DNA from: Dolichospermum flos-aquae CCAP 1403/13F
Lineage (GTDB): Bacteria > Cyanobacteriota > Cyanobacteriia > Cyanobacteriales > Nostocaceae
NCBI RefSeq assembly: GCF_012516395.1
Contig: NZ_CP051206.1
Location: 4,593,334-4,657,333 of the forward strand
Direction: 5' to 3'
Length of the DNA: 64,000 nucleotides
Part shown: piece by piece, positions 1 to 64,000 of the stretch
Layout: each line of letters opens with the position of its first letter
Numbering within the stretch: position 1 is the stretch's first letter
The notes under the pieces: model-generated
Databases searched by the model: none
Seen by the model: the letters and a program-made list of their open reading frames with translations, nothing else
What the model was told of the DNA's origin: nothing
Position numbers and translations under genes: made by a program

Positions 1-1888
1 TAAATTAAAAGACTGTACTATTGATAGATTTAATGTTTATAATACAGATTCTCTTTTATTAGCAAAATCGCAAGAAATTAGAACTACATTACTCAACCCT
101 ATTCTTGATTTAGAACTTTCTACGGTTGCTCAAATCAAAACACAAACAGGAATGTTTGCAGATGGTTTTGATTTTGTAGTTGCTAATCCTCCTTATGTTA
201 AAGCTGATGAACCTGGAGCAGATATTTATCGTCGAGAAATCGAAAGTTCTGGACAATTTGAAACACTTCATGAAAAGTGGGATCTTTTTGTTCCATTTAT
301 TGAACTTTCTTGTAAAGCTACTAAGGATTTAGGTAAAGTTGGTTTGATTGTTTCTAGGGGTATTCAAACTAATAATTATGGAGAGTTACTCCGAGAATAT
401 ATTGCTAAAAATCTCACTATTAATCAAGTAGATTTTTTTAATAATGTGCGAATTTTCTCTGATGCTGTTGTTAATAATACGGTTCTTTTTTTAGAAAAGA
501 TTTCACCAGGAGATGATCATCAGGTAAAAAGAGTTTTACACACTGGTTCATTTACACAAATTCAAGAAATTAATCCTTTGAATCAATCTGAATATCAAGG
601 AAAAGTATTTAGACAGTTTGTAGTTAATGATAATTTTGAAGATGTTACATATTTAGAAGATATTTGTTATTGTACTGTAGGAATGGTTTTGAATGCTGAT
701 GAAACCAAAGCTAAAGGAGCATTTAAAAAAGATATTCTTTTAAGTTCACAAGTAGATAAAATTCATTCTAAGAAATATATTGATGGAGAAAATATTATTA
801 GAGAACTAGCAATTGATAATATTCGTTATCTGGAATGGGATACTGAAAGAGTTCCTGGACAAATTCGTAGAGCAACAATTCCTGAATTATATAATTATCC
901 TAAAATTTTATTTGGAATGACTTCATTTCCCACCTATGATCGAGGAATAGCAGAAGGAGATGGATTTTACGTTCCTGATAGCGTGAGAATTTGTGTAAGA
1001 TGGGATGATGTTTATAAAGTTAAGCGTTTAGAGAAAGAAAAAAGACAGATGTATGAGCTTTCTAAAAAGCGTCAAAAACTTATTGGTGATGGAAAAGGTA
1101 AGAAATTACAAATTTATCAATATGCAGAAGAGAAAATAAAAATAGCAGAAAAATTTGATTTAAGATATATTGCTGCTATTCTTGCATCTAGTTTTGGTAA
1201 ACGCTTTTTACTATTAAACAATCGTGATGAAAATATTATGAGTGTCAATAGTGAAACTCAAATAGCTAAAAGTCGTATATATCCTGATGATTTGAAAGAA
1301 TTTCCCATTAAAAATATTTCTTTAGAAGAACAACAGCCATTTATTGATTATGTTAATCATTTAATAGAATCGAATTGGAATTTATATACATTGACACAAT
1401 TAGGACATAAAATTAAGTTCGATTATAGTGATAGTGATCCAACAATCGAAGTTAATTTTTGCCAAGTTTTTGAAAGTCTAAATTTACCTTGTTGGAATTT
1501 TTTAAACGCCGAACCGCACAGATTTGAAATTATCGGTGAGCGTGGTCAAACTATCACAAAAATAAAAATTAAAGATAATAAACTTCTAAATGTTCGTCAA
1601 GAAAAAATTAAAGATAACAAACTTCTAACTGTTCGTCAAGAATTAATATTCTCAGAAAGTACAATTGTTTTAGAATTTCTGAAAATTTATCTTCAACAAT
1701 ATGAAAAACGGGACTTAACTTGGACAGATTTAATCCAGGAAGGTAAAATACCTAAAACAGATGAATATATCCAGCAAATATTCGATCAATGTACTCGTTT
1801 ACAAACAGCAATAACTGATACCATTTCTGATATTCGTTCAACATACAAAGAATTGGATGAGATGGTAAGTCAGTTATATAAACATTAG
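1..1888 (+). CDS. N6-adenine DNA methyltransferase, Eco57I/type IIG-like (5' end outside window)
   Basis: The reading frame is open from position 2, well upstream of the first ATG at 152, so the gene starts outside the window. The catalytic NPPY motif of N6-adenine methyltransferases is encoded near 187-198 (VVANPPYVKAD) and is followed by the usual acidic, aromatic-rich segment. The rest resembles the target-recognition region of Eco57I-like or single-chain type IIG enzymes, including a SSQVDKI / NIRYLEWD / PKILFGMTSFP stretch. A 13-residue unit is duplicated in tandem near the C-terminus (separate entry). The SAM-binding motif and any fused nuclease would lie upstream and are not visible, so a stand-alone methylase cannot be told from a restriction-modification fusion. 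Confidence 0.8.
   Translation, partial: KLKDCTIDRFNVYNTDSLLLAKSQEIRTTLLNPILDLELSTVAQIKTQTGMFADGFDFVVANPPYVKADEPGADIYRREIESSGQFETLHEKWDLFVPFIELSCKATKDLGKVGLIVSRGIQTNNYGELLREYIAKNLTINQVDFFNNVRIFSDAVVNNTVLFLEKISPGDDHQVKRVLHTGSFTQIQEINPLNQSEYQGKVFRQFVVNDNFEDVTYLEDICYCTVGMVLNADETKAKGAFKKDILLSSQVDKIHSKKYIDGENIIRELAIDNIRYLEWDTERVPGQIRRATIPELYNYPKILFGMTSFPTYDRGIAEGDGFYVPDSVRICVRWDDVYKVKRLEKEKRQMYELSKKRQKLIGDGKGKKLQIYQYAEEKIKIAEKFDLRYIAAILASSFGKRFLLLNNRDENIMSVNSETQIAKSRIYPDDLKEFPIKNISLEEQQPFIDYVNHLIESNWNLYTLTQLGHKIKFDYSDSDPTIEVNFCQVFESLNLPCWNFLNAEPHRFEIIGERGQTITKIKIKDNKLLNVRQEKIKDNKLLTVRQELIFSESTIVLEFLKIYLQQYEKRDLTWTDLIQEGKIPKTDEYIQQIFDQCTRLQTAITDTISDIRSTYKELDEMVSQLYKH
1568..1645 (+). repeat. 39-bp in-frame tandem duplication inside the methyltransferase
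   Basis: Two adjacent 39-bp units (1568-1606 and 1607-1645) encode IKDNKLLNVRQEK and IKDNKLLTVRQEL. They differ at only a few bases and keep the frame, so this is a recent duplication adding 13 residues to the region before the C-terminal helices. Confidence 0.85.
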
Positions 1889-2027
1889 TGTTATTACGGA
1901 ATCAATCCCCATATCTATCAACAACAAGGGTTTAGCATTGCTAAATCCCTCTGAATAGACAGAATTTATTTTTTGCCCAAAATCCCCCCTATCCGGTAAA
2001 CTCAGAGATGCTGCGTTAATCCTGAAT

Positions 2028-3215
2028 ATGTCCGATTCCCAAGTAAGTGCTGCTGTTGCGAAACTCTACGATACCTATCCATTCCCCCCAGAACCCATTC
2101 TGGACGAACCACCACCAGGATATAATTGGCGTTGGAATTGGTTAGCTGCTTATAACTTCTGCACAGGTAGAAAACCACAAAAGCAAGATATCCGCATCTT
2201 AGATGCTGGTTGTGGTTCGGGAGTGGGAACAGAATATTTAGTACATCTCAACCCACAAGCGCAGGTAGTGGGAATAGATTTAAGTGCTGGTACATTGGAA
2301 GTAGCAAAAAAACGCTGTCAAAGTTCCGGCGCTGACCGTGTAGAATTTCATCATCTGAGTATTTATGATGTGGATAAGATACCAGGAGAATTTGAATTAA
2401 TTAATTGCGTTGGTGTGCTTCATCATTTACCAGATCCCATTCGGGGTATTGAAGCATTAGCGAAAAAACTCGCCCCCGGTGGACTAATGCACATTTTTGT
2501 GTATGGAGAATTGGGAAGATGGGAAATACAACTCATGCAAAAAGCGATCGCTCTCCTCCAAGGTAACAAAAAAGGCGACTATCGTGATGGTGTCCAAGTC
2601 GGACGACAAATCTTCGCTTCTCTACCAGAAAATAACCGCATTGTCAAGCGCGAAAAAGAAAGATGGGCAATGGAAAACCAGCGAGATGAATGTTTCGCTG
2701 ATATGTACGTCCATCCTCAAGAAACTGATTACAATATTGATACACTATTTGCATTAATAGAAGCTTCCGGTTTAGACTTTGTAGGTTTTTCTAATCCTAG
2801 TTTTTGGCAACTGGAAACTCTTTTAGAAAAAGCACCGGAGTTAATTGAAAGAGCAAAAGAATTAAGTAAAAGAGAACTTTACCGATTGATAGAATTACTG
2901 AATCCAGAAGTTACCCATTACGAATTTTTCCTCAGTCGTCCTCCACTCACTAAAACAGACTGGTCAGCAGATAACACATTACTAGCAGCTATTCCTGAAC
3001 TTAACCCTTGCATAGATGGGTTTCCCAGTCAATGCTTATTTAACTATGATTATCAAATTATTAATTTATCAACAGCAGAATTTGAATTTATGCAAAAATG
3101 TGGTAACAATGCCACAGTGGCTGAAATTTTAGCCCAAGTCGAGCTAGACTTAGACCGAGTAAGACATCTCCTCAAACAACAACTACTCTTACTAACCCCC
3201 GGCGAGAGGGTGTAA
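2028..3215 (+). CDS. class I SAM-dependent methyltransferase
   Basis: 395 aa. The glycine-rich SAM-binding motif I is at residues 57-66 (ILDAGCGSGV), followed by VVGIDLSAGTLEVA, an acidic motif II, and INCVGVLHHLPDP typical of motif III/IV in small-molecule methyltransferases. The C-terminal 190 residues are not catalytic core; the last 50 (AEFEFMQKCGNNATVAEIL) look like a small helical, winged-helix-like module. The substrate cannot be deduced. It lies just upstream of the ATP synthase operon on the same strand, but about 165 bp and a heptamer array separate them, so co-transcription is not implied. Confidence 0.85.
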   Translation: MSDSQVSAAVAKLYDTYPFPPEPILDEPPPGYNWRWNWLAAYNFCTGRKPQKQDIRILDAGCGSGVGTEYLVHLNPQAQVVGIDLSAGTLEVAKKRCQSSGADRVEFHHLSIYDVDKIPGEFELINCVGVLHHLPDPIRGIEALAKKLAPGGLMHIFVYGELGRWEIQLMQKAIALLQGNKKGDYRDGVQVGRQIFASLPENNRIVKREKERWAMENQRDECFADMYVHPQETDYNIDTLFALIEASGLDFVGFSNPSFWQLETLLEKAPELIERAKELSKRELYRLIELLNPEVTHYEFFLSRPPLTKTDWSADNTLLAAIPELNPCIDGFPSQCLFNYDYQIINLSTAEFEFMQKCGNNATVAEILAQVELDLDRVRHLLKQQLLLLTPGERV

Positions 3216-3257
3216 AGTGCAGGGAGCAAAGGAGTCCGGGGAGAAATTCCTTCTTCT

Positions 3258-3313
<56 letters not shown>

Positions 3314-3381
3314 CAAAAAATAAGTTAATTGTTTTTTTCTAAAGTAGTGTTACCGGATCGTGATATGATTCAACTGACTGA

Positions 3382-3867
3382 ATGTACAGTCATCTCATAT
3401 TAGCTGTACTGGTTTCAAGTCTCGTGAGCTTGTCAGAAGAATCAATTGCACCGACTCAGACAACACAACAAGATGAGAAATCTGGTTTTGCTCAAACAGA
3501 ACCGGTAAGCTCTTCCATGCAAGAGTTCTATCAACTTTATCAGAAGTTGCTAGTCATCACACTTGTGTTGACGGGGATTATTTTTATCTCTGTGTGGATT
3601 TTTTATTCCTTAAACATAGCCCTAAATTATTTGATTGGGGCGTGTACAGGTGTGGTTTACTTAAAAATGCTGGCTAACGATGTCGAGAGACTTAGTGGTG
3701 AAAAACAGAGTTTGAGTAAAAATCGTTTTGCTCTGATCATGATACCGATTATATTGGCGAGTCAATGGCATCAGCTACATATTCTACCTATATTCTTGGG
3801 GTTTCTCACCTACAAAGCTACCCTCCTCATCTATATTGTGCAAACTGGATTCATTCCTGAAGCTTAA
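3382..3867 (+). CDS. atpI: ATP synthase protein I
   Basis: Up to 161 aa with four hydrophobic segments. From residue 45 on, the family core is visible ([20 protein letters not shown], then [23 protein letters not shown]). AtpI assists assembly of the c-ring of the F1Fo ATP synthase and is the first gene of the cyanobacterial atp operon. The start is uncertain: the ATG at 3382 directly follows an in-frame TGA and adds a hydrophobic leader unusual for the family. The in-frame GTG at 3424, giving [12 protein letters not shown], is a good alternative. 84 bp separate it from atpB. Confidence 0.88.
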
Positions 3868-3951
3868 AGTTGTAGAGGTAAAGCACAATGCTAAACCACT
3901 ACAGACAATCCTCCAATCCTCGATTTTTGGGGAAAACCTTGAAGAACGCCC

Positions 3952-4707
3952 ATGCTTAGTGTATTAAACGCTTTTAACGCTTTTCCCCTCGCCGAATTAG
4001 AAGTAGGTCATCACTTCTTGTGGCAACTGGGCAGTCTCAAAATACATGGGCAAGTATTTCTCACCTCATGGTTTGTGATTGCTACACTAGTAATAGCATC
4101 ACTAGCTGCCACCAAAAACGTCCAAAAAATTCCTAGCGGCATCCAAAATTTCATGGAATATGCCCTAGAATTTATTCGGGACATAGCGAAAAACCAAATC
4201 GGAGAGAAAGAATATCGCCCCTGGGTACCATTTATTGGTACGCTATTCTTGTTTATCTTCGTATCAAATTGGTCAGGAGCATTAATTCCCTGGAAGCTAA
4301 TCAAATTGCCTGCTGGTGAACTAGCTGCTCCTACCAACGACATCAATACAACCGTCGCATTGGCATTGCTCACATCCTTGGCGTATTTCTACGCTGGATT
4401 TAGTAAGAAAGGTCTAGGCTACTTTAAGAAATATATTGAGCCAACACCCGTTCTTTTGCCAATTGCTATTCTCGAAGATTTCACCAAGCCTCTCTCCCTA
4501 AGCTTCCGTCTATTTGGAAATATATTGGCGGATGAATTAGTTGTGGGTGTATTGGTATTACTCGTGCCTCTCTTTGTGCCTTTGCCAGTAATGGCTTTGG
4601 GTTTATTTACTAGTGCCATTCAAGCCCTCGTATTTGCGACCCTAGCCGGGGCATATATTCATGAAGCCTTAGAGGGACACGGTGAAGAAGAACATGAGGA
4701 GCATTAA
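3952..4707 (+). CDS. atpB: F1Fo ATP synthase subunit a
   Basis: 251 aa, Fo stator subunit in the thylakoid membrane forming the proton half-channels against the c-ring. The essential arginine is R186 in [10 protein letters not shown], followed by the polar last helix ([19 protein letters not shown]) and the histidine/glutamate-rich tail seen in cyanobacteria and chloroplasts. Several membrane helices are evident. Length matches the family. It follows atpI and precedes atpE in the conserved cyanobacterial order. Confidence 0.97.
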
Positions 4708-4805
4708 CGCCCTCAGTTGATTGCCCAGTTAAAACGAGCAAATTTGCTCAAAACATCGCCACGGCGATTTGAGAACCTAGTACAGTGTGAAAAACACATA
4801 TCTAG

Positions 4806-5099
<294 letters not shown>

Positions 5100-5282
5100 G
5101 ACCGAAAAAGTTTTGTTAATCTAGAGACGTGCAAGATGTCACAGCAAGTAAAAAACTGGACATCTACACGCCTCTAAAAACTGGCAGTTTATGGATCATC
5201 TAGGAAGAGATTCGTAAAATTATCAACGGCTGGATCACGTTACTAGCCAAGCAAATTCCTATTCCAGCCAAAGAGGAGAGAA

Positions 5283-5714
5283 ATGTTTGATTTCGATGCT
5301 ACCTTGCCATTAATGGCATTGCAATTCTTAGTGCTGGCGGCTGTGTTGAATGCAATTTTCTATAAGCCTCTGACTAAGGTATTGGATGATCGGGATAATT
5401 TTATCCGTACCAGTAACCTTGATGCTCGTGAACGCTTGGCTAAAGCTGAATCATTAGCTAAAGAGTATGAGCAGCAACTATCATCTGCGCGTAAGCAATC
5501 TCAATTGACTATAGAAGCTGCCCAGAATGAAGCTAAGAAAATTACAGCACAAAAAATAGCTGAAGCTCAACAGGAAGCCCAAGCTCAACGCGAACAAGCT
5601 GCTAGAGAAATAGAGCAGCAAAAGCAAGCAGCTATGGCAACCCTAGAAGCACAAGTTGATGCCCTCAGCAACCAGATTCTAGAAAAACTATTAGGACCTG
5701 CTTTGGTGAAATAG
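5283..5714 (+). CDS. atpG: F1Fo ATP synthase subunit b'
   Basis: 143 aa (also named atpF2). One N-terminal membrane helix ([20 protein letters not shown]) is followed by a long alanine/glutamine-rich coiled coil and the ILEKLLG tail. Cyanobacteria and plastids use a b/b' heterodimer as the peripheral stalk. The ATG at 5283 is preceded by a strong AGAGGAG at 5272-5278, and an in-frame TAG at 5244 with no other start before 5283 fixes the start. Some cyanobacterial b' proteins carry an extra N-terminal segment that is absent here. Confidence 0.95.
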
Positions 5715-5867
5715 TTCCGACTATATCACCAAGTTGGTGCTACGAAAGCATAAACACATCAGGGCTTATGCCCGAAAATGTGGCGAAATTTAAGTGTCCA
5801 AAACATTGGCACTTTTTTCCCTGTCGGGAAAAATCAACGAATTACCAAGCGAGCAGCGCACTTGTAG

Positions 5868-6434
5868 ATGGCTAACATGGGCAATATCTTATTACTTGCC
5901 GCAGAAGCTGTTAACTCTGAAATGGCAGAAGGCGCAGCAGAAGGCGGTTTCGGTCTAAACCTAGACATCCTGGAAACCAATCTAATTAACTTAGTAATTC
6001 TGATTGGCATACTATTCTACTTTGGACGCAAAGTTTTAACCAATATCTTGACCGAAAGACGCTCCAATATTGAAAGCGTTATTCAAGATGCAGAAGGACG
6101 CTTGCGGGAAGCACAAACTGCTTTGGCAAAAGCCCAAGGGCAGTTAACCCAAGCACAGCAGGAAGCACAGAGAATTACTCAAGTAGCTGAACAAAATGCT
6201 CAAGCAGCTAAAGAAGCTATTTTAGTTAAAGCGAATCTGGATGTAGAGCGGTTGAAAGAAACCGCAGCATCTGATTTGAATGCAGAACTAGAGAAAGCTA
6301 TCTCCCAACTTCGACAAAAGGTAGTGCTACAAGCACTGCAAAAAGTGGAAGCACAACTCAAGGGTGGTATTAGCGCAGATGCTCAACAAATTTTAATTGA
6401 TCGTAGCATCGCACAACTGGGAGGCGAGATATGA
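5868..6434 (+). CDS. atpF: F1Fo ATP synthase subunit b
   Basis: 188 aa. The short N-terminal leader and glycine-rich segment ([14 protein letters not shown]) lead to a single membrane helix ([13 protein letters not shown]), then the charged coiled coil of the peripheral stalk. Its last four bases overlap the atpH start (ATGA), indicating translational coupling. An in-frame ATG three codons downstream ([11 protein letters not shown]) could be the true start, as no strong Shine-Dalgarno decides between them. Confidence 0.95.
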
Positions 6435-6985
6435 AAAGTGATGCAGCAACCGCTGAAGTATCTCAGCCTTATGCACAGGCACTGTTATCCATTGCTCAAT
6501 CTCAAAACTTAACAGAAGAGGTTGGGGGAGACGCACGGACTTTCTTGAGCTTATTAACAGGGAGTCAAGAACTCACAAGCTTTTTGAGTAATCCCTTTGT
6601 TAAGCCAGAGAACAAGAAAAATGTCCTTAAACAATTACTTGGTGAAGGTGTAAACCTCTGCCTCCGTAACTTTTTACTGCTGTTAGTTGACAGAAGACGG
6701 ATTGCTTTCTTAGAACCAATTTTACAGCAGTATTTAGTGCTATTACGCCAACTAAATCAAACTGTATTAGCTGAAATTACTTCTGCGGTTCCGTTGACCC
6801 AAACCCAACAGCAAGCAATTACAGAAAAGGTAATTACTCTGACCAAAGCGCGTCAAGTGGAATTAGCCACGAAAATAGACAGCGATTTAATTGGTGGTGT
6901 AATTATCAAAGTTGGTTCTCAAGTAATTGACGCTAGTTTGCGTGGACAAATACGTCGTCTTTCTTTGCGTTTAAGCAGTAACTAA
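6431..6985 (+). CDS. atpH: F1Fo ATP synthase subunit delta
   Basis: 184 aa. Delta caps F1 and binds the b/b' stalk. Family hallmarks are the N-terminal helical domain beginning [13 protein letters not shown], the conserved [13 protein letters not shown], and the C-terminal [20 protein letters not shown]. It overlaps atpF by four bases. It is followed by an 86-bp gap largely made of heptamer repeats before atpA. Confidence 0.96.
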
Positions 6986-7026
6986 AAAGTTCTGATAAAT
7001 GTCAGTAGTCAATAGTCAATAAAAAA

Positions 7027-7071
7027 CAACTGACAACTGACAACTAACAACTAACAACTGACAACTGACAA
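7027..7071. repeat. heptamer array abutting the atpA start codon
   Basis: Six or so 7-bp units (CAACTGA and CAACTAA variants) fill 7027-7071 and run directly into the ATG of atpA at 7072. No Shine-Dalgarno-like GGAG or AAGG is present in the last 30 bases before the start codon. Confidence 0.85.
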
Positions 7072-8592
7072 ATGAGTATTTCCATTAGACCTGACGAAAT
7101 CAGCAGTATCATCCAACAACAAATCGAGCAATATGACCAAGAGGTTAAAGTTGCTAACGTTGGTACAGTGCTACAAGTAGGTGACGGTATTGCCCGGATT
7201 TATGGCTTGGAAAAAGCTATGGCTGGGGAACTCCTAGAATTTGAAGATGGCACAATTGGTATCGCCCAAAACTTAGAAGAAGATAACGTTGGTGCGGTAC
7301 TGATGGGCGAAGGTCGGAGTATTCAAGAAGGTAGCTCTGTAACCGCTACTGGTAGAATTGCCCAAGTAGGCGTAGGTGACGCTCTCATTGGTCGCGTTGT
7401 TGATGCTTTGGGTCGTCCTATTGATGGTAAAGGTGATCCAAAAACAACCGAAACTCGGTTAATTGAATCTCCTGCCCCTGGGATTATTGCTCGTCGGTCT
7501 GTACATGAACCGATGCAAACAGGGATTACCGCTATTGACTCCATGATTCCCGTCGGCCGTGGTCAACGGGAATTAATCATTGGTGACCGTCAAACTGGTA
7601 AGACAGCGATCGCTATTGACACCATCATCAACCAAAAAGGTGAAGATGTAGTTTGCGTTTACGTGGCTATCGGTCAAAAAGCTTCCACCGTTGCTAACGT
7701 AGTTCAAACCTTACAAGAAAAAGGCGCGATGGACTACACAGTAGTTGTTGCGGCTAACGCCAGTGACCCAGCTACCCTCCAATTCCTCGCACCCTACACA
7801 GGCGCTAGTATTGCTGAGTATTTCATGTACAAAGGCAAAGCGACCTTAATCATCTATGATGATCTTTCCAAGCAAGCACAGGCTTATCGCCAAATGTCCT
7901 TGCTCCTCCGTCGTCCACCCGGTCGGGAAGCCTATCCTGGAGACGTATTCTACATTCACTCTCGCTTGTTGGAACGTGCTGCTAAACTCAGCGATGAATT
8001 AGGTAAAGGCAGTATGACTGCTCTACCTATCATTGAAACCCAAGCTGGTGACGTATCTGCATACATTCCTACCAACGTAATTTCTATTACTGACGGTCAG
8101 ATTTTCTTGTCTTCTGACTTGTTTAACTCTGGTATCCGTCCCGCTGTAAACCCCGGTATCTCTGTATCCCGTGTAGGTTCTGCGGCGCAAACCAAGGCAA
8201 TGAAAAAAGTTGCTGGTAAAATCAAACTAGAATTGGCTCAGTTTGACGACTTACAAGCTTTCGCACAATTCGCTTCTGATTTAGACAAAGCCACTCAAGA
8301 CCAGTTGGCGCGTGGTGTCCGTTTACGGGAACTCTTAAAACAGCCCCAAAACGATCCTCTCTCCGTAGCTGAACAAGTAGCGGTTCTTTACGCTGGTATT
8401 AACGGTTACTTAGATGACATTGCCGTTAACCAAGTAACTAGCTTTGCTCTAGGTCTACGTGGCTACTTGAAGAATGTTAACACTGCATACTTCCAAGGCG
8501 TACAAGGTAGCAAAGCCCTTGGTGATGCAGAAGAAGCAGCTTTGAAAGCCGCTCTCACCGAGTTCAAAAAGACCTTCCAAGCAGCAGCGTAA
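7072..8592 (+). CDS. atpA: F1 ATP synthase subunit alpha
   Basis: 506 aa, non-catalytic nucleotide-binding subunit of F1. The P-loop is GDRQTGKT at residues 171-178, the arginine finger region is SVSRVGS (R367), and the N-terminal beta-barrel and C-terminal helical domain are complete. Codon use shifts toward highly expressed codons compared with neighbours. The start is supported by the family N-terminus ([14 protein letters not shown]), although the upstream heptamer array leaves no recognisable ribosome-binding site. Confidence 0.98.
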
Positions 8593-8595
8593 CAA

Positions 8596-8752
8596 TTTTG
8601 GATTTTGGATTTTGGATTTTGGATTAAATAGACTTGTCCAAAAATTAGATATCAGCCCATCAGATACAGGGATTTGATATTTATTTGTAGGTGAGTCTCA
8701 TCTAAAATCCGAAATTCCGAATCTAAAATCTAAAATCTAAAATCTAAAATCG
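8596..8752 (+). repeat. paired heptamer arrays between atpA and atpC able to fold together
   Basis: An array of TTTTGGA units (about 8596-8626) follows atpA, and an array of ATCTAAA units (about 8721-8751) precedes atpC. The second is nearly the reverse complement of the first, with G-U pairs at the differing position, so the mRNA could form a long imperfect stem ending just before the atpC start at 8757. Confidence 0.7.
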
Positions 8753-8756
8753 GATT

Positions 8757-9704
8757 ATGGCTAATCTCAAATCAATACGCGATCGCATTCAGTCGGTCAA
8801 AAACACCAAAAAAATCACAGAAGCCATGCGGCTTGTAGCAGCGGCGAGAGTCCGTCGCGCTCAAGAACAGGTAATTGCTACCCGTCCCTTTGCAGACCGT
8901 TTGGCGCAAGTATTATTTGGCTTGCAAACCAGATTGCGGTTTGAAGATGTCAACCTCCCCCTACTGAAAAAACGCGAAGTTAAAACAGTCGGTTTGTTGG
9001 TAATTTCCGGCGACCGGGGTTTGTGTGGTGGTTACAATAGTAACGTCATTCGTCGCGCTGAGAACCGTGCCAAGGAACTTCAATCTGAAGGTGTAAACTA
9101 TACTTATGTCTTGGTTGGCCGCAAAGCTACTCAATACTTTCAACGCCGGAATCAGCCTATTGATGCCACCTACAGCGGTTTAGAACAACTTCCTACCGCC
9201 GCAGAAGCTACAAATATTGCTGATGAACTACTTTCTCTCTTCCTTTCGGAAAAAGTAGACCGGATTGAGCTAGTTTATACAAAATTTGTCTCCCTGGTTA
9301 GTTCTCGTCCCGTAGTCCAAACCCTTCTTCCTTTGGATACCCAAGGTTTAGAAGCAGCGGATGACGAAGTTTTCCGTTTAACTACCCGTGGTGGTCAATT
9401 CCAAGTGGAACGGGAAAAGGTAGCTAGTACAGTTACCGCTTTACCTAGTGACATGATTTTTGAACAAGATCCAGTGCAAATTCTGGATTCTTTGTTGCCA
9501 TTATATCTGAGCAATCAGCTATTACGGTCATTACAAGAATCAGCAGCTAGTGAACTAGCCGCACGGATGACAGCGATGAGTAACGCCAGCGAAAACGCCG
9601 GTGAATTGATTAAAACTCTATCTTTGTCTTACAACAAAGCCCGTCAAGCCGCAATTACCCAGGAACTTCTGGAAGTTGTCGGTGGTGCGGAAGCGCTTAC
9701 TTAA
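8757..9704 (+). CDS. atpC: F1 ATP synthase subunit gamma
   Basis: 315 aa rotor shaft. The N-terminal helix ([20 protein letters not shown]), the [12 protein letters not shown] turn and the C-terminal helix ([20 protein letters not shown]) are all present. The photosynthetic-type insertion around residues 195-235 is present but lacks the chloroplast regulatory cysteine pair, as usual in cyanobacteria. It ends the operon; the beta and epsilon genes are not in this window, in line with the separate atpB-E cluster of cyanobacteria. The start codon sits next to a heptamer array rather than a Shine-Dalgarno. Confidence 0.97.
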
Positions 9705-9705
9705 T

Positions 9706-9747
9706 TTGGTGATTGGTGATTGGTGATTGGTGATTGGTGATTGGTGA
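9706..9747. repeat. heptamer array GGTGATT
   Basis: Five to six perfect copies of GGTGATT directly follow the atpC stop codon. They are followed by a palindromic element at 9748-9786. Confidence 0.85.
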
Positions 9748-9786
9748 GTCAGCGCGGTCTTGGGGGTTTCCCCCATTAGCGACTGA
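9748..9786. repeat. dispersed palindromic element, copy 1
   Basis: The ends GTCAG/CTGAC and the core GGGGG/CCCCC are self-complementary. The stretch AGCGCGGTCTTGGGG and the motif AGCGACTG recur in inverted orientation at 14858-14896, downstream of apcE. Confidence 0.7.
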
Positions 9787-9845
9787 CGAACCCAAAGGGT
9801 AATTGGTAAAAAAATCAACTATAACCAATCATCAGTTACTAATTT

Positions 9846-10856
9846 TTAAACTTGGTAATATGACCGATACCATTCAACAAATCGCTCAATACCCACTTCA
9901 ATCGAAGTATTCGGTTTAAAACCAATATCTTGAACCAAATCATCAACATCAGCATAAGTTACAGGTAAATCACCAGGTTGTATTGGTAGCAGATTCTTTT
10001 TGGCTTTCATACCCAAGTAATTTTCTAGGGTTTCGATGAAGTTCATTAATTCAATCGGCTGATTATTGCCGATATTGTAATTTTTATATGGTGCATAACT
10101 TGTCGCGGGGTCAGGTGCATTTCCCGACCAATTGGGATTCGATTCAGCAACTTGATCAATAACGCGAATTACACCTTCAACAATGTCATCAATATAAGTA
10201 AAATCGCGTTTCATTTTACCATAATTAAAAACATCAATTGGTTGTCCTGCCAAAATTGCTTTAGTAAAAAGAAACAATGCCATATCAGGACGACCCCAGG
10301 GACCGTAAACTGTAAAAAAGCGCAATCCTGACGCTGGCAAGCCATACAAACTACTATAAGTATGTGCCATTAATTCGTTGGCTTTTTTGCTGGCTGCGTA
10401 TAAACTAACGGGATGATCTACATTGTCGTGAACGGAGAAAGGAATTTTTGTATTTGCACCGTAAACTGAACTGGAAGAAGCAAATACTAAATGTTGTACA
10501 TTTGTATGCCGGCAACCTTCTAGAATATTGACAAATCCTACCAAATTACTATCTACATAGGCGTGGGGATTTTTTAATGAATAGCGCACTCCTGGTTGTG
10601 CAGCCAAATTTACAACTTTATCAAAGTTTGATTCAATGAATAATTTGGGGATACTTTCTCTGTCTGCTAAATCTAATAAATGGAAGCTAAAACCTGGTTT
10701 TTCTAAAAGTTGTTTTAGTCGATCTTTCTTTAAAGTTACATCGTAATAATCATTGAGATTATCCAAACCAATAACTTCATCGCCCCTTTCTAGTAAGTGT
10801 TTACTGAGGTGAAAACCAATAAAACCAGCCGCACCTGTAACTAAAATTTTCGTCAT
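9846..10856 (-). CDS. NAD-dependent epimerase, UDP-glucuronate 4-epimerase-like
   Basis: 336 aa, extended short-chain dehydrogenase fold. The NAD-binding glycines are in GAAGFIG (residues 8-14), the serine cluster is [13 protein letters not shown], and the catalytic YxxxK is Y153/K157 (YAASK). The motif [17 protein letters not shown] is characteristic of UDP-glucuronate 4-epimerases (CapI/LspL group), which make UDP-galacturonate for surface polysaccharides. I place the start at 10856 (MTKILVTG), preceded by GTGGTGAA, rather than at an upstream ATG adding 26 poorly conserved residues. It is transcribed toward the atp operon and shares its upstream region with apcE. Confidence 0.9.
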
Positions 10857-14772
<3,916 letters not shown>

Positions 14773-15142
14773 GAAAATGGGCCATGGGTAATAGGTAATA
14801 GGTGACAGAAAAGGTTGTTTTATCTAGCTTTTTACTGTTCCCTGTTCCCTGTTCCTCCGCAGTCGCTCCACTTGGGGAGACCCCAAGACCGCGCTGCTCT
14901 CTGTTCCCTGAGAATGAGCAAATCTGAAAATAAGTGTTACAAAATATTAAGAGCAGTAATAAATGCTCAACATAATACTGGACAATATTTTGCGGGAGGT
15001 AATTGAGTTTTCCACCTGGTTTACACCAAATCCAGTCAATCTGGCTAGAAATGTAAATCAAGATGTAAATTCAGTACCAACCATATAAAGTCGTACCAGT
15101 TTAATCAAATTCTGGTTCCATTAGTTTTGGAGGAATCCATTA
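14773..15142 (+). promoter_or_regulatory. apcE-apcA intergenic region with palindromic repeat and apcA leader
   Basis: 370 bp. The first part has a short CTGTTCC array and the palindromic element at 14858-14896. The second part is an AT-rich leader with an ACCAG/CTGGT stem (about 15096-15117) just before the strong ribosome-binding site GGAGGA (15129-15134). It likely carries a separate strong promoter for apcA, which I cannot place precisely. Confidence 0.5.
14858..14896. repeat. dispersed palindromic element, copy 2
   Basis: Inverted relative of the element at 9748-9786. Its reverse complement contains AGCGCGGTCTTGGGG and AGCGACTG. The core CTTGGGG/CCCCAAG is self-complementary. Confidence 0.7.
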
Positions 15143-15628
15143 ATGAGTATCGTCACGAAAGCTATCGTGAATGCTGATGCAGAAGCTCGCTACCTCAGCC
15201 CCGGTGAATTAGACAGAATCAAAGGTTTTGTTGCTGGTGGCGCACAACGTCTTCGCATCGCTCAAGTATTGACCGAAAACCGCGAACGCATTGTTAAAGG
15301 TGCTGGCGACCAACTGTTCCAAAAACGTCCTGATGTTGTTTCCCCCGGTGGTAACGCTTACGGTCAAGAAATGACAGCTACTTGCTTGCGTGACTTAGAC
15401 TACTACTTGCGTCTTGTTACCTACGGAATCGTTTCTGGTGATGTTACAGCCATCGAAGAAATCGGTATCGTTGGTGTCCGCGAAATGTACAAGTCTTTGG
15501 GTACTCCCATTGATGCAGTTGCTGGTGGCGTTGCCGCTATGAAGAACGTTGCTGCTACCCTGTTGTCTTCTGAAGACGCTGGTGAAGCTGGTTCTTACTT
15601 CGACTACGTTGTTGGTGCAATGCAGTAA
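15143..15628 (+). CDS. apcA: allophycocyanin alpha subunit
   Basis: 161 aa globin-like biliprotein of the phycobilisome core. The chromophore-binding cysteine is C81 in [19 protein letters not shown]. The ATG is preceded by GGAGGA with optimal spacing, matching very high expression. It is followed after 67 bp by apcB, and alpha and beta subunits form the (alpha-beta)3 trimers of the core cylinders. Codon use is strongly biased, as expected for one of the most abundant proteins of the cell. Confidence 0.98.
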
Positions 15629-15695
15629 GTTTTAGCTGTTTTTTGGCTCAAACTAAAACTGTGGCAATAAGGTTGGAAATAAGGAAAAAACAACA

Positions 15696-16181
15696 ATGCA
15701 AGACGCAATTACCTCCGTTATCAATTCTTCAGATGTTCAAGGTAAATACCTTGATACCGCTGCTCTCGAAAAGCTAAAAGGCTACTTCGCTACTGGTGAA
15801 CTGCGCGTTCGTGCAGCTACAACTATCAGTGCTAACGCTGCTGCTATCGTTAAAGAAGCTGTAGCTAAATCCTTGTTGTACTCTGACATCACCCGTCCCG
15901 GTGGTAATATGTACACCACACGCCGTTACGCAGCTTGTATCCGTGACTTGGATTACTACTTGCGTTATTCTACCTACGCTATGCTTGCTGGCGACGCTTC
16001 CATTTTGGATGAGCGCGTATTGAATGGTTTGAAAGAAACCTACAACTCCTTGGGAGTACCCGTAGGCGCTACTGTTCAAGCTATCCAAGCTATGAAGGAA
16101 GTAACCGCTAGTTTGGTTGGTCCTGACGCTGGTAAAGAAATGGGCGTTTACTTTGACTATGTCTCCTCTGGCTTGAGCTAA
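15696..16181 (+). CDS. apcB: allophycocyanin beta subunit
   Basis: 161 aa. The bilin-attachment site is C81 ([16 protein letters not shown]), and an asparagine in the GGNMYTTR segment corresponds to the residue methylated in the family. It pairs with ApcA. GGAAATAAGGAAAA just upstream supplies the ribosome-binding site. It is separated from apcC by 215 bp containing a long predicted RNA hairpin (separate entry), which may set the lower level of apcC relative to apcAB. Confidence 0.98.
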
Positions 16182-16221
16182 GAGTTAGCTTTGCACTTAG
16201 TCATATAGGTGCGGCTTTGTT

Positions 16222-16315
16222 AAGGTCTGGAGATCAATCATGATTACTAGAAGGTTCTCTTGCTGATTGATTGTAAGTGTTATCAGTCTAGTATTGATGG
16301 TTGATTTCCAGCCTT
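16222..16315 (+). promoter_or_regulatory. extended RNA hairpin in the apcB-apcC spacer
   Basis: Outer arms 16222-16240 (AAGGTCTGGAGATCAATCA) and 16298-16315 pair along their length with one bulged base and two G-U pairs. An ACTAG/CTAGT stem continues inward, and a terminal CTGAT/ATCAG stem-loop sits at about 16264-16286. The G-U pairs suggest RNA-level conservation. No T-run follows, so it is more likely a 3'-end stabiliser, processing site or partial attenuator than a full terminator. Confidence 0.55.
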
Positions 16316-16396
16316 GGAAAAAATAATTAAAGATTTTGACTCAAGATATTTGAGATAAAAAAGTTTCTAAAACAATATCAGGAGATTTGAAACAAA

Positions 16397-16603
16397 ATGG
16401 CTCGTTTATTTAAAGTAACTGCTTGTGTTCCCAGCCTAACTCGGACTCGCACCCAACGCGAATTACAAAATACTTACTTTACTAAGTTAGTTCCTTATGA
16501 AAATTGGTTCCGTGAACAACAACGGATTCAAAAAATGGGTGGCAAGATTGTTAAGGTGGAATTAGCAACTGGTAAACAAGGTACTAATACTGGTTTGTCT
16601 TAA
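16397..16603 (+). CDS. apcC: phycobilisome core small linker (L-C 7.8 kDa)
   Basis: 68 aa, CpcD-type linker. It begins MARLFKVTACVPSLTRTRTQ and ends with a lysine/glycine-rich tail, matching the family at full length. It caps the core cylinders and modulates terminal allophycocyanin trimers. GGAG at 16381-16384 is the ribosome-binding site. It ends the apc operon, with a canonical terminator 40 bp downstream. Confidence 0.97.
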   Translation: MARLFKVTACVPSLTRTRTQRELQNTYFTKLVPYENWFREQQRIQKMGGKIVKVELATGKQGTNTGLS

Positions 16604-16642
16604 TTTCTATAAATCAAACATTATTTTATTTTGATTTTATCA

Positions 16643-16666
16643 GGGGTCAGTAATGACCTCTTTTTT
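16643..16666 (+). terminator. rho-independent terminator of the apc operon
   Basis: GGGGTCA and TGACCTC form a 7-bp stem (one G-U) around a GTAA loop, followed by six T residues. Confidence 0.9.
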
Positions 16667-16693
16667 ATGTTGAGAATTTCATATCAGAGAATG

Positions 16694-17274
16694 TCAAAAA
16701 GCGGATTTCTTCATCAATTCCTGAACTTGAGCCGCTACCAGAGGATTTGGATCTGTTTTTAAGTAAGGAAGAATCTCTTGAACAACCCTGCCAGAAACCA
16801 CACTCAAATAGGATATATACTCAAAACGGTTGGGACATGGACTTTTGTAAAATCACGAAAAACCTAGATTTGTAGGGGTAAAGCAAGAGCTTCATTGGTG
16901 TCAACTTAGGCTACAGATGGCTTATTTGTTGGCTTCCACACCCGCCAGGGAATAAATTCCCTGTCTAATAGCTCAAGTCCGTTAAAACGGACTAATAAAT
17001 TTTCCTAGTATTCAGTCATCTTTAGATGACTTGCGCTATTAGACTGGGAATTCATTCCCAGTTGGGTTATGGGTTTTACATTAAGTTGACACTAATGAAG
17101 CTCTTGCTTTACCCCTACCCGCTTAAATCAAATAATTAAGGCGTGTTGAGTATAGCAGCTTCTCTCACAAAGCCTGTAGGATGACGCAAAGTCACCAGAA
17201 TTTGATCCCACATTCCGCAGGTGTTCTTTGAATTTTCGGAATTATCCATAACCCAATGATAACAAGGCTTTCAG
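16694..17274 (-). pseudogene. HEAT-repeat protein remnant split by an inverted-repeat element
   Basis: On the minus strand an N-terminal piece (about 17250-17140) reads MWDQILVTLRHPTGFVREAA and then runs into a stop. A C-terminal piece (about 16848-16694) reads YLSVVSGRVVQEILPYLKTD followed by PNPLVAAQVQELMKKSAF and a stop. Joined, they form the last two HEAT-like helical repeats of one protein. The 247-bp element at 16872-17118 lies between them. The 5' part of the original gene is missing and another palindromic repeat (17301-17330) lies just beyond. The ancestral function is unknown; HEAT-repeat proteins near apc genes can be bilin lyases or assembly factors, but nothing here proves that. 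Confidence 0.6.
16872..17118. mobile_element. 247-bp MITE-like element with 37-bp terminal inverted repeats
   Basis: Left arm 16872-16908 and right arm 17082-17118 are reverse complements with a single mismatch. Inside are four perfect hairpins: CAGGGAAT/ATTCCCTG (16946-16963), AGTCCGT/ACGGACT (16976-16993), AGTCATC/GATGACT (17014-17031) and CTGGGAAT/ATTCCCAG (17044-17061). The middle two are enclosed by GTCTAATAGC/GCTATTAGAC. No transposase is encoded. It interrupts the HEAT-repeat remnant. Confidence 0.85.
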
Positions 17275-17300
17275 ACAATGACACACAATTCTATATTAGA

Positions 17301-17330
17301 GCGATGCCTTCGGCGCGGCGTAGCCATCGC
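17301..17330. repeat. palindromic repeat GCGATG...CATCGC
   Basis: A GC-rich 30-bp palindrome (GCGATGCC to GCCATCGC) of a type scattered in Nostocales genomes. It produces part of a spurious 60-aa reading frame at 17278-17460. Confidence 0.6.
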
Positions 17331-17520
17331 CGATATACTTAAATCTCAAATCAAGTTTATTGAGAATACTGTCAATAAATTAGTTGGTTTGAGATTAAAT
17401 TCATTGAATACCGACCTAGATGGCAAAAAGCATGAAGTGGTTATTATGATTGGGTTTTAGCTGTTTTATGAAATTCTTTTTTTAACAAAATAACCTGCTG
17501 GGAAAAATATTTTGAGTATA

Positions 17521-17736
17521 TTTAGGGCTTGCTGAATGTGGGTAACATAGCAAAAGTCCTGAACAACTGAGTATTATTTTTCCCACTCAGCCGTCAGGAC
17601 TATCATTTTAGAATAAATTGACATAAATCTAATTATGGTTGAATGCTGAGGGAATGGGAAAAATTTCCCTGGAGTCAATTTTAGATCCTATTATTCACTA
17701 ATTTATACAGCACTCATTACTAGGTTGTTGACAAGA
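17521..17736. other. infC downstream region with element end and double-stem hairpin
   Basis: 17523-17536 matches the end sequence AGGGCTTGCTGAA seen as an inverted-repeat end at 35214. At 17555-17601 AGTCCTGA/TCAGGACT encloses CTGAGT/ACTCAG; read on the minus strand the hairpin is followed by TTTT, so it could terminate infC transcripts. Confidence 0.5.
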
Positions 17737-18270
17737 TTATTTTTTGGGTGAAATCAGCATCATCATATTCCGCCCTTCTTTCTTAGGTGCTTGCTGAAGT
17801 TCACCAAAAGGCTCTAAATCCGTAGCCATCCGTTTAAGCAACGTTTCTGCCAAGTCACTGTGTTGAATTTCCCGACCTCGGAACATCACAGTAGCCTTAA
17901 CTTTATCGCCATCTTTAAGGAAGCGTTCAGCTTGCTTAACGCGCACATTATAGTCATGTTCTTCTATTTTGTAGCGCATTTTCACTTCTTTCACATCAGC
18001 CGTGTGCTGTTTCTTCCGGGCTTCCCGCGCCTTCTTCTCCTGCTCAAACTTATATTTCCCATAGTCCATTATTCGACACACTGGCGGATCAGCCTTGTCA
18101 CTAATTAGCACTAGGTCTAATTCCTTTTCCTCTGCTAATTGTATCGCTTCCTGCGGAGTTATAATTCCCAGTTGTGCGCCATCAGTGTCAATCACCCGAA
18201 TTTTCGGGAAGCGAATCCGTTCGTTAATTTGGGGCAGATCGCGAGTTCTTTTTTTCTCAATCACAGGCAT
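17737..18270 (-). CDS. infC: translation initiation factor IF-3
   Basis: 177 aa, both domains complete: the N-terminal domain with [20 protein letters not shown] and the linker/C-terminal domain with [20 protein letters not shown] and the [10 protein letters not shown] and MLISPKK motifs. IF-3 binds the 30S subunit, discriminates the start codon and prevents premature 50S joining. The N-terminus [15 protein letters not shown] matches the cyanobacterial type, so the ATG at 18270 is kept. rpmI and rplT, its common partners elsewhere, are not adjacent. Confidence 0.97.
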
Positions 18271-18674
18271 TATGATTAGTGGCAGCTCTATTAGTTAAGA
18301 TTTTGGACTGGTCTTGAATTTAGTTAGTTTAGTTTGATATGCCATTGAAGGCAAAATACAACAGTAACTCAGAATTGGAAAATGAATATCCCTCTCTAGT
18401 GTAGCAAATTTATAAGGGAAGTTTAATCAAGTGATTGACTGTATAGTCTGACTCTGAGTTGATTCCACTGCATTATTTAACGTAAATTACATGATATTTG
18501 ACACTAATAACTATTGTTACAATTTTCTTCTGAGATACATAGAGGTATGATATCTAGAAGATGTTTCCATGATAGCAAAATTAGGTATACATTGAAGCTA
18601 ACCAAATATAATGTAACATATTAAGAAAGAACGCACAAAATTAATAGTTTCCAACTAATCAGTAAGAGATAACT
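18271..18674. promoter_or_regulatory. divergent infC / hydrolase intergenic region
   Basis: 404 bp, AT-rich, with no supported frame. A TACACT box on the minus strand near 18400 could be an infC -10 element, giving a leader of roughly 130 nt. On the plus strand TTGACA at about 18496 lies near TACAAT but with short spacing. Both are guesses. Confidence 0.35.
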
Positions 18675-19592
18675 GTGACTACCGTAACACATTGGCAGCA
18701 AAGAGTTGGTAATCAAAGGGATTGGGTGTGGCGTGGTTGGCAAACCCGTTATACTTATATTCGTCCTCCCCATGATTATGCAAAAACAACACCTTTAATT
18801 TTACTTCATGGTTTCGGCGCGTCCATTGGTCATTGGCGACATAATTTAGAGGTTTTGGGTAAATCTCATCCGGTTTACGCCTTAGACATGATTGGTTTTG
18901 GGGCTTCGGAAAAGGCTGCAACTAGCTACAATGTGGAACTGTGGGTAGAGCAGGTTTACGATTTTTGGAAAACCTTTATTCGTCAACCAGTGGTTTTAGT
19001 TGGTAATTCCATCGGTTCACTAATTTCTATAGTCGCAGCCGCTAACCATCCTGATATGGTAAAGGGGATAGTGATGATGAGTTTACCTGATCCTAATTTG
19101 GAACAGGAGATGATTCCGACTGCTTTACAACCTCTTGTTAGCGGGATTAAAAGTATATTTACTTCCAGATTAATATTAAAACCGATATTTTATTTTGTGC
19201 GTCGTCCTGGTGTACTGCGTCCTTGGGCTAGTTTAGCTTATGCAAATCCTGAAGCTATTACTGATGAACTTATAGATATTTTAGCAGGACCGCCGCAGGA
19301 TAGGGGATCTGCCCGTGCCTTTAGAGCCTTGTTTAAAGCGACAACGGGGGTTAATTTTAGTCCTAGTGTCAAGAAGATTTTACCAAACTTAACAATTCCT
19401 ATGCTGTTAATTTGGGGGAAAAAAGACCGATTTGTGCCACCAAAACTAGCAAATCAATTTGTGGGCTACAATAAAAGATTGCAATTGCTATATTTAGAAG
19501 ATGTCGGTCATTGTCCCCATGACGAATCACCAGAACAAGTTAACCAGACGATTTTAGATTGGATTGGTAATTCGTCAGTTGTCAGTTGTTAG
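18675..19592 (+). CDS. alpha/beta hydrolase
   Basis: 305 aa with a GTG start at 18675, preceded by AAGAG. The oxyanion segment HGFG is at residues 45-48, the nucleophile elbow GNSIGS has S112, the acid is probably D251 (GKKDRFVP), and the catalytic histidine is H279 (DVGHCPHDE). A cap domain spans about 140-225. The substrate is unknown; related cyanobacterial proteins are annotated only as hydrolases. The last residues (SSVVSC) are encoded by a GTCAGTT heptamer array, and the stop codon lies at the border of a palindromic element, so the natural C-terminus has been altered. Confidence 0.88.
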   Translation: MTTVTHWQQRVGNQRDWVWRGWQTRYTYIRPPHDYAKTTPLILLHGFGASIGHWRHNLEVLGKSHPVYALDMIGFGASEKAATSYNVELWVEQVYDFWKTFIRQPVVLVGNSIGSLISIVAAANHPDMVKGIVMMSLPDPNLEQEMIPTALQPLVSGIKSIFTSRLILKPIFYFVRRPGVLRPWASLAYANPEAITDELIDILAGPPQDRGSARAFRALFKATTGVNFSPSVKKILPNLTIPMLLIWGKKDRFVPPKLANQFVGYNKRLQLLYLEDVGHCPHDESPEQVNQTILDWIGNSSVVSC

Positions 19593-19663
19593 TAGGGGCG
19601 AAGCATTTGGAAGATAATTATCGGTCATTGCCAAAAATAGTTCTCCAAATGCTTCGCCCGTAC
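19592..19663. mobile_element. 72-bp inverted-repeat element in a heptamer array
   Basis: The arms 19592-19611 and 19644-19663 match over 19 of 20 bases (GTAGGGGCGAAGCATTTGGA and its complement). The element is flanked on both sides by GTCAGTT heptamers, as if inserted into a pre-existing array. It has no coding capacity. Confidence 0.75.
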
Positions 19664-19893
19664 AGTTGTCAGTTGTCAGTTGCAAAAGATATATTTCTCT
19701 CCGGTTCTATAAAACTTACCCAAAAACCGTCCCTGACTGGCAGCAACGGATTTTGTTGATCAACTGATTGAAGATGCGGACAAATAGTAATGTATGGGTA
19801 GTTATGGGTAGAGATTATCTAGCAGTTTCTTCCCCTATTTTTGGATGTGAATCCTGCTATATAATAGATATCACTTCTCACTGTTTACCTCTC

Positions 19894-21804
19894 ATGCAAA
19901 TTCCCCGCTTACATCCAGACACTATCGAAGAAGTAAAACTCAGGGCTGATATTGTTGATGTGGTTTCGGAGTATGTAGTTTTGCGGAAACGAGGTAAAGA
20001 TTTTTTGGGGTTATGTCCTTTTCATGATGAGAAAAGCCCCAGTTTTAGCGTTAGTCCTAATAAGCAAATGTATTATTGCTTTGGCTGTCAAGCAGCGGGT
20101 AATGCGATTAAGTTTGTCATGGACTTGGGAAAACGTCAATTTGCAGACGTGGTACTAGATTTAGCAAAACGTTATCAAGTCCCGGTTAAAACTTTAGAAC
20201 CTGAACAAAGACAAGAATTACAACGGCAAATATCTTTACGTGATCAATTATATACGGTTCTTGCTACTGCTGCTCAATTTTATCAACACACTTTAAGACA
20301 GTCTCAAGGACAAAAAGCATTAGAGTATTTAGAACAAACTCGTCAATTTAAACAAGGAACAATTCAACAATTTGGTTTAGGTTATGCTCCTGCTGGTTGG
20401 GAAACTCTTTACCGTTATTTGGTAGAAAGTAAACATTATCCCGTGCAATTAGTAGAACAAGCGGGATTAATTAAACCCCGGAAAGAAGGAGGTGGATATT
20501 ATGATGTATTTCGTGATCGCTTAATGATTCCTATTCGGGATATTCAAGGTAGAGTCATTGCTTTTGGTGGCAGAACTTTAACGGAGGAACAACCGAAATA
20601 TCTCAATTCTCCAGAAACAGAATTATTTAGTAAAGGGAAAATGTTATTTGCTTTAGATGAAGCTAAAGACGGTATTTCTAAAGTTGATCAAGCGGTGGTA
20701 GTTGAGGGATATTTTGATGCGATCGCTCTCCATGCATCCGGAATTAATAACGCCGTTGCTTCCCTAGGAACTGCATTAAGTATAGAACAAGTGCGGCTAT
20801 TATTACGTTACACAGAATCCAAACAATTAATCCTCAATTTTGATGCTGATAAAGCCGGCACAAACGCCACAGAAAGAGCAATTGGTGAAATTGCTAATTT
20901 GGCTTATGCAGGGGAAGTGCAATTAAAAATCCTCAATTTACCTAATGGTAAAGATGCTGATGAATATCTACATAGTCACACTTCAGCCGATTATCAACAA
21001 CTATTAACAAATGCGCCACTTTGGCTTGATTGGCAAATTCAAAATATTATTAAAAATCGAGATTTAAAACAAGCTACTGATTTCCAACAAGTCACCCAAC
21101 AAATAGTTAAACTATTGCAAAATATAGTTAATAGTGATACACTTAATTATTATGTTTCTTCCTGTGCAGAAATATTGAGTTTAGGAGATACTCGACTTAT
21201 TCCTCTAAGAGTTGAAAATCTCCTAACTCAAATTAAACCTGGTAGGATAAAATCTCTAAATCCGCGGACAAGTAATCCCGCAACTAAAACCCCAAAGCTA
21301 TCTTTAGTGAACACAGAACGCAGTTTACTAGAACGAGCAGAGGCATTATTATTAATTATTTATCTTCATTCTTCCCAGCAGCGGCAAATAATTATTGAAG
21401 ATTTAGAAAACCGTAATTTAGAATTTAGTCTTTCTCATCATCGCTTTTTATGGCAACAAATGGCAGAATTTACAGTTGATGAAGTTGATTTAATTTCTAG
21501 TGTGCAAAATAGATATTTAGAATTAGCAGAAGAACTAGAAATAGTTTCTCATATATTTCATCTCAACGAAAAAAATAAAACAGAAATATTACGAACTCCT
21601 CATGTTATTCAAGCAGCATTAGCTTGCATGGAGAGAGTATTTCGAGAAAAACGCTATCGTTATTTTATGGAACAATGGGAAAAAATAGATCCTGAAGCCG
21701 AACCAGAAAAAGATAAATATTATGCTGAAGCCATATATATAGAAAAACTTCATTTACAAGACCTTGAGAAACAGCGACAATTTTCTATTACCAACTTAAT
21801 TTAG
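19894..21804 (+). CDS. dnaG: DNA primase
   Basis: 636 aa. The CHC2 zinc-binding site is C41/H44...C62/C65 (CPFHDEKSPSF, YYCFGC). The TOPRIM catalytic core has E271 (VVVEGYFDA) and the DxD pair D316/D318 (NFDADKAG). The C-terminal helicase-binding region is complete. I use the ATG at 19894 (MQIPRLHPDTIEEVK), the conserved N-terminus, not the ATG at 19768, which would add 42 unrelated residues read from intergenic sequence. It synthesises replication primers with DnaB helicase. The gene stands alone rather than in a macromolecular synthesis operon. Confidence 0.96.
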   Translation: MQIPRLHPDTIEEVKLRADIVDVVSEYVVLRKRGKDFLGLCPFHDEKSPSFSVSPNKQMYYCFGCQAAGNAIKFVMDLGKRQFADVVLDLAKRYQVPVKTLEPEQRQELQRQISLRDQLYTVLATAAQFYQHTLRQSQGQKALEYLEQTRQFKQGTIQQFGLGYAPAGWETLYRYLVESKHYPVQLVEQAGLIKPRKEGGGYYDVFRDRLMIPIRDIQGRVIAFGGRTLTEEQPKYLNSPETELFSKGKMLFALDEAKDGISKVDQAVVVEGYFDAIALHASGINNAVASLGTALSIEQVRLLLRYTESKQLILNFDADKAGTNATERAIGEIANLAYAGEVQLKILNLPNGKDADEYLHSHTSADYQQLLTNAPLWLDWQIQNIIKNRDLKQATDFQQVTQQIVKLLQNIVNSDTLNYYVSSCAEILSLGDTRLIPLRVENLLTQIKPGRIKSLNPRTSNPATKTPKLSLVNTERSLLERAEALLLIIYLHSSQQRQIIIEDLENRNLEFSLSHHRFLWQQMAEFTVDEVDLISSVQNRYLELAEELEIVSHIFHLNEKNKTEILRTPHVIQAALACMERVFREKRYRYFMEQWEKIDPEAEPEKDKYYAEAIYIEKLHLQDLEKQRQFSITNLI

Positions 21805-21857
21805 GCAAGATAAAATTTTAGCAACACCTAACTTTTAATCTTAATTATCAAAATAAT

Positions 21858-21893
21858 AGCAGCAGATATAGCCATTACACCATATCTGCTGCT
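21858..21893. terminator. hairpin between convergent dnaG and ilvN
   Basis: A perfect 12-bp stem AGCAGCAGATAT/ATATCTGCTGCT with a 12-base loop lies between two convergent genes. There are no long T-runs, but position and symmetry suit a bidirectional terminator. Confidence 0.6.
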
Positions 21894-21948
21894 TGATTAC
21901 ATGAAAAACTTCGATGATTAACTTCTTGATCATCCGTTTGCAATTACA

Positions 21949-22467
21949 CTAGACTTTTGCTTGTAAAGACTTCAGTAATTCAGTATTCACACCCGATTCA
22001 CGAGTCAGAGAAATTTTACCTGTGCGAGCGATTTCTCTCAGTCCAAATTTTTGTAGCACTTGCACAATCGCCACCATTTTACCAGGATCACCCACAACTT
22101 CCAAAGTCAAAGAATCTTCAGCCACATCCACAATTCGCGCTCGGAAAATCTGCGACAATTCGATAATCTCCGAACGATTACTGCTAGTAGCATTTACTTT
22201 CAGAAGCATCAATTCTCTTTCTACACAAGGAATTTCTGTAATGTCCTGCACTTTGAGAACATTAACTAACTTATACAGTTGTTTGGTAAGTTGCTCAATA
22301 ATGCGATCATCACCAGGAACAACCATCGTAATTCGGGATACTCCTTCCTGTTCCGCAGGTCCCACAGCCAGGCTTTCAATATTAAAACCCCGACGAGCAA
22401 ATAAACTAGCAATGCGGGATAGAACCCCCGCTTCATCTTCCACAATAACTGACAGCGTATGTTTCAT
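21949..22467 (-). CDS. ilvN: acetolactate synthase small (regulatory) subunit
   Basis: 172 aa (the ilvH/ilvN family). The N-terminal ACT domain begins [20 protein letters not shown] with the valine-binding glycine/asparagine region RRGFNIESL; the C-terminal domain follows (about 80-160). It confers valine feedback inhibition on the IlvB catalytic subunit in branched-chain amino acid synthesis; ilvB is not adjacent, as is common in cyanobacteria. A structured repeat lies 30 bp upstream in its likely leader. Confidence 0.96.
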
Positions 22468-22495
22468 CGGCGACTAAAGGAGCATGACATGAACG

Positions 22496-22551
22496 CAGAC
22501 CGGCACTCATGACTGCAAAGCGAGTTTCGACTACGCTGCATTGTCGGTCTG
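22496..22551. repeat. structured palindromic repeat upstream of ilvN
   Basis: CAGACCG/CGGTCTG form the outer stem and AGCG/CGCT an inner stem around a GAGTTTCGACTA loop. On the plus strand it is followed by an AT-rich TTTTTATTTTA. It resembles dispersed palindromes of Nostocales, but as it lies in the ilvN leader it could affect that gene. Confidence 0.55.
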
Positions 22552-22688
22552 AATTTTTATTTTATACTTAATAATTGCGATCGTTCCGTTCCTGTGGAAA
22601 AGTTATCTATTTTCAAAGATAGATGCAGCCTTTAAATTAAAGCCATATATTGTCATCAGCAGTGAAAATTGACAGGAACAAAGTATTT

Positions 22689-23027
22689 ATGGGTTGGTTA
22701 CAAAGAATGTTTGGCTTAGAGCAATCGGAAAGCGCCCAAGTTAATCCAATTTCTAGCGACGATGCTAATACACAAACAACAGAGCCAGAACGCATGGGAT
22801 TAAATGGAGAATATGACCAAAGTGGTTTAGCCAAGCGCGTAGCATTAGCATTTGATCAAACTCCTGAACTTGATGATGTTCACACTCTCTGGGTTGCTCA
22901 AACAGGTAGCACTGTGGTACTAAAAGGTCAAGTTCCCACCCAAGATATTCTTAATCAACTAATTGCTGTAGCTCACACTGTTGATGGCACTACAGATGTT
23001 GATACGACACAAGTTAATACTAATTAA
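22689..23027 (+). CDS. BON-domain protein
   Basis: 112 aa starting at ATG 22689 (MGWLQRMFGLEQSE) with AGGA at 22674-22677; the ATG at 22650 is an alternative adding 13 residues. Residues about 45-105 form one BON domain (LAKRVALAFDQTPELDDVHT, GSTVVLKGQVPTQDILNQ, then VAHTVDGTTDVD). BON domains bind lipid membranes or pack in periplasmic and cytosolic proteins. No signal peptide is evident. It is divergent from ilvN and otherwise isolated. Confidence 0.8.
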   Translation: MGWLQRMFGLEQSESAQVNPISSDDANTQTTEPERMGLNGEYDQSGLAKRVALAFDQTPELDDVHTLWVAQTGSTVVLKGQVPTQDILNQLIAVAHTVDGTTDVDTTQVNTN

Positions 23028-23129
23028 AATTTACTGAATAAGTTTTTAGTAAAAATAAGAAGCAAGGAGCAGGGAGCAGGGAGCAGGGATAAAGCATGAG
23101 CTAAACCCCTACACCTATTCCCTATGGTA

Positions 23130-23345
23130 CTACATATCAGATGCACCAGTAGCAATTAAACGTCTGAATAAGGCTGCTGACCATCCTGTTTCTTTGAGTA
23201 CCGCAGCCGAAGAAACTTCTACATAAGCTTGTTCAATAAAAGCTAAATCAATCGGCGTTGGTGAATGAAAGTATGAATTAGTCTCACGCAAAGGCGCAAA
23301 GGCGCAAAGATTAAGAGTTTCAGAAAGGGAATTTTTGATTTTCAT
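23130..23345 (-). CDS. short hypothetical frame, possibly a gene remnant
   Basis: 71 codons. The first 24 read through a GCGCAAAGGCGCAAAG-type dispersed repeat (LCAFAPLRETN) and are probably not native. The remaining part (SPTPIDLAFIEQAYVEVSSA) looks protein-like, as a helix-rich C-terminal fragment, but I do not recognise the family. It may be the 3' end of a gene whose start was replaced by the repeat. Confidence 0.3.
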   Translation of the reverse strand: MKIKNSLSETLNLCAFAPLRETNSYFHSPTPIDLAFIEQAYVEVSSAAVLKETGWSAALFRRLIATGASDM

Positions 23346-23460
23346 ACCTCAATTCAGGAATACCAATCAATCATACAAATTGCCAATTCATGTTTGCACA
23401 ATGATGGAACTGTGTAAATGGATGCCTCTTTTCTAACCCCCTTATGAATTAAATTATGTG

Positions 23461-24129
23461 CTATTTATTTTCAATATTTTGTTGTAAGTAAGTAAAAAAA
23501 CTATTTGCCAGGATAGCAGCTTGTGTGCGATCGCGTAAACTTAGTCTATTTAAGATATTGGTAACATGATTTTTAACTGTACCCTCAGAAATATACAATT
23601 TTTGGGCAATTTCTCGATTATTATCACCAATAGCAATTAACCGCAAAACTTCTTTTTCTCTAGGGGTGAGTTCCGCTAAGTTCGCTGGTACAGCTAATAC
23701 TGGTTGTGAATTAGCCGGAAATTGAGTGACTAGTTTTTTGACTATTCCTGGTCCCAATTGGGAATATCCTTTGTCAACTGCACGAATGGCGACTGCTAAC
23801 TCTTCTGAGGGTGTATCTTTAAGTAAATAACCCATTGCGCCATTTTGTAATCCTGCTTTCACATATTCATCATCATCAAAAGTTGTTAAAATAAGAATTT
23901 TGCTGTGAGGAAAATGGTGATTAATTTCTTTGGTAGCAGCAACTCCATCTATGATAGGCATTCTGATATCCATTAAAATTACGTCAGGTTTTAATTTTTC
24001 AACTAGATTAATTGCGATTTGACCATTTTCAGCTTCCCCGACAATTTCTATATCTGCTTCTAATTCTAATAAGGCTCTTAAACCTTGACGAATTAAACTT
24101 TGATCATCTACAAGTAAGACTTTAATCAT
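23461..24129 (-). CDS. NarL/FixJ-family response regulator
   Basis: 222 aa. The receiver domain has the phospho-acceptor D54 (VILMDIRMP), the acidic pair D8/D9 and the KD motif (LLKDTPSEE). The LuxR-type DNA-binding domain covers about 150-215 (LTPREKEVLRLIAIGDNNRE, then SEGTVKNHVTNIL). It lies downstream of, and co-oriented with, the histidine kinase gene, separated by 62 bp containing a heptamer array, and should be its partner. The target is unknown; the divergent Spy-like gene is the obvious candidate. Confidence 0.93.
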   Translation of the reverse strand: MIKVLLVDDQSLIRQGLRALLELEADIEIVGEAENGQIAINLVEKLKPDVILMDIRMPIIDGVAATKEINHHFPHSKILILTTFDDDEYVKAGLQNGAMGYLLKDTPSEELAVAIRAVDKGYSQLGPGIVKKLVTQFPANSQPVLAVPANLAELTPREKEVLRLIAIGDNNREIAQKLYISEGTVKNHVTNILNRLSLRDRTQAAILANSFFTYLQQNIENK

Positions 24130-24134
24130 TTTTG

Positions 24135-24173
24135 TTGGTAATTGGTAATTGGTAATTAGTAATTAGTAATTGG
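24135..24173. repeat. heptamer array TTGGTAA / TTAGTAA
   Basis: Five or so 7-bp units lie in the 62-bp spacer between the kinase and response regulator genes, just upstream of the regulator start codon on the minus strand. Confidence 0.8.
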
Positions 24174-24191
24174 AAAAAATATTCTCCCCTG

Positions 24192-25388
24192 CTATAAATA
24201 AGGGATATCAACTATAATTTGACAACCATGATTATGACTGCTATGAATATGAAATTCACCTCCTAATGCCAACGTGCGATCGCGCATACTTTGTAAACCA
24301 AATCCAGTAGTATTTTGCTCTAAATCAAAACCTCTGCCATTATCCTGAATTGTTAACTTCACAGTTTCTAATGTTGTTGTTAATTCTAGTTGAACTTCTG
24401 TGGCTTGGGCATATTTAGAAATATTAGTTAATGATTCTTGAATAACTCGATAAATAGGAGTGCTGACTTCCATAGACAATGGAGAAATAATGGATATTTG
24501 ACAACTGGGTAAAATGCCAGTAGAACGCTGAAAATCTGCCGCAAGATTCTGAATTGCCTGTTCTAACGATTGTTCTTGTAAAGGATGGGATCTCATGGTA
24601 GAAACCGATTGACGGACATCTTGTAAGGCTTTTGAACCCAGTTCTTTGGCAGTGGCTAAAAACGTCATTGCTCTAGGTATATCATGTTTTGATAACTTTA
24701 AAGCAGTTTCTAATTGAAGATTTAAAGCCGTCAGAGAATGTCCTAAAGAATCATGAATTTCTCTAGCAATACGGTTGCGTTCTTCCAAAGTTGCCTGACT
24801 TTCAATTCTCAAGGCATATTGACGGAGTTTTTCGTTTGCAGCTTGGAGTTTATCTCGACTTTGCCGTTCAGATAAAACAGTATTCATTAATACTAAAACA
24901 AATACTAAACTTAAACCAAATAAAACTGCTAAACTAAAACTAAAAAACCAAAATCTTTCTTGGGCTATTGGTGAAAATCGTCCAGGAGGCATCCTTTGTC
25001 TGAGAGTAAGTAAAAATAAAATAAATGAGGAAAAAGTAACTGCTAATCTTCCTGGTAGTCGAAAAATTAAACAACTGCGAGTTACCAAAATTAGATAGAG
25101 AAAGGGAAAAAGCCTCGCACTTCTACCACCAAAAAAGCCAGTAATTAAAATTAATATAACTTCAATAGTCGTATAAATAAATTTATTGATTTTATTGTAA
25201 GTAGGCAATCTTAAACCCATTAAACCGAAAAATGTCAAACTGCAAATTGTCAGTTCTGGATACATGACAGAAAAGCGCGGTGAAGGAGATGGCATTAATG
25301 CCATTAACGCTGAAAATCCTAATAGTAGCCATTCTAAATAAAGTAGAAATCGAAAAGGATGATTATTAAATTGAATAGGACGATTCAT
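24192..25388 (-). CDS. NarL-type sensor histidine kinase (HisKA_3)
   Basis: 398 aa. The N-terminal half (about 12-170) has five or six membrane helices with little periplasmic loop, suggesting sensing within the membrane. H212 in the EERNRIAREIHDSLGHS box is the phospho-acceptor of HisKA_3 kinases, and the HATPase domain shows TNISKYAQA (N box) and DNGRGFDL / GFGLQSMRDR (G boxes). It is followed by the response regulator and is divergent from a Spy-like periplasmic protein, an arrangement reminiscent of envelope-stress systems, though those use OmpR-type pairs. Confidence 0.92.
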   Translation of the reverse strand: MNRPIQFNNHPFRFLLYLEWLLLGFSALMALMPSPSPRFSVMYPELTICSLTFFGLMGLRLPTYNKINKFIYTTIEVILILITGFFGGRSARLFPFLYLILVTRSCLIFRLPGRLAVTFSSFILFLLTLRQRMPPGRFSPIAQERFWFFSFSLAVLFGLSLVFVLVLMNTVLSERQSRDKLQAANEKLRQYALRIESQATLEERNRIAREIHDSLGHSLTALNLQLETALKLSKHDIPRAMTFLATAKELGSKALQDVRQSVSTMRSHPLQEQSLEQAIQNLAADFQRSTGILPSCQISIISPLSMEVSTPIYRVIQESLTNISKYAQATEVQLELTTTLETVKLTIQDNGRGFDLEQNTTGFGLQSMRDRTLALGGEFHIHSSHNHGCQIIVDIPYL

Positions 25389-25492
25389 AAAAAATTGATA
25401 ATTGAAAAAATGGCAGCCTAACCTAGATTTAATATATTTGTATCATGATTCAAGTTCAATAGGATGAGAGGAAGACATTGAAATGCTAATTT

Positions 25493-25508
25493 CATGACTA
25501 AAGTCATG
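25493..25508. promoter_or_regulatory. palindrome CATGACT-AA-AGTCATG in the divergent promoter region
   Basis: A perfect 7-bp inverted repeat with a 2-bp centre lies between the kinase gene (start 25388, minus) and the Spy-like gene (start 25609, plus). It could be an operator for the NarL-type regulator, whose family binds short inverted heptamers, or a dispersed repeat. Confidence 0.35.
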
Positions 25509-25608
25509 GGTGTAGACGTGACCTTTGCCTCATATCATTACTGGGCGTTAATCTATATGATAGGAACTATAGAAAGCCAACATAACCAAACATAACCAAA
25601 AGGTATTT

Positions 25609-26121
25609 ATGAAACTGAAGACATTATCACTGATTGCTGGTACTCTGGCTTTAACTTTAATCGCAACTCCATTTGCAGTTCAAGCGGAACAAAATAATCC
25701 ATCCTCACCTCAACCTGGTAAAGAATGGCAAAAAAAGGGTCAATTTCAAAAGTTGAATTTGACACCTGAACAAAAAGCTAAAATGAAAGAAATCGGCCGC
25801 AGTACCCGCGCTCAAATTGAAGCTGTTTTGACTCCCGAACAAAAGACCAAATTACAAGCTGCAATGGCTGAACGTAAGGCTCAACATCAAGCGCAACGTC
25901 AACAAAGACAAGGACAAGGAGAACGTCAAGAAGGACGTGGTAAAAAAGGTAATATTTTTGCTTCTTTGAACTTAACTGAAACACAGAAAAATCAAATTAA
26001 ACAAATTAGAGAGTCATCAAAACAACAAATGCAAGCTGTGTTAACTCCGGAACAGCAAGCACAAATGAAGCAAATGCGAGAAAATATGCGTTCTCGTCGT
26101 CAACAAGATAAACCTCAATAA
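25609..26121 (+). CDS. Spy/CpxP-like LTxxQ periplasmic protein
   Basis: 170 aa with a signal peptide (cleavage likely after ...PFAVQA, about residue 27). The mature part is almost entirely helical, charged and Q/K/R-rich, with four LTxxQ-type motifs (LTPEQKAKM, LTPEQKTKL, LTETQKNQI, LTPEQQAQM) arranged as two similar halves. Spy/CpxP proteins are periplasmic chaperones or metal sensors induced by envelope stress. The divergent kinase/regulator pair probably controls it, and CpxP-like feedback on the kinase is conceivable. A good terminator follows. Confidence 0.85.
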   Translation: MKLKTLSLIAGTLALTLIATPFAVQAEQNNPSSPQPGKEWQKKGQFQKLNLTPEQKAKMKEIGRSTRAQIEAVLTPEQKTKLQAAMAERKAQHQAQRQQRQGQGERQEGRGKKGNIFASLNLTETQKNQIKQIRESSKQQMQAVLTPEQQAQMKQMRENMRSRRQQDKPQ

Positions 26122-26205
26122 TTCTTGACTATTCAAATAAGATTAATAAATTAGGGGTGGGCTTAAAATCTCATCCCATTTTTGTATATAGGCAAACTTT
26201 AGAGA

Positions 26206-26236
26206 GGGCGTTACAATTTGTTAACGCCCCTTTTTT
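26206..26236 (+). terminator. rho-independent terminator of the Spy-like gene
   Basis: GGGCGTTA and TAACGCCC form a perfect 8-bp stem followed by CTTTTTT. Confidence 0.88.
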
Positions 26237-26239
26237 GGA

Positions 26240-27208
26240 TCATTTCTGGACGATCATATTCATATCCCAAGTATACAAACCGATTTGGTTAGGAACTCTC
26301 ACAAAGCGGCCTGTGCGATGACCCCTAGATAGTTCATTGAGAACCTTATTTTTAACCTCTCTGACTTCTTCAGCATCTAAATGTCCATAAATACCATTGA
26401 CTATCTCATTCACATTGAAAATTCGTCCGGCATTTTGTTCTAGAAATAAGGTCAGAGCATCAATTAAAAATTGACCATCAAATTGTGCCAACATCGGGAC
26501 TACTTTCATCTGGGGTCTAGTGAAATGTTTGTTGGTTTTGGTGGATTTAATACTTCTAGATATTCCCTTACCTTGAATCGGTCCTAGTGAATTTACATCT
26601 AGGGTATAGCAACCAGGTTCATCGGGAATTGCTGACCAATAACCACTTTCTCTCCCTTGAGTTAGAGATGATTGGACTCTACCTTTAACGACTTTAAAGA
26701 TAGTAGACTCTAAATTACCGTAGAGCGATCGCACAATAAAATCTATGTGACAGACAGTTCCCACATATTCTTGCAATAGCTTTTTAAGTGCTTCCATGCG
26801 AGTCATATTTTCATACTGAGCCAGCATGGGAACGTCTTCCCCTTTACCAACATAGTGACGACGTTGAAAGGAAAAATTGCCTGAGTTGCTAACTTCAGAA
26901 AGGGAATGATCAACCTTGAAAGAGTCTGATTTAGGAACTTCTGACTCTAGAGAATCCAAATATTCTACACGAGAACTCTGATTGGAAGACAACAACAACA
27001 GTGAATCTTCTTCAGCAGCCTCAACCTGTTCGTTGTCATGAGGATAAGACCAAGTAGACAACAAAGATTCTACATTATCTAATTGCGATCGCGCCTCTAT
27101 AAATAGACGTTGGTACTTTTTTGCGAGACTCCCATAGTAATCTCGTAATTCCAACAATGGCGTAATAAATACATCGGGTGGTGCTTGTAATTGTTCTGGA
27201 GAATTCAT
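26240..27208 (-). CDS. uncharacterised protein with two winged-helix-like repeats
   Basis: 322 aa. The N-terminal 20-50 is a probable coiled coil, then a low-complexity acidic/serine-rich linker (about 60-120). Two homologous modules follow at about 126-208 and 237-318, both starting VPMLAQ, each with a helix pair, an I/V-x-x-L/I-YG-x-L motif, VK(G/N)xV, a basic turn and a VP/IP...G-x-YT-x-D hairpin. The pattern resembles HARE-type or other winged-helix folds, so nucleic-acid binding is plausible, but this is inference. It lies 10 bp downstream of a zinc-ribbon gene and is probably co-transcribed with it. No signal or membrane segment. Confidence 0.75.
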   Translation of the reverse strand: MNSPEQLQAPPDVFITPLLELRDYYGSLAKKYQRLFIEARSQLDNVESLLSTWSYPHDNEQVEAAEEDSLLLLSSNQSSRVEYLDSLESEVPKSDSFKVDHSLSEVSNSGNFSFQRRHYVGKGEDVPMLAQYENMTRMEALKKLLQEYVGTVCHIDFIVRSLYGNLESTIFKVVKGRVQSSLTQGRESGYWSAIPDEPGCYTLDVNSLGPIQGKGISRSIKSTKTNKHFTRPQMKVVPMLAQFDGQFLIDALTLFLEQNAGRIFNVNEIVNGIYGHLDAEEVREVKNKVLNELSRGHRTGRFVRVPNQIGLYTWDMNMIVQK

Positions 27209-27218
27209 AGTAATTCAC

Positions 27219-27464
27219 TCAACCTAAATCTATATTGCTGGTGTAAGTCATGGCTCTAGGTTTGCTCGGTGTCGATACCTGGAGTGATTTTTTAGGAGGT
27301 TGGGGAGGACGACAACATTCACAATATAAAGGGCGAGTTCCGAAAGTTTCTCGTTTTGTAGCCTGATTACATTCTTTACAGACAAAGTTGAAAACTCGCG
27401 TATGAATCTGCCTTTTGTGCGCTCGGACAGTATATTCTCTAACATCAATTACTTTGGTTGCCAT
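27219..27464 (-). CDS. small zinc-ribbon protein
   Basis: 81 aa. C29xxC32 (VCKEC) and C48xC50C51 (YCECC) form a probable zinc-binding ribbon, preceded by a basic segment ([10 protein letters not shown]) and followed by a proline/lysine-rich tail. The basic composition suggests a nucleic-acid or protein adaptor. The neighbour downstream begins 10 bp after its stop, so the two form an operon. An overlapping frame in another phase is a shadow. I do not recognise a named family. Confidence 0.7.
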
Positions 27465-27889
27465 AATTAATAATTGCCAGTCTTAATCCTCTTTATATAG
27501 CTATTCAAGCAAATGAAACTGTATCAGTGTGTGTTTTCATAGAAGTTTTCTAAAAAATTAAAAAATCCCATCTAACTCAGAGGCATAAACTGCTATTTCC
27601 GATATATTAACAGTGACTGGGATATATTTTCCCATCCCTTACATAAAAGAATGAAAAGAAATATAGGTTAAACTTGTTGCTCTCAAGACTTGTGAATATA
27701 AGAATGCTTTTTTAGCATCTATCTTGAGAATTAACTATATAATTGAAAACATATTTTTAGGCATATTTTTAAACCTGGACTATTGATAATAAATTATAAT
27801 CTCGCCTACTAGTAACAAAAAAAAATGAAGGATGAAGTAATTATAAAATCCCTCACCCTTCCTGATCTAGCCTAATCAAAGGTAACTAA
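27465..27889. other. intergenic region between hspA and the zinc-ribbon operon
   Basis: 425 bp, very AT-rich, with no supported gene. It holds the hspA terminator (27816-27861) at one end and must hold the promoter of the zinc-ribbon operon at the other. Confidence 0.5.
27816..27861 (-). terminator. rho-independent terminator of hspA
   Basis: On the minus strand GAAGGGTGA and TCATCCTTC form a 9-bp stem (one G-U), followed by A and nine T residues, about 30 bp after the hspA stop. Confidence 0.88.
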
Positions 27890-28354
27890 CTAAAGACGAA
27901 CCTTCACAGCTTTGTGTTTTTCCGATTCGGCTTTAGGAATAGTTAGATAGAGAATTCCATCCTTATATTCTGCCGCTACCTTCTCATTATCCACAACAGC
28001 AGGCAAGGCAATTACCCGTTGGAACTTACCATAACGGAATTCCGAGCGAGTCAAACCTTCTGCTTCCGTTGTTGTTTCCGACTTCCGCTCACCGCTAATA
28101 GAAACCGATTCAGGAGTGACTTCGACATCAAGATCCTTTGCGTCCAAACCTGGTATTTCTACTTTCAACTTCAAATCACTATCAGTTTCTGCAATCTCAG
28201 CCGGAGGAATGAAAGTTAACCCCACCCTTTCAACTGCATCAGGTGGTAATAATTGTTCAAACAAGCGATCCATTTGCTGCCGGATAATACCCATTTCAGG
28301 GAATGGTTCCCAGCGTTCTATTTCCCGTAACGGATTCCAACGTACAAGTGTCAT
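27890..28354 (-). CDS. hspA: small heat shock protein (Hsp20 / alpha-crystallin family)
   Basis: 154 aa. The alpha-crystallin domain spans about 48-145 (PPAEIAETDSDLKLKVEIPG, SVSISGERK, GKFQRVIALP, AAEYKDGILYLTIPK), with the IxV-like C-terminal tail AVKVRL. The N-terminal region begins MTLVRWNPLREIERWEPF, the cyanobacterial class A form. It is an ATP-independent chaperone that protects proteins and thylakoid membranes in heat. GAGGAG precedes the start and is predicted to be sequestered in a leader hairpin (separate entry), a known control mode for hsp17 of Synechocystis. Confidence 0.95.
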   Translation of the reverse strand: MTLVRWNPLREIERWEPFPEMGIIRQQMDRLFEQLLPPDAVERVGLTFIPPAEIAETDSDLKLKVEIPGLDAKDLDVEVTPESVSISGERKSETTTEAEGLTRSEFRYGKFQRVIALPAVVDNEKVAAEYKDGILYLTIPKAESEKHKAVKVRL

Positions 28355-28358
28355 AACT

Positions 28359-28402
28359 ATCTCCTCAAAAATTCACTATTGGACTTTCTGATTTGGTGAG
28401 AC
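28359..28402 (-). promoter_or_regulatory. possible RNA thermometer masking the hspA ribosome-binding site
   Basis: In the mRNA the segment read from 28402 to 28392 (GTCTCACCAAA) can pair with the Shine-Dalgarno segment read from 28369 to 28359 (TTTGAGGAGAT): five pairs including one G-U, a 2x2 internal loop, then four pairs, with a 22-nt loop. The mismatched, AU-rich stem over GAGGAG is typical of fourU-like or hsp17-like thermometers. The call rests on manual pairing only. Confidence 0.4.
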
Positions 28403-28642
28403 TAAATCTTCAGCTTGTGACTTGGTAAACAATAATACTACTGGCAAAATCTCTAACTTTTAACTTCTTGAAGCCTAATCTTTAGCCTCCCAATTAGATG
28501 ATAGCACTAGAAAATCAATTAATTACAGTTCGGTTTTATAGATATAATCTTCGTAATAACCGTACTATTGAGCTAATAACTTCAGGTTCGTATGTTAGAA
28601 TACGAGAGTGGATATTGCTACTATTTTTTAGCCAAAAATATC

Positions 28643-29401
28643 TTAAATATAACACTGTAAAGATTGAATTACACTATTAACTAAAGTGCTTTTAGCCGTA
28701 TTGATAAAAAAGTGATCACCACCGATCATTTTCAATGAAAAAGGGGCAACAGTTTGTTTTTCCCAGGCAGAAAGAGCAGTATAGCTAACTGTTGGATCTT
28801 CTGACCCACCAAAAGCACTAATAGGACAATTTAGGGGTGGTTGAGAAGTATAAACATAGGATTCCAAAACTGTAAAATCAGCCCGAATAATCGGCAAAAA
28901 AATCTGCATCAATTCGGCATTTTCTAGCACCATTTTGGCAGTCCCATTAAACTGGGATATTGCGGCTAAAAAATCGGCATCTGGTAATTTAGAAATGGGT
29001 GGGTTTTCCCTAGGGAATTGTGGGGCGCAACGGGCAGCAATAAAAAGATGCAAAGGATAAAGACTATATTCAGAACGCAGTAGCCTAATTAACTCAAAAC
29101 TGATTAATGCACCCATACTGTAACCGAAAAAAGCAAAAGGTTTATCTAGACAGGGGATGATATTAGTGGCTATTTCTCGGACTAAAGGGAGGATTTTTGT
29201 GTATGGAGGTGATTTGATTTGTCTGCCTCTACCGGGAATTTCGATAGGGCATAATTCAATAGTTGCGGGTAAATCATCAGCCCAAGTCCGAAAAACTGAG
29301 GCACTAGCACCAGCATAAGCAAAGCAAAATAGGCGTAATTTAGCTTGGGGGTTGGGTTTAGGGCAAGTTATCCAAGATGTGAAAGTGGTTTTAGTTGTCA
29401 T
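28643..29401 (-). CDS. type II thioesterase (GrsT/RifR-like)
   Basis: 252 aa alpha/beta hydrolase. The N-terminus has LRLFCFAYAGASASVFRTWA, the nucleophile is S95 (FFGYSMGALISFEL), and the catalytic histidine is in GGDHFF near the C-terminus, with the acid probably in GGSEDPTV. Such enzymes edit misprimed acyl carrier domains of polyketide synthases and peptide synthetases. No NRPS/PKS genes are in the window, so it either serves a cluster elsewhere or is a relic. Confidence 0.85.
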   Translation of the reverse strand: MTTKTTFTSWITCPKPNPQAKLRLFCFAYAGASASVFRTWADDLPATIELCPIEIPGRGRQIKSPPYTKILPLVREIATNIIPCLDKPFAFFGYSMGALISFELIRLLRSEYSLYPLHLFIAARCAPQFPRENPPISKLPDADFLAAISQFNGTAKMVLENAELMQIFLPIIRADFTVLESYVYTSQPPLNCPISAFGGSEDPTVSYTALSAWEKQTVAPFSLKMIGGDHFFINTAKSTLVNSVIQSLQCYI

Positions 29402-29458
29402 GATGGAGGTTTATATGGGGTTAATTGCTAATTTGATTGCTGGATCTATTTTTAAATT

Positions 29459-29495
29459 AGGAAAAAAGTCATGAAACTATTGTGACTTTTTTCCT
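29459..29495. repeat. palindrome AGGAAAAAAGTCA...TGACTTTTTTCCT
   Basis: A perfect 13-bp inverted repeat with an 11-bp loop lies at the 5' border of a broken gene. It looks like a terminator or element end and marks where the original upstream part of that gene was lost. Confidence 0.7.
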
Positions 29496-29496
29496 A

Positions 29497-30103
29497 GTCA
29501 GGTTAGGAAACTTGGCTCATGCAGAAAATCAGATCACGACATTAGCTAAAGATGAGGGATTAGTCCGACAAGCGATCGCTACCTTAGCAGAAGATCAAGC
29601 ACAAGCAAAATACGCCCAGTCCCAAACTAAACGTTATAACGAACTATATAAAAATGGTGCTGTGAGCCAGGATCAAGCCCAATTGTATTCTACTAACAGT
29701 GAGACATCACAAGCCACATTGCAAGCAGATAGAGAAGCAATCCAAAATGCTCAAGCCGTTGTTCGAGGTGATAAAATAGCCATTTAAAATGCTCAAACAG
29801 TCGTTAAAAGTGACCTAGTAGTCTGTCAAATTTATTTTGACGGGTTTTTGGTAGTGCGGGCATCTTGCCCGCGTGAGCGAGACGCTCACACTACAGTCCA
29901 TCATTTTTATCTTGACAGACTACTAGTACATCACTGCGTAAATAAAGCAACCATATTCAATCGCCAAACAGCCTACTGTATATTAGTTTTGACTTTTGAC
30001 TTTTGACTTCCGCCCTGAGGTACTAGTAGCCATTCAAAATGCCCAAGCCGTAGTTAAAGGCGATCTTGCAGCCATTCAAAATGCCGAAGCTGTGAAGCGA
30101 TGA
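29497..30103 (+). pseudogene. HlyD/RND-type membrane fusion protein remnant
   Basis: The reading frame from about 29497 (GNLAHAENQITTLAKDEGLV, then YNELYKNGAVSQDQAQLY) is the periplasmic coiled-coil hairpin of an RND/ABC efflux adaptor. At 29785-29787 a CAA glutamine codon has become TAA (compare ATTTAAAATGCT here with ATTCAAAATGCC in the later copy). The repeated unit (AIQNAQAVVKGDL) is then interrupted by a 112-bp inverted-repeat element and about 90 bp of other sequence, resumes at about 30029, and ends at a TGA at 30101. Start, membrane anchor and barrel domains are missing. Confidence 0.75.
29815..29926. mobile_element. 112-bp MITE-like element with 15-bp perfect inverted ends
   Basis: CTAGTAGTCTGTCAA (29815-29829) and its exact complement (29912-29926) bound the element. 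Inside, GTAGTG/CACTAC encloses two hairpins (CGGGCA/TGCCCG and GTGAGCG/CGCTCAC). It is inserted in the membrane fusion protein remnant. The interior motif GTGCGGGCATCTTGCCCGC recurs at about 47826. Confidence 0.85.
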
Positions 30104-30203
30104 TATAGAAACACTAAGAGTAATGATTCGTGACGCTGTTCATTGTTATTTTCCTGATCAAGAAAAACGTCGTAAAATTGTTCATTTACAACACATTCTC
30201 TAA
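30099..30203 (+). pseudogene. C-terminal fragment of a small HicB-like protein
   Basis: The frame reads DDIETLRVMIRDAVHCYFPD followed by QEKRRKIVHLQHIL and a stop. The pattern of helix plus RDAVxCHFxxxxxxKxIxLH resembles the C-terminus of short HicB-type antitoxin-like proteins of cyanobacteria. It has no start region and overlaps the end of the adaptor remnant, so it is a truncated leftover. Confidence 0.4.
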
Positions 30204-30208
30204 ACAAC

Positions 30209-30544
30209 ATGAACTTAAAAGATCTCAAAGTAAAATTATTCCCCATCATCAAAATCATCTCCACTGCACTCATCACCAGCGCCATAGGCTTAGAATTATG
30301 GAATATGCAAACATCAATAACCAATAACCAACTACCGAGTATTTTAACCCCAGCTTTAATCATTGCCCATATTGCCCTATCCGCTCATTTTATTGAAGCA
30401 TTAATTGCCGCTTATTATGCCCCAACACGCAATCAGACAGCAATCAAATATGCAACTTATACATTTTTTGTCGGTACAGTTGGTTTATTAGAATTGTGGG
30501 AAAATCAGGATATAGCAGCAGTTAGAAGTCAGAAAGAAGAATAA
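30209..30544 (+). CDS. small membrane protein of unknown function
   Basis: 111 aa with three probable membrane helices (about 10-28, 42-65 and 82-98). An acidic/histidine pattern in the second helix (AHIALSAHFIEALIAAYYAP) resembles small DUF4499/TMEM254-like proteins, but I cannot confirm this. The start at 30209 lacks a clear Shine-Dalgarno. It lies in a region of decayed genes, though its own frame is intact. Confidence 0.5.
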   Translation: MNLKDLKVKLFPIIKIISTALITSAIGLELWNMQTSITNNQLPSILTPALIIAHIALSAHFIEALIAAYYAPTRNQTAIKYATYTFFVGTVGLLELWENQDIAAVRSQKEE

Positions 30545-30646
30545 TCTCAAACCTAAATTAAGGAACTGCAAGTTGATATAATTGTCTTTGTGAGGTCGCA
30601 GCGAGATTAGATTGGGTAAACTCTTAATCTCATTCTGTCAGTAGAA

Positions 30647-30670
30647 TCTCAGTGGCTTGGCTCACTGAGA
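30647..30670. terminator. hairpin between convergent genes
   Basis: TCTCAGTG and CACTGAGA form a perfect 8-bp stem with an 8-base loop between genes ending at 30544 (plus) and 30691 (minus). No T-run is present. Confidence 0.4.
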
Positions 30671-30690
30671 GTGTCAATCCTACACCCTCC

Positions 30691-31065
30691 TTAGTGGAAA
30701 TAGATAACTCGCGCATCTATCCTATAGTATTTCAACACGCTAGATAAACACTCGGCTTCTTCTCTTTTACTAGAACTCCCAGCGTATATATAAGTCCCAA
30801 GCCGATGCTTGGCTAAAAATGCGTCAGAAACATAGCTTCTGACAACATTTAATAATTGATCTGAATTACCAGGAATAACAACCACATAAGGGCGGTTTGG
30901 CACTTTACCAATGACGATCACATTATTCTGCTGGACAGTATTCACCGATTTGCTAACTTGAGGCAAACTTCGGGGAATACAATTGGGTGCTTGCCCCCAA
31001 GCCTTGGATAATAAACTATGCCATAAAACAGTTGTAACTATGGCTGTAATTAGATACTTGTTCAT
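30691..31065 (-). CDS. secreted SPOR-like protein of unknown function
   Basis: 124 aa. A signal peptide ends near AWGQA (residue 26). The mature part contains YVVVIPGNSDQLLNVVRSYV and LGTYIYAGSSSKREEAECLS, a ferredoxin-like beta-alpha-beta pattern like SPOR domains, which bind denuded peptidoglycan. Two cysteines (in APNCIPR and EAECLSS) could form a disulfide. It is related to short cyanobacterial hypothetical proteins; the role is unknown. Confidence 0.65.
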   Translation of the reverse strand: MNKYLITAIVTTVLWHSLLSKAWGQAPNCIPRSLPQVSKSVNTVQQNNVIVIGKVPNRPYVVVIPGNSDQLLNVVRSYVSDAFLAKHRLGTYIYAGSSSKREEAECLSSVLKYYRIDARVIYFH

Positions 31066-31166
31066 ACCATTTTAGATTTTAGATTTTTTTATACCACCAA
31101 TGACTCCAACCATCCTCCACCTGTTTGAACTATCCTTATACTTGAAACCAAAATCTAAAATTTACA

Positions 31167-32258
31167 ATGCTAAGAGCCGGAATTGTCGGACTTCCCAACG
31201 TCGGAAAATCAACCCTATTTAACGCTGTAGTCGCTAATGCTAAAGCTGAAGCGGCTAATTTCCCATTTTGCACCATTGAACCGAATGTTGGCATGGTTTC
31301 AGTACCAGACGACCGGTTAGACGTTCTCGCAAAAATTGCTGGTTCTGCACAAATCCTAGCAGCCCGTGTTGAATTTGTTGATATTGCCGGTTTAGTCAAA
31401 GGTGCAAGTCAAGGAGAAGGACTGGGTAATCAATTTTTATCCCACATTCGGGAAGTTGATGCCATAGTTCATGTTGTCCGTTGTTTTGAAAACGATGATA
31501 TCATTCACGTAGCCGGTTCTGTTGACCCAGCGCGAGATATTGAAATCATTAATTTAGAACTTGGTTTATCTGACTTATTCCAAATTGAAAAACGGATTGA
31601 TAGAAGTCGCAAACTCGCACGCACTAGCAAAGATGCCCAGGTTGAAGTAGAAATTCTCGAAAAATTAGCCGCTGCTTTAAATGAAGGCAAATCTGTCCGT
31701 CAAGTTGGTTTGAATGCCGAAGAATCGGAAATTATCAAAGGCTTAGGACTACTTACCAATAAACCAATTATTTACGCTGCTAATGTTTCTGAAGAAGATT
31801 TAGCCACAGGTAATGATTTTGTTGAGAGAGTTCGAGAAGTTGCTGCGGTCGAAAATGCCCAAGTTGTCATTGTTTCGGCTCAAGTAGAAGCGGAATTAGT
31901 GGAATTACCAGAAGCAGATAAAGCTGATTTCCTGGAATCTTTAGGTGTAAAAGAAGGTGGTTTAAAATCTTTAATTCGCGCAACTTACACTCTATTAGGT
32001 TTGCGGACTTATTTCACCTGTGGACCAAAAGAAACCCGCGCTTGGACAATTAATGCCGGAATGTCCGCACCTCAAGCTGCAGGAGTTATTCACTCTGATT
32101 TTGAACGGGGATTTATTCGGGCAGAAACGGTTGCTTATCATGATTTAGTAACTCATGGTTCAATGAGTGCAGCCAAGGAAAAAGGCTTAGTCAGAAGTGA
32201 AGGAAAAGAATATATCGTCCAAGAAGGTGATGTGTTATTATTCCGGTTTAATGTGTAA
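31167..32258 (+). CDS. ychF: redox-regulated ATPase YchF (Obg family)
   Basis: 363 aa. The P-loop is GLPNVGKSTLFN (about residues 7-18), G3 is the DIAGLVKGAS segment, and the altered G4 motif shows NVSEEDLA rather than NKxD, typical of the ATP-preferring YchF/OLA1 group. A central coiled coil is followed by the C-terminal TGS domain (TYFTCGPKETRAWTI, HSDFERGFIRAE). It binds ribosomes and is linked to oxidative stress responses. It is convergent with tyrA, with a small hairpin between them. Confidence 0.97.
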   Translation: MLRAGIVGLPNVGKSTLFNAVVANAKAEAANFPFCTIEPNVGMVSVPDDRLDVLAKIAGSAQILAARVEFVDIAGLVKGASQGEGLGNQFLSHIREVDAIVHVVRCFENDDIIHVAGSVDPARDIEIINLELGLSDLFQIEKRIDRSRKLARTSKDAQVEVEILEKLAAALNEGKSVRQVGLNAEESEIIKGLGLLTNKPIIYAANVSEEDLATGNDFVERVREVAAVENAQVVIVSAQVEAELVELPEADKADFLESLGVKEGGLKSLIRATYTLLGLRTYFTCGPKETRAWTINAGMSAPQAAGVIHSDFERGFIRAETVAYHDLVTHGSMSAAKEKGLVRSEGKEYIVQEGDVLLFRFNV

Positions 32259-32344
32259 ATAATCTTTAACAGGGAACAGGGAACAGAAGAGATAAATATT
32301 CTGCTTTCTTTCTTCTTTCTGACTCGGTGATAACTAAATGATCA

Positions 32345-32371
32345 GGTGCGTTACATTATTGATAACGCACC
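32345..32371. repeat. hairpin GGTGCGTTA...TAACGCACC between ychF and tyrA
   Basis: A perfect 9-bp stem. The same arms recur at 38541-38567, so it is a dispersed repeat that could act as a bidirectional terminator here. Confidence 0.65.
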
Positions 32372-32377
32372 AGTAAC

Positions 32378-33223
32378 TTATTCTACAAAATCAGGACGCG
32401 CTTGTTGATTGAATTTAAATTTTTCTGCTAATAATTCCCACTTTTCCTGCTCAATTATATGAATAAATTCGTCTAAATTTTCGCGGTATTGATAAAGAGA
32501 ATGTAATAGTGCTTGGCGGTTATATTGCGCCATCATCACCCCTAATTCGGGATTTCCGCCCCCAACCCTACTTGTATCTCGAAACCCTGAACTAGCAAAA
32601 TTTTGGGCTAATGCCGCGATTTCTGGATCTGTTTCACTTAAACAAGCTGCTATCAAGGAGGCACTCACAATTACAGGTAAATGAGAAATCCAACTCACAG
32701 CGCGGTCATGTTGTTCTGGTTGACAATGGTAGATAATAGAACCGAGCGATCGCACAATTTCCTCTACAATTGTCACAGCATTACTAGGTGTTGTCTCCAC
32801 AGGCGTTAATACATAAGGCCGATTAACAAACAAATTTCGCTGTGCTGCTTCTATACCCGCGTCTGTTTTTCCCGCCATCGGATGACCACCGACAAAATTT
32901 TCCCACACAGGAGAAATTGCCTCAACTATAGGCATTTTAACTGAACCAACATCAGTAATAATAGTAGCCTTTGGTAAATGAGTGATCAACTCTTTCACTT
33001 GGGGGACTATCAATCCTATAGGGGTACAAATAAATACAACTTCGGCTGATGCCAACAAGCTCAAGTCCAACGACGCTTGATCAACGCTACCAAGGTTAAT
33101 TGCCTTTTCACAAGTTGATTGACGACGGCTGACACCTAAAACATGGTGTCCTTGCGAACGTAAATCGAAACCTAAGCAACCGCCTATAAGTCCCAGTCCT
33201 AAAATACCAATTTTCATCGTCAT
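32378..33223 (-). CDS. tyrA: prephenate/arogenate dehydrogenase
   Basis: 281 aa. The NAD(P)-binding motif is GILGLGLIGG near the N-terminus, followed by VFICTPIGLI, the GGHPMAGKTDAG catalytic histidine region and the ISHLPVIVSA segment. Cyanobacterial TyrA proteins usually use arogenate and NADP to make tyrosine; specificity cannot be read here. The start is either ATG 33223 or ATG 33217 (MKIGILGLG), the latter fitting the family N-terminus. Confidence 0.94.
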   Translation of the reverse strand: MTMKIGILGLGLIGGCLGFDLRSQGHHVLGVSRRQSTCEKAINLGSVDQASLDLSLLASAEVVFICTPIGLIVPQVKELITHLPKATIITDVGSVKMPIVEAISPVWENFVGGHPMAGKTDAGIEAAQRNLFVNRPYVLTPVETTPSNAVTIVEEIVRSLGSIIYHCQPEQHDRAVSWISHLPVIVSASLIAACLSETDPEIAALAQNFASSGFRDTSRVGGGNPELGVMMAQYNRQALLHSLYQYRENLDEFIHIIEQEKWELLAEKFKFNQQARPDFVE

Positions 33224-33583
33224 CTGGAAAATTTAATTTGTACTTATTCTCTCAATACTTTACCAACTTCAACTCTCAAAGTTGGCAATAGCAGGGTAGA
33301 TTAATGAATTTAGAAGCAGAATTAATCGCAACCTAGGCAGAACCGGTTGTCAACTTTAGTGGTCTTAACCTAACAGAATCAAATTTTAGTAATGTCCATA
33401 AATCGAAAAAATCTAAGCATCTTGGGAATAGTAAGTTTGCACGAGTCGTAAATTTAACTAGCAAATTGTCCCGATGTGACACATTTGAGACTGAAATAGC
33501 AAATAACTATAGCATTTTTCCATTTACAGCAGTCAGCTTTGACTTCTTTTTCGCTGCTATAGCAATTATTAGGCTAGAAACTG
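33224..33583. other. divergent intergenic region with a possible pentapeptide-repeat scrap
   Basis: 360 bp. Plus-strand 33304-33400 can be read as NLEAELIAT, a stop, then AEPVVNFSGLNLTESNFSN, which resembles pentapeptide repeats (A/NxxL/F). It is short and interrupted and is therefore only a possible relic. The rest should hold the promoters of tyrA and the peptidase. Confidence 0.3.
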
Positions 33584-34432
33584 ATGAAAAAAGTTAATAT
33601 CTACCGCTTTTGTGATTATGCTTTGATGGCTTTAATATCCTGTACCGTGGCTGTAAGTAAAGTTTCCCCAGCTTTGACTCAGACAGTTTCTCTAATTAAC
33701 CCCACACCCGCACCTACTGCTAACTTAATTTGGCCGACCCAAGGAATTCTTTCCCAAGGTTTCCGTAAATATCAGCATGAGGGAATTGATATTGCGGGTG
33801 CAAAAGGGACTCCAATTTTAGCTGCTGCTGCTGGTACAGTCGTGAAAGCTGGTTGGGATGATTGGGGATTAGGCAATTTTATCGAAATTAAACATTTTAA
33901 TGGCAATGTAACAGTTTACGGACATAATAGCCGTTTATTAGTAAGTAAAGGTCAACAGGTCAAACAAGGTCAAATTATTGCCGAAATGGGTTCAACAGGC
34001 AATAGCACCGCCCCTCATTTGCATTTTGAATTTTATGTAGATGGTCGTTTAGCTAGTAATCCTCTCAGTTTATTACCGTCTGCCACCATCGCAAAGACAC
34101 CAGTAAATAAACCAATTACCCCAATTGTACAACCAGTTTTATCTGTAAGTAATAATACTGATTGTGATGGAACTACAGTTATGACAGGGGAGACCACAAC
34201 TGTCAGTATAAAAGTTTGCGAAGAAAATGGTCAGTTATTTTATGTGGGGAAATTGAAACAAGAACCAAGTCAAGTTTTAAGAATTCGGGCTTGGAAGCTT
34301 GACAATAACAAATATCAGGCAGATAATGGGACTTTTTCCTACTTAATTAGTCCAGAAAAAATAGAAATTTGGCGCAATGGGAGTCCAATTCGTGCGGATA
34401 GTTTTCTCACTTCTCATGGTTTAGGGAAATAA
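33584..34432 (+). CDS. M23 (LytM-type) metallopeptidase
   Basis: 282 aa. An N-terminal hydrophobic segment with a late signal-type pattern (ALMALISCTVAVSKVSPALT) is followed by the M23 domain at about 50-165. Zinc ligands are H65xxxD69 (QHEGID) and H147 in HLHFE, with H114 (VYGHNS) and H145 catalytic. A C-terminal domain of about 110 residues (DCDGTTVMTGETTTVSIKVC) is unassigned. It probably cleaves peptidoglycan cross-links in the envelope or septum. The next gene also carries a peptidoglycan-binding domain. Confidence 0.9.
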   Translation: MKKVNIYRFCDYALMALISCTVAVSKVSPALTQTVSLINPTPAPTANLIWPTQGILSQGFRKYQHEGIDIAGAKGTPILAAAAGTVVKAGWDDWGLGNFIEIKHFNGNVTVYGHNSRLLVSKGQQVKQGQIIAEMGSTGNSTAPHLHFEFYVDGRLASNPLSLLPSATIAKTPVNKPITPIVQPVLSVSNNTDCDGTTVMTGETTTVSIKVCEENGQLFYVGKLKQEPSQVLRIRAWKLDNNKYQADNGTFSYLISPEKIEIWRNGSPIRADSFLTSHGLGK

Positions 34433-34600
34433 AAATACTAACCTCTTTATGTAATTGATGATTTCATTACAAATACCTGATGTGACAGTTCAAATGGCGG
34501 AATATATTAGCCAACATATTGTCATAAAGAAGTATAAAATCAATGAAGATTAAAACTAGACAAAAGTATCACAAAATTTCACATAAAGGAGCAGATGATT

Positions 34601-35206
34601 ATGGAATATTTGGCTTATTCCTATATGTATATAGAGGATGAAAGGACAAATGAAAATTTTGCATTAAGTCTTCCGAAATCGTCATTTAATTGGCGGAAAA
34701 TTTTTAAATCTTCTGCATGGTTAACTTTGGCCGGTGTAACTATATTACTAGCTACAGTGACTCAAATGCAGTTTGCTTCGGCTGAATATGCCAGCACGAA
34801 TGGAAGTTGTCTTTATATTCGCACCGGACCTAGCACTGCAAATTCATCTGTAGCCTGTGTCCGCAATGGTACATACGTTGGTGAAACTGGTAGTGTTAGA
34901 AATGGATTTGCGAGAATTTCTTCGGGACGTTACCGAGGATACTATGCTGCTGAAAGATGGATTGGTAATACTCCTGGACGTTCTCACCGCAGATATCGTT
35001 CTGGCTACGGTGTTGGGGGTAGGGTAACGGTAGAATATGGCGCAAGAGGCGAACGAGTCAGAGAAATCCAAAGAGCTTTAGGGATTAGAGTTGATGGCGT
35101 TTACGGTTCACGAACCATTAATGCAGTTCGTCACTTCCAAAGACGTAACGGACTGCGTGTAGATGGTGTTGTTGGTTATCAAACTCGGAGAGCTTTAGGG
35201 ATTTAG
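34601..35206 (+). CDS. membrane-anchored SH3-like plus peptidoglycan-binding protein
   Basis: 201 aa. I start at ATG 34601 because AAGGAG (34586-34591) is 9 bp upstream, while the ATG at 34595 is too close. Residues about 34-56 form a membrane or signal helix (SAWLTLAGVTILLATVTQMQ). Next is a bacterial SH3-like segment (CLYIRTGPSTANSSVACVRN), then an R/G-rich linker, then a PG_binding_1 domain (VTVEYGARGERVREIQRALG, VDGVYGSRT, LRVDGVVGYQTRRAL). It likely tethers or senses cell wall. It is co-oriented with the M23 peptidase, 168 bp apart. Confidence 0.88.
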   Translation: MEYLAYSYMYIEDERTNENFALSLPKSSFNWRKIFKSSAWLTLAGVTILLATVTQMQFASAEYASTNGSCLYIRTGPSTANSSVACVRNGTYVGETGSVRNGFARISSGRYRGYYAAERWIGNTPGRSHRRYRSGYGVGGRVTVEYGARGERVREIQRALGIRVDGVYGSRTINAVRHFQRRNGLRVDGVVGYQTRRALGI

Positions 35207-35213
35207 CTTAAGT

Positions 35214-35421
35214 AGGGCTTGCTGAAAAAGTCTTTTCGTGAGGGCTAGGAGTCAGGAGTCACCGAGTCAGGAGGAAGAATTAGAAGGAGAGAAGAATAGT
35301 CTCAAATTTCAGAAAGTGATAGGTTTTTAATGGTTTCAATCCTTATTCCTTGCACCTAATTCACTTTTTTAACCGGGAAACTCTTAATCTATCTAGGTTT
35401 TCGGTTTATTCAGCAAGCTCT
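35214..35421. mobile_element. 208-bp element with GGGCTTGCTGAA-type inverted ends
   Basis: The left end AGGGCTTGCTGAA (35214-35226) and right end (35409-35421) are inverted repeats with one mismatch. The interior has GAGTCAGGA-type repeats and no transposase. The right end supplies the last codons and stop of wecB. A single matching end is also at 17523. Confidence 0.7.
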
Positions 35422-36524
35422 AAGTAATTTTTGACAATTTGCAGGATGCGTTCTGCTGCATGGCCATCGCCAAAGGGATTAATGGCGGTGGCCATTTTGC
35501 TGTAAGCGTCGGGATTGCTGAGTAGTTCACTAGCGGCTGTGACGATATTTGCGGTTTGTGTCCCTAGGAGTTTGGCTGTCCCAGCGGTGACGGCTTCTGG
35601 TCTTTCGGTGGTATCTCTGAGAACTAACACTGGTTTACCCAGACTGGGGGCTTCTTCTTGCAAGCCACCGGAATCGGTTAAGATTAAATGCGATCGCTCA
35701 ATAGCTCCCACTAATTCGGCATAATCCAAGGGTTCTGTTAAGAAAATGCGGGAATGATTCCCTAATAACTGTTGCAATGGTTCTCTAACTGTGGGATTTT
35801 TATGTAATGGCAGTAATAAGGCTGTATCAGGAAATTGCTCTAAAATTTGTAAAAAACTTTCAGCGATGTCTTGCAGCGGTGATCCCCAATTTTCTCGTCT
35901 ATGAACTGTTGCCAATATTGTCCTATATTTGCTCCAATCTAAACCTGGTATATGGCAAACTGGTTTTTTGGCAGCCACATTTAATAAGGCATCAATTACA
36001 GTATTTCCTGTTAAGTGAATTTCTCCTAACACCCCAGAATTTTGTAAGTTTTCTACAGCCAAAGTAGTCGGTGCAAAATGCAATTGTGTCAGTTGAGAAA
36101 TTAATCTTCTATTAGCTTCTTCGGGAAAAGGATTAAATAAATCATCTGTCCTTAAACCTGCTTCCACATGACCTACAGGGATTTTTTGATAAAAAGCTGC
36201 CAAGGTGGCTGCAAAAGCTGTTGTTGTATCTCCTTGCACAATTACAAAATCTAACTTTTGGGCTTGAAATAATGCTTCTAAACCTTGTAAACTTCTACAG
36301 GTAATATCATTAAGAGATTGTTGTCGCTGCATAATCTCTAAATTCCAATCGGCTTTGAGTTTGAACAATTGCATCACTTGTTCAACCATTTCTCGATGTT
36401 GTCCTGTGAGAATTACCTGCAATTCAAAATCTGGAGAATTTTGAAAAACTTGAATTACTGGCGCTAGTTTAATAGCTTCGGGACGAGTTCCTAAAATAAT
36501 GCCAATGCGGTGTTGATTAGTCAT
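35406..36524 (-). CDS. wecB: UDP-N-acetylglucosamine 2-epimerase (non-hydrolysing)
   Basis: 372 aa, complete. Family motifs are GTRPEAIKLAPVI at the N-terminus, VQGDTTTAFAATLAAF, GHVEAGLRTDDLFNPFPEE, and LTDSGGLQEEAPSLGKPVLV. It interconverts UDP-GlcNAc and UDP-ManNAc for surface polysaccharides. The last residues (LELAE) and stop are encoded by the end of an inverted-repeat element. No other polysaccharide genes adjoin. Confidence 0.96.
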   Translation of the reverse strand: MTNQHRIGIILGTRPEAIKLAPVIQVFQNSPDFELQVILTGQHREMVEQVMQLFKLKADWNLEIMQRQQSLNDITCRSLQGLEALFQAQKLDFVIVQGDTTTAFAATLAAFYQKIPVGHVEAGLRTDDLFNPFPEEANRRLISQLTQLHFAPTTLAVENLQNSGVLGEIHLTGNTVIDALLNVAAKKPVCHIPGLDWSKYRTILATVHRRENWGSPLQDIAESFLQILEQFPDTALLLPLHKNPTVREPLQQLLGNHSRIFLTEPLDYAELVGAIERSHLILTDSGGLQEEAPSLGKPVLVLRDTTERPEAVTAGTAKLLGTQTANIVTAASELLSNPDAYSKMATAINPFGDGHAAERILQIVKNYLELAE

Positions 36525-36865
36525 TAGTCAAATAATTACAATTTACTTTTAATATTCAAATTCCTAAAAAGGTAATTAGGTTTTTCGACCATTATACCGA
36601 ACGAGAGAATTTTTGTTTAGAGAACACCAAAAAATAAATTATCAAATAAATTGTCAAATTTTGTGGGATAGACATCCTGCCCGTCCTTCATGATCAGGGT
36701 AGGGGCTAGACATACCCCATAATAACAAATTTTCGGGTATTTTTTGAATTGTAATGTTTTACCGTAGCAATTCTATGGCAGGCTTCGCCATATTAATCAG
36801 GGGGTAATTTGTTAATTACCCCTACTTTCCTTATATTTTGATGAAGTGTAAATTCTGGCTGGCTA
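36525..36865. other. intergenic region with palindromic repeats
   Basis: 341 bp between wecB and the DUF2207 gene, both minus strand. It contains ATGGC/GCCAT (about 36775-36791) and a perfect 9-bp stem GGGGTAATT/AATTACCCC (36801-36822) downstream of the DUF2207 gene. No gene is supported. Confidence 0.5.
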
Positions 36866-37843
36866 TCAACCACCGCCACCACCGCCACCACCGCCACCGC
36901 CACCACCGCCGCCACCACCGCCACCACTTTCACTAATTACTGGAATTACTTCTTCAAATTCGTTATGATATGAGCAGTTTTGGCAGAGGTGGGTTACTAT
37001 TTGCTTTCCTTGAAAGCTAGTAGTTGCCGGAACTAATATTTTATAATTCCGTTTCAGCGTAAATTTTTGACATTGGGGACATTTTCGATCATTGATTGGC
37101 GAAACTATAACAAAGGCAATGTATGCGAAAAAGCACAGAAATATAAAGTTATTCCAATTCAAAACAAAGCTACCTTGTTGCCAATTGGGTTGAGGAATAT
37201 TCAGAATTTCGCTAGGGAATGTCACCTGAACTTCTAGTTCTTGTTGCGGTGTAATAGGCTGATTTGCTACAAATTCAAATGTTTTCGGATTTACTTGACG
37301 GCTTGTAGCTGGTATACCAAAATTTTGGAAATCTTGGACTTTACCTGATAAAATTTCTGGTAATTGTACCTGAACTTTTGCCGATTGAATTGGGGCTTTA
37401 CGGTCAGCGAAAATGGCTTTCCAATAAACTTGAGTATTCTCATTATTAATATGCAGTCCGCCAACTACACGATATTTCAAAACAAAAGTATGTGTTTCTG
37501 GTGGTTTTAATTGATGTTGCCAACGAATCCAAAATTGATTATTTTCAATTCCGGTTTCACTAGGAATAATTTGATTATTTTCTTGAATCGTTACATCCTT
37601 AATTTCATCAACTTTATCTAAAGGAATATAGCGATATCGTTGATTAGGATAATCTGATTTGAACACATATTTTTGCGTTTCAGTGACTAACATATCTCCG
37701 TTAGTTTGCACATCAATATCAACATTGATATAGTCCCAATAAAATGGTACTTCCTGTGCAACAGCATGAGTAAATGTAATCAAAACAGTCACCAACATAG
37801 CAAGTAATGAAAAAGAGATTCTTCTCATTAATAGTTTATTCAT
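36866..37843 (-). CDS. DUF2207-type membrane protein with polyglycine tail
   Basis: 325 aa. A signal peptide (about 1-29) is followed by a DUF2207-like extracytoplasmic domain (FYWDYINVDIDVQTNGDMLV, the RYIPL and WRWQ-like pattern, LKYRVVGGLHI), one membrane helix at about 228-248 (FIFLCFFAYIAFVIVSPI), and a cytoplasmic CxxC...CxxC zinc ribbon (CPQC, CQNC). It ends in about 19 consecutive glycines encoded by an ACC/GCC microsatellite. DUF2207 proteins often have glycine-rich ends, but their function is unknown. Confidence 0.8.
   Translation of the reverse strand: MNKLLMRRISFSLLAMLVTVLITFTHAVAQEVPFYWDYINVDIDVQTNGDMLVTETQKYVFKSDYPNQRYRYIPLDKVDEIKDVTIQENNQIIPSETGIENNQFWIRWQHQLKPPETHTFVLKYRVVGGLHINNENTQVYWKAIFADRKAPIQSAKVQVQLPEILSGKVQDFQNFGIPATSRQVNPKTFEFVANQPITPQQELEVQVTFPSEILNIPQPNWQQGSFVLNWNNFIFLCFFAYIAFVIVSPINDRKCPQCQKFTLKRNYKILVPATTSFQGKQIVTHLCQNCSYHNEFEEVIPVISESGGGGGGGGGGGGGGGGGGG
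36869..36925. repeat. trinucleotide microsatellite coding polyglycine
   Basis: Nineteen consecutive ACC or GCC triplets (GGT/GGC on the coding strand) sit immediately before the stop codon. Copy number is likely to vary between strains by slippage without loss of frame. Confidence 0.9.
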
Positions 37844-37905
37844 AGTTTCCTTTTTTTGCGTAACAAAACAAGTATATCCAAAAACTATGTGATTGTCAGC
37901 ACTAA

Positions 37906-37966
37906 GTTAATTAAGTATTTAGTTAATAAAGTTAATAAAGTTAATAAAGTTAATTAAGTTAATAAG
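37906..37966. repeat. AT-rich 9-bp tandem array GTTAATAAA
   Basis: About six units of GTTAATAAA and close variants precede the inverted-repeat element starting at 37961. Confidence 0.75.
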
Positions 37967-38095
37967 TAGGTCGGCGTTAAAAATTATCGTTGTGGAAAGG
38001 CAAGAGGCAAGAGGCACTCATGCAAGAGTGAAGAGGTTTTTGGAGATTTTACTTTTCTTTACACAATTTGGTTTTATTATGTTGACCTACTTATT
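37961..38095. mobile_element. 135-bp MITE-like element with AATAAGTAGGTC ends
   Basis: AATAAGTAGGTC (37961-37972) and its exact complement (38084-38095) bound a non-coding element with a GAGGCAAGAGGC repeat inside. It adjoins transposase and Rpn-family scraps. Confidence 0.75.
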
Positions 38096-38101
38096 TTTCC
38101 C

Positions 38102-38243
38102 CATTCGTTTAGTCAAAATATTCAGATACTTAAGAATCAAGATAAGTTAACTCAAGAGCAATTGGATAAACTTATTCAAGTTAAAAATGTCTCGCCGATT
38201 TTGAAAGAAATGCACGAATTTAAAGAAAAGATTAGGAAGATTT
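38102..38243 (+). pseudogene. C-terminal fragment of an ISL3-like transposase
   Basis: The frame from 38102 reads HSFSQNIQILKNQDKLTQEQ, then LDKLIQVKNVSPILKEMHEF and KEKIRKIFK. It resembles the linker helix region near the C-terminus of ISL3-family DDE transposases (LL-NPxxLxxExxxxLxxL...LxxAYxLKExFRxIF). No upstream catalytic part remains. Confidence 0.5.
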
Positions 38244-38324
38244 TTAAGCTTCTACTTTTCCATAAGGTTTTAGTAGTTCTTCTAAATAATCTTTGGCGAA
38301 TTGGTCATGTATAAATCTCGTCAT
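38244..38324 (-). pseudogene. N-terminal fragment of an Rpn/DUF4351-type nuclease gene
   Basis: Minus-strand ATG at 38324 gives MTRFIHDQFAKDYLEELLKP followed by YGKVEA and a stop. This matches the start of the PD-(D/E)XK Rpn-like proteins abundant in Nostocales. The rest is missing and a transposase scrap follows. Confidence 0.6.
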
Positions 38325-38422
38325 TTATTCGGCTTTTGCTAATACATATATTAATTTAACATTTTTGGGGTAATGGCGATCGCTACTAGAAATGCGATCG
38401 CCTAAACTAAACAAAGTGATAT

Positions 38423-38539
38423 TAATTAGTAGATTGTAACCAAGTTTGTAAATCTGTAACTGAAGTAAAATCTAACAAGGCTTCTCCTAATTCCTCTAGT
38501 TGTTCAACAGGTAATTTTTGAACCAAATATATATAAATA
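38423..38539 (-). pseudogene. C-terminal fragment of a DUF4351/Rpn-type protein
   Basis: The minus-strand frame reads LVQKLPVEQLEELGEALLDF followed by TSVTDLQTWLQSTN and a stop, the usual C-terminus of this family. It is cut off at its 5' side by the palindrome at 38540-38568. It lies upstream, in transcription order, of the N-terminal fragment, so the pieces are rearranged or come from two genes. Confidence 0.55.
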
Positions 38540-38568
38540 GGGTGCGTTACCGACAGCGTAACGCACCC
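38540..38568. repeat. palindrome GGGTGCGTTAC...GTAACGCACCC
   Basis: A perfect 11-bp stem with a 7-base centre. It shares GGTGCGTTA/TAACGCACC with the hairpin at 32345-32371 and marks the break point of the DUF4351 fragment. Confidence 0.7.
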
Positions 38569-38712
38569 TGAACTTGATTAATGGATAAATCCTTGTATCC
38601 GTGTTTTAATTTAAGCTATGCCTCAGTATAATATAGATGCAGTCTTTGTCTTTTTTTTTACAAAGGTTAAACATAGTTTAACAAAAACTCCCATATCTCG
38701 TCTGTTTATGCC

Positions 38713-38883
38713 AAAAAAAACAACCGCCTCCGTGATGGTAAGCGGTTCTGCACAATTGAATAGACATCTCCAAAAAAGTAGAGACGTTCCATGGAACGTC
38801 TCTACTACAAGGGTTTGATGTCAAGCATCTTTAAACTCGGTCTATGGCTATTAAATAGAATTTGAAGATAGTTCTTCCTTATC
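38713..38883 (-). ncRNA. candidate small RNA gene with tandem terminators
   Basis: The minus strand has a near-consensus promoter at 38918-38890 (separate entry), predicting a start near 38883. The transcript would contain small stem-loops (GAAGA/TCTTC, CTAT/ATAG, GATG/CATC), then a 14-bp perfect palindrome at 38805-38778 followed by six T, then a second hairpin AACCGC/GCGGTT at 38747-38722 followed by G and eight T. Two good terminators with no upstream protein gene indicate an RNA of about 110 or 170 nt. A frame MRLIRKNYLQILFNSHRPSL starts inside the -10 box and so is unlikely to be translated. I do not recognise a known cyanobacterial sRNA. Confidence 0.55.
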
Positions 38884-38889
38884 AATCTC

Positions 38890-38918
38890 ATGATAACAAA
38901 TTTAAAATCAATTGTCAA
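38890..38918 (-). promoter_or_regulatory. near-consensus sigma-70 promoter (minus strand)
   Basis: TTGACA (38918-38913), a 17-bp spacer, then TATCAT (38895-38890). This is the best -35/-10 match I found in the intergenic regions, and it faces away from glgP. Confidence 0.65.
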
Positions 38919-39088
38919 CCCCCCAATACCTATTATCGCCGGACAAAATCAAAAAGTTTTCAATTCTTCATAAAGTCATGAAACCATCATAAACAGAGTA
39001 TAAAGAGTTGGCAAGATTAGGTAAAAACAGACAACAATAACTTTATGGCAGTTATCGGGGTATTGTTTAGTAAATTATTTAGTATATC

Positions 39089-41653
39089 ATGCAGCCAATT
39101 CGCACTTTTAACGTTTCTCCTTCACTACCATCCAGACTAGAACCCCTGCGGAAACTAGCCTATAATCTCCATTTTGATTGGAATGTGGAGAGCAAAGACC
39201 TGTTTCGTCGTTTAGATCCTGATTTATGGGAATCTACCCACCATAATCCAGTATTGATGCTGGGAACTATTAGTCAAAGCCGACTATTAGAAGTTGTTGA
39301 AGATGAAGGCTTTTTAGCGCAAGTAGACCGAGCAGCGCGGCAGTTAGAAGATTATTTGCAGGAATACACTTGGTATAAGAAACAAAGAAATCAGCATCAG
39401 AAGGAATGTTACGCCTATTTTTCTGCTGAATTTGGGTTAGTAGATTGCTTACCTGTATATTCAGGTGGTTTGGGTGTACTCGCAGGAGATCACCTTAAAT
39501 CTGCGAGTGATTTAGGATTACCTTTGGTGGGTGTGGGTTTATTATATCAACAAGGCTACTTTGCCCAGTATCTTAATGCTGATGGTTGGCAGCAAGAACG
39601 CTACCTCATCAATGATTTCTATAATATGCCCTTGCATTTGGAACGGAATCCCGATGGTACAGAACTACGGATTGCGGTAGATTATCCCGGACGCAAGGTA
39701 TATGCGCGGGTGTGGCGTGTTCAGGTGGGAACTGTACCCCTGTATATGCTCGATACTAATATTGAGCCTAACAAGGCTTATGACCACGATATCACCGATC
39801 AGTTGTATGGTGGTGATATAGATATGCGTATCCACCAAGAAATTATGCTGGGCATAGGTGGTGTGCAAATGCTGAAAGCCTTGGGGTATGAAGTCACTGC
39901 TTACCACATGAATGAAGGTCATGCAGCTTTCTCTGCTTTAGAACGCATTCGCACTCTCATTCAGGAAAAAGGACTGAGTTACAGAGAAGCTAGACAAGTA
40001 GTATCTTCTAGTAATATCTTCACTACGCATACTCCAGTCCCCGCAGGGATTGACTTATTTGCCCCCGATAAGATCTTGCATTATCTGGGTTACTATGCAG
40101 ATATCTTTGGTTTACCGAAAGAGCAGTTTTTAGGCTTGGGACGAGAAAATACTGGTGATTTGTCCAGTCCCTTCAGTATGGCGGTATTAGCCCTGAAAAT
40201 GGCGACGTTCTCCAATGGTGTGGCACAATTGCACGGTGTTGTTTCCCGGCAAATGTTCCAAGGTTTGTGGCAAAAAGTTCCAGTGGAAGACGTACCAATT
40301 GCCGCTATTACTAACGGTGTCCATGCCCGCAGTTGTGTAAGTAAATCTACGCAAGAGTTATACGATCGCTATCTTGGTCCAAATTGGTCATCAGCACCAC
40401 CGGATAACCAATTGTGGGAACGCATGGATGCAATTCCTGATGAAGAGTTATGGCGGAATCACGAACGCTGCCGCTTGGATATGGTATTGTATGTTCGAGA
40501 ACATTTAGTTAAACACTTGCGCGATCGCGGTGCTTCAGCTTCGGATATTGCCCAAGCCCAGGAAGTGCTTGATCCTAACGTTCTCACTATTGGCTTTGCC
40601 CGTCGCTTTGCTACCTACAAACGCGCTACTTTATGGATGCGTGATTTGGAACGAATTAAGCGGATTTTACTCGCTAACAAACACCGCAAAGTGCAGTTTG
40701 TGATTGCGGGGAAAGCCCACCCCAAAGATATCCCTGGTAAGGAATTAATTCGGGATATTAACCACTTTATCCGCGAACACCATTTAGAAAAACAAGTGGT
40801 GTTTGTACCTAACTACGATATTCACATCGCCCGCTTAATGGTAGCAGGTTGTGATATCTGGTTAAATACTCCCCGTCGTCCTAGAGAAGCTTCTGGAACA
40901 AGTGGCATGAAAGCTGCTATGAATGGTTTACCAAATCTCAGTGTTCTTGATGGTTGGTGGGATGAAGCGGACTATGTTCGCACAGGTTGGGCAATAGGAC
41001 ATGGTGAAAACTATGATGATCCTAATTACCAAGATGAAATAGAAGCTAACGCCCTCTATGAGTTGTTAGAAAAGGAAGTTATTCCCCTATTCTATGATCA
41101 TCGTGATGGTGATGGTTTGCCTCGTCCTTGGGTAGCAAAAATGAAAGATGCGATTCGGTTGAATTGTCCTTTCTTTAATACAGCCCGGATGGTGCGAGAA
41201 TATGCAATGAGAGCTTATTTCCCGGCGAGCGATCGCTATCATACCCTCACCGTTGATAATTATGCTCCCGCTAAGGAATTAGCGGCTTGGAGAGCAAAAT
41301 TAGGTGAACACTGGTTTAGCATCAAAATCAAGGATATTGACGTATCCGCAGCATCAGATATTGAAGTTAATCAAACTGTAGCCGTCAAAGCTAAGGTTAA
41401 TTTAGCAACTTTGAGCAATGATGATGTCCAAGTAGAACTATATCAAGGTTCTATTGATGCCAATGGTGATATTGTCAATGCTGTACCTGTGGTAATGGAT
41501 TACCAAGGACAAGATCCAGAAAATTCAAGTGTTTATACCGCAAATATCACTTACACCACTTCTGGTTTGCAAGGTTTATCTTTGCGTGTCTTACCTCGAA
41601 ATCAATACCTTTCTAGTCCTTATGAACCCAGGTTAATCGCTTGGGCTGAATAA
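39089..41653 (+). CDS. glgP: alpha-glucan (glycogen) phosphorylase
   Basis: 854 aa, GT35 short-type phosphorylase. The N-terminal DUF3417 segment (RKLAYNLHFDWNVESKDLFR) is followed by FSAEFGLVDCLPVYSGGLGV, the YHMNEGHAAFSALER motif and the pyridoxal-phosphate lysine in EASGTSGMKAAMNG. It releases glucose-1-phosphate from glycogen for night metabolism and heterocyst supply. The start lacks a strong Shine-Dalgarno. A candidate small RNA gene is divergently placed about 170 bp upstream. Confidence 0.96.
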   Translation: MQPIRTFNVSPSLPSRLEPLRKLAYNLHFDWNVESKDLFRRLDPDLWESTHHNPVLMLGTISQSRLLEVVEDEGFLAQVDRAARQLEDYLQEYTWYKKQRNQHQKECYAYFSAEFGLVDCLPVYSGGLGVLAGDHLKSASDLGLPLVGVGLLYQQGYFAQYLNADGWQQERYLINDFYNMPLHLERNPDGTELRIAVDYPGRKVYARVWRVQVGTVPLYMLDTNIEPNKAYDHDITDQLYGGDIDMRIHQEIMLGIGGVQMLKALGYEVTAYHMNEGHAAFSALERIRTLIQEKGLSYREARQVVSSSNIFTTHTPVPAGIDLFAPDKILHYLGYYADIFGLPKEQFLGLGRENTGDLSSPFSMAVLALKMATFSNGVAQLHGVVSRQMFQGLWQKVPVEDVPIAAITNGVHARSCVSKSTQELYDRYLGPNWSSAPPDNQLWERMDAIPDEELWRNHERCRLDMVLYVREHLVKHLRDRGASASDIAQAQEVLDPNVLTIGFARRFATYKRATLWMRDLERIKRILLANKHRKVQFVIAGKAHPKDIPGKELIRDINHFIREHHLEKQVVFVPNYDIHIARLMVAGCDIWLNTPRRPREASGTSGMKAAMNGLPNLSVLDGWWDEADYVRTGWAIGHGENYDDPNYQDEIEANALYELLEKEVIPLFYDHRDGDGLPRPWVAKMKDAIRLNCPFFNTARMVREYAMRAYFPASDRYHTLTVDNYAPAKELAAWRAKLGEHWFSIKIKDIDVSAASDIEVNQTVAVKAKVNLATLSNDDVQVELYQGSIDANGDIVNAVPVVMDYQGQDPENSSVYTANITYTTSGLQGLSLRVLPRNQYLSSPYEPRLIAWAE

Positions 41654-41661
41654 GCAAATAA

Positions 41662-41689
41662 TGTAGAGACGTTATATGAAACGTCTCTA
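41662..41689. repeat. palindrome GTAGAGACGT...ACGTCTCTAC after glgP
   Basis: A 10-bp perfect stem with an 8-base loop, 9 bp after the glgP stop. The same arms occur at 38778-38805 in the candidate small RNA. It may act as a transcript end here. Confidence 0.7.
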
Positions 41690-41845
41690 CAACAATTGTT
41701 AAATTCGGGTAATATTTACAGCGATTTTCAGATCAATGAACTACAGTTTTTGTTTCGCGCAGAGGCGCAAAGTAGGAAAGGCGCAAAGGAAGAAAGTAAT
41801 CAGAGTGTGGTTTAAATCGCCGAAAACTGCTGTAATCAAAAATCT

Positions 41846-42235
41846 CTACTTTTTAACAGCTTTAAGTAACCGATTCAAAATCAATTTACCATTAGGTTGA
41901 GTTACTTGAACACGAATAAAATTCGGATCACTTGGTTTCCAGGTAACTTGGTATTTCATGCCATTATTATTCCAAGTATAAACTTGACGTTGTTTAGTAC
42001 CGGAAGCAACAGCACCAGATAAGTTAATGTTATTATTACTCTTGAGATTTTCGCCATTATAGTAATAAACATTATTGTCAAAAGATAAAGTCACTTTCCA
42101 CTCTTTATCACTAAATTCACCGGCTGGATAATTAAACTTTTGTACAGCCATTGCTTGACTAGGAATAGCCATATCAATAATTGCAGGGGTAGAAATTCCC
42201 AAAATTGCCGATAAAATGATAGCTTTGTAGTTCAT
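41846..42235 (-). CDS. secreted hypothetical protein
   Basis: 129 aa. A signal peptide (about 1-30, ending near AMAVQ) precedes a beta-rich domain with regularly spaced tryptophans and tyrosines (EWKVTLSFDNNVYYYNGENL, VYTWNNNGMKYQVTWKPSDP). There is no known motif. It seems to belong to small exported cyanobacterial proteins of unknown function. Confidence 0.65.
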   Translation of the reverse strand: MNYKAIILSAILGISTPAIIDMAIPSQAMAVQKFNYPAGEFSDKEWKVTLSFDNNVYYYNGENLKSNNNINLSGAVASGTKQRQVYTWNNNGMKYQVTWKPSDPNFIRVQVTQPNGKLILNRLLKAVKK

Positions 42236-42301
42236 AATTCTCTTCTTTGTAAACCTAATATGATCTGGTTGTGTGTTTAGTCGTGAGCGAAATTATTGAC
42301 G

Positions 42302-42952
42302 TTATGCAGTAGTTTCTTCTTTCTGGGAACTTCTGGAATTAAACAACTTAGGGAAGAACAAGCCAGAATTTTCTTTGTATTCCGCAAACTCAGGATATCG
42401 AGATAAAGATTGATCTTTTTTCCGCATATTGGGAACAAATATCATGGCTATAAATAACCCCTGAATCACGAAAGGTAGCCAATGTTGAGTTAATAGAGAA
42501 AAAGCCAAATAAATCAACACTTCTCCTAAATAATTAGGATTACGACATTTAGCAAAAAAACCTTCTGTAATTAATCCAGTTTTGTACTTGAGTGTATAGT
42601 ATTTTTGAGCATCACTAGCAAAATGTAAAAACACTCCCGCAATATTCAAAGAAATAGCAACAGCGACTAATGGTAAAGGAGGAACAGTACCACTACTAAT
42701 GAGAATGAATGGTGCTACCCAGTACAAACAAAGGAGAACAAAGGTAAGAATTCCTTGAGAAGCAGGAATTTCTTGCTCCCATTGCTTATCTGGAAATATG
42801 CTATCTTTTATTAGCCAAAGAAAACCATAAGTACCATGCAGGGAAAGATAAACCCAAGCTCCAATAGTAAAATTATGGTATACAAACATTAGTCCTAAAA
42901 CGAGAACGAATGTTAGACCTTTGTGAAAATTAATAGGATACTTGATTTTCAT
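42302..42952 (-). CDS. isoprenylcysteine methyltransferase-like / DUF1295-type membrane protein
   Basis: 216 aa with five or six membrane helices. The C-terminal half has the cofactor-site pattern of the ICMT/steroid-reductase superfamily: YTLKYKTGLITEGFFAKCRN, PNYLGEVLIYLAFS and RYPEFAEYKENSGLFFPKLF. Bacterial members methylate or reduce unknown lipid or peptide substrates. It is followed on the same strand by small unrelated genes. Confidence 0.8.
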   Translation of the reverse strand: MKIKYPINFHKGLTFVLVLGLMFVYHNFTIGAWVYLSLHGTYGFLWLIKDSIFPDKQWEQEIPASQGILTFVLLCLYWVAPFILISSGTVPPLPLVAVAISLNIAGVFLHFASDAQKYYTLKYKTGLITEGFFAKCRNPNYLGEVLIYLAFSLLTQHWLPFVIQGLFIAMIFVPNMRKKDQSLSRYPEFAEYKENSGLFFPKLFNSRSSQKEETTA

Positions 42953-43033
42953 GTCCTGATTTTTCTTTAAAGGGCTGAAAGCTGGGGAAAGAAATAGAGA
43001 GATAGTCCAGTTTTATCTACCTCTCTGACATCA

Positions 43034-43201
43034 TTATTTCTTCGCAATTATCCATACTGCGTGAACAATACCCAAAATATAAAAACCAAAGATAGTCAAA
43101 AGTAAATTAATCCAAAAATCTTTACCAAAACCTACCTGCAAAAATACTCCTAAAGGTGGGAGAAAAATTGCGGCTATAATTCTGACTACATCCATATCCA
43201 T
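43034..43201 (-). CDS. YqaE/Pmp3 (UPF0057) membrane protein
   Basis: 55 aa. Two membrane helices (VRIIAAIFLPPLGVFLQVG and FWINLLLTIFGFYILGIVHA) with the family PPLGVFLQ motif. I start at ATG 43201 because AGGAG is 8 bp upstream and the length then fits; the upstream ATG at 43294 would read through the spacer and overlap the SUI1 gene end. Pmp3-like proteins influence membrane potential and salt or cold tolerance. Confidence 0.9.
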   Translation of the reverse strand: MDMDVVRIIAAIFLPPLGVFLQVGFGKDFWINLLLTIFGFYILGIVHAVWIIAKK

Positions 43202-43290
43202 GTTATTCTCCTGTTGATGTTCTATATTTCTAGAGTTAACATCACCTAATCTGGTGACGATTCCTGAAAAGATACGGGAAACCGCACTTC

Positions 43291-43641
43291 TCAACCACCG
43301 CTGATTTTAGCTTTGTAACCCAATTTTACCAAAATCTCTAAAATCTTCTGTTTGTGGTCTCCCTGAACCTCAATTTCATTATCTTTCACCGTTCCACCTG
43401 TACCACATTGGGCTTTTAACTGTTTTAATAAAGTAGCTAAAGTTTCCGGTGTAGTTTGAAAACCAGTAATCACCGTGACAGTTTTCCCCTTTCTTCCCGC
43501 GCGAGTAGCTTGGATTCGCACATTTTGCTGATTGGGGGGTAAGTCTTGGATTCCCCGTTCTACAGCGCGTTCCAGTGCGGGTGAACTACCGTTACCAAAT
43601 TCTTGGTAGATAACCTTTTTATCAGATTTGGGATTAGCCAT
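43291..43641 (-). CDS. SUI1/YciH-type translation factor
   Basis: 116 aa. The SUI1 domain spans about 40-112: VRIQATRAGRKGKTVTVITG, LLKQLKAQCGTGGTVKDNEI, then QGDHKQKILEILVKLGY. It is related to eukaryotic eIF1 and bacterial YciH, which monitors start-site fidelity and represses translation under stress. 89 bp separate it from the downstream Pmp3-like gene on the same strand. Confidence 0.93.
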   Translation of the reverse strand: MANPKSDKKVIYQEFGNGSSPALERAVERGIQDLPPNQQNVRIQATRAGRKGKTVTVITGFQTTPETLATLLKQLKAQCGTGGTVKDNEIEVQGDHKQKILEILVKLGYKAKISGG

Positions 43642-43749
43642 AATATTTAATGCAGGAAAAATAGACTTTTATTGTAAACAATTTTAGCCTAAGCGGGGGT
43701 AATTGGATATATAATTGCTACATGATAGAGTATAAAAAGGTAAGAGAAA

Positions 43750-44187
43750 ATGAACCACGAAGGAGCGAAGAACACGAAGGAAGAGGAAGAAGGAAGGATG
43801 AGGAGGTTGGGTGATGATGTGGAGAGGTTGGCTTATGCTGTGATTGGGGCGGGTATTGAGGTGCATAGGATGTTGGGTGCGGGGTTTTTGGAGAGGGTGT
43901 ATCAAGAGGCTTTGGGTTTGGAGTTTCGTTTGCGGGGAATACCTCATAAACCTAAACATTTAGTAGCAGTAAAATACAAAGGTTATCCCATTGGTGAGGG
44001 GGAATTGGATTTTTTGGTTGGTGATTCCCTAGTTGTTGAATTGAAAGCGGTGGAAAAGTTAGCCCCTATTCATGAAGCGCAAGTTATTTCTTATTTAAAA
44101 ATGACTAATTGTCCTCTTGGTCTTCTCATCAATTTTAACGTCCCCGTCCTCAAAGAAGGCATTAAACGCATCATTCTTTCTTCTTAA
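43750..44187 (+). CDS. GxxExxY-family protein
   Basis: 145 aa. The signature G45xxE48xxY51 (GAGFLERVYQEAL) and the nuclease-like ending (GELDFLVGDSLVVELKAVEK, LLINFNV) define the family, probably a PD-(D/E)XK relative (D, E-x-K). The first 15 residues (MNHEGAKNTKEEEEG) are encoded by a copy of a dispersed AACCACGAAG repeat, so the native start may be the later ATG giving MRRLGDDVERLAYAVIGAGI. Family members are often near mobile or defence genes; McrBC follows here. Confidence 0.85.
   Translation: MNHEGAKNTKEEEEGRMRRLGDDVERLAYAVIGAGIEVHRMLGAGFLERVYQEALGLEFRLRGIPHKPKHLVAVKYKGYPIGEGELDFLVGDSLVVELKAVEKLAPIHEAQVISYLKMTNCPLGLLINFNVPVLKEGIKRIILSS
43753..43783 (+). repeat. dispersed 31-bp repeat, copy 1 (inside GxxExxY gene)
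   Basis: AACCACGAAGGAGCGAAGAA...GAAG type. The same sequence with minor changes is at 44202-44232 (inverted) and 44415-44445 (direct). Confidence 0.85.
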
Positions 44188-44524
44188 CTCTTCTTCTTTG
44201 TCTTCCTTCGTGTTCTTCGTGTCTTCGTGGTTAGTTAATTCTTCCTCACCCTTCACATTGCCAAAAGCATAATCCAATAAATAATTATAGTTATACGTTG
44301 CTGAATAATTAGAGAAATTAGGTGAGGAGTTGTTAGATTTTTATGATATTTCTGATTTAGAAGATTAGTTAAGGGATAAATAAGTGATTAGGTAATAGAG
44401 GATAAGACTGAATAAACCACGAAGACACGAAGAACACGAAGGAAGAGAAAAGAAGAATGAGGAAGTTGAGTGATAAGATGAAAAGGCAAGAATTTAGTTT
44501 TAGTGCAAGGTAGAAAGAGGGGAA
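44188..44524. repeat. spacer with two further copies of the 31-bp repeat
   Basis: 337 bp between the GxxExxY gene and mcrB. Copies at 44202-44232 (minus orientation) and 44415-44445 (plus) share AACCACGAAGACACGAAGAA and GGAAG. No gene is supported; the mcrB promoter must lie in the final part, and AGAGGGGAA before 44525 is its ribosome-binding site. Confidence 0.75.
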
Positions 44525-45751
44525 ATGAATTATCAGCACATTCTTTCACATACAGAAGTTAAATATGGGCGTTTAACCATTTCTAAGATACGTCTTGATC
44601 CCACAGCACTTGCATGGTTTGAAAAACACTCAGGTAAATATATTTCTCTCTACAAATCAGATGGTTCACTTGCTAGACGAAATGTTCTTATTAGTGCTTC
44701 TAAGGGTAATTCTTGGAGAATTGCTTGTGGTAGTGTTGATATAATTCAAAAACTACACCCCGGTGATAAAATTCTGATCAGAGAACGTGATGATGCAAAC
44801 ATAGAAATAGTAGTAATTGATGATGATTTTATTGAAAATAAAAAGGTTATTGAAGAAATATCTCCTCTAAATATATCTGTTAAACAGCAGGTATTGTTTA
44901 ACGATAATATAAATACTTGTTCAGACTTTGCATATACAATAGATCAATATGCTGAAGAAATTTGTTTTGAAGAAACAGCGGTAAAACTTTGGATACGCGC
45001 AATTAATCGCAAAAAACAAGCCATATTCTACGGTTCACCCGGAACAGGTAAAACTTTCATCGCTGAAAAACTCGCAAAACACCTAATCAGCGAAGGTGAC
45101 GGTTTCTATAAATTAGTCCAATTTCATCCAGCATATTCCTATGAAGACTTTATTCAAGGTATCCGACCTCAAAGTGAAGATGGTAAATTAACATATCCAG
45201 TTGTTCCAGGAAGATTTTTAGAATTTTGTCAAAAAGCTGAGTCATTTCAAGATATTTGTGTTCTGATAATAGATGAAATCAACCGCGCTAATTTAGCACA
45301 GGTTTTTGGTGAATTAATGTATTTACTAGAATACCGTAATCAAGAAATTCCCCTCGCTGGTGGTAATAGATTTCGTATTCCCGAAAATGTCCGTATTATT
45401 GGGACAATGAACACAGCAGATAGGTCTATTGCACAAATAGATCATGCTTTACGTCGTCGTTTTGCATTTATTGAACTTCGTCCTAATTATGATGTGTTAA
45501 TCAAATATCACCTCAATACAAATTTTGCAGTTATGGATTTAATTAATATTTTAAAACAATTAAATCAAGCGATTAATGATAAAAACTATGAAATTGGTAT
45601 TTCTTTCTTTTTGACTCCTAATCTACGAGAAGATATTGAAGATATTTGGAAGATGGAAATTGAGCCTTATTTAGAAGAATACTTTTTTAATAACCTAGAA
45701 AAAGTAGATGAGTTTCGCTGGGAGAAAATACAGAAACAGATAACAATATGA
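44525..45751 (+). CDS. mcrB: McrB-type AAA+ GTPase (type IV restriction)
   Basis: 408 aa. Walker A is GSPGTGKT (170-177), Walker B is LIIDEINRAN (about 247-256), and the McrB-specific GTP-binding motif MNTADRS is at 295-301. The AAA+ core spans about 150-400. The N-terminal 110 residues (KYGRLTISKIRLDPTALAWF, LHPGDKILIRE) form a small beta-rich domain unlike E. coli McrB's DNA-binding domain and probably recognise modified DNA. It overlaps mcrC by four bases (ATGA) and acts with it to cleave methylated foreign DNA. Confidence 0.93.
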   Translation: MNYQHILSHTEVKYGRLTISKIRLDPTALAWFEKHSGKYISLYKSDGSLARRNVLISASKGNSWRIACGSVDIIQKLHPGDKILIRERDDANIEIVVIDDDFIENKKVIEEISPLNISVKQQVLFNDNINTCSDFAYTIDQYAEEICFEETAVKLWIRAINRKKQAIFYGSPGTGKTFIAEKLAKHLISEGDGFYKLVQFHPAYSYEDFIQGIRPQSEDGKLTYPVVPGRFLEFCQKAESFQDICVLIIDEINRANLAQVFGELMYLLEYRNQEIPLAGGNRFRIPENVRIIGTMNTADRSIAQIDHALRRRFAFIELRPNYDVLIKYHLNTNFAVMDLINILKQLNQAINDKNYEIGISFFLTPNLREDIEDIWKMEIEPYLEEYFFNNLEKVDEFRWEKIQKQITI

Positions 45752-46935
45752 AACCAGCAAATTTAAAAATTCTGGAAATAACCGAATATCAAGCTCAATC
45801 TTTTTCTCGTGAGGAAATTTCTGAAGAGGTTGGAATTATCTTATATGAGAAATACCAAAGCCAAGTAAATGTAGAATTTCCCAGTCCTAAAACTCGTAAT
45901 CAATGGAAACTAACTGCTAAAGGATATGTCGGGTATATTCCTTTAAATGCTGATTTGGCTTTAAAAATAAATCCCAAAGTACCAATTAAGAATTTATTTG
46001 GAATGTTGGAATATGCTTATAACTTAAAAAGTTTTAAATTTCCTGAAGGTTTAATGAATTGTGAATCTCTAGAAGATTTTTACAATCATCTAGCTTATAT
46101 TCTAGCAGATAAAATAATAGAAAGATGTCGTAAAGGATTATATCGTACTTATATACCCAAAACTGAGCAGTTGGCTTATGTGCGCGGGAGATTAAATGTT
46201 CAACAGATAATTAAAAAACCTTGGAATGTAAAATTACAATGTGAATATGAAGAACACACGGCTGATATTCTAGATAATCAAATTTTGTTATGGACACTTT
46301 TTCATATTGGACATAGCGGTTTTTGTACAGATAAAGTATCACTGATAGTTAGAAAAGCTTATCATGCAATCCAAGGAATAGTATCTTTACAACCTTGTAC
46401 TTCAGAAGATTGTATTGATAGAATTTATCACCGTTTAAATGAAGATTATCATCTCCTACATCAATTTTGCCGATTCTTTTTAGACAACACTAGCCCAAAT
46501 CATGAAAAGGGTAAAAATACAACTTTACCTTTTTTAATAGATATGGCACGTCTTTATGAAATGTTTGTTGCAGAATGGTTAAAGAAAAATTTACCCCAAA
46601 ACTTGACTTTAAGAACTCAAGAGAAAACCAATATAGGAGAAAAAATATATTTTAAAACTGACTTAATTTTATATAACAGAACAGATTTAACACCTAAATA
46701 CATCCTCGACACTAAATATAAAAAACCCAAACATTCTTCTCCTGAAGATATAGCCCAAGTAGTAACTTATGCAGTTTCTAAAAGTTGTCCAGAAACAGTA
46801 TTAGTCTATCCAACAGAATTAAATCATTCCCTTGATAAATATATTGGAGAAATCAGAGTTCGTAACCTCACTTTTGCTCTTGATGATAAAATTGAAGATG
46901 CAGGAAATACATTTTTAACAAAACTATTTTCTTAA
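45748..46935 (+). CDS. mcrC: McrC-type nuclease subunit
   Basis: 395 aa. The N-terminal part (GYIPLNADLALKINPKVPIK, then NLFGMLEYAY) is the McrC domain that stimulates McrB. The C-terminal PD-(D/E)XK nuclease has D305 (YFKTDLILY) and D321-T-K323 (YILDTKYKK), preceded by the MARLYEMFVAEWL segment. The start overlaps the mcrB stop. All visible catalytic residues are intact, so the system is probably active. Confidence 0.93.
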   Translation: MKPANLKILEITEYQAQSFSREEISEEVGIILYEKYQSQVNVEFPSPKTRNQWKLTAKGYVGYIPLNADLALKINPKVPIKNLFGMLEYAYNLKSFKFPEGLMNCESLEDFYNHLAYILADKIIERCRKGLYRTYIPKTEQLAYVRGRLNVQQIIKKPWNVKLQCEYEEHTADILDNQILLWTLFHIGHSGFCTDKVSLIVRKAYHAIQGIVSLQPCTSEDCIDRIYHRLNEDYHLLHQFCRFFLDNTSPNHEKGKNTTLPFLIDMARLYEMFVAEWLKKNLPQNLTLRTQEKTNIGEKIYFKTDLILYNRTDLTPKYILDTKYKKPKHSSPEDIAQVVTYAVSKSCPETVLVYPTELNHSLDKYIGEIRVRNLTFALDDKIEDAGNTFLTKLFS

Positions 46936-47002
46936 ATTCTCTCTGCGTCCTCTGCGCCTCTGCGGTTCGTTTTCCAAAATTAGATTAAATTACTCAATTA
47001 CC

Positions 47003-47785
47003 GTGAAAACAGATACAATCTTCTATAGCTTATTTCAAGCATTTCCTAGCATCTTCTTTGAATTAATTAACCAACATCCCACAGAAGCGGGTACGTATGA
47101 ATTCACATCTCGTGAAGTCAAACAACTGGCTTTTCGTTTAGATGGTTTATTTTTACCAACCACCAAAGATGCCAAAAAACCATTTTACATTGTTGAAGTT
47201 CAGTTTCAACCCGATGATGATTTATATTATCGTCTATTTGCGGAAATTTGCCTTTATTTGCGACAATACAAACCGCCTCACCCTTGGCAAGCTGTAATCA
47301 TTTATCCCAGTCGTAATATAGAAAGAGAGCAACTTTTGCAATTTGGGGAAATCTTGCTGCTTGAGCGAGTTACACGCATTTATTTAGATGAGTTGGGAGA
47401 GAGTTCTTTAGGGGTGGGAGTTGTTAAACTGGTGATAGAAACAGAGGAAGCTGCACCAGGACTAGCAAAACTATTAATTGCACAAGCAAACCAACAACTA
47501 ACTGATGTAAATATTAAACGGGATTTAATTAATCTCATTGAGACAATTATCGTCTATAAACTACCCAAAAAGAGCAGAGAGGAAATTGAAGCTATGTTAG
47601 GTTTAAGTGAGTTGAAACAAACTAGGGTTTATCAAGAAGCTGTAGCAGAAGGTAAAACTGAAACAACAAGACTGTTTGCTTTAAAATTGTTACGAATTGG
47701 TATGAGTTTAGAACAAATTGCCGAAATTACGGAATTACCTCTTCAGCAAATTCAGGCTTTACAAAAAGAGCAATCTCAGGAATAA
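47003..47785 (+). CDS. DUF2887 / Rpn-like PD-(D/E)XK protein
   Basis: 260 aa, GTG start at 47003. Nuclease-fold residues are D47 (FRLDGLFLP) and E65xQ67 (YIVEVQFQ). The C-terminus ends in a small helix-turn-helix-like segment (LKLLRIGMSLEQIAEITELP). Such proteins are abundant in Nostocales, often called putative transposases, and are related to recombination-promoting nucleases. Intact here, unlike the scraps at 38.2-38.5 kb. A CTCTGCGCCTCTGCG repeat precedes the start. Confidence 0.85.
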   Translation: MKTDTIFYSLFQAFPSIFFELINQHPTEAGTYEFTSREVKQLAFRLDGLFLPTTKDAKKPFYIVEVQFQPDDDLYYRLFAEICLYLRQYKPPHPWQAVIIYPSRNIEREQLLQFGEILLLERVTRIYLDELGESSLGVGVVKLVIETEEAAPGLAKLLIAQANQQLTDVNIKRDLINLIETIIVYKLPKKSREEIEAMLGLSELKQTRVYQEAVAEGKTETTRLFALKLLRIGMSLEQIAEITELPLQQIQALQKEQSQE

Positions 47786-47942
47786 GGGAATCTCAAATTA
47801 AAAAAATATCCCAAAATTTCCTGTGGTGCGGGCATCTTGCCCGCTAATCATCCCATTTTTTGGTATTCTCTAACTCTTTTTATCGGCATCCTCAACAGGT
47901 CTAGAATTAAAATTAACTTTGTTCTCTTATTTTACCCAATCC

Positions 47943-49181
47943 GTGACTACTACACCCCTCTCTCCGAATTTCTCACAAACTGCTTCAGTTCCCGATACTC
48001 TAGGACGTTTTGGCCGCTTTGGTGGTAAGTACGTTCCAGAAACTCTTATGCCGGCGTTAGCTGAACTAGAAGCAGCTTATCAGCAATATCGCAATGAACC
48101 TGGTTTTCAAGCCGAATTACAAGGTTTATTAAAAGATTATGTCGGACGGGCTACACCTTTATACTTTGCCGAACGCCTTACCGCTAATTATGCTCGTCCT
48201 GATGGTACAGGGGCGCAAATTTACTTAAAGCGGGAAGATTTAAATCATACTGGCGCACATAAAATTAATAATGCTCTCGGTCAGGTGTTATTAGCTAAAC
48301 GCATGGGTAAAAAGCGGATTATTGCCGAAACTGGTGCAGGACAACATGGCGTAGCTACAGCCACGGTTTGCGCTCGGTTTGGTTTGGAATGTATTATTTA
48401 CATGGGTGTTCACGACATGGAACGCCAATCTTTAAACGTCTTCAGAATGCGGCTGATGGGGGCGGAAGTTCGTCCAGTGTCTGCGGGTACGGGAACGCTC
48501 AAAGATGCCACTTCTGAAGCCATCCGGGACTGGGTAACCAATGTAGAAACTACCCATTACATCCTCGGTTCTGTGGCTGGTCCCCATCCTTATCCGATGA
48601 TGGTTCGGGATTTTCACGCGGTGATTGGTGAAGAAACTCGCGTTCAAGCTCTGGAAAAATGGGGACGTTTACCTGATATCCTGGTGGCTTGTGTGGGTGG
48701 TGGTTCTAATGCTATGGGACTATTTCACGAATTTGTCAAAGAACCATCTGTGCGGTTAATTGGAGTAGAAGCTGCTGGTGAAGGTGTGAATACTGGCAAA
48801 CACGCGGCCACTCTCACAAAAGGCCAGGTTGGTGTATTGCATGGTTCCATGAGTTATCTTTTACAAGATGATGATGGTCAAGTTATTGAACCCCATTCCA
48901 TTAGTGCTGGTTTAGATTATCCTGGTGTGGGGCCTGAACACAGTTATATGAAAGATATTGGCCGGGCTGAATATTACAGTGTGACGGACGCTGAGGCTTT
49001 GGACGCATTCCAACGACTATCGAAGTTAGAGGGAATTATACCAGCTTTGGAAACTTCTCATGCGATCGCTTACTTAGAAACTCTCTGTCCTCAACTTGCT
49101 GGTAGCCCCAAGGTGATCATTAACTGTTCTGGACGAGGTGACAAGGATGTACAAACAGCCGCTAAGTTCCTAATTCACTAA
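47943..49181 (+). CDS. trpB: tryptophan synthase beta subunit
   Basis: 412 aa from GTG 47943 ([20 protein letters not shown]), the start that matches cyanobacterial TrpB; the frame is open to a TTG at 47919. The pyridoxal-phosphate lysine is in [13 protein letters not shown], the phosphate-binding loop is [10 protein letters not shown], and the catalytic region [14 protein letters not shown] is intact. It condenses indole with serine. trpA is not adjacent. A GCGGGCATCTTGCCCGC hairpin lies about 100 bp upstream. Confidence 0.96.
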
Positions 49182-49672
49182 ATTCTTGTAAAAAACACTT
49201 GCTTGCTAATAAATAGTATCCATGACATCTATCATTGGATACTGTTTATTAGTAATCATTTTGATTAATAATGTAGTGTAAATAACATCTACCAGTTTGA
49301 TAGTCAGGGGTACTATAGCGGTATGCACTTCAGGGCAAGCGCATCTTATTTTTAGAATGCTTACTGGACAAAGGTTTTGACGATTGTTAATTTTTGTAAC
49401 TAAAGGTTGAAACCCTTGCTGGGCATGGATTACAGAATTTAGGTGCGTTTGCCCTGTATGCACTTGAGTAAAATTCTAATTTTAGAGAGGCTTATATCCA
49501 AAGGGGTTTACTCCTGAATGCTGGAAGCTGCTATATCTAGACTGATTTAAATTGTGAAAATTTGATGATCTTTTAGTTCATAATTAGCAAATAGTATCCT
49601 GGTAAGTATTCTGATAATCAGAAGATAGGGTATATATTCAATAAATCCATACATTACTTAACTTAAACCTCT
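49182..49672. mobile_element. intergenic region with a degenerate inverted-repeat element (49325-49463)
   Basis: 491 bp. TATGCACTTCAGGGCAAGCG (about 49321) and GGTGCGTTTGCCCTGTATGC (about 49441) are imperfect inverted ends of about 22 bp enclosing some 95 bp without coding potential. An 85-codon minus-strand frame here (49206-49463) reads through these ends and is not convincing. Confidence 0.5.
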
Positions 49673-50236
49673 ATGTTACGACAAACTGCTTTTGGCATTG
49701 CTTTAAGTACGCTTGTCCTTGCTAGTGGCTACATGACTGCTGCGAATCCAGATAATAGTTCTGCTAAACAAACTGGCCGATATCAGCATTCATCACTTGT
49801 GACAAGTCAAGCAAAAATATCTAATCTTACTTTTCAAACTACTAATTTAGAACTAGCTGTTTTTACTCAAATTAATCAATATCGGGCGAAACGGGGGCTA
49901 AAAAAATTAAATTTAAACGGAAAGATCAGTCAGCAAGCCAGAATTCACAGTCAAAATATGGCTAGTGGTAAAGTTCCTTTTAGTCATCAAGGATTTGAAC
50001 AGCGGGTAATGACTATTCCTCTTAAATATAGTAGTGCGGCTGAAAATGTAGCTTATAATACGGGATATAGTAACCCTGCCAATGAGGCGGTTTCTGGCTG
50101 GTTAAAAAGCCCTGGTCATCTGAAAAATCTTCAGGGTAAATATAATTTAACTGGGGTTGGTGTGGCTGCTAATGAACAAGGAGAAGTTTATTTAACGCAA
50201 ATATTTTTAAACACTAATACCAGCGGACAAAATTAA
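49673..50236 (+). CDS. CAP-superfamily (SCP/PR1-like) secreted protein
   Basis: 187 aa. An N-terminal signal segment (LSTLVLASGYMTAAN) precedes a CAP domain at about 60-183: INQYRAKRGLKKL, ARIHSQNMASGKVPFSH, AENVAYNTGYSNPANEAVSG, WLKSPGHLKNL, TGVGVAANEQGEVYLTQIF. The conserved His/Glu/His-type cleft residues are present (FSHQG, AENVA, GHLKN). Bacterial CAP proteins are extracellular with uncertain function. A good terminator follows. Confidence 0.88.
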   Translation: MLRQTAFGIALSTLVLASGYMTAANPDNSSAKQTGRYQHSSLVTSQAKISNLTFQTTNLELAVFTQINQYRAKRGLKKLNLNGKISQQARIHSQNMASGKVPFSHQGFEQRVMTIPLKYSSAAENVAYNTGYSNPANEAVSGWLKSPGHLKNLQGKYNLTGVGVAANEQGEVYLTQIFLNTNTSGQN

Positions 50237-50239
50237 GAA

Positions 50240-50284
50240 TTATGCCCTTTGTGATGAAGGAAGGGGCATAAATTAATTTTTTAG
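50240..50284 (+). terminator. terminator of the CAP-domain gene
   Basis: TTATGCCCTT pairs with AAGGGGCATAA (one bulge), followed by AATTAATTTTTT. Confidence 0.75.
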
Positions 50285-50312
50285 TTTTTAATTTAGCATT
50301 TTTAATGAGGCG

Positions 50313-50571
50313 TTAGAGGATGTTTGAAAAGTATCAGAACTTATCTAGATCCCCCCAACCCCCCTTGAAAAGGGAGGCTAAATTTCTCAAAGTCCCCCTT
50401 TCTAAGAGGATGTTTTAAAAGTTTTTAATGTGGAAACAGACCCCTCTCCAAACCTCTCCCCTACCAGGGGAGAGGCTTTAAAAACCCCATTCCCTTGTAG
50501 GGAAGGGGGGAAGGGGGGTTAGGTTTTTGGAGATTATGGGTTTCATATAATACTTTTCAAACAACCTCTTA
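50313..50571. mobile_element. 259-bp MITE-like element with 22-bp ends
   Basis: TTAGAGGATGTTTGAAAAGTAT (50313-50334, 22 bp with two differences from the right-hand complement at 50550-50571) bounds the element. Inside, a second partial end (AAGAGGATGTTTTAAAAG at about 50395) and G/C-rich runs suggest one element nested in another. No coding capacity. Confidence 0.75.
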
Positions 50572-50623
50572 GCGAGAGTCCTGTTGTCTGGCAAAATGAA
50601 GATAATTTATATTTGATCAGTTC

Positions 50624-51253
50624 ATGACATTACCAGATTTTCAAGTTGGCGATGGCGATTTAAATGATGCAACTCTTTCTGAGTATTTAAAATCCCCAGC
50701 TATCGCTGTTGATACGGAAACAATGGGACTTTTACCTCAGCGCGATCGCTTGTGTCTGATTCAACTCTGTAACCCAGAAGGACAAGTTACTGCTATTCGG
50801 ATTTCTAGGGGACAAACAGTAGCACCAAATTTGCAAATTCTCATGGAAGCAACCCATATTGTCAAAGTTTTTCACTTTGCTAGGTTTGATGTTGCCACTT
50901 TACGGCAGAATTTAGATATTGTTGTGCAACCGATTTTTTGTACTAAAATTGCTAGTAAGTTAGCCCGGACTTATACAAATCGTCACGGACTAAAAGATGT
51001 GGTTTTAGAATTAGAAAAGGTGGAGTTAGATAAAAGTTCCCAATGTTCTGATTGGGGTAATGCGAGTAATTTATCTGATGCACAATTAAGTTATGCGGCT
51101 AATGATGTCCGTTATTTGTTAAGTGTCCGAGAAAAGCTCACAGCTATGTTACAACGGGAAGAACGTTGGCAAGTTGCCCAAGAATGTTTTCAAGTTTTAT
51201 CAACAATTGTTAGTTTAGATTTATTACAATTCAAGGACTTATTTGAACATTGA
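50624..51253 (+). CDS. RNase D-like 3'-5' exonuclease (DEDDy)
   Basis: 209 aa. Catalytic acids are D30 and E32 (AVDTETMG), D89 (HFARFDVATL) and the Y157xxxD161 pair (YAANDVRYLL), the DEDDy signature. The protein ends shortly after the nuclease domain and lacks the HRDC domains of E. coli RNase D, as in the cyanobacterial single-domain group. It likely trims stable RNA 3' ends. Confidence 0.92.
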   Translation: MTLPDFQVGDGDLNDATLSEYLKSPAIAVDTETMGLLPQRDRLCLIQLCNPEGQVTAIRISRGQTVAPNLQILMEATHIVKVFHFARFDVATLRQNLDIVVQPIFCTKIASKLARTYTNRHGLKDVVLELEKVELDKSSQCSDWGNASNLSDAQLSYAANDVRYLLSVREKLTAMLQREERWQVAQECFQVLSTIVSLDLLQFKDLFEH

Positions 51254-51296
51254 AATATCTAAATTTATAATTTGATTTTGAGTTAATTTACTTTTG

Positions 51297-51315
51297 GGCT
51301 GGGATTTACCCAGCC
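51297..51315. terminator. hairpin GGCTGGG...CCCAGCC between convergent genes
   Basis: A perfect 7-bp stem with a 5-base loop lies after the exonuclease gene and before the thrS-end duplicate. The flanks are T-rich on one side and A-rich on the other, so it could work in both directions. Confidence 0.6.
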
Positions 51316-51326
51316 TATTATTTACT

Positions 51327-51513
51327 TAGAATTTACTAAAATTAGCAATTGCTTCTGTGATTTTATCCACAACCTCATCTACAATTATGACTCCCAACTC
51401 CCCAGAAGCGCGGGTACGAATACTCAAACTGTTGGTTTCGACTTCCTTCGCACCAACCACCGCCATGACAGGTATTTTATCCTTTTTGGCGTTGCGAATC
51501 AACTTACCCAAGC
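51327..51513 (-). pseudogene. duplicated 3' end of thrS
   Basis: 187 bp here and at 52207-52393 align without gaps with about six substitutions, encoding LGKLIRNAKKDKIPVMAVVG and onward to the ThrRS C-terminus. The intact gene uses the 52207 copy. The right break falls at AAGC, exactly where the thrS copy continues as the HIP1-like GCGATCGCC. The two copies flank a toxin-antitoxin pair and an inverted-repeat element. Confidence 0.92.
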
Positions 51514-51593
51514 ATTACTGTGTTTAATCATTTATTTAAACTCCTATAAATCTTTTTCTACATCCAATATCCTTTTTTCGTAAATCACAGAGT

Positions 51594-51863
51594 TTATGGA
51601 AAATAACGATAAAATTCCCGACGGTGTAGAACGCGCATTACTTCTATAATATCTCCATTAACTTCTATGCCAACACGATAATCATTAATGCGAATGCGAT
51701 AACGATCATTATAACCTCGCATAGCTTTAATATCAGGAATCTCTTCCAAAGAATTGATGTTTTCTAGAGTTGTAAATGCAATTACGTAGATGAGTTAGTA
51801 TGATTCTGAACTCTTCAATTGTTTCAGGTCTTTCAAAAAAGCCTGACGGTATTGGACTTCCAA
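51594..51863 (-). pseudogene. RelE/ParE-family toxin with premature stop
   Basis: A 90-codon frame from TTG 51863 reads LEVQYRQAFLKDLKQLKSSE, then SY, TAA (51797-51795), then LIYVIAFTTLENINSLEEIP, DIKAMRGYNDRYRIRINDYR and VGIEVNGDIIEVMRVLHRRE before FYRYFP and the stop. Apart from the single nonsense codon (23rd) it is a full RelE-type mRNA interferase with the C-terminal R/H residues (VLHRREFY). The toxin is presumably inactive unless the stop is read through or translation restarts. Confidence 0.8.
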
Positions 51864-51865
51864 GA

Positions 51866-52084
51866 TTATTCTTCCTCAAGATAAGCTAAGGCTTTACTAC
51901 GATTTAGTAATGGGGTATTCATAGATTCATTCATAGCTTTGTTCATACAATAGTCTTCTACTGCTTCAGCAAGTTCATCCAAGGAAGCATCCTGTGTAGG
52001 TAGTAATTGTCTCCAGATTTCAAGAGGAATTACAACTGCAATAGTATTTCCTTCCGTGTTGGTAAGATATTCAAGATTTAGCAT
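51866..52084 (-). CDS. RelB/Phd-like antitoxin
   Basis: 72 aa: MLNLEYLTNTEGNTIAVVIP, then EIWRQLLP, an acidic helical stretch and the tail LLNRSKALAYLEEE. It fits short antitoxins paired with RelE-type toxins in cyanobacteria. The toxin frame begins 2 bp after its stop. It is intact while the toxin is broken, a common end state of a decaying module. No Shine-Dalgarno stands out, but GGAGTAAC precedes the start. Confidence 0.78.
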   Translation of the reverse strand: MLNLEYLTNTEGNTIAVVIPLEIWRQLLPTQDASLDELAEAVEDYCMNKAMNESMNTPLLNRSKALAYLEEE

Positions 52085-52124
52085 TTGTTACTCCAAAATT
52101 CATTCTACAAGGTTCAAAAAAGTT

Positions 52125-52201
52125 GTAGGTTGGGTTAAGCGACAGCGCAACCCAACAAAAGTCCGTAAATGTTGGGTTTCACTTCGTTCTACCCAACCTA
52201 C
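52125..52201. mobile_element. 77-bp element with GTAGGTTGGGT ends next to thrS
   Basis: GTAGGTTGGGT (52125-52135) and its complement (52191-52201) bound a small element with internal CAACCCAAC/GTTGGGTTT segments. It abuts the thrS stop codon (52206). A related element is at 63589-63718. Confidence 0.8.
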
Positions 52202-52205
52202 TTTT

Positions 52206-54026
52206 TTAGAAGTTACTAAAGTTAGTAATTGCTTCTGTGATTTTATCCACAACCTCATCTACAATTATGACTCCCAACTCCCCAGAAGCGCGGGTACGAA
52301 TACTCAAACTGTTGGTTTCGACTTCCTTCGCACCAACCACCGCCATGACGGGGATTTTATCCTTTTCGGCGTTGCGAATCAACTTACCCAAGCGATCGCC
52401 ACTGGTATCCACTTCCGCCCGAATACCCAATGCAACCATCTTAGCAGCCACCTCTTTGGTAAAATCTAACTGAAGATCACCGACAGGTAATAACCTGATT
52501 TGTACAGGTGCTAACCACAGAGGAAAATCACCCGCGTACTCTTCAATTAAAATTCCAATTAATCGTTCCAAAGAACCAAAGGGCGCGCGGTGAAGCATTA
52601 CTGGACGTTGACGCGAACCATCTTCCGCCACATATTCTAAATCAAAGCGTTCCGGTAAATTATAATCTACCTGCACAGTTCCCAATTGCCATTCCCGTTC
52701 TAAAGCATCACTGAAGATAAAATCCAGCTTGGGTCCATAAAAAGCCGCTTCCCCAATTCCTTCAAAATGCTCCATTCCCAATTGTTGCACAGCGCGACGA
52801 ATTGCCCCTTCCGCTTTATCCCAAGCTTCATCAGAACCGATATACTTATCACTAGCTGGGTCACGGAAACTCAATCTAGCTTTGAAATTCTTCAATTGCA
52901 GACTTTTGAAAACGCTCAAAATCAAATCTACAACATTGAGAAATTCACTGTCTAGCTGTTCGGGAGTCACGAATAAATGAGAATCATCAACGGTAAAACC
53001 GCGCACTCTGGTTAAACCACCCAATTCTCCCGACTGTTCATAACGGTAAACTGTACCAAATTCCGCCAAACGCATCGGTAATTCCCGATAAGAGCGTAAT
53101 TCACTCTTGTATATTTGGATGTGGAAAGGGCAGTTCATCGGTTTCATGACAAAACCCTGTTCTATGGCTCTTGCTTCCTCATCTTCAGCCATTAAAGGAA
53201 ACATATCTTCCTTGTATTTCTGCCAATGTCCAGATGTTTTAAATAAATCAACTCTGGCAATATGGGGAGTAACTACAGGTAAATAACCCCGTTTTAATTG
53301 TTCTTTTTTGAGGAAGTCTTCTAAAATCGTTCTTAACAAAGTCCCTTTGGGAGTCCACAAAGGTAAACCAGGTCCGACTAAATCGGAAAAGATAAATAAT
53401 CCGAGTTCTTTACCCAGTTTACGATGATCACGGCGCAGGGCTTCTTCTTTGCGGCGTTTATACTCTGCTAATTGTTCGGGAGTTTCCCAAGCTGTGGCAT
53501 AAATGCGCTGTAATTGAGCTTTGTTTTCATCTCCGCGCCAATAAGCACCCGCAACGCTTTCTAACTCTATAGCTTTGGGATTAATTTCGCTGGTATTTTC
53601 GAGGTGAGGTCCAGCGCACAAATCCCACCATTGCTCTCCCAAATGGTAAATTGTGATGGGTTCTTGTTTGATATCTCCGAGAATTTCCAGTTTATAGGGT
53701 TCGTTAATGGCTTCAATGCGGCGTTGTGCTTCTTCGCGGCTGACTTCTTCCCGAATTAATGGTAATTTGCGATTAATAATCTTGACCATTTCTTTTTGAA
53801 TGGTTTTTAAATCCTTATCGCTAAAGGGTTCTGGACTATCAAAGTCATAATAAAACCCATTTTCAATCCAAGGACCAATTGTAACTTGCACCTTGGGAAA
53901 CAGCTTTTGTACTGCCATAGCCATGATATGGGAAGCTGTGTGACGAATCTTTTTTAGTGTTTCTGATTCGCTGGTTCGGGGTAAATAGATTTTTTCGACT
54001 GGTTGGGTTTCTTGATTTGGGGACAT
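52206..54026 (-). CDS. thrS: threonyl-tRNA synthetase
   Basis: 606 aa. It lacks the N-terminal TGS domain of E. coli ThrRS but keeps the editing-type SAD domain (RHTASHIMAMAVQKLFPKVQ), the class II core (MKPMNCPFHIQIYK with the zinc cysteine, FGTVYRYEQSGEL, MLHRAPFGSLERLIG) and the anticodon-binding domain (APVQIRLLPVGDLQ to the end). The TGS-less form is common in cyanobacteria. Its last 187 bp are duplicated 880 bp downstream; an inverted-repeat element adjoins its stop. Confidence 0.96.
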   Translation of the reverse strand: MSPNQETQPVEKIYLPRTSESETLKKIRHTASHIMAMAVQKLFPKVQVTIGPWIENGFYYDFDSPEPFSDKDLKTIQKEMVKIINRKLPLIREEVSREEAQRRIEAINEPYKLEILGDIKQEPITIYHLGEQWWDLCAGPHLENTSEINPKAIELESVAGAYWRGDENKAQLQRIYATAWETPEQLAEYKRRKEEALRRDHRKLGKELGLFIFSDLVGPGLPLWTPKGTLLRTILEDFLKKEQLKRGYLPVVTPHIARVDLFKTSGHWQKYKEDMFPLMAEDEEARAIEQGFVMKPMNCPFHIQIYKSELRSYRELPMRLAEFGTVYRYEQSGELGGLTRVRGFTVDDSHLFVTPEQLDSEFLNVVDLILSVFKSLQLKNFKARLSFRDPASDKYIGSDEAWDKAEGAIRRAVQQLGMEHFEGIGEAAFYGPKLDFIFSDALEREWQLGTVQVDYNLPERFDLEYVAEDGSRQRPVMLHRAPFGSLERLIGILIEEYAGDFPLWLAPVQIRLLPVGDLQLDFTKEVAAKMVALGIRAEVDTSGDRLGKLIRNAEKDKIPVMAVVGAKEVETNSLSIRTRASGELGVIIVDEVVDKITEAITNFSNF

Positions 54027-54577
54027 TGGCTATTAAACTTTTGACGAAGTGTTAAAAATAGAGTTGACGAAAAATATCTTTACAAAATAAATAATAGTCC
54101 ACTGGCTATGGTTTTTCCTAATTTAGCCCAACTACAGGCTGCTGGTAAAAGCCATACAAGACAAAATTAAATTCAATCGAGTTGTCAGAGAACAGGGAAC
54201 AGGGAACAGGGAATAGAAAAATTTTCTTCTTTCTTCTTTCTTCTTTCTTCTGTTCTTCTTTCTTCTTTCTTCTTTCTTCTTTCTTCTTTCTTCTTTCTTC
54301 TTTCTTCTTTCTTCTTTCTTCTTTCCTCCTGACTCCTGACTCGGTGACTCCTGACTCGGTGACTCCTGACTCGGTGACTCCTGAATTCTTCCTTTAGAGG
54401 TATCCAGGTTTACTCCCAAGGAGCTTTACAAAACTATTGCCAAATTTATATAATCATGCTTCAGATACCAAGTTACATATTTTTTAAGTTTTTTTATGTA
54501 AAAAGTTATGAACTGATTGTTAAGGATCGTAAATAACGTTAATATAAATAGACAATTAAGAAATATGATTCTCATAT
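54027..54577. repeat. intergenic region rich in tandem repeats
   Basis: 551 bp. It contains AACAGGG units (54191-54213), a long TTTCTTC heptamer array (about 54224-54325, some 14 units) and three copies of a 15-bp unit ACTCCTGACTCGGTG (about 54332-54384). Open frames on both strands are repeat translations, not genes. The promoter of the next gene should lie after 54420. Confidence 0.88.
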
Positions 54578-54892
54578 ATGGGGGACTCAAATCTACCAAA
54601 CGCTGATTTACTAAAATCAGTCTTAGAACCGCTGTTAGAGGATTTTCAAGATTGGTTTGAGCGATATCGTCAAATTCTGGAAAATGAGAAAATCCAATTC
54701 ATGAGTGAACAAGAGCAATTTGACTTACTAAAACGAGTTAAAAATGCACAAAATGAACTCAAAACGGCAAGAATGTTGTTTAAGGCAACTGATCAACAAG
54801 TCGGACTTGATATGGCAACGGTAATGCCTTGGCATCAATTAGTTACAGAATGTTGGAGTGTGGGAATGCGTTTAGGTCAGTCAAAGGAATAA
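54578..54892 (+). CDS. DUF2605-family protein
   Basis: 104 aa, soluble and helical: LLKSVLEPLLEDFQDWFERY, MSEQEQFDLLKRVKNAQNEL, VMPWHQLVTECWSV. It matches the cyanobacteria-restricted DUF2605 pattern of an N-terminal helix, a coiled coil and a conserved W-H-x-L-V-x-E-C-W end. Function unknown. The next gene is a DUF2973 member 246 bp downstream on the same strand, an association I take as meaningful. Confidence 0.8.
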   Translation: MGDSNLPNADLLKSVLEPLLEDFQDWFERYRQILENEKIQFMSEQEQFDLLKRVKNAQNELKTARMLFKATDQQVGLDMATVMPWHQLVTECWSVGMRLGQSKE

Positions 54893-55138
54893 TCAACCTG
54901 TTGGCAAGATCTGAATCCAGTGGAAATTGTAAAAATATTAGACAATTCTTAACATTCTTTTCATAAAAAAATAATGTGCCTCGTGTTACCTTAATATCAA
55001 TATAAGGATTGCACCATATAACATAAGCACATAAGTAAAGAATCTTACATTCTTTCCTACCGTAAATTATTTATTTGCGGAGTTTTAGGTTTTACATAGA
55101 TAACATTTTTACCCTTTGCTGTTCTGGAGGAAAATTCA

Positions 55139-55459
55139 ATGCTACACCTACTTTATATTTTAGCTTTCACCGTTTTGGCATTTATGGCTGTTGGTAATTT
55201 AATTCGCAATCTGATCATGTTCAGTTTTGACAGAGAACGAACTTATTCTAATAACCAATCATCACCAGGTGGCTTTGGTTATTATGCAGCTAGAAGGCAG
55301 TATGTCCCCCATCCTGAATTGTTAGATAGTGCAGGTAATATGATTAAAGAACCGCTGTTGGTCATGCGTTCAATTAATGTTGAAGATGCACGGGAACAGT
55401 TAGATGCTCTTTATGAATCCTCTCCTAGTCAAAAAATTGATCGCTCAGAAGGAGCATAA
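55139..55459 (+). CDS. DUF2973-family membrane protein
   Basis: 106 aa. One N-terminal membrane helix (LLYILAFTVLAFMAVGNLI) precedes a conserved tail with YVPHPELLDSAGNMIKEPLL and VMRSINVEDAREQLDALYES, the DUF2973 hallmark. GGAGG lies 7 bp before the start. Restricted to cyanobacteria; function unknown. Probably membrane-anchored with its C-terminus in the cytosol. Confidence 0.82.
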   Translation: MLHLLYILAFTVLAFMAVGNLIRNLIMFSFDRERTYSNNQSSPGGFGYYAARRQYVPHPELLDSAGNMIKEPLLVMRSINVEDAREQLDALYESSPSQKIDRSEGA

Positions 55460-55524
55460 TTGATAATTTGCAAAATTTTGAACTATATAGAGGTTTGGTA
55501 ATACTAAACCTCTATAATTGTAGG

Positions 55525-55542
55525 GGCAACCCCTGTGGTTGC
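55525..55542. repeat. hairpin GGCAACC...GGTTGCC between convergent genes
   Basis: A perfect 7-bp stem within GTAGGGGCAACCCCTGTGG, a dispersed palindrome between the DUF2973 gene and sufE. Confidence 0.6.
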
Positions 55543-55628
55543 CTAGCCAATGTGGTTCAGCGGAGTCAGGAATTCAAAAAGCAGAAAGAATAATCTCAAA
55601 CTTAAAAAAGTTGTCGAGTCTCCAATTC

Positions 55629-56069
55629 CTAATTTTCTAATTTAGATTCCAAAGCTTTTTTTTGCATTGTTTTGAAAATATTGTAAAAACCATTAGCGCG
55701 GGAAGGTGTCAAACTTACATTTAAGCCAGTTTCTTGAATAAAATCAGGAGTAAGTTGGATTATTTCTGTAGGTGTTGATCCATTTAATCCTTCTATTAAT
55801 AATGCTAATAAGCCCTTAGTTAATTGGGAATCAGAATCACCCTGAAATATGACTTTACCGTCTTCTAATGATGCCGTAACATACACTTGAGAAACACAAC
55901 CGGGAACTTTATTTTCTGGGAGTTTACCAGATTCAGGAAACTCTTGTAGCTTTTGAGCATACCAAATTAACTGCTCATAGCGTCGTTTTGGTTCTGTAGC
56001 GCGTTGAAAGCGGTGGACAATTTTATTTAGTGCAGGTGGTAAGGAATCAAGAGTTGAGGACATGATCAA
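55629..56069 (-). CDS. sufE: SufE cysteine-desulfurase activator
   Basis: 146 aa. The sulfur-accepting cysteine is C58 in NKVPGCVSQVYV, followed by FQGDSDSQLTKGLLALLIEG and LTPSRANGFYNIFKTMQ. It takes persulfide from SufS for iron-sulfur cluster assembly. The ATG at 56069 or the next one two codons later may be used. Other suf genes are not adjacent. Confidence 0.95.
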   Translation of the reverse strand: MIMSSTLDSLPPALNKIVHRFQRATEPKRRYEQLIWYAQKLQEFPESGKLPENKVPGCVSQVYVTASLEDGKVIFQGDSDSQLTKGLLALLIEGLNGSTPTEIIQLTPDFIQETGLNVSLTPSRANGFYNIFKTMQKKALESKLEN

Positions 56070-56290
56070 TCCAGGAAATAATTACTCTTATCTTAGCAAT
56101 TACCAACCATTCTAGATACCATTCGGATCACAACAAATATCAAAAATTGCTATTAAGTACAGCACTTGTTTACATTGTTAAATGAAAACAAATGTTAAAA
56201 TTTGCTACAAAGTAAGCAATGATATAGATTTTTATTAATCAATATTTAGATGATATTGACAAGCATCCGCAAATATCAGGAGTAAATTAG

Positions 56291-56551
56291 ATGTTGACTT
56301 CAAGCTTACTAGCTACAGCTACCGCATCTCTAGAATGGAGTCCTAATATTAGCATAATTATGATTGTTGCCAATATTTTCGCTATTGCTGTAGGCAAATT
56401 TACGATTGAGCATCCTCATGCTAAACCAGAATTACCAGCACCTCAATTTTTCGGTGGTTTTGGTTTACCTGCGGTACTAGCAACTACTTCCTTTGGGCAT
56501 ATTTTAGGAGCAGGTATCATTTTAGGGCTACACAGTATTGGTAAAATCTAA
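56291..56551 (+). CDS. psaK: photosystem I subunit X (PsaK)
   Basis: 86 aa. Two membrane helices joined by the stromal loop with KFTIEHPHAKPELPAPQFFG and ending TTSFGHILGAGIILGLHSIG, all family hallmarks. PsaK lies at the periphery of photosystem I and is involved in trimer-edge contacts and state transitions. TCAGGAGT precedes the start. A terminator follows 20 bp after the stop. Confidence 0.96.
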   Translation: MLTSSLLATATASLEWSPNISIIMIVANIFAIAVGKFTIEHPHAKPELPAPQFFGGFGLPAVLATTSFGHILGAGIILGLHSIGKI

Positions 56552-56570
56552 ATTTTACTGATTAAAAATT

Positions 56571-56605
56571 AGGGAGAGGAATTTATTTTTCTTCTCCCTT
56601 TTTTT
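56571..56605 (+). terminator. rho-independent terminator of psaK
   Basis: AGGGAGA and TCTCCCT form a 7-bp stem followed by seven T residues. Confidence 0.88.
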
Positions 56606-56779
56606 ATAAGGAAGAACGCCGAAAACCCTTGAAAATGTGGCTGACTCAGGAAGCCACATTTGGGCTTTAGACAAGGGATGAAGGCTAGAGGCTTTCCTTT
56701 ATCCTGCATTGACGTTAATTTGAAAATTTGAAATTATTTCAAATTTTCATCCATATTCGTGATAGAATCAAATTGTCAC

Positions 56780-56972
56780 TAAAGACATAAAAAGCTACCG
56801 AGGGACTCTCGCAAAGTTACGCTTGTCAGATATGATTTCGCCCGCCAGGGCAAACGAAATCAGGGCAAGAACCCAAATATTTAAGGAACCCTGCCTGAAA
56901 CTGGGATAACTGAGGGATATAGACTGAAACTCTCTATAGAATCTCCGCGTCTTTAGACCGGGGAGTGTCAAG
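56780..56972 (+). ncRNA. structured region resembling the right end / omega-RNA scaffold of a TnpB element, without tnpB
   Basis: Within the 613-bp psaK-allA spacer, 56834-56861 forms GATTTCG/CGAAATC with a GCCC/GGGC core, and 56943-56965 forms an imperfect CTCC..GTC/GAC..GGAG hairpin followed by GTGTCAAG. This order, structured RNA then a GC hairpin and TCAAG end, is like the 3' ends of IS200/IS605 TnpB units in cyanobacteria. No tnpB frame is present upstream. A second hairpin CAGCCC/GGGACTG lies at about 57121. The call rests on resemblance only. Confidence 0.35.
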
Positions 56973-57164
56973 CTATAGAAATTAACTTTGCCTAGGCAGG
57001 AGTTAAAATAGGCGATTATGGTTTGTCTAAAGCATTTGATTTAGCCGGTTTAAGTGGACAAACTTTAAACAGGCGTTGTTAGATTGTATGTAAACCATCA
57101 AATAAAGAAGTTGTCAGTAACCCAGCCCTAAAGGGACTGAGTTTCCCGCTTACCGCGTGATCTT

Positions 57165-57659
57165 ATGAGTACATTATCAAAAATACAAGAATTACCATCT
57201 CAATTGATTACACCAGAAAATTTTCAACCTTATGGACAGGTAATATATGCAAGTAAAGATGGGAAAAATTTTGATCAAGAAGATGCCCAGTTAAATTTAC
57301 AAAATGGTATTCCTCATTTTTATATTATGCGGTTGCAGAAAAACGGACGGAAATTTCACCAAATTACTCGTCATGTCAAATGTACTCAATGTTTAGGTTC
57401 ATTGGATAGTAAAGACTGGTTAATGGCAGTTTGTCCAGCTAATAATGATACGAATGCACCTGGGTTATCAGAACTTGCAGCTTTTCGGATTCCCGGAAAT
57501 TGTTTTATTAAATTAGATATGGGAACTTGGCACGCAGGCCCATATTTTGATCATGATTTTGTAGATTTTTACAATTTAGAATTGAGTGATACAAATGTGG
57601 TAGATCATTTCACTCATAATTTTCTCAAAAGTCATAATTTAGCCTTTGAGATGATTTAA
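57165..57659 (+). CDS. ureidoglycolate lyase-like protein (AllA family)
   Basis: 164 aa cupin. The family ending is clear (GTWHAGPYFDHDFVDFYNLE, then LSDTNVVDHFTHNF) and the beginning has LITPENFQPYGQVI. AllA releases glyoxylate and urea from ureidoglycolate in purine degradation. Two cysteines in VKCTQCLGSLDSK are unusual. No other allantoin genes adjoin, so the in vivo substrate is uncertain. Confidence 0.85.
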   Translation: MSTLSKIQELPSQLITPENFQPYGQVIYASKDGKNFDQEDAQLNLQNGIPHFYIMRLQKNGRKFHQITRHVKCTQCLGSLDSKDWLMAVCPANNDTNAPGLSELAAFRIPGNCFIKLDMGTWHAGPYFDHDFVDFYNLELSDTNVVDHFTHNFLKSHNLAFEMI

Positions 57660-57662
57660 AAT

Positions 57663-57695
57663 AAGATCCCCGACTTCTTAAACAAGTCAGGGATC
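57663..57695. terminator. repeat hairpin between convergent genes (copy 1)
   Basis: AGATCCCCGACTT pairs with AAGTCAGGGATCT. The same hairpin type is at 60481-60511. It sits between convergent genes and may terminate both. Confidence 0.65.
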
Positions 57696-57715
57696 TGGAT
57701 ATTTTGGATATGTGT

Positions 57716-58123
57716 CTATATCCATGAAGTTTGAATAATTCTTTTTAGTGAAGTTTCCTTGACTAATTCAGCAGCTTGGTTAACTTCTAACCATTTTCTT
57801 TCCCTTGCGGTAGCTTCTGGCCAATCTTCTAATACTGTTTCCACAGGTAATAAAAATAAATTTACTTGATAGGTATTCCCCCGTTTTCGATATTTATAAT
57901 TACCTAACTCTTCAGTTGTGACTCTACCGACAACTCCGGCTTCTTCCCATGCCTCCTTCGCTGCTGAATCATGGGGACTCATACCTTTACAAAGTCCCCC
58001 TTTAGGAATTACCCAACCTTGACGGCTACGAGTAGTAATTAATAAAACTTCAACTTTTCCATCGTTGATTCGATAGGGAATAACTCCAGATTGTTGAAAA
58101 ACTTTGTTGATTTTGCGAGTCAT
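57716..58123 (-). CDS. Nudix hydrolase
   Basis: 135 aa. The Nudix box region is GGLCKGMSPHDSAAKEAW followed by EEAGV. The catalytic KEAWEEAGV part is canonical, while the glutamate normally following GxxxxG is methionine, as in some DIPP-like members. The opening QSGVIPYRINDGKVEVLLIT suggests a diadenosine or inositol-pyrophosphate hydrolase type. Convergent with the AllA-like gene. Confidence 0.9.
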   Translation of the reverse strand: MTRKINKVFQQSGVIPYRINDGKVEVLLITTRSRQGWVIPKGGLCKGMSPHDSAAKEAWEEAGVVGRVTTEELGNYKYRKRGNTYQVNLFLLPVETVLEDWPEATARERKWLEVNQAAELVKETSLKRIIQTSWI

Positions 58124-58362
58124 GGTGGTAGATTCCTTCTGAATGAGTATTTTTGATTTCCAATGTGTATTTGTTAATAATGTGCCACTAAGGCAACTTT
58201 CAAAATCATTAATCTGATTTTGAGTAATCTTAACTATAAATTCAACAACTTTCCTGAAAAATCCGGAGTATGATTTACCTCACGGTACTTACTTTTATGA
58301 TTTCATGATCCAAAATACGTTAAAATTCAAGCAGAGTAAGCATTTTCTACTTAAATATCCTC

Positions 58363-59103
58363 ATGCTAGAAACTCTAGAAACCCAAATTTATCAACTTGA
58401 GCAATTTGCCAACACCCTTGTTGCGAACCAACTCACCCACCTGAGTTTCGTCAGCATTGCCATTATTTTTGCGGCTGGCTTGCTGACCAGCCTTACGCCC
58501 TGTATGCTGTCTATGCTGCCCATTACCATTGGCTATATTGGCGGTTATGAAGCTAAAACTCGCTTACAAGCAGCAGCCCAATCAACTTGGTTTGCGTTGG
58601 GATTAGCAACTACATTAGCAGGAATGGGCATCGTCGCAGGTTTAGTTGGTAAAGTCTATGGACAGATAGGAATTGGTTTACCAATTATTGTCAGTATTAT
58701 CGCTATTATTATGGGACTGAACTTATTAGAAGCATTACCCATCCAATTTCCTTCTTTGAATGAAACAAATTGGATTTCTCAAGACTTACCTCCCGGAGTC
58801 CGTTCATACTCTATCGGCTTAACATTTGGGTTAGTGGCTTCCCCCTGTAGCACACCAGTTTTAGCTAGTCTATTAGGTTGGGTTGCTAATACTCAAGATT
58901 TAGTTTTAGGTGCGGTTTTACTACTTGCTTATACAGCCGGATATGTAACTCCATTAATTTTAGCAGGTACGTTTACTGCTGCCATTAAAAAACTATTAGA
59001 ATTGCGCCGTTGGTCTGGTTGGATAAATCCTATTAGCGGTGTATTATTAGTAGGCTTTGGTGTTTTTTCTTTACTTTCTCGGATTCCTATTGGTAGTTTC
59101 TAA
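58363..59103 (+). CDS. ccdA: cytochrome c biogenesis protein CcdA
   Basis: 246 aa, six membrane helices. The redox-active cysteines are C47 (LTPCMLSMLP) and C162 (ASPCSTPVL). It carries electrons from cytosolic thioredoxin across the membrane to reduce apocytochrome c. The next gene starts 3 bp after its stop, forming a System II maturation operon. Confidence 0.95.
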   Translation: MLETLETQIYQLEQFANTLVANQLTHLSFVSIAIIFAAGLLTSLTPCMLSMLPITIGYIGGYEAKTRLQAAAQSTWFALGLATTLAGMGIVAGLVGKVYGQIGIGLPIIVSIIAIIMGLNLLEALPIQFPSLNETNWISQDLPPGVRSYSIGLTFGLVASPCSTPVLASLLGWVANTQDLVLGAVLLLAYTAGYVTPLILAGTFTAAIKKLLELRRWSGWINPISGVLLVGFGVFSLLSRIPIGSF

Positions 59104-59106
59104 GCA

Positions 59107-60474
59107 ATGACTTCAGATCAGACAACATCCACAGAATTAAGTTGGTGGTTAATACCGGGGCGTTTTATCCGTCGGGAAGTTTTGCCTGTATTAACTGATT
59201 TACGTTTGGCAATTATTCTATTGTTAATTATTGCCTTATTTAGTGTGAGTGGTACGGTAATCGAACAGGGGCAATTGCCTGATTTTTACCAATCTAATTA
59301 TCCAGAACACCCCGCTTTGTTTGGTTTCCTTTCTTGGAAAGTTATTCAAGTAGTTGGGTTAGATCATGTATATAGAACTTGGTGGTTTTTGAGTTTATTA
59401 GTTTTATTTGGAACTAGTTTAACGGCTTGTACTTTTACTCGTCAATTACCAGCCCTCAAAGCTGCTCAAAAGTGGAAATATTACGAAGAACCTCGCAACT
59501 TCACAAAATTAGCTTTAAGTGCTGAATTGGAGGGTGTTTCTTTGCCATCAATTACGCCAATTTTGCAGCAAAAAAGTTATCGAATTTTTCAGGAAAAAGA
59601 TAATATTCTTTATGCCCGCAAAGGTATAATTGGTAAATTGGGACCAATTATTGTCCACATTGGGATTGTCGCTATTTTGCTGGGGGGAATTTGGGGAGCA
59701 ATGACGGGATTTATGGCTCAAGAAATGATTTCTAGTGGCGATACATTCCAGGTAAAAAATATTGTTGATGCTGGTGCTTGGTCTTCTCAAGATGTGTTGA
59801 AAGATTGGTCTGTGCGTGTCAATCGCTTTTGGATTGATTACACACCGACGGGAGGAATTGACCAATTTTATTCAGATATGTCTGTGCTGAATAATGAGGG
59901 CAAAGAAGTTAACCATGAGAAGATTTATGTTAACAAACCGCTGCGTTATCAGGGTGTGGTTTTCTATCAAACAGATTGGGGAATTTCCAGCGTTCGGGTG
60001 AGATTAAATAAAAGCCCAATTTTCCAATTACCAATGGCACAATTAGATACCAAAGGTAAGGGTAGACTTTGGGGAACTTGGATTCCGACTAAACCAGATT
60101 TAAGTGAAGGTGTTTCCCTATTAGCCAAAGATTTGCAAGGCATGGTATTAATTTATGATGCTCAAGGTAAATTAATTAATACTGTGCGGGCAGGAATGTC
60201 TATCCCTGTAAATGGGGTAAATTTGCAAATTCTTGATGTCATGGGTAGCACGGGTTTACAAATCAAATTTGATCCTGGTATTCCTATTGTTTATACTGGT
60301 TTTGCTTTATTAATGTTAGGTGTGGTGATGAGTTATTTTTCCCATTCTCAAATTTGGGCTTTACAAACAGGCGAAACTTTATATATTGGTGGAAAAACTA
60401 ACCGCGCTCAAGTTGCATTTGAACAAGAAGTTTTGGAAATTTTAGACCAACTTAGTGCCGTCAAAAAGCCCTAA
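59107..60474 (+). CDS. ccs1: cytochrome c biogenesis protein Ccs1/CcsB (ResB-like)
   Basis: 455 aa. Membrane helices near the N-terminus ([20 protein letters not shown]), after 165 ([20 protein letters not shown]) and at the C-terminus ([16 protein letters not shown]) flank a large lumenal domain. It works with CcsA in heme delivery and ligation to c-type cytochromes (System II). Tight coupling with ccdA. It ends before a dispersed hairpin. Confidence 0.95.
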
Positions 60475-60480
60475 ATTTAA

Positions 60481-60511
60481 GATCCCCGACTTCTTAGAGA
60501 AGTCGGAGATA
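60481..60511. terminator. repeat hairpin between convergent genes (copy 2)
   Basis: AGATCCCCGACTTCT pairs with AGAAGTCGGAGAT, the same type as 57663-57695, here between ccs1 and hisG. Confidence 0.65.
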
Positions 60512-60521
60512 TAAGATTTAA

Positions 60522-61166
60522 TTAAGCTGTGGTGAGCATTTCTGACCGCATTTGTGCAATTAATTTATCTAAATTACCTGTATTTAACCGATAACTTAAA
60601 GGGTGAACAATTAACCGGGCTGTACTTTCATACAAAGTCGCAATTTCAATTAAACCATTTTCTTTTAAAGTCTTTCCCGTGGAAACTATATCAACAATTG
60701 CTTCTGACATTCCCGTAATTGGACCTAATTCCACAGAACCATACAAAGGGACAATTTCTATCGGTAAATCCAAACTTTGAAAATACTCTCGCGCACAATT
60801 TACATATTTAGAAGCAACTCGACCATGAGCAGGTAAATCTAACGGGGATTTGTAGGAACTAGCCGCTTTTACAGCTACAGACATTCGACAATATCCAAAT
60901 TTTAAATCCACTAATTGGGCGACTTGGGGCTGTTTTTCTCTGAGAACATCGTAGCCGACAATTCCCAATTGTGCTTGACCATATTCTACATAAACAGGCA
61001 CATCTTGCGCTCGCACTAATAAGGCTTTCGCTTGTCCACTAGCATCAGTAATTTGTAATTGGCGGTTTCCTGATTCTAAGAAAGCACTAAAATCTAATCC
61101 TACAGATTGTAATATGCGGAGACTAGGTTCAAGTAGTCCCCCTTTTGGTATTGCAACAGTTAACAT
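60522..61166 (-). CDS. hisG: ATP phosphoribosyltransferase, short form
   Basis: 214 aa. Family motifs are [34 protein letters not shown] and [18 protein letters not shown]. The short form lacks the C-terminal regulatory domain and needs HisZ, encoded elsewhere. First step of histidine synthesis. Divergent from the OmpR-type regulator. Confidence 0.96.
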
Positions 61167-61241
61167 TCTTTTTTTTGGTATTCTTAATGTGTTTGCAGTT
61201 CACTATATTGAGAATATATCTATATTGCCATTAGCAACAGA

Positions 61242-61934
61242 ATGAAAATTTTATTAGTTGATGATGAAGTTGAGCTAACTGACCCTTTAAGTCGTCTCTT
61301 GACCCGTGAAGGTTATAGTGTTGATGCTACTTATGATGGGACAAGTGGCAGTAATTTGGCAGAAATAGGCAGTTATGATTTACTGATTTTAGATTGGATG
61401 TTACCGGGAAAAACAGGGTTAGATATTTGTCAGGAATTACGCCGTCAAGGTAAAACAACTCCTGTACTATTTCTCACGGCAAAAGATACCCTAGATGACC
61501 GTGTACAAGGTTTGGACGCGGGCGCTGATGATTATTTAGTCAAACCTTTTGAATTGCGGGAATTACTGGCAAGAGTCCGGGCTTTGTTACGTCGTACTGG
61601 TACAGAATCTTATAGTAGCACCACAGGAAAGCTAGTTGTAGCCGATTTGGAACTTGATATAGAAAATCAAATAGCTTATCGTCATGGGAGAATCATAGAA
61701 CTCTCTCAAAAAGAAAGTCAGTTGTTACAATACTTCATGGAAAATGCTGGAAAATTACTGACGCATGGTCAAATTTTGCAGCATTTATGGCAAAATGAGG
61801 AACAACCTAATAGTAATGTGATTGCGGCTTTAATTCGTCTGTTGCGTCGCAAGGTAGAAGGAGTGGGTAAAACACCAATGATTCATACTGTTTATGGTAA
61901 AGGTTATCGTTTTGGTTCGACTGGAATTGAATAA
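61242..61934 (+). CDS. OmpR/PhoB-family response regulator, RppA-like
   Basis: 230 aa. The receiver has D51 (LLILDWMLPGKTG), D7/D8 and K in YLVKPFELREL. The C-terminal winged helix is complete (ELSQKESQLLQYFMENAGKL, VIAALIRLLRRKVEG, IHTVYGKGYRFG). The sequence is close to RppA-type regulators linked to redox and photosystem gene control, but no cognate kinase adjoins, so the symbol is withheld. Confidence 0.9.
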   Translation: MKILLVDDEVELTDPLSRLLTREGYSVDATYDGTSGSNLAEIGSYDLLILDWMLPGKTGLDICQELRRQGKTTPVLFLTAKDTLDDRVQGLDAGADDYLVKPFELRELLARVRALLRRTGTESYSSTTGKLVVADLELDIENQIAYRHGRIIELSQKESQLLQYFMENAGKLLTHGQILQHLWQNEEQPNSNVIAALIRLLRRKVEGVGKTPMIHTVYGKGYRFGSTGIE

Positions 61935-61981
61935 ACCAGGACATAAATGATCACAATTTAATTCTGATTGATATACTAAAT

Positions 61982-62404
61982 CTATCCAGAAATATGAACT
62001 ACTAACTCTCTCACATTATTCTGTTGACGATGTTCCCAAACATAGATTCCTTGCCATGTTCCTAATACCAAATGACCACGATTAATGGGAATTTGTTCGG
62101 AGGTATGGGTTAAAACTGTACGGATATGTCCTGGCATATCGTCTGGTCCTTCAGCATCATGAATGTAATGGTTTCCTTCTGGGACTATTTTGGCCATGAA
62201 ATTAGCTAAATCAACTAATACATCAGGATCAGCATTTTCTTGAATTACTAAACTAGCTGAGGTGTGACGTAAAAATAAACTACAAAGCCCAGTTTCTATA
62301 CCAGATTCAGCAACAATAGCTTCAATTTTGGCGGTAATATTGTGAAATGATTTTCCATGGGTGGAAACTCTTAATAGTTTTTGGTAGTGGGTCATAATCC
62401 TCAT
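61982..62404 (-). CDS. YjbQ (UPF0047) family protein
   Basis: 140 aa. Conserved motifs CSLFLRHTSASLVIQENADP, HYIHDAEGPDDMPGHIRTVL and RGHLVLGTWQGIYVWEHR show the full family. E. coli YjbQ has weak thiamin phosphate synthase activity; the true role is unknown. The ATG at 62395 (MTHYQKLLRV) is an alternative start. Confidence 0.9.
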   Translation of the reverse strand: MRIMTHYQKLLRVSTHGKSFHNITAKIEAIVAESGIETGLCSLFLRHTSASLVIQENADPDVLVDLANFMAKIVPEGNHYIHDAEGPDDMPGHIRTVLTHTSEQIPINRGHLVLGTWQGIYVWEHRQQNNVRELVVHISG

Positions 62405-62481
62405 GGTGTAATATCCCCGACTAATTTTTCAATGATATCAATAAATAATGAATCAATGGTAGAAGTAGGGGATCTGAATAC

Positions 62482-63555
62482 TTACAAATAATCTATCACA
62501 GCTTTAGCTATTGTTTCATTGCCATTTTTATCAATGATTTTAGTTTGCTTCGGTGGTTGGGGTGACTGATAAAGAAAATCCCAATCTCCCTGAAAAAATT
62601 CCGGTACTGTGAGAATTTGATGATGATTGTAATTAGTAATTCCTGCTAACATAAAAGCAGCTTCGGCAAAATCATCACGAGGTATAGTTACTACTGGTAC
62701 ATCTAAAAGGGTGGCTTCTGAAAATGTCCCATAACCAGGTTTAGAAATAATTCTGCCACAAATTGGCATAAAATCTACAGGACGGTATTGACGATTTGTA
62801 ACTTTAATTAAGTTAGGTAAATCTGGGGCTGAAGCATCAAAAGTAATAAATTGCCAATCGGGAAATTTGTTGATATTTGTATAGGGAATTGCTTGTAAAC
62901 CTAAACCCCCAAATGTTAGTAAAATTGTTTTTTCTGGAGGTGTACTTATTCCCCAATTGGTGCGTAATTTATCAATAGAAAAATGGGGAAAACCACCAGT
63001 TAAGCCTACATCTGTAATGTTGGTAAATGCTGACATAGGTTCATGGAAAGGAAGACGAAATAAAAGGTCGCATTTTCCATACCAATCACTAATCCAATCA
63101 GCCATTTCTGTAAATTCTCCTCCCCAATCTCGATAGATAAAATCCCAACCAAAATTACTAATCATCCAACAGGGGATATTTGTAGCTTCAGCAAATCCGG
63201 CAGCGAGAAAAGGAATATCTGCCAAAATGAGATTAACGCGATTTTGACGAATAAAATTAACTTCTGAAGCAATTAAGGATTTGTGATTTTTTTTAATTTC
63301 TCGTAGTTTTTCCAAAGTTGCTGATTTATCCATTGTCAAACTATCAACTTGAACAACACCTAAATCAAACGCCCGTGGACGTAAAATAAAATCACCTTCC
63401 ATATAAGATTCCAGCAACCAGCGAGGTGCAGTAGTAACTAGAATTAATAACGCTTCAGGACATAATTTTTGGATAGTGTTAGCTATGGAAGCTGTGCGGG
63501 TAGCATGACCAAAACCGTGATTGGTAATTGCTATATATATAATTGGTCTGTCCAT
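62482..63555 (-). CDS. glycosyltransferase-like protein related to the arabinokinase N-terminal domain
   Basis: 357 aa. The opening ITNHGFGHATRTASIANTIQ, the AFDLGVVQVDSLTMDKSATL segment and ISNFGWDFIYRDW resemble the GT-B-like N-terminal half of plant L-arabinokinase. The C-terminal half has the nucleotide-sugar site pattern (SKPGYGTFSEATLLDVPVVT). No kinase domain is fused. Substrate unknown. Confidence 0.75.
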   Translation of the reverse strand: MDRPIIYIAITNHGFGHATRTASIANTIQKLCPEALLILVTTAPRWLLESYMEGDFILRPRAFDLGVVQVDSLTMDKSATLEKLREIKKNHKSLIASEVNFIRQNRVNLILADIPFLAAGFAEATNIPCWMISNFGWDFIYRDWGGEFTEMADWISDWYGKCDLLFRLPFHEPMSAFTNITDVGLTGGFPHFSIDKLRTNWGISTPPEKTILLTFGGLGLQAIPYTNINKFPDWQFITFDASAPDLPNLIKVTNRQYRPVDFMPICGRIISKPGYGTFSEATLLDVPVVTIPRDDFAEAAFMLAGITNYNHHQILTVPEFFQGDWDFLYQSPQPPKQTKIIDKNGNETIAKAVIDYL

Positions 63556-63588
63556 GATTTCAAAAGAAAAAGGTTAAAAAGTATTTGT

Positions 63589-63718
63589 GTAGGTTAGGTT
63601 GATGCAAGAAAACCCAACATTAAAAATCATTTGTTTTGTTGGGTTTTCCCCAAAGCCATTGCTCCGCGTTCACGCAGTGTCCCGCAGGGATACGTTCACG
63701 TTCCACAACCCAACCTAC
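63589..63718. mobile_element. 130-bp element with GTAGGTT...AACCTAC ends
   Basis: GTAGGTTAGGTT (63589-63600) and AACCCAACCTAC (63707-63718) are inverted ends with one mismatch. Inside are AACCCAACA/TGTTGGGTT and a GTGTCCCGCAGGGATACG hairpin. The right end overlaps the 3' end of the aminotransferase gene. Related to the element at 52125-52201. Confidence 0.75.
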
Positions 63719-64000
63719 TTGATATTGCTGCTATTAATTGGTCAATTTCCGACTCTAAAGTTAGATAATGAACACTCACCCGAATGCAATTAGGATTGGC
63801 AATTGTTCGTGTTAAGATATTTTCAGACTCTAGAGATTGCACCAATTTAAAACTAGGTTGATTAGTTACTTGAAAAGAAACTAATCCACTTTCTGGAGGT
63901 GAATTCTTTAAACATTTGACATTAGCTAAAGAGTTTAATTTTTGCCAAAGATAATTACTATTTTGGCAAATTTGCTCATATCGTTCCTGTGCTGTTCCCC
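63696..64000 (-). CDS. class V aminotransferase, C-terminal part (5' end outside window)
   Basis: About 100 codons in one open frame on the minus strand: YEQICQNSNYLWQKLNSLAN, SGLVSFQVTNQPSFKLVQSL, ILTRTIANPNCIRVSVHYLT and LESEIDQLIAAI. This is the small-domain end of pyridoxal-phosphate enzymes of the cysteine desulfurase / isopenicillin N epimerase type. The last residues (SRLGCGT) and the stop are encoded by the inverted-repeat element at 63589-63718. Confidence 0.75.
   Translation of the reverse strand, partial: GTAQERYEQICQNSNYLWQKLNSLANVKCLKNSPPESGLVSFQVTNQPSFKLVQSLESENILTRTIANPNCIRVSVHYLTLESEIDQLIAAISSRLGCGT

Follow-up and report, generated by a model that had tools for sequence, protein, structure and literature searches.

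The DNA divergent from the glgP-type phosphorylase gene, read on the minus strand, is rather probably a stand-alone gene of a multicopy small RNA (sRNA) family whose members would act through a shared 5' end. The window (the whole 64,000-nucleotide stretch of DNA analyzed here) contains at this locus a candidate sRNA predicted to combine a strong promoter of the housekeeping type, a near-invariant 17-nt start, an A/U-rich variable body and an intrinsic terminator. The family, defined by the promoter together with RNA positions +1..+17 (GAYRAGGAAGAACUAUC), is by sequence comparison dispersed, intergenic and amplified in the Dolichospermum/Anabaena/Aphanizomenon group. We favor the sRNA family because of the promoter and terminators at the glgP locus, the orthologs of this arrangement in two genera, the presence of 21 copies in the genome, the conservation of the core, the intergenic placement of the copies, a single-copy form found in g4 genomes and covariation in the terminator stem.

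Promoter, predicted transcript and terminators at the glgP locus

An earlier reading of the stretch made without database searches (the sequence-only reading) had described a promoter with a 17-nt spacer on the minus strand, no protein gene between it and two successive terminators, and a start near 38883. TTGACA (38918-38913) and TATCAT (38895-38890) are indeed present at that spacing, together with an extended -10 TG, and the start predicted from the promoter position is the same (Table 1). This promoter ranks top among the promoter-like sites in the 6 kb scanned, with 11 of 12 matches. The minus strand contains no open reading frame (ORF) of 60 or more aa between promoter and terminators, and the plus-strand 66-aa ORF overlapping the locus (38618-38818) is probably spurious. 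The DUF2207 protein encoded farther along the minus strand (36866-37843) has a long glycine run at its end.

Table 1. Features of the glgP-divergent locus and its surroundings, in window coordinates.
Feature	Position	Strand	Basis or remark
UP-like A-rich stretch (about -58 to -49)	38932..38941	-	Degenerate in the window copy; A at -54 to -50 conserved over 206 rows; alignment A3
-35 box TTGACA	38913..38918	-	Exact in 183/206 rows; unchanged in 24 ortholog groups except position -30 at 0.01
Extended -10 TGTTATCAT	38890..38898	-	T-15, G-14, T-12, A-11 and T-7 near invariant
Discriminator, -6 to -1 (GAGATT)	38884..38889	-	Hypervariable between orthologs
Conserved RNA +1..+17, GATAAGGAAGAACTATC	38867..38883	-	Start 38883; 21 motif copies in genome
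Predicted full-length sRNA, 171 nt	38713..38883	-	Inferred from promoter and terminators; 112 nt if terminator 1 acts
94-bp insertion with 9-bp terminal inverted repeats	38759..38852	-	Absent in L008 and L018; gap in L227
Terminator 1, palindrome within the insertion, T run to about 38772	38777..38806	-	13 pairs in hairpin scan
Terminator 2, AACCGC/GCGGTT and T8, putative ancestral RNA end	38713..38747	-	Stem common to 24 aligned canonical copies
glgP-type phosphorylase gene, divergent neighbor	39089..41653	+	Pfam Phosphorylase and DUF3417
Second palindrome copy, 3' of glgP	41663..41690		Palindrome search of window
DUF2207 protein gene	36866..37843	-	Next same-strand ORF of at least 60 aa, about 870 bp past the RNA end

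Both terminator-like hairpins lie on the minus strand in succession, each followed by a T run, as had been described. In the first, the palindrome GTAGAGACGTTCC/GGAACGTCTCTAC (38778-38805) precedes the T run; the same palindrome occurs twice in the window, where none is expected by chance, its second copy (41663-41690) lying after glgP as the sequence-only reading had noted. The second, AACCGC/GCGGTT (38722-38747) followed by G and T8, was read directly, its loop being too long for the hairpin scan. The predicted 171-nt RNA has a fold z-score of -5.7, and the segment 38883-38772 folds at -31.4 kcal/mol (z -4.4). The short ortholog lacking the 94-bp insertion (L008) folds no better than shuffled sequences (z -0.9), which counts against an sRNA. 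The small stem-loops proposed to precede the terminators found no support as conserved elements, RNAalifold on aligned family copies recovering the terminator stem only. Rfam models gave no match at gathering score within the 64-kb window, and a search of 38650-39000 relaxed to E up to 10 returned five weak rows at chance level.

A 271-base query spanning the locus found matches of 246-269 bases and 91-93% identity in five relatives and a shorter match in a sixth; two of these genomes contain a second copy, and many genomes gave partial matches. The partial matches fall into two families, one covering query positions of about 22-112 (promoter and RNA start) and the other about 109-206 (hairpin element). 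The promoter and second terminator, whose absence from close relatives the sequence-only reading had said would speak against its proposal, are both kept, together with the 17-nt RNA start, divergent from glgP in G014 (locus L008) and in G048 (L018), which belongs to a different genus. An sRNA gene divergent from glgP is hence supported by the retention of its putative signals in two genera, but the designation does not suit every copy of the family. In a scan of 30 glgP loci at up to 4 motif mismatches (13 loci aligned; G048 outside that set), the element was located within about 1.5 kb upstream of glgP in five (G000, G002, G011, G014 and, in degenerate form, G008), and G003, G007, G009 and G015 carry a copy about 3 kb upstream. 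Element copies near glgP flank or adjoin a gene for a DUF4351 protein (L337 2847-3770, L338 483-1430, L039 1608-2543), and DUF4351-like proteins precede the copies at G000 4936575 and 5127956.

The second terminator is present in the window and in L002, L003, L005, L006, L008 and L018; the 94-bp block is present in the window, L002, L003, L005 and L006 and missing in L008 and L018. Since the block is absent from the G014 and G048 loci, terminator 1 appears to have come with an inserted inverted-repeat element, and the ancestral RNA would have been about 75-80 nt long. The RNA predicted in these two genomes consists of the 5' motif, some 30 A/U-rich bases, AAAACCGC..GCGGTT (GGTGGT in G048) and T-rich sequence. 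At the window locus, the insertion would make the RNA 112 nt long, or 171 nt where transcription reads through. The insertion resembles a transposable MITE in having both terminal inverted repeats and an empty site (L008, L018). Its two ends in the window are AATAGCCAT and ATGTCTATT; the end facing ATGTCTATT reads AATAGACAT in L002 and L003 and AATAGATAT in L005 and L006, and the window repeat is one mismatch from AATAGACAT. One further genomic place (L336) shows perfect inverted repeats and a related palindrome, and positions 127-206 of the 271-base query have dispersed matches in relatives. The earlier suggestion that a mobile hairpin created a shortened RNA form fits these observations, since the insertion that carries the hairpin is a dispersed inverted-repeat element missing from L008 and L018. 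Another palindrome, AGGGTGCGTTAC..GTAACGCACCCT, occupies 38539-38569 of the window, and in relatives several family copies have a related GGGTGTGTTA..TAACGCACC palindrome downstream.

A dispersed family of promoters with a common RNA start

The sequence-only reading, whose sRNA interpretation is partly supported, overlooked the multicopy nature of the promoter and initial 17 RNA bases, which have 21 copies in the genome. Promoter and motif together, at up to 3 mismatches, occur at 18 places (0 in the reversed control), and the motif GANNAGGAAGAACTATC, at up to one mismatch, at 22 places (2 in the reversed control). One of the latter is a coding region without a promoter, leaving 21 copies; the -35 box is TTGACA in 19 of them and TTGACT, displaced by one base, in another, and the last copy has no box. 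A profile search placed 21 copies in this genome among the best 22 candidates scored. Using one fixed pattern, which recovers 19 of the 21 copies in this genome, 8-44 copies per genome were counted across the 16 genomes available for the genus, numbers being lower in related genera; of 100 relatives, 29 had at least one copy. When the phylum was sampled evenly, matches came from 23 of 386 genomes, none of them outside the order, and the profile search recovered the family in 62 of 192 genomes and 23 of 56 genera of the taxonomic family. A scan of named genomes yielded at least 119 stretches; among the matches listed, all are cyanobacterial (Dolichospermum, Anabaena, Aphanizomenon, Cuspidothrix, Trichormus, Nodularia, Sphaerospermopsis, Cylindrospermum, Scytonema, Hassallia and Plectonema) except one acidobacterial match (L114), which lacks the promoter and was rejected as a chance hit. 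The family has so far been found only in Nostocales-type cyanobacteria. Plasmids, phages and viral contigs (the last searched with one exact pattern only) contained no family match, and an origin from a phage, plasmid or virus was discarded on that account. The literature searched, which lies mostly outside subscription papers, contains no description of a family combining this promoter and 17-mer, and the family is apparently undescribed so far.

The copies lie predominantly between genes, with 147 of 151 outside mechanically called ORFs, whereas 67% of random points fall inside ORFs. Their orientation relative to neighboring genes is like that of random intergenic points (87 same-strand and 57 convergent copies vs 575 and 393 points). 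In this genome, copies adjoin genes for Hsp70 (dnaK), orotidine decarboxylase (pyrF), an FtsH-type protease, a 2-oxoacid dehydrogenase acyltransferase and alanine racemase, among others. When 94 of 236 listed neighbor proteins were compared with 94 of 108 control proteins, duplicates being left out, no family among the 25 commonest listed exceeded 5 of 94, as in the control, and a clear association with a neighbor gene family was rejected. Tandem arrays occur at L063, L037, L044, L040, L115 and L137, mostly as units of 100-220 bp, some wider, each with its own promoter. At L065 (G000:C1:1040580) and L199 (index 4515), similarity breaks off either within the promoter or where the RNA begins, and the normal -35 box is absent.

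Termination varies across the family. A strict terminator was found within +200 in 38 of 234 copies, as compared to 30 of 234 in the antisense control and 8 of 217 in the upstream control. Because the terminator counts are near the antisense control, most copies appear to have no obvious end, and an intrinsic terminator is claimed for the glgP locus and a canonical class only, rather than for all copies. This canonical class, with an ACCGC..GCGGT terminator, comprises 16 copies; an alignment of 24 canonical copies, the window not among them, recovers the terminator stem only, with compensatory changes at two pairs. In each of seven matching g4 genomes (8-10 Mb, a Nostoc-like size; further g4 genomes may be non-matching), the family is represented by a single copy, which has a strong AAACCGCTTGC..GCAAGCGGTTTT terminator. 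Shared downstream DNA shows that these seven copies, like L075 (g28) and L092 (g29), all point to the 3' end of one gene, identified as DUF1517 in L315. The single-copy g4 form with its terminator, together with the terminator stem, suggests that a short RNA gene is likely the ancestral state and that promoter-only copies are likely derived.

Conservation of the core and rapid change at the start region

Across 206 aligned rows, the conserved columns are -35..-30, T-15, G-14, -13..-10 (TTAT), T-7 and +1..+17, with an A-rich stretch near -54 and an RNA body that becomes nearly random at +30. Because copies were identified through the +1..+17 columns, the conservation level of these columns is partly circular; the promoter contributed through a loose joint score alone. 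The conserved unit ends near +29, and the downstream sequences of most copies are unrelated. Six of the 206 rows have a poor promoter; L114, L148 and the second L095 match were judged false, and the remaining three stayed in the set as damaged or uncertain copies. L114 and L148 are absent from the ortholog groups discussed below. The profile alignment A2 contains 58 of 70 references and the window (59 rows), and A3 (56 rows) is A2 minus L148, L095 and, in error, the genuine copy L119.

In 24 ortholog groups with both flanks matched, the -35 box and +1..+17 are 98-99% identical, compared with 88-92% for the flanks. The 26 core sites accumulated 5 changes against 51 expected from the flanks (one pair per group, 23 groups; P about 2e-16), a result favored by the groups having been found through the motif, with decayed copies under-represented. 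This deficit of changes in the core indicates that the copies compared at orthologous loci are under purifying selection where they sit. Positions -9, -8 and -6..-1, in turn, show 51 changes against 15.7 expected from the flanks (P about 1e-12), where the -6..-1 segment was preset, -9 and -8 were included post hoc, and the flanks are partly coding and hence constrained, which inflates the ratio. The start region also outpaces +18..+29, with 51 changes at 8 sites vs 35 at 12 sites (P 4e-4), and identity between orthologs over -6..-1 is 63.6%. The discriminator and inner -10 (window 38884-38892) thus change about three times faster than the flanks in a promoter that is otherwise near frozen. The hypervariable sites coincide with the region melted in the open complex, and the pairing of a fast discriminator with a near-frozen promoter constitutes a natural experiment on mutation or selection in the transcription bubble.

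Possible roles of the shared 5' end and competing explanations

From sequence, the candidate has the own promoter expected of a trans-encoded bacterial sRNA gene. As members of such a family, the RNAs would be made constitutively and would act in trans via the shared, unpaired 5' end, which may be a base-pairing seed or a tag bound by a protein or the ribosome, the variable 3' part supplying the RNA ending. Several specific roles for the 17-mer were tried and rejected. Duplexes of the 5' motif with the 16S 3' tail and with the Yfr1 core were equaled by 95 to 493 of 1000 shuffled motifs, so neither is favored as a partner. A 5' hairpin (GATA/TATC) pairs in 95.5% of cells, but without covariation and with C-A mismatches, and an alternative stem (GAAGA/UCUUC) is paired in 73.6%, again without covariation. 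A mini-ORF starting at +15 was dismissed, the excess of stops being equal in two frames (early stops, out of 165: frame 0, 96; frame 1, 99). The 5' 17-mer is predicted to be linear by these tests, and a shared 5' seed or binding tag is our best guess for its role.

The main rival explanation is a promoter module with incidental RNA. Putative mobile promoters, dispersed near-identical promoter sequences in one genome, are known, and the family could be a dispersing module of promoter and leader in which the strong promoter and 17 bp are selected or selfish and the transcripts differ from copy to copy; some copies would have become sRNA genes, and others would transcribe neighboring genes or produce RNA antisense to convergent genes. 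The end of the conserved unit near +29, with mostly unrelated sequence beyond, the random-like orientation, the tandem arrays and the scarcity of clear terminators all agree with such a module. So do copies immediately 5' of genes: two copies in this genome directly precede genes for an O-methyltransferase (at +42) and a Uma2 protein (at +45), which speaks against an sRNA there, and a transport permease gene begins 27-34 nt after the copy at L310, L316, L325 and L329 (genera g10, g13 and g22; Pfam on one), where the motif is an mRNA leader. A mere promoter, however, has no need of +1..+17, which is as invariant as the -35 box. In addition, each of the seven g4 genomes has, as its single copy, a complete short RNA gene ending in a terminator, the near-unchanged core persists at orthologous sites, unlike in young mobile repeats, and a mobilizing gene is not apparent among the neighbor families. 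The module is therefore a possible but rather doubtful account of the family.

The sRNA family and the spread of its start can also be combined in a more speculative form, which we think unlikely: in bloom-forming Nostocales, a self-amplifying start module would give dozens of RNAs, unrelated in other respects, one 17-nt 5' tag, forming a network (sponge or seed), with the melted region of these very strong promoters as a mutational or diversifying hotspot. If so, the start region should change quickly in each copy, and the core and tag should remain frozen.

Less probable still, +1..+17 could be a cis signal for DNA or RNA polymerase (an operator, a promoter-escape sequence or a 5' stabilizer), the RNA having no trans function. 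In this genome the motif is practically confined to sites behind this promoter (a -35 box, displaced by one base in one case, precedes 20 of the 21 copies), and AAGGA, which is Shine-Dalgarno-like, lies within nine bases of the 5' end; ribosome-bound 5' ends can act as transcript stabilizers. The most invariant part (AGGAAGAAC), however, is asymmetric and not operator-like, and neither the 16S-tail duplex nor the mini-ORF described above gave a signal. Promoter-like matches are common in the 6 kb scanned (31 vs 19.9 expected), but a chance resemblance to promoter and terminators in AT-rich intergenic DNA is scarcely credible, being refuted by family-wide conservation along with the copy number and retention at orthologous sites.

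Among known systems, putative mobile promoters differ from the family, whose copies are retained at orthologous sites and whose +1..+17 segment is conserved as strongly as the promoter. RybB/OmrA-type sRNAs have a 5'-terminal seed, with the first 15-17 nt most conserved, and they are present in one or two copies rather than 8-44. Yfr2 (RF01701, Cyano-1) is likewise a multicopy cyanobacterial sRNA family at unconserved loci (PMC6778093). Its sequence is different, however; the two RF01701 matches of the genome lie elsewhere, with none in the window at gathering score or in the relaxed E-value search of 38650-39000. Yfr10 resembles the family in having a short conserved unpaired motif in otherwise variable RNAs (PMC6778093). 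The Yfr1 motif CACUCCUCACACC (PMC4734099) differs from the 17-mer, and its duplex with the 17-mer is not clearly above shuffles. The same source reports 327 predicted sRNAs in PCC 7120, near-identical ones being grouped into families (PMC4734099). NsiR1 of heterocystous cyanobacteria is similarly a short RNA from tandem repeats in Nostocales, some family copies being tandem; it is described as 12 repeats upstream of hetF (PMC3610870), whereas most family copies are scattered next to genes that have nothing in common. The family is unusual among known multicopy sRNA families in combining 8-44 dispersed copies per genome with a common RNA 5' end and 3' parts that are free to vary, and in its host group of bloom-forming cyanobacteria it makes it possible to test directly if many non-coding RNAs are linked by a 5' tag.
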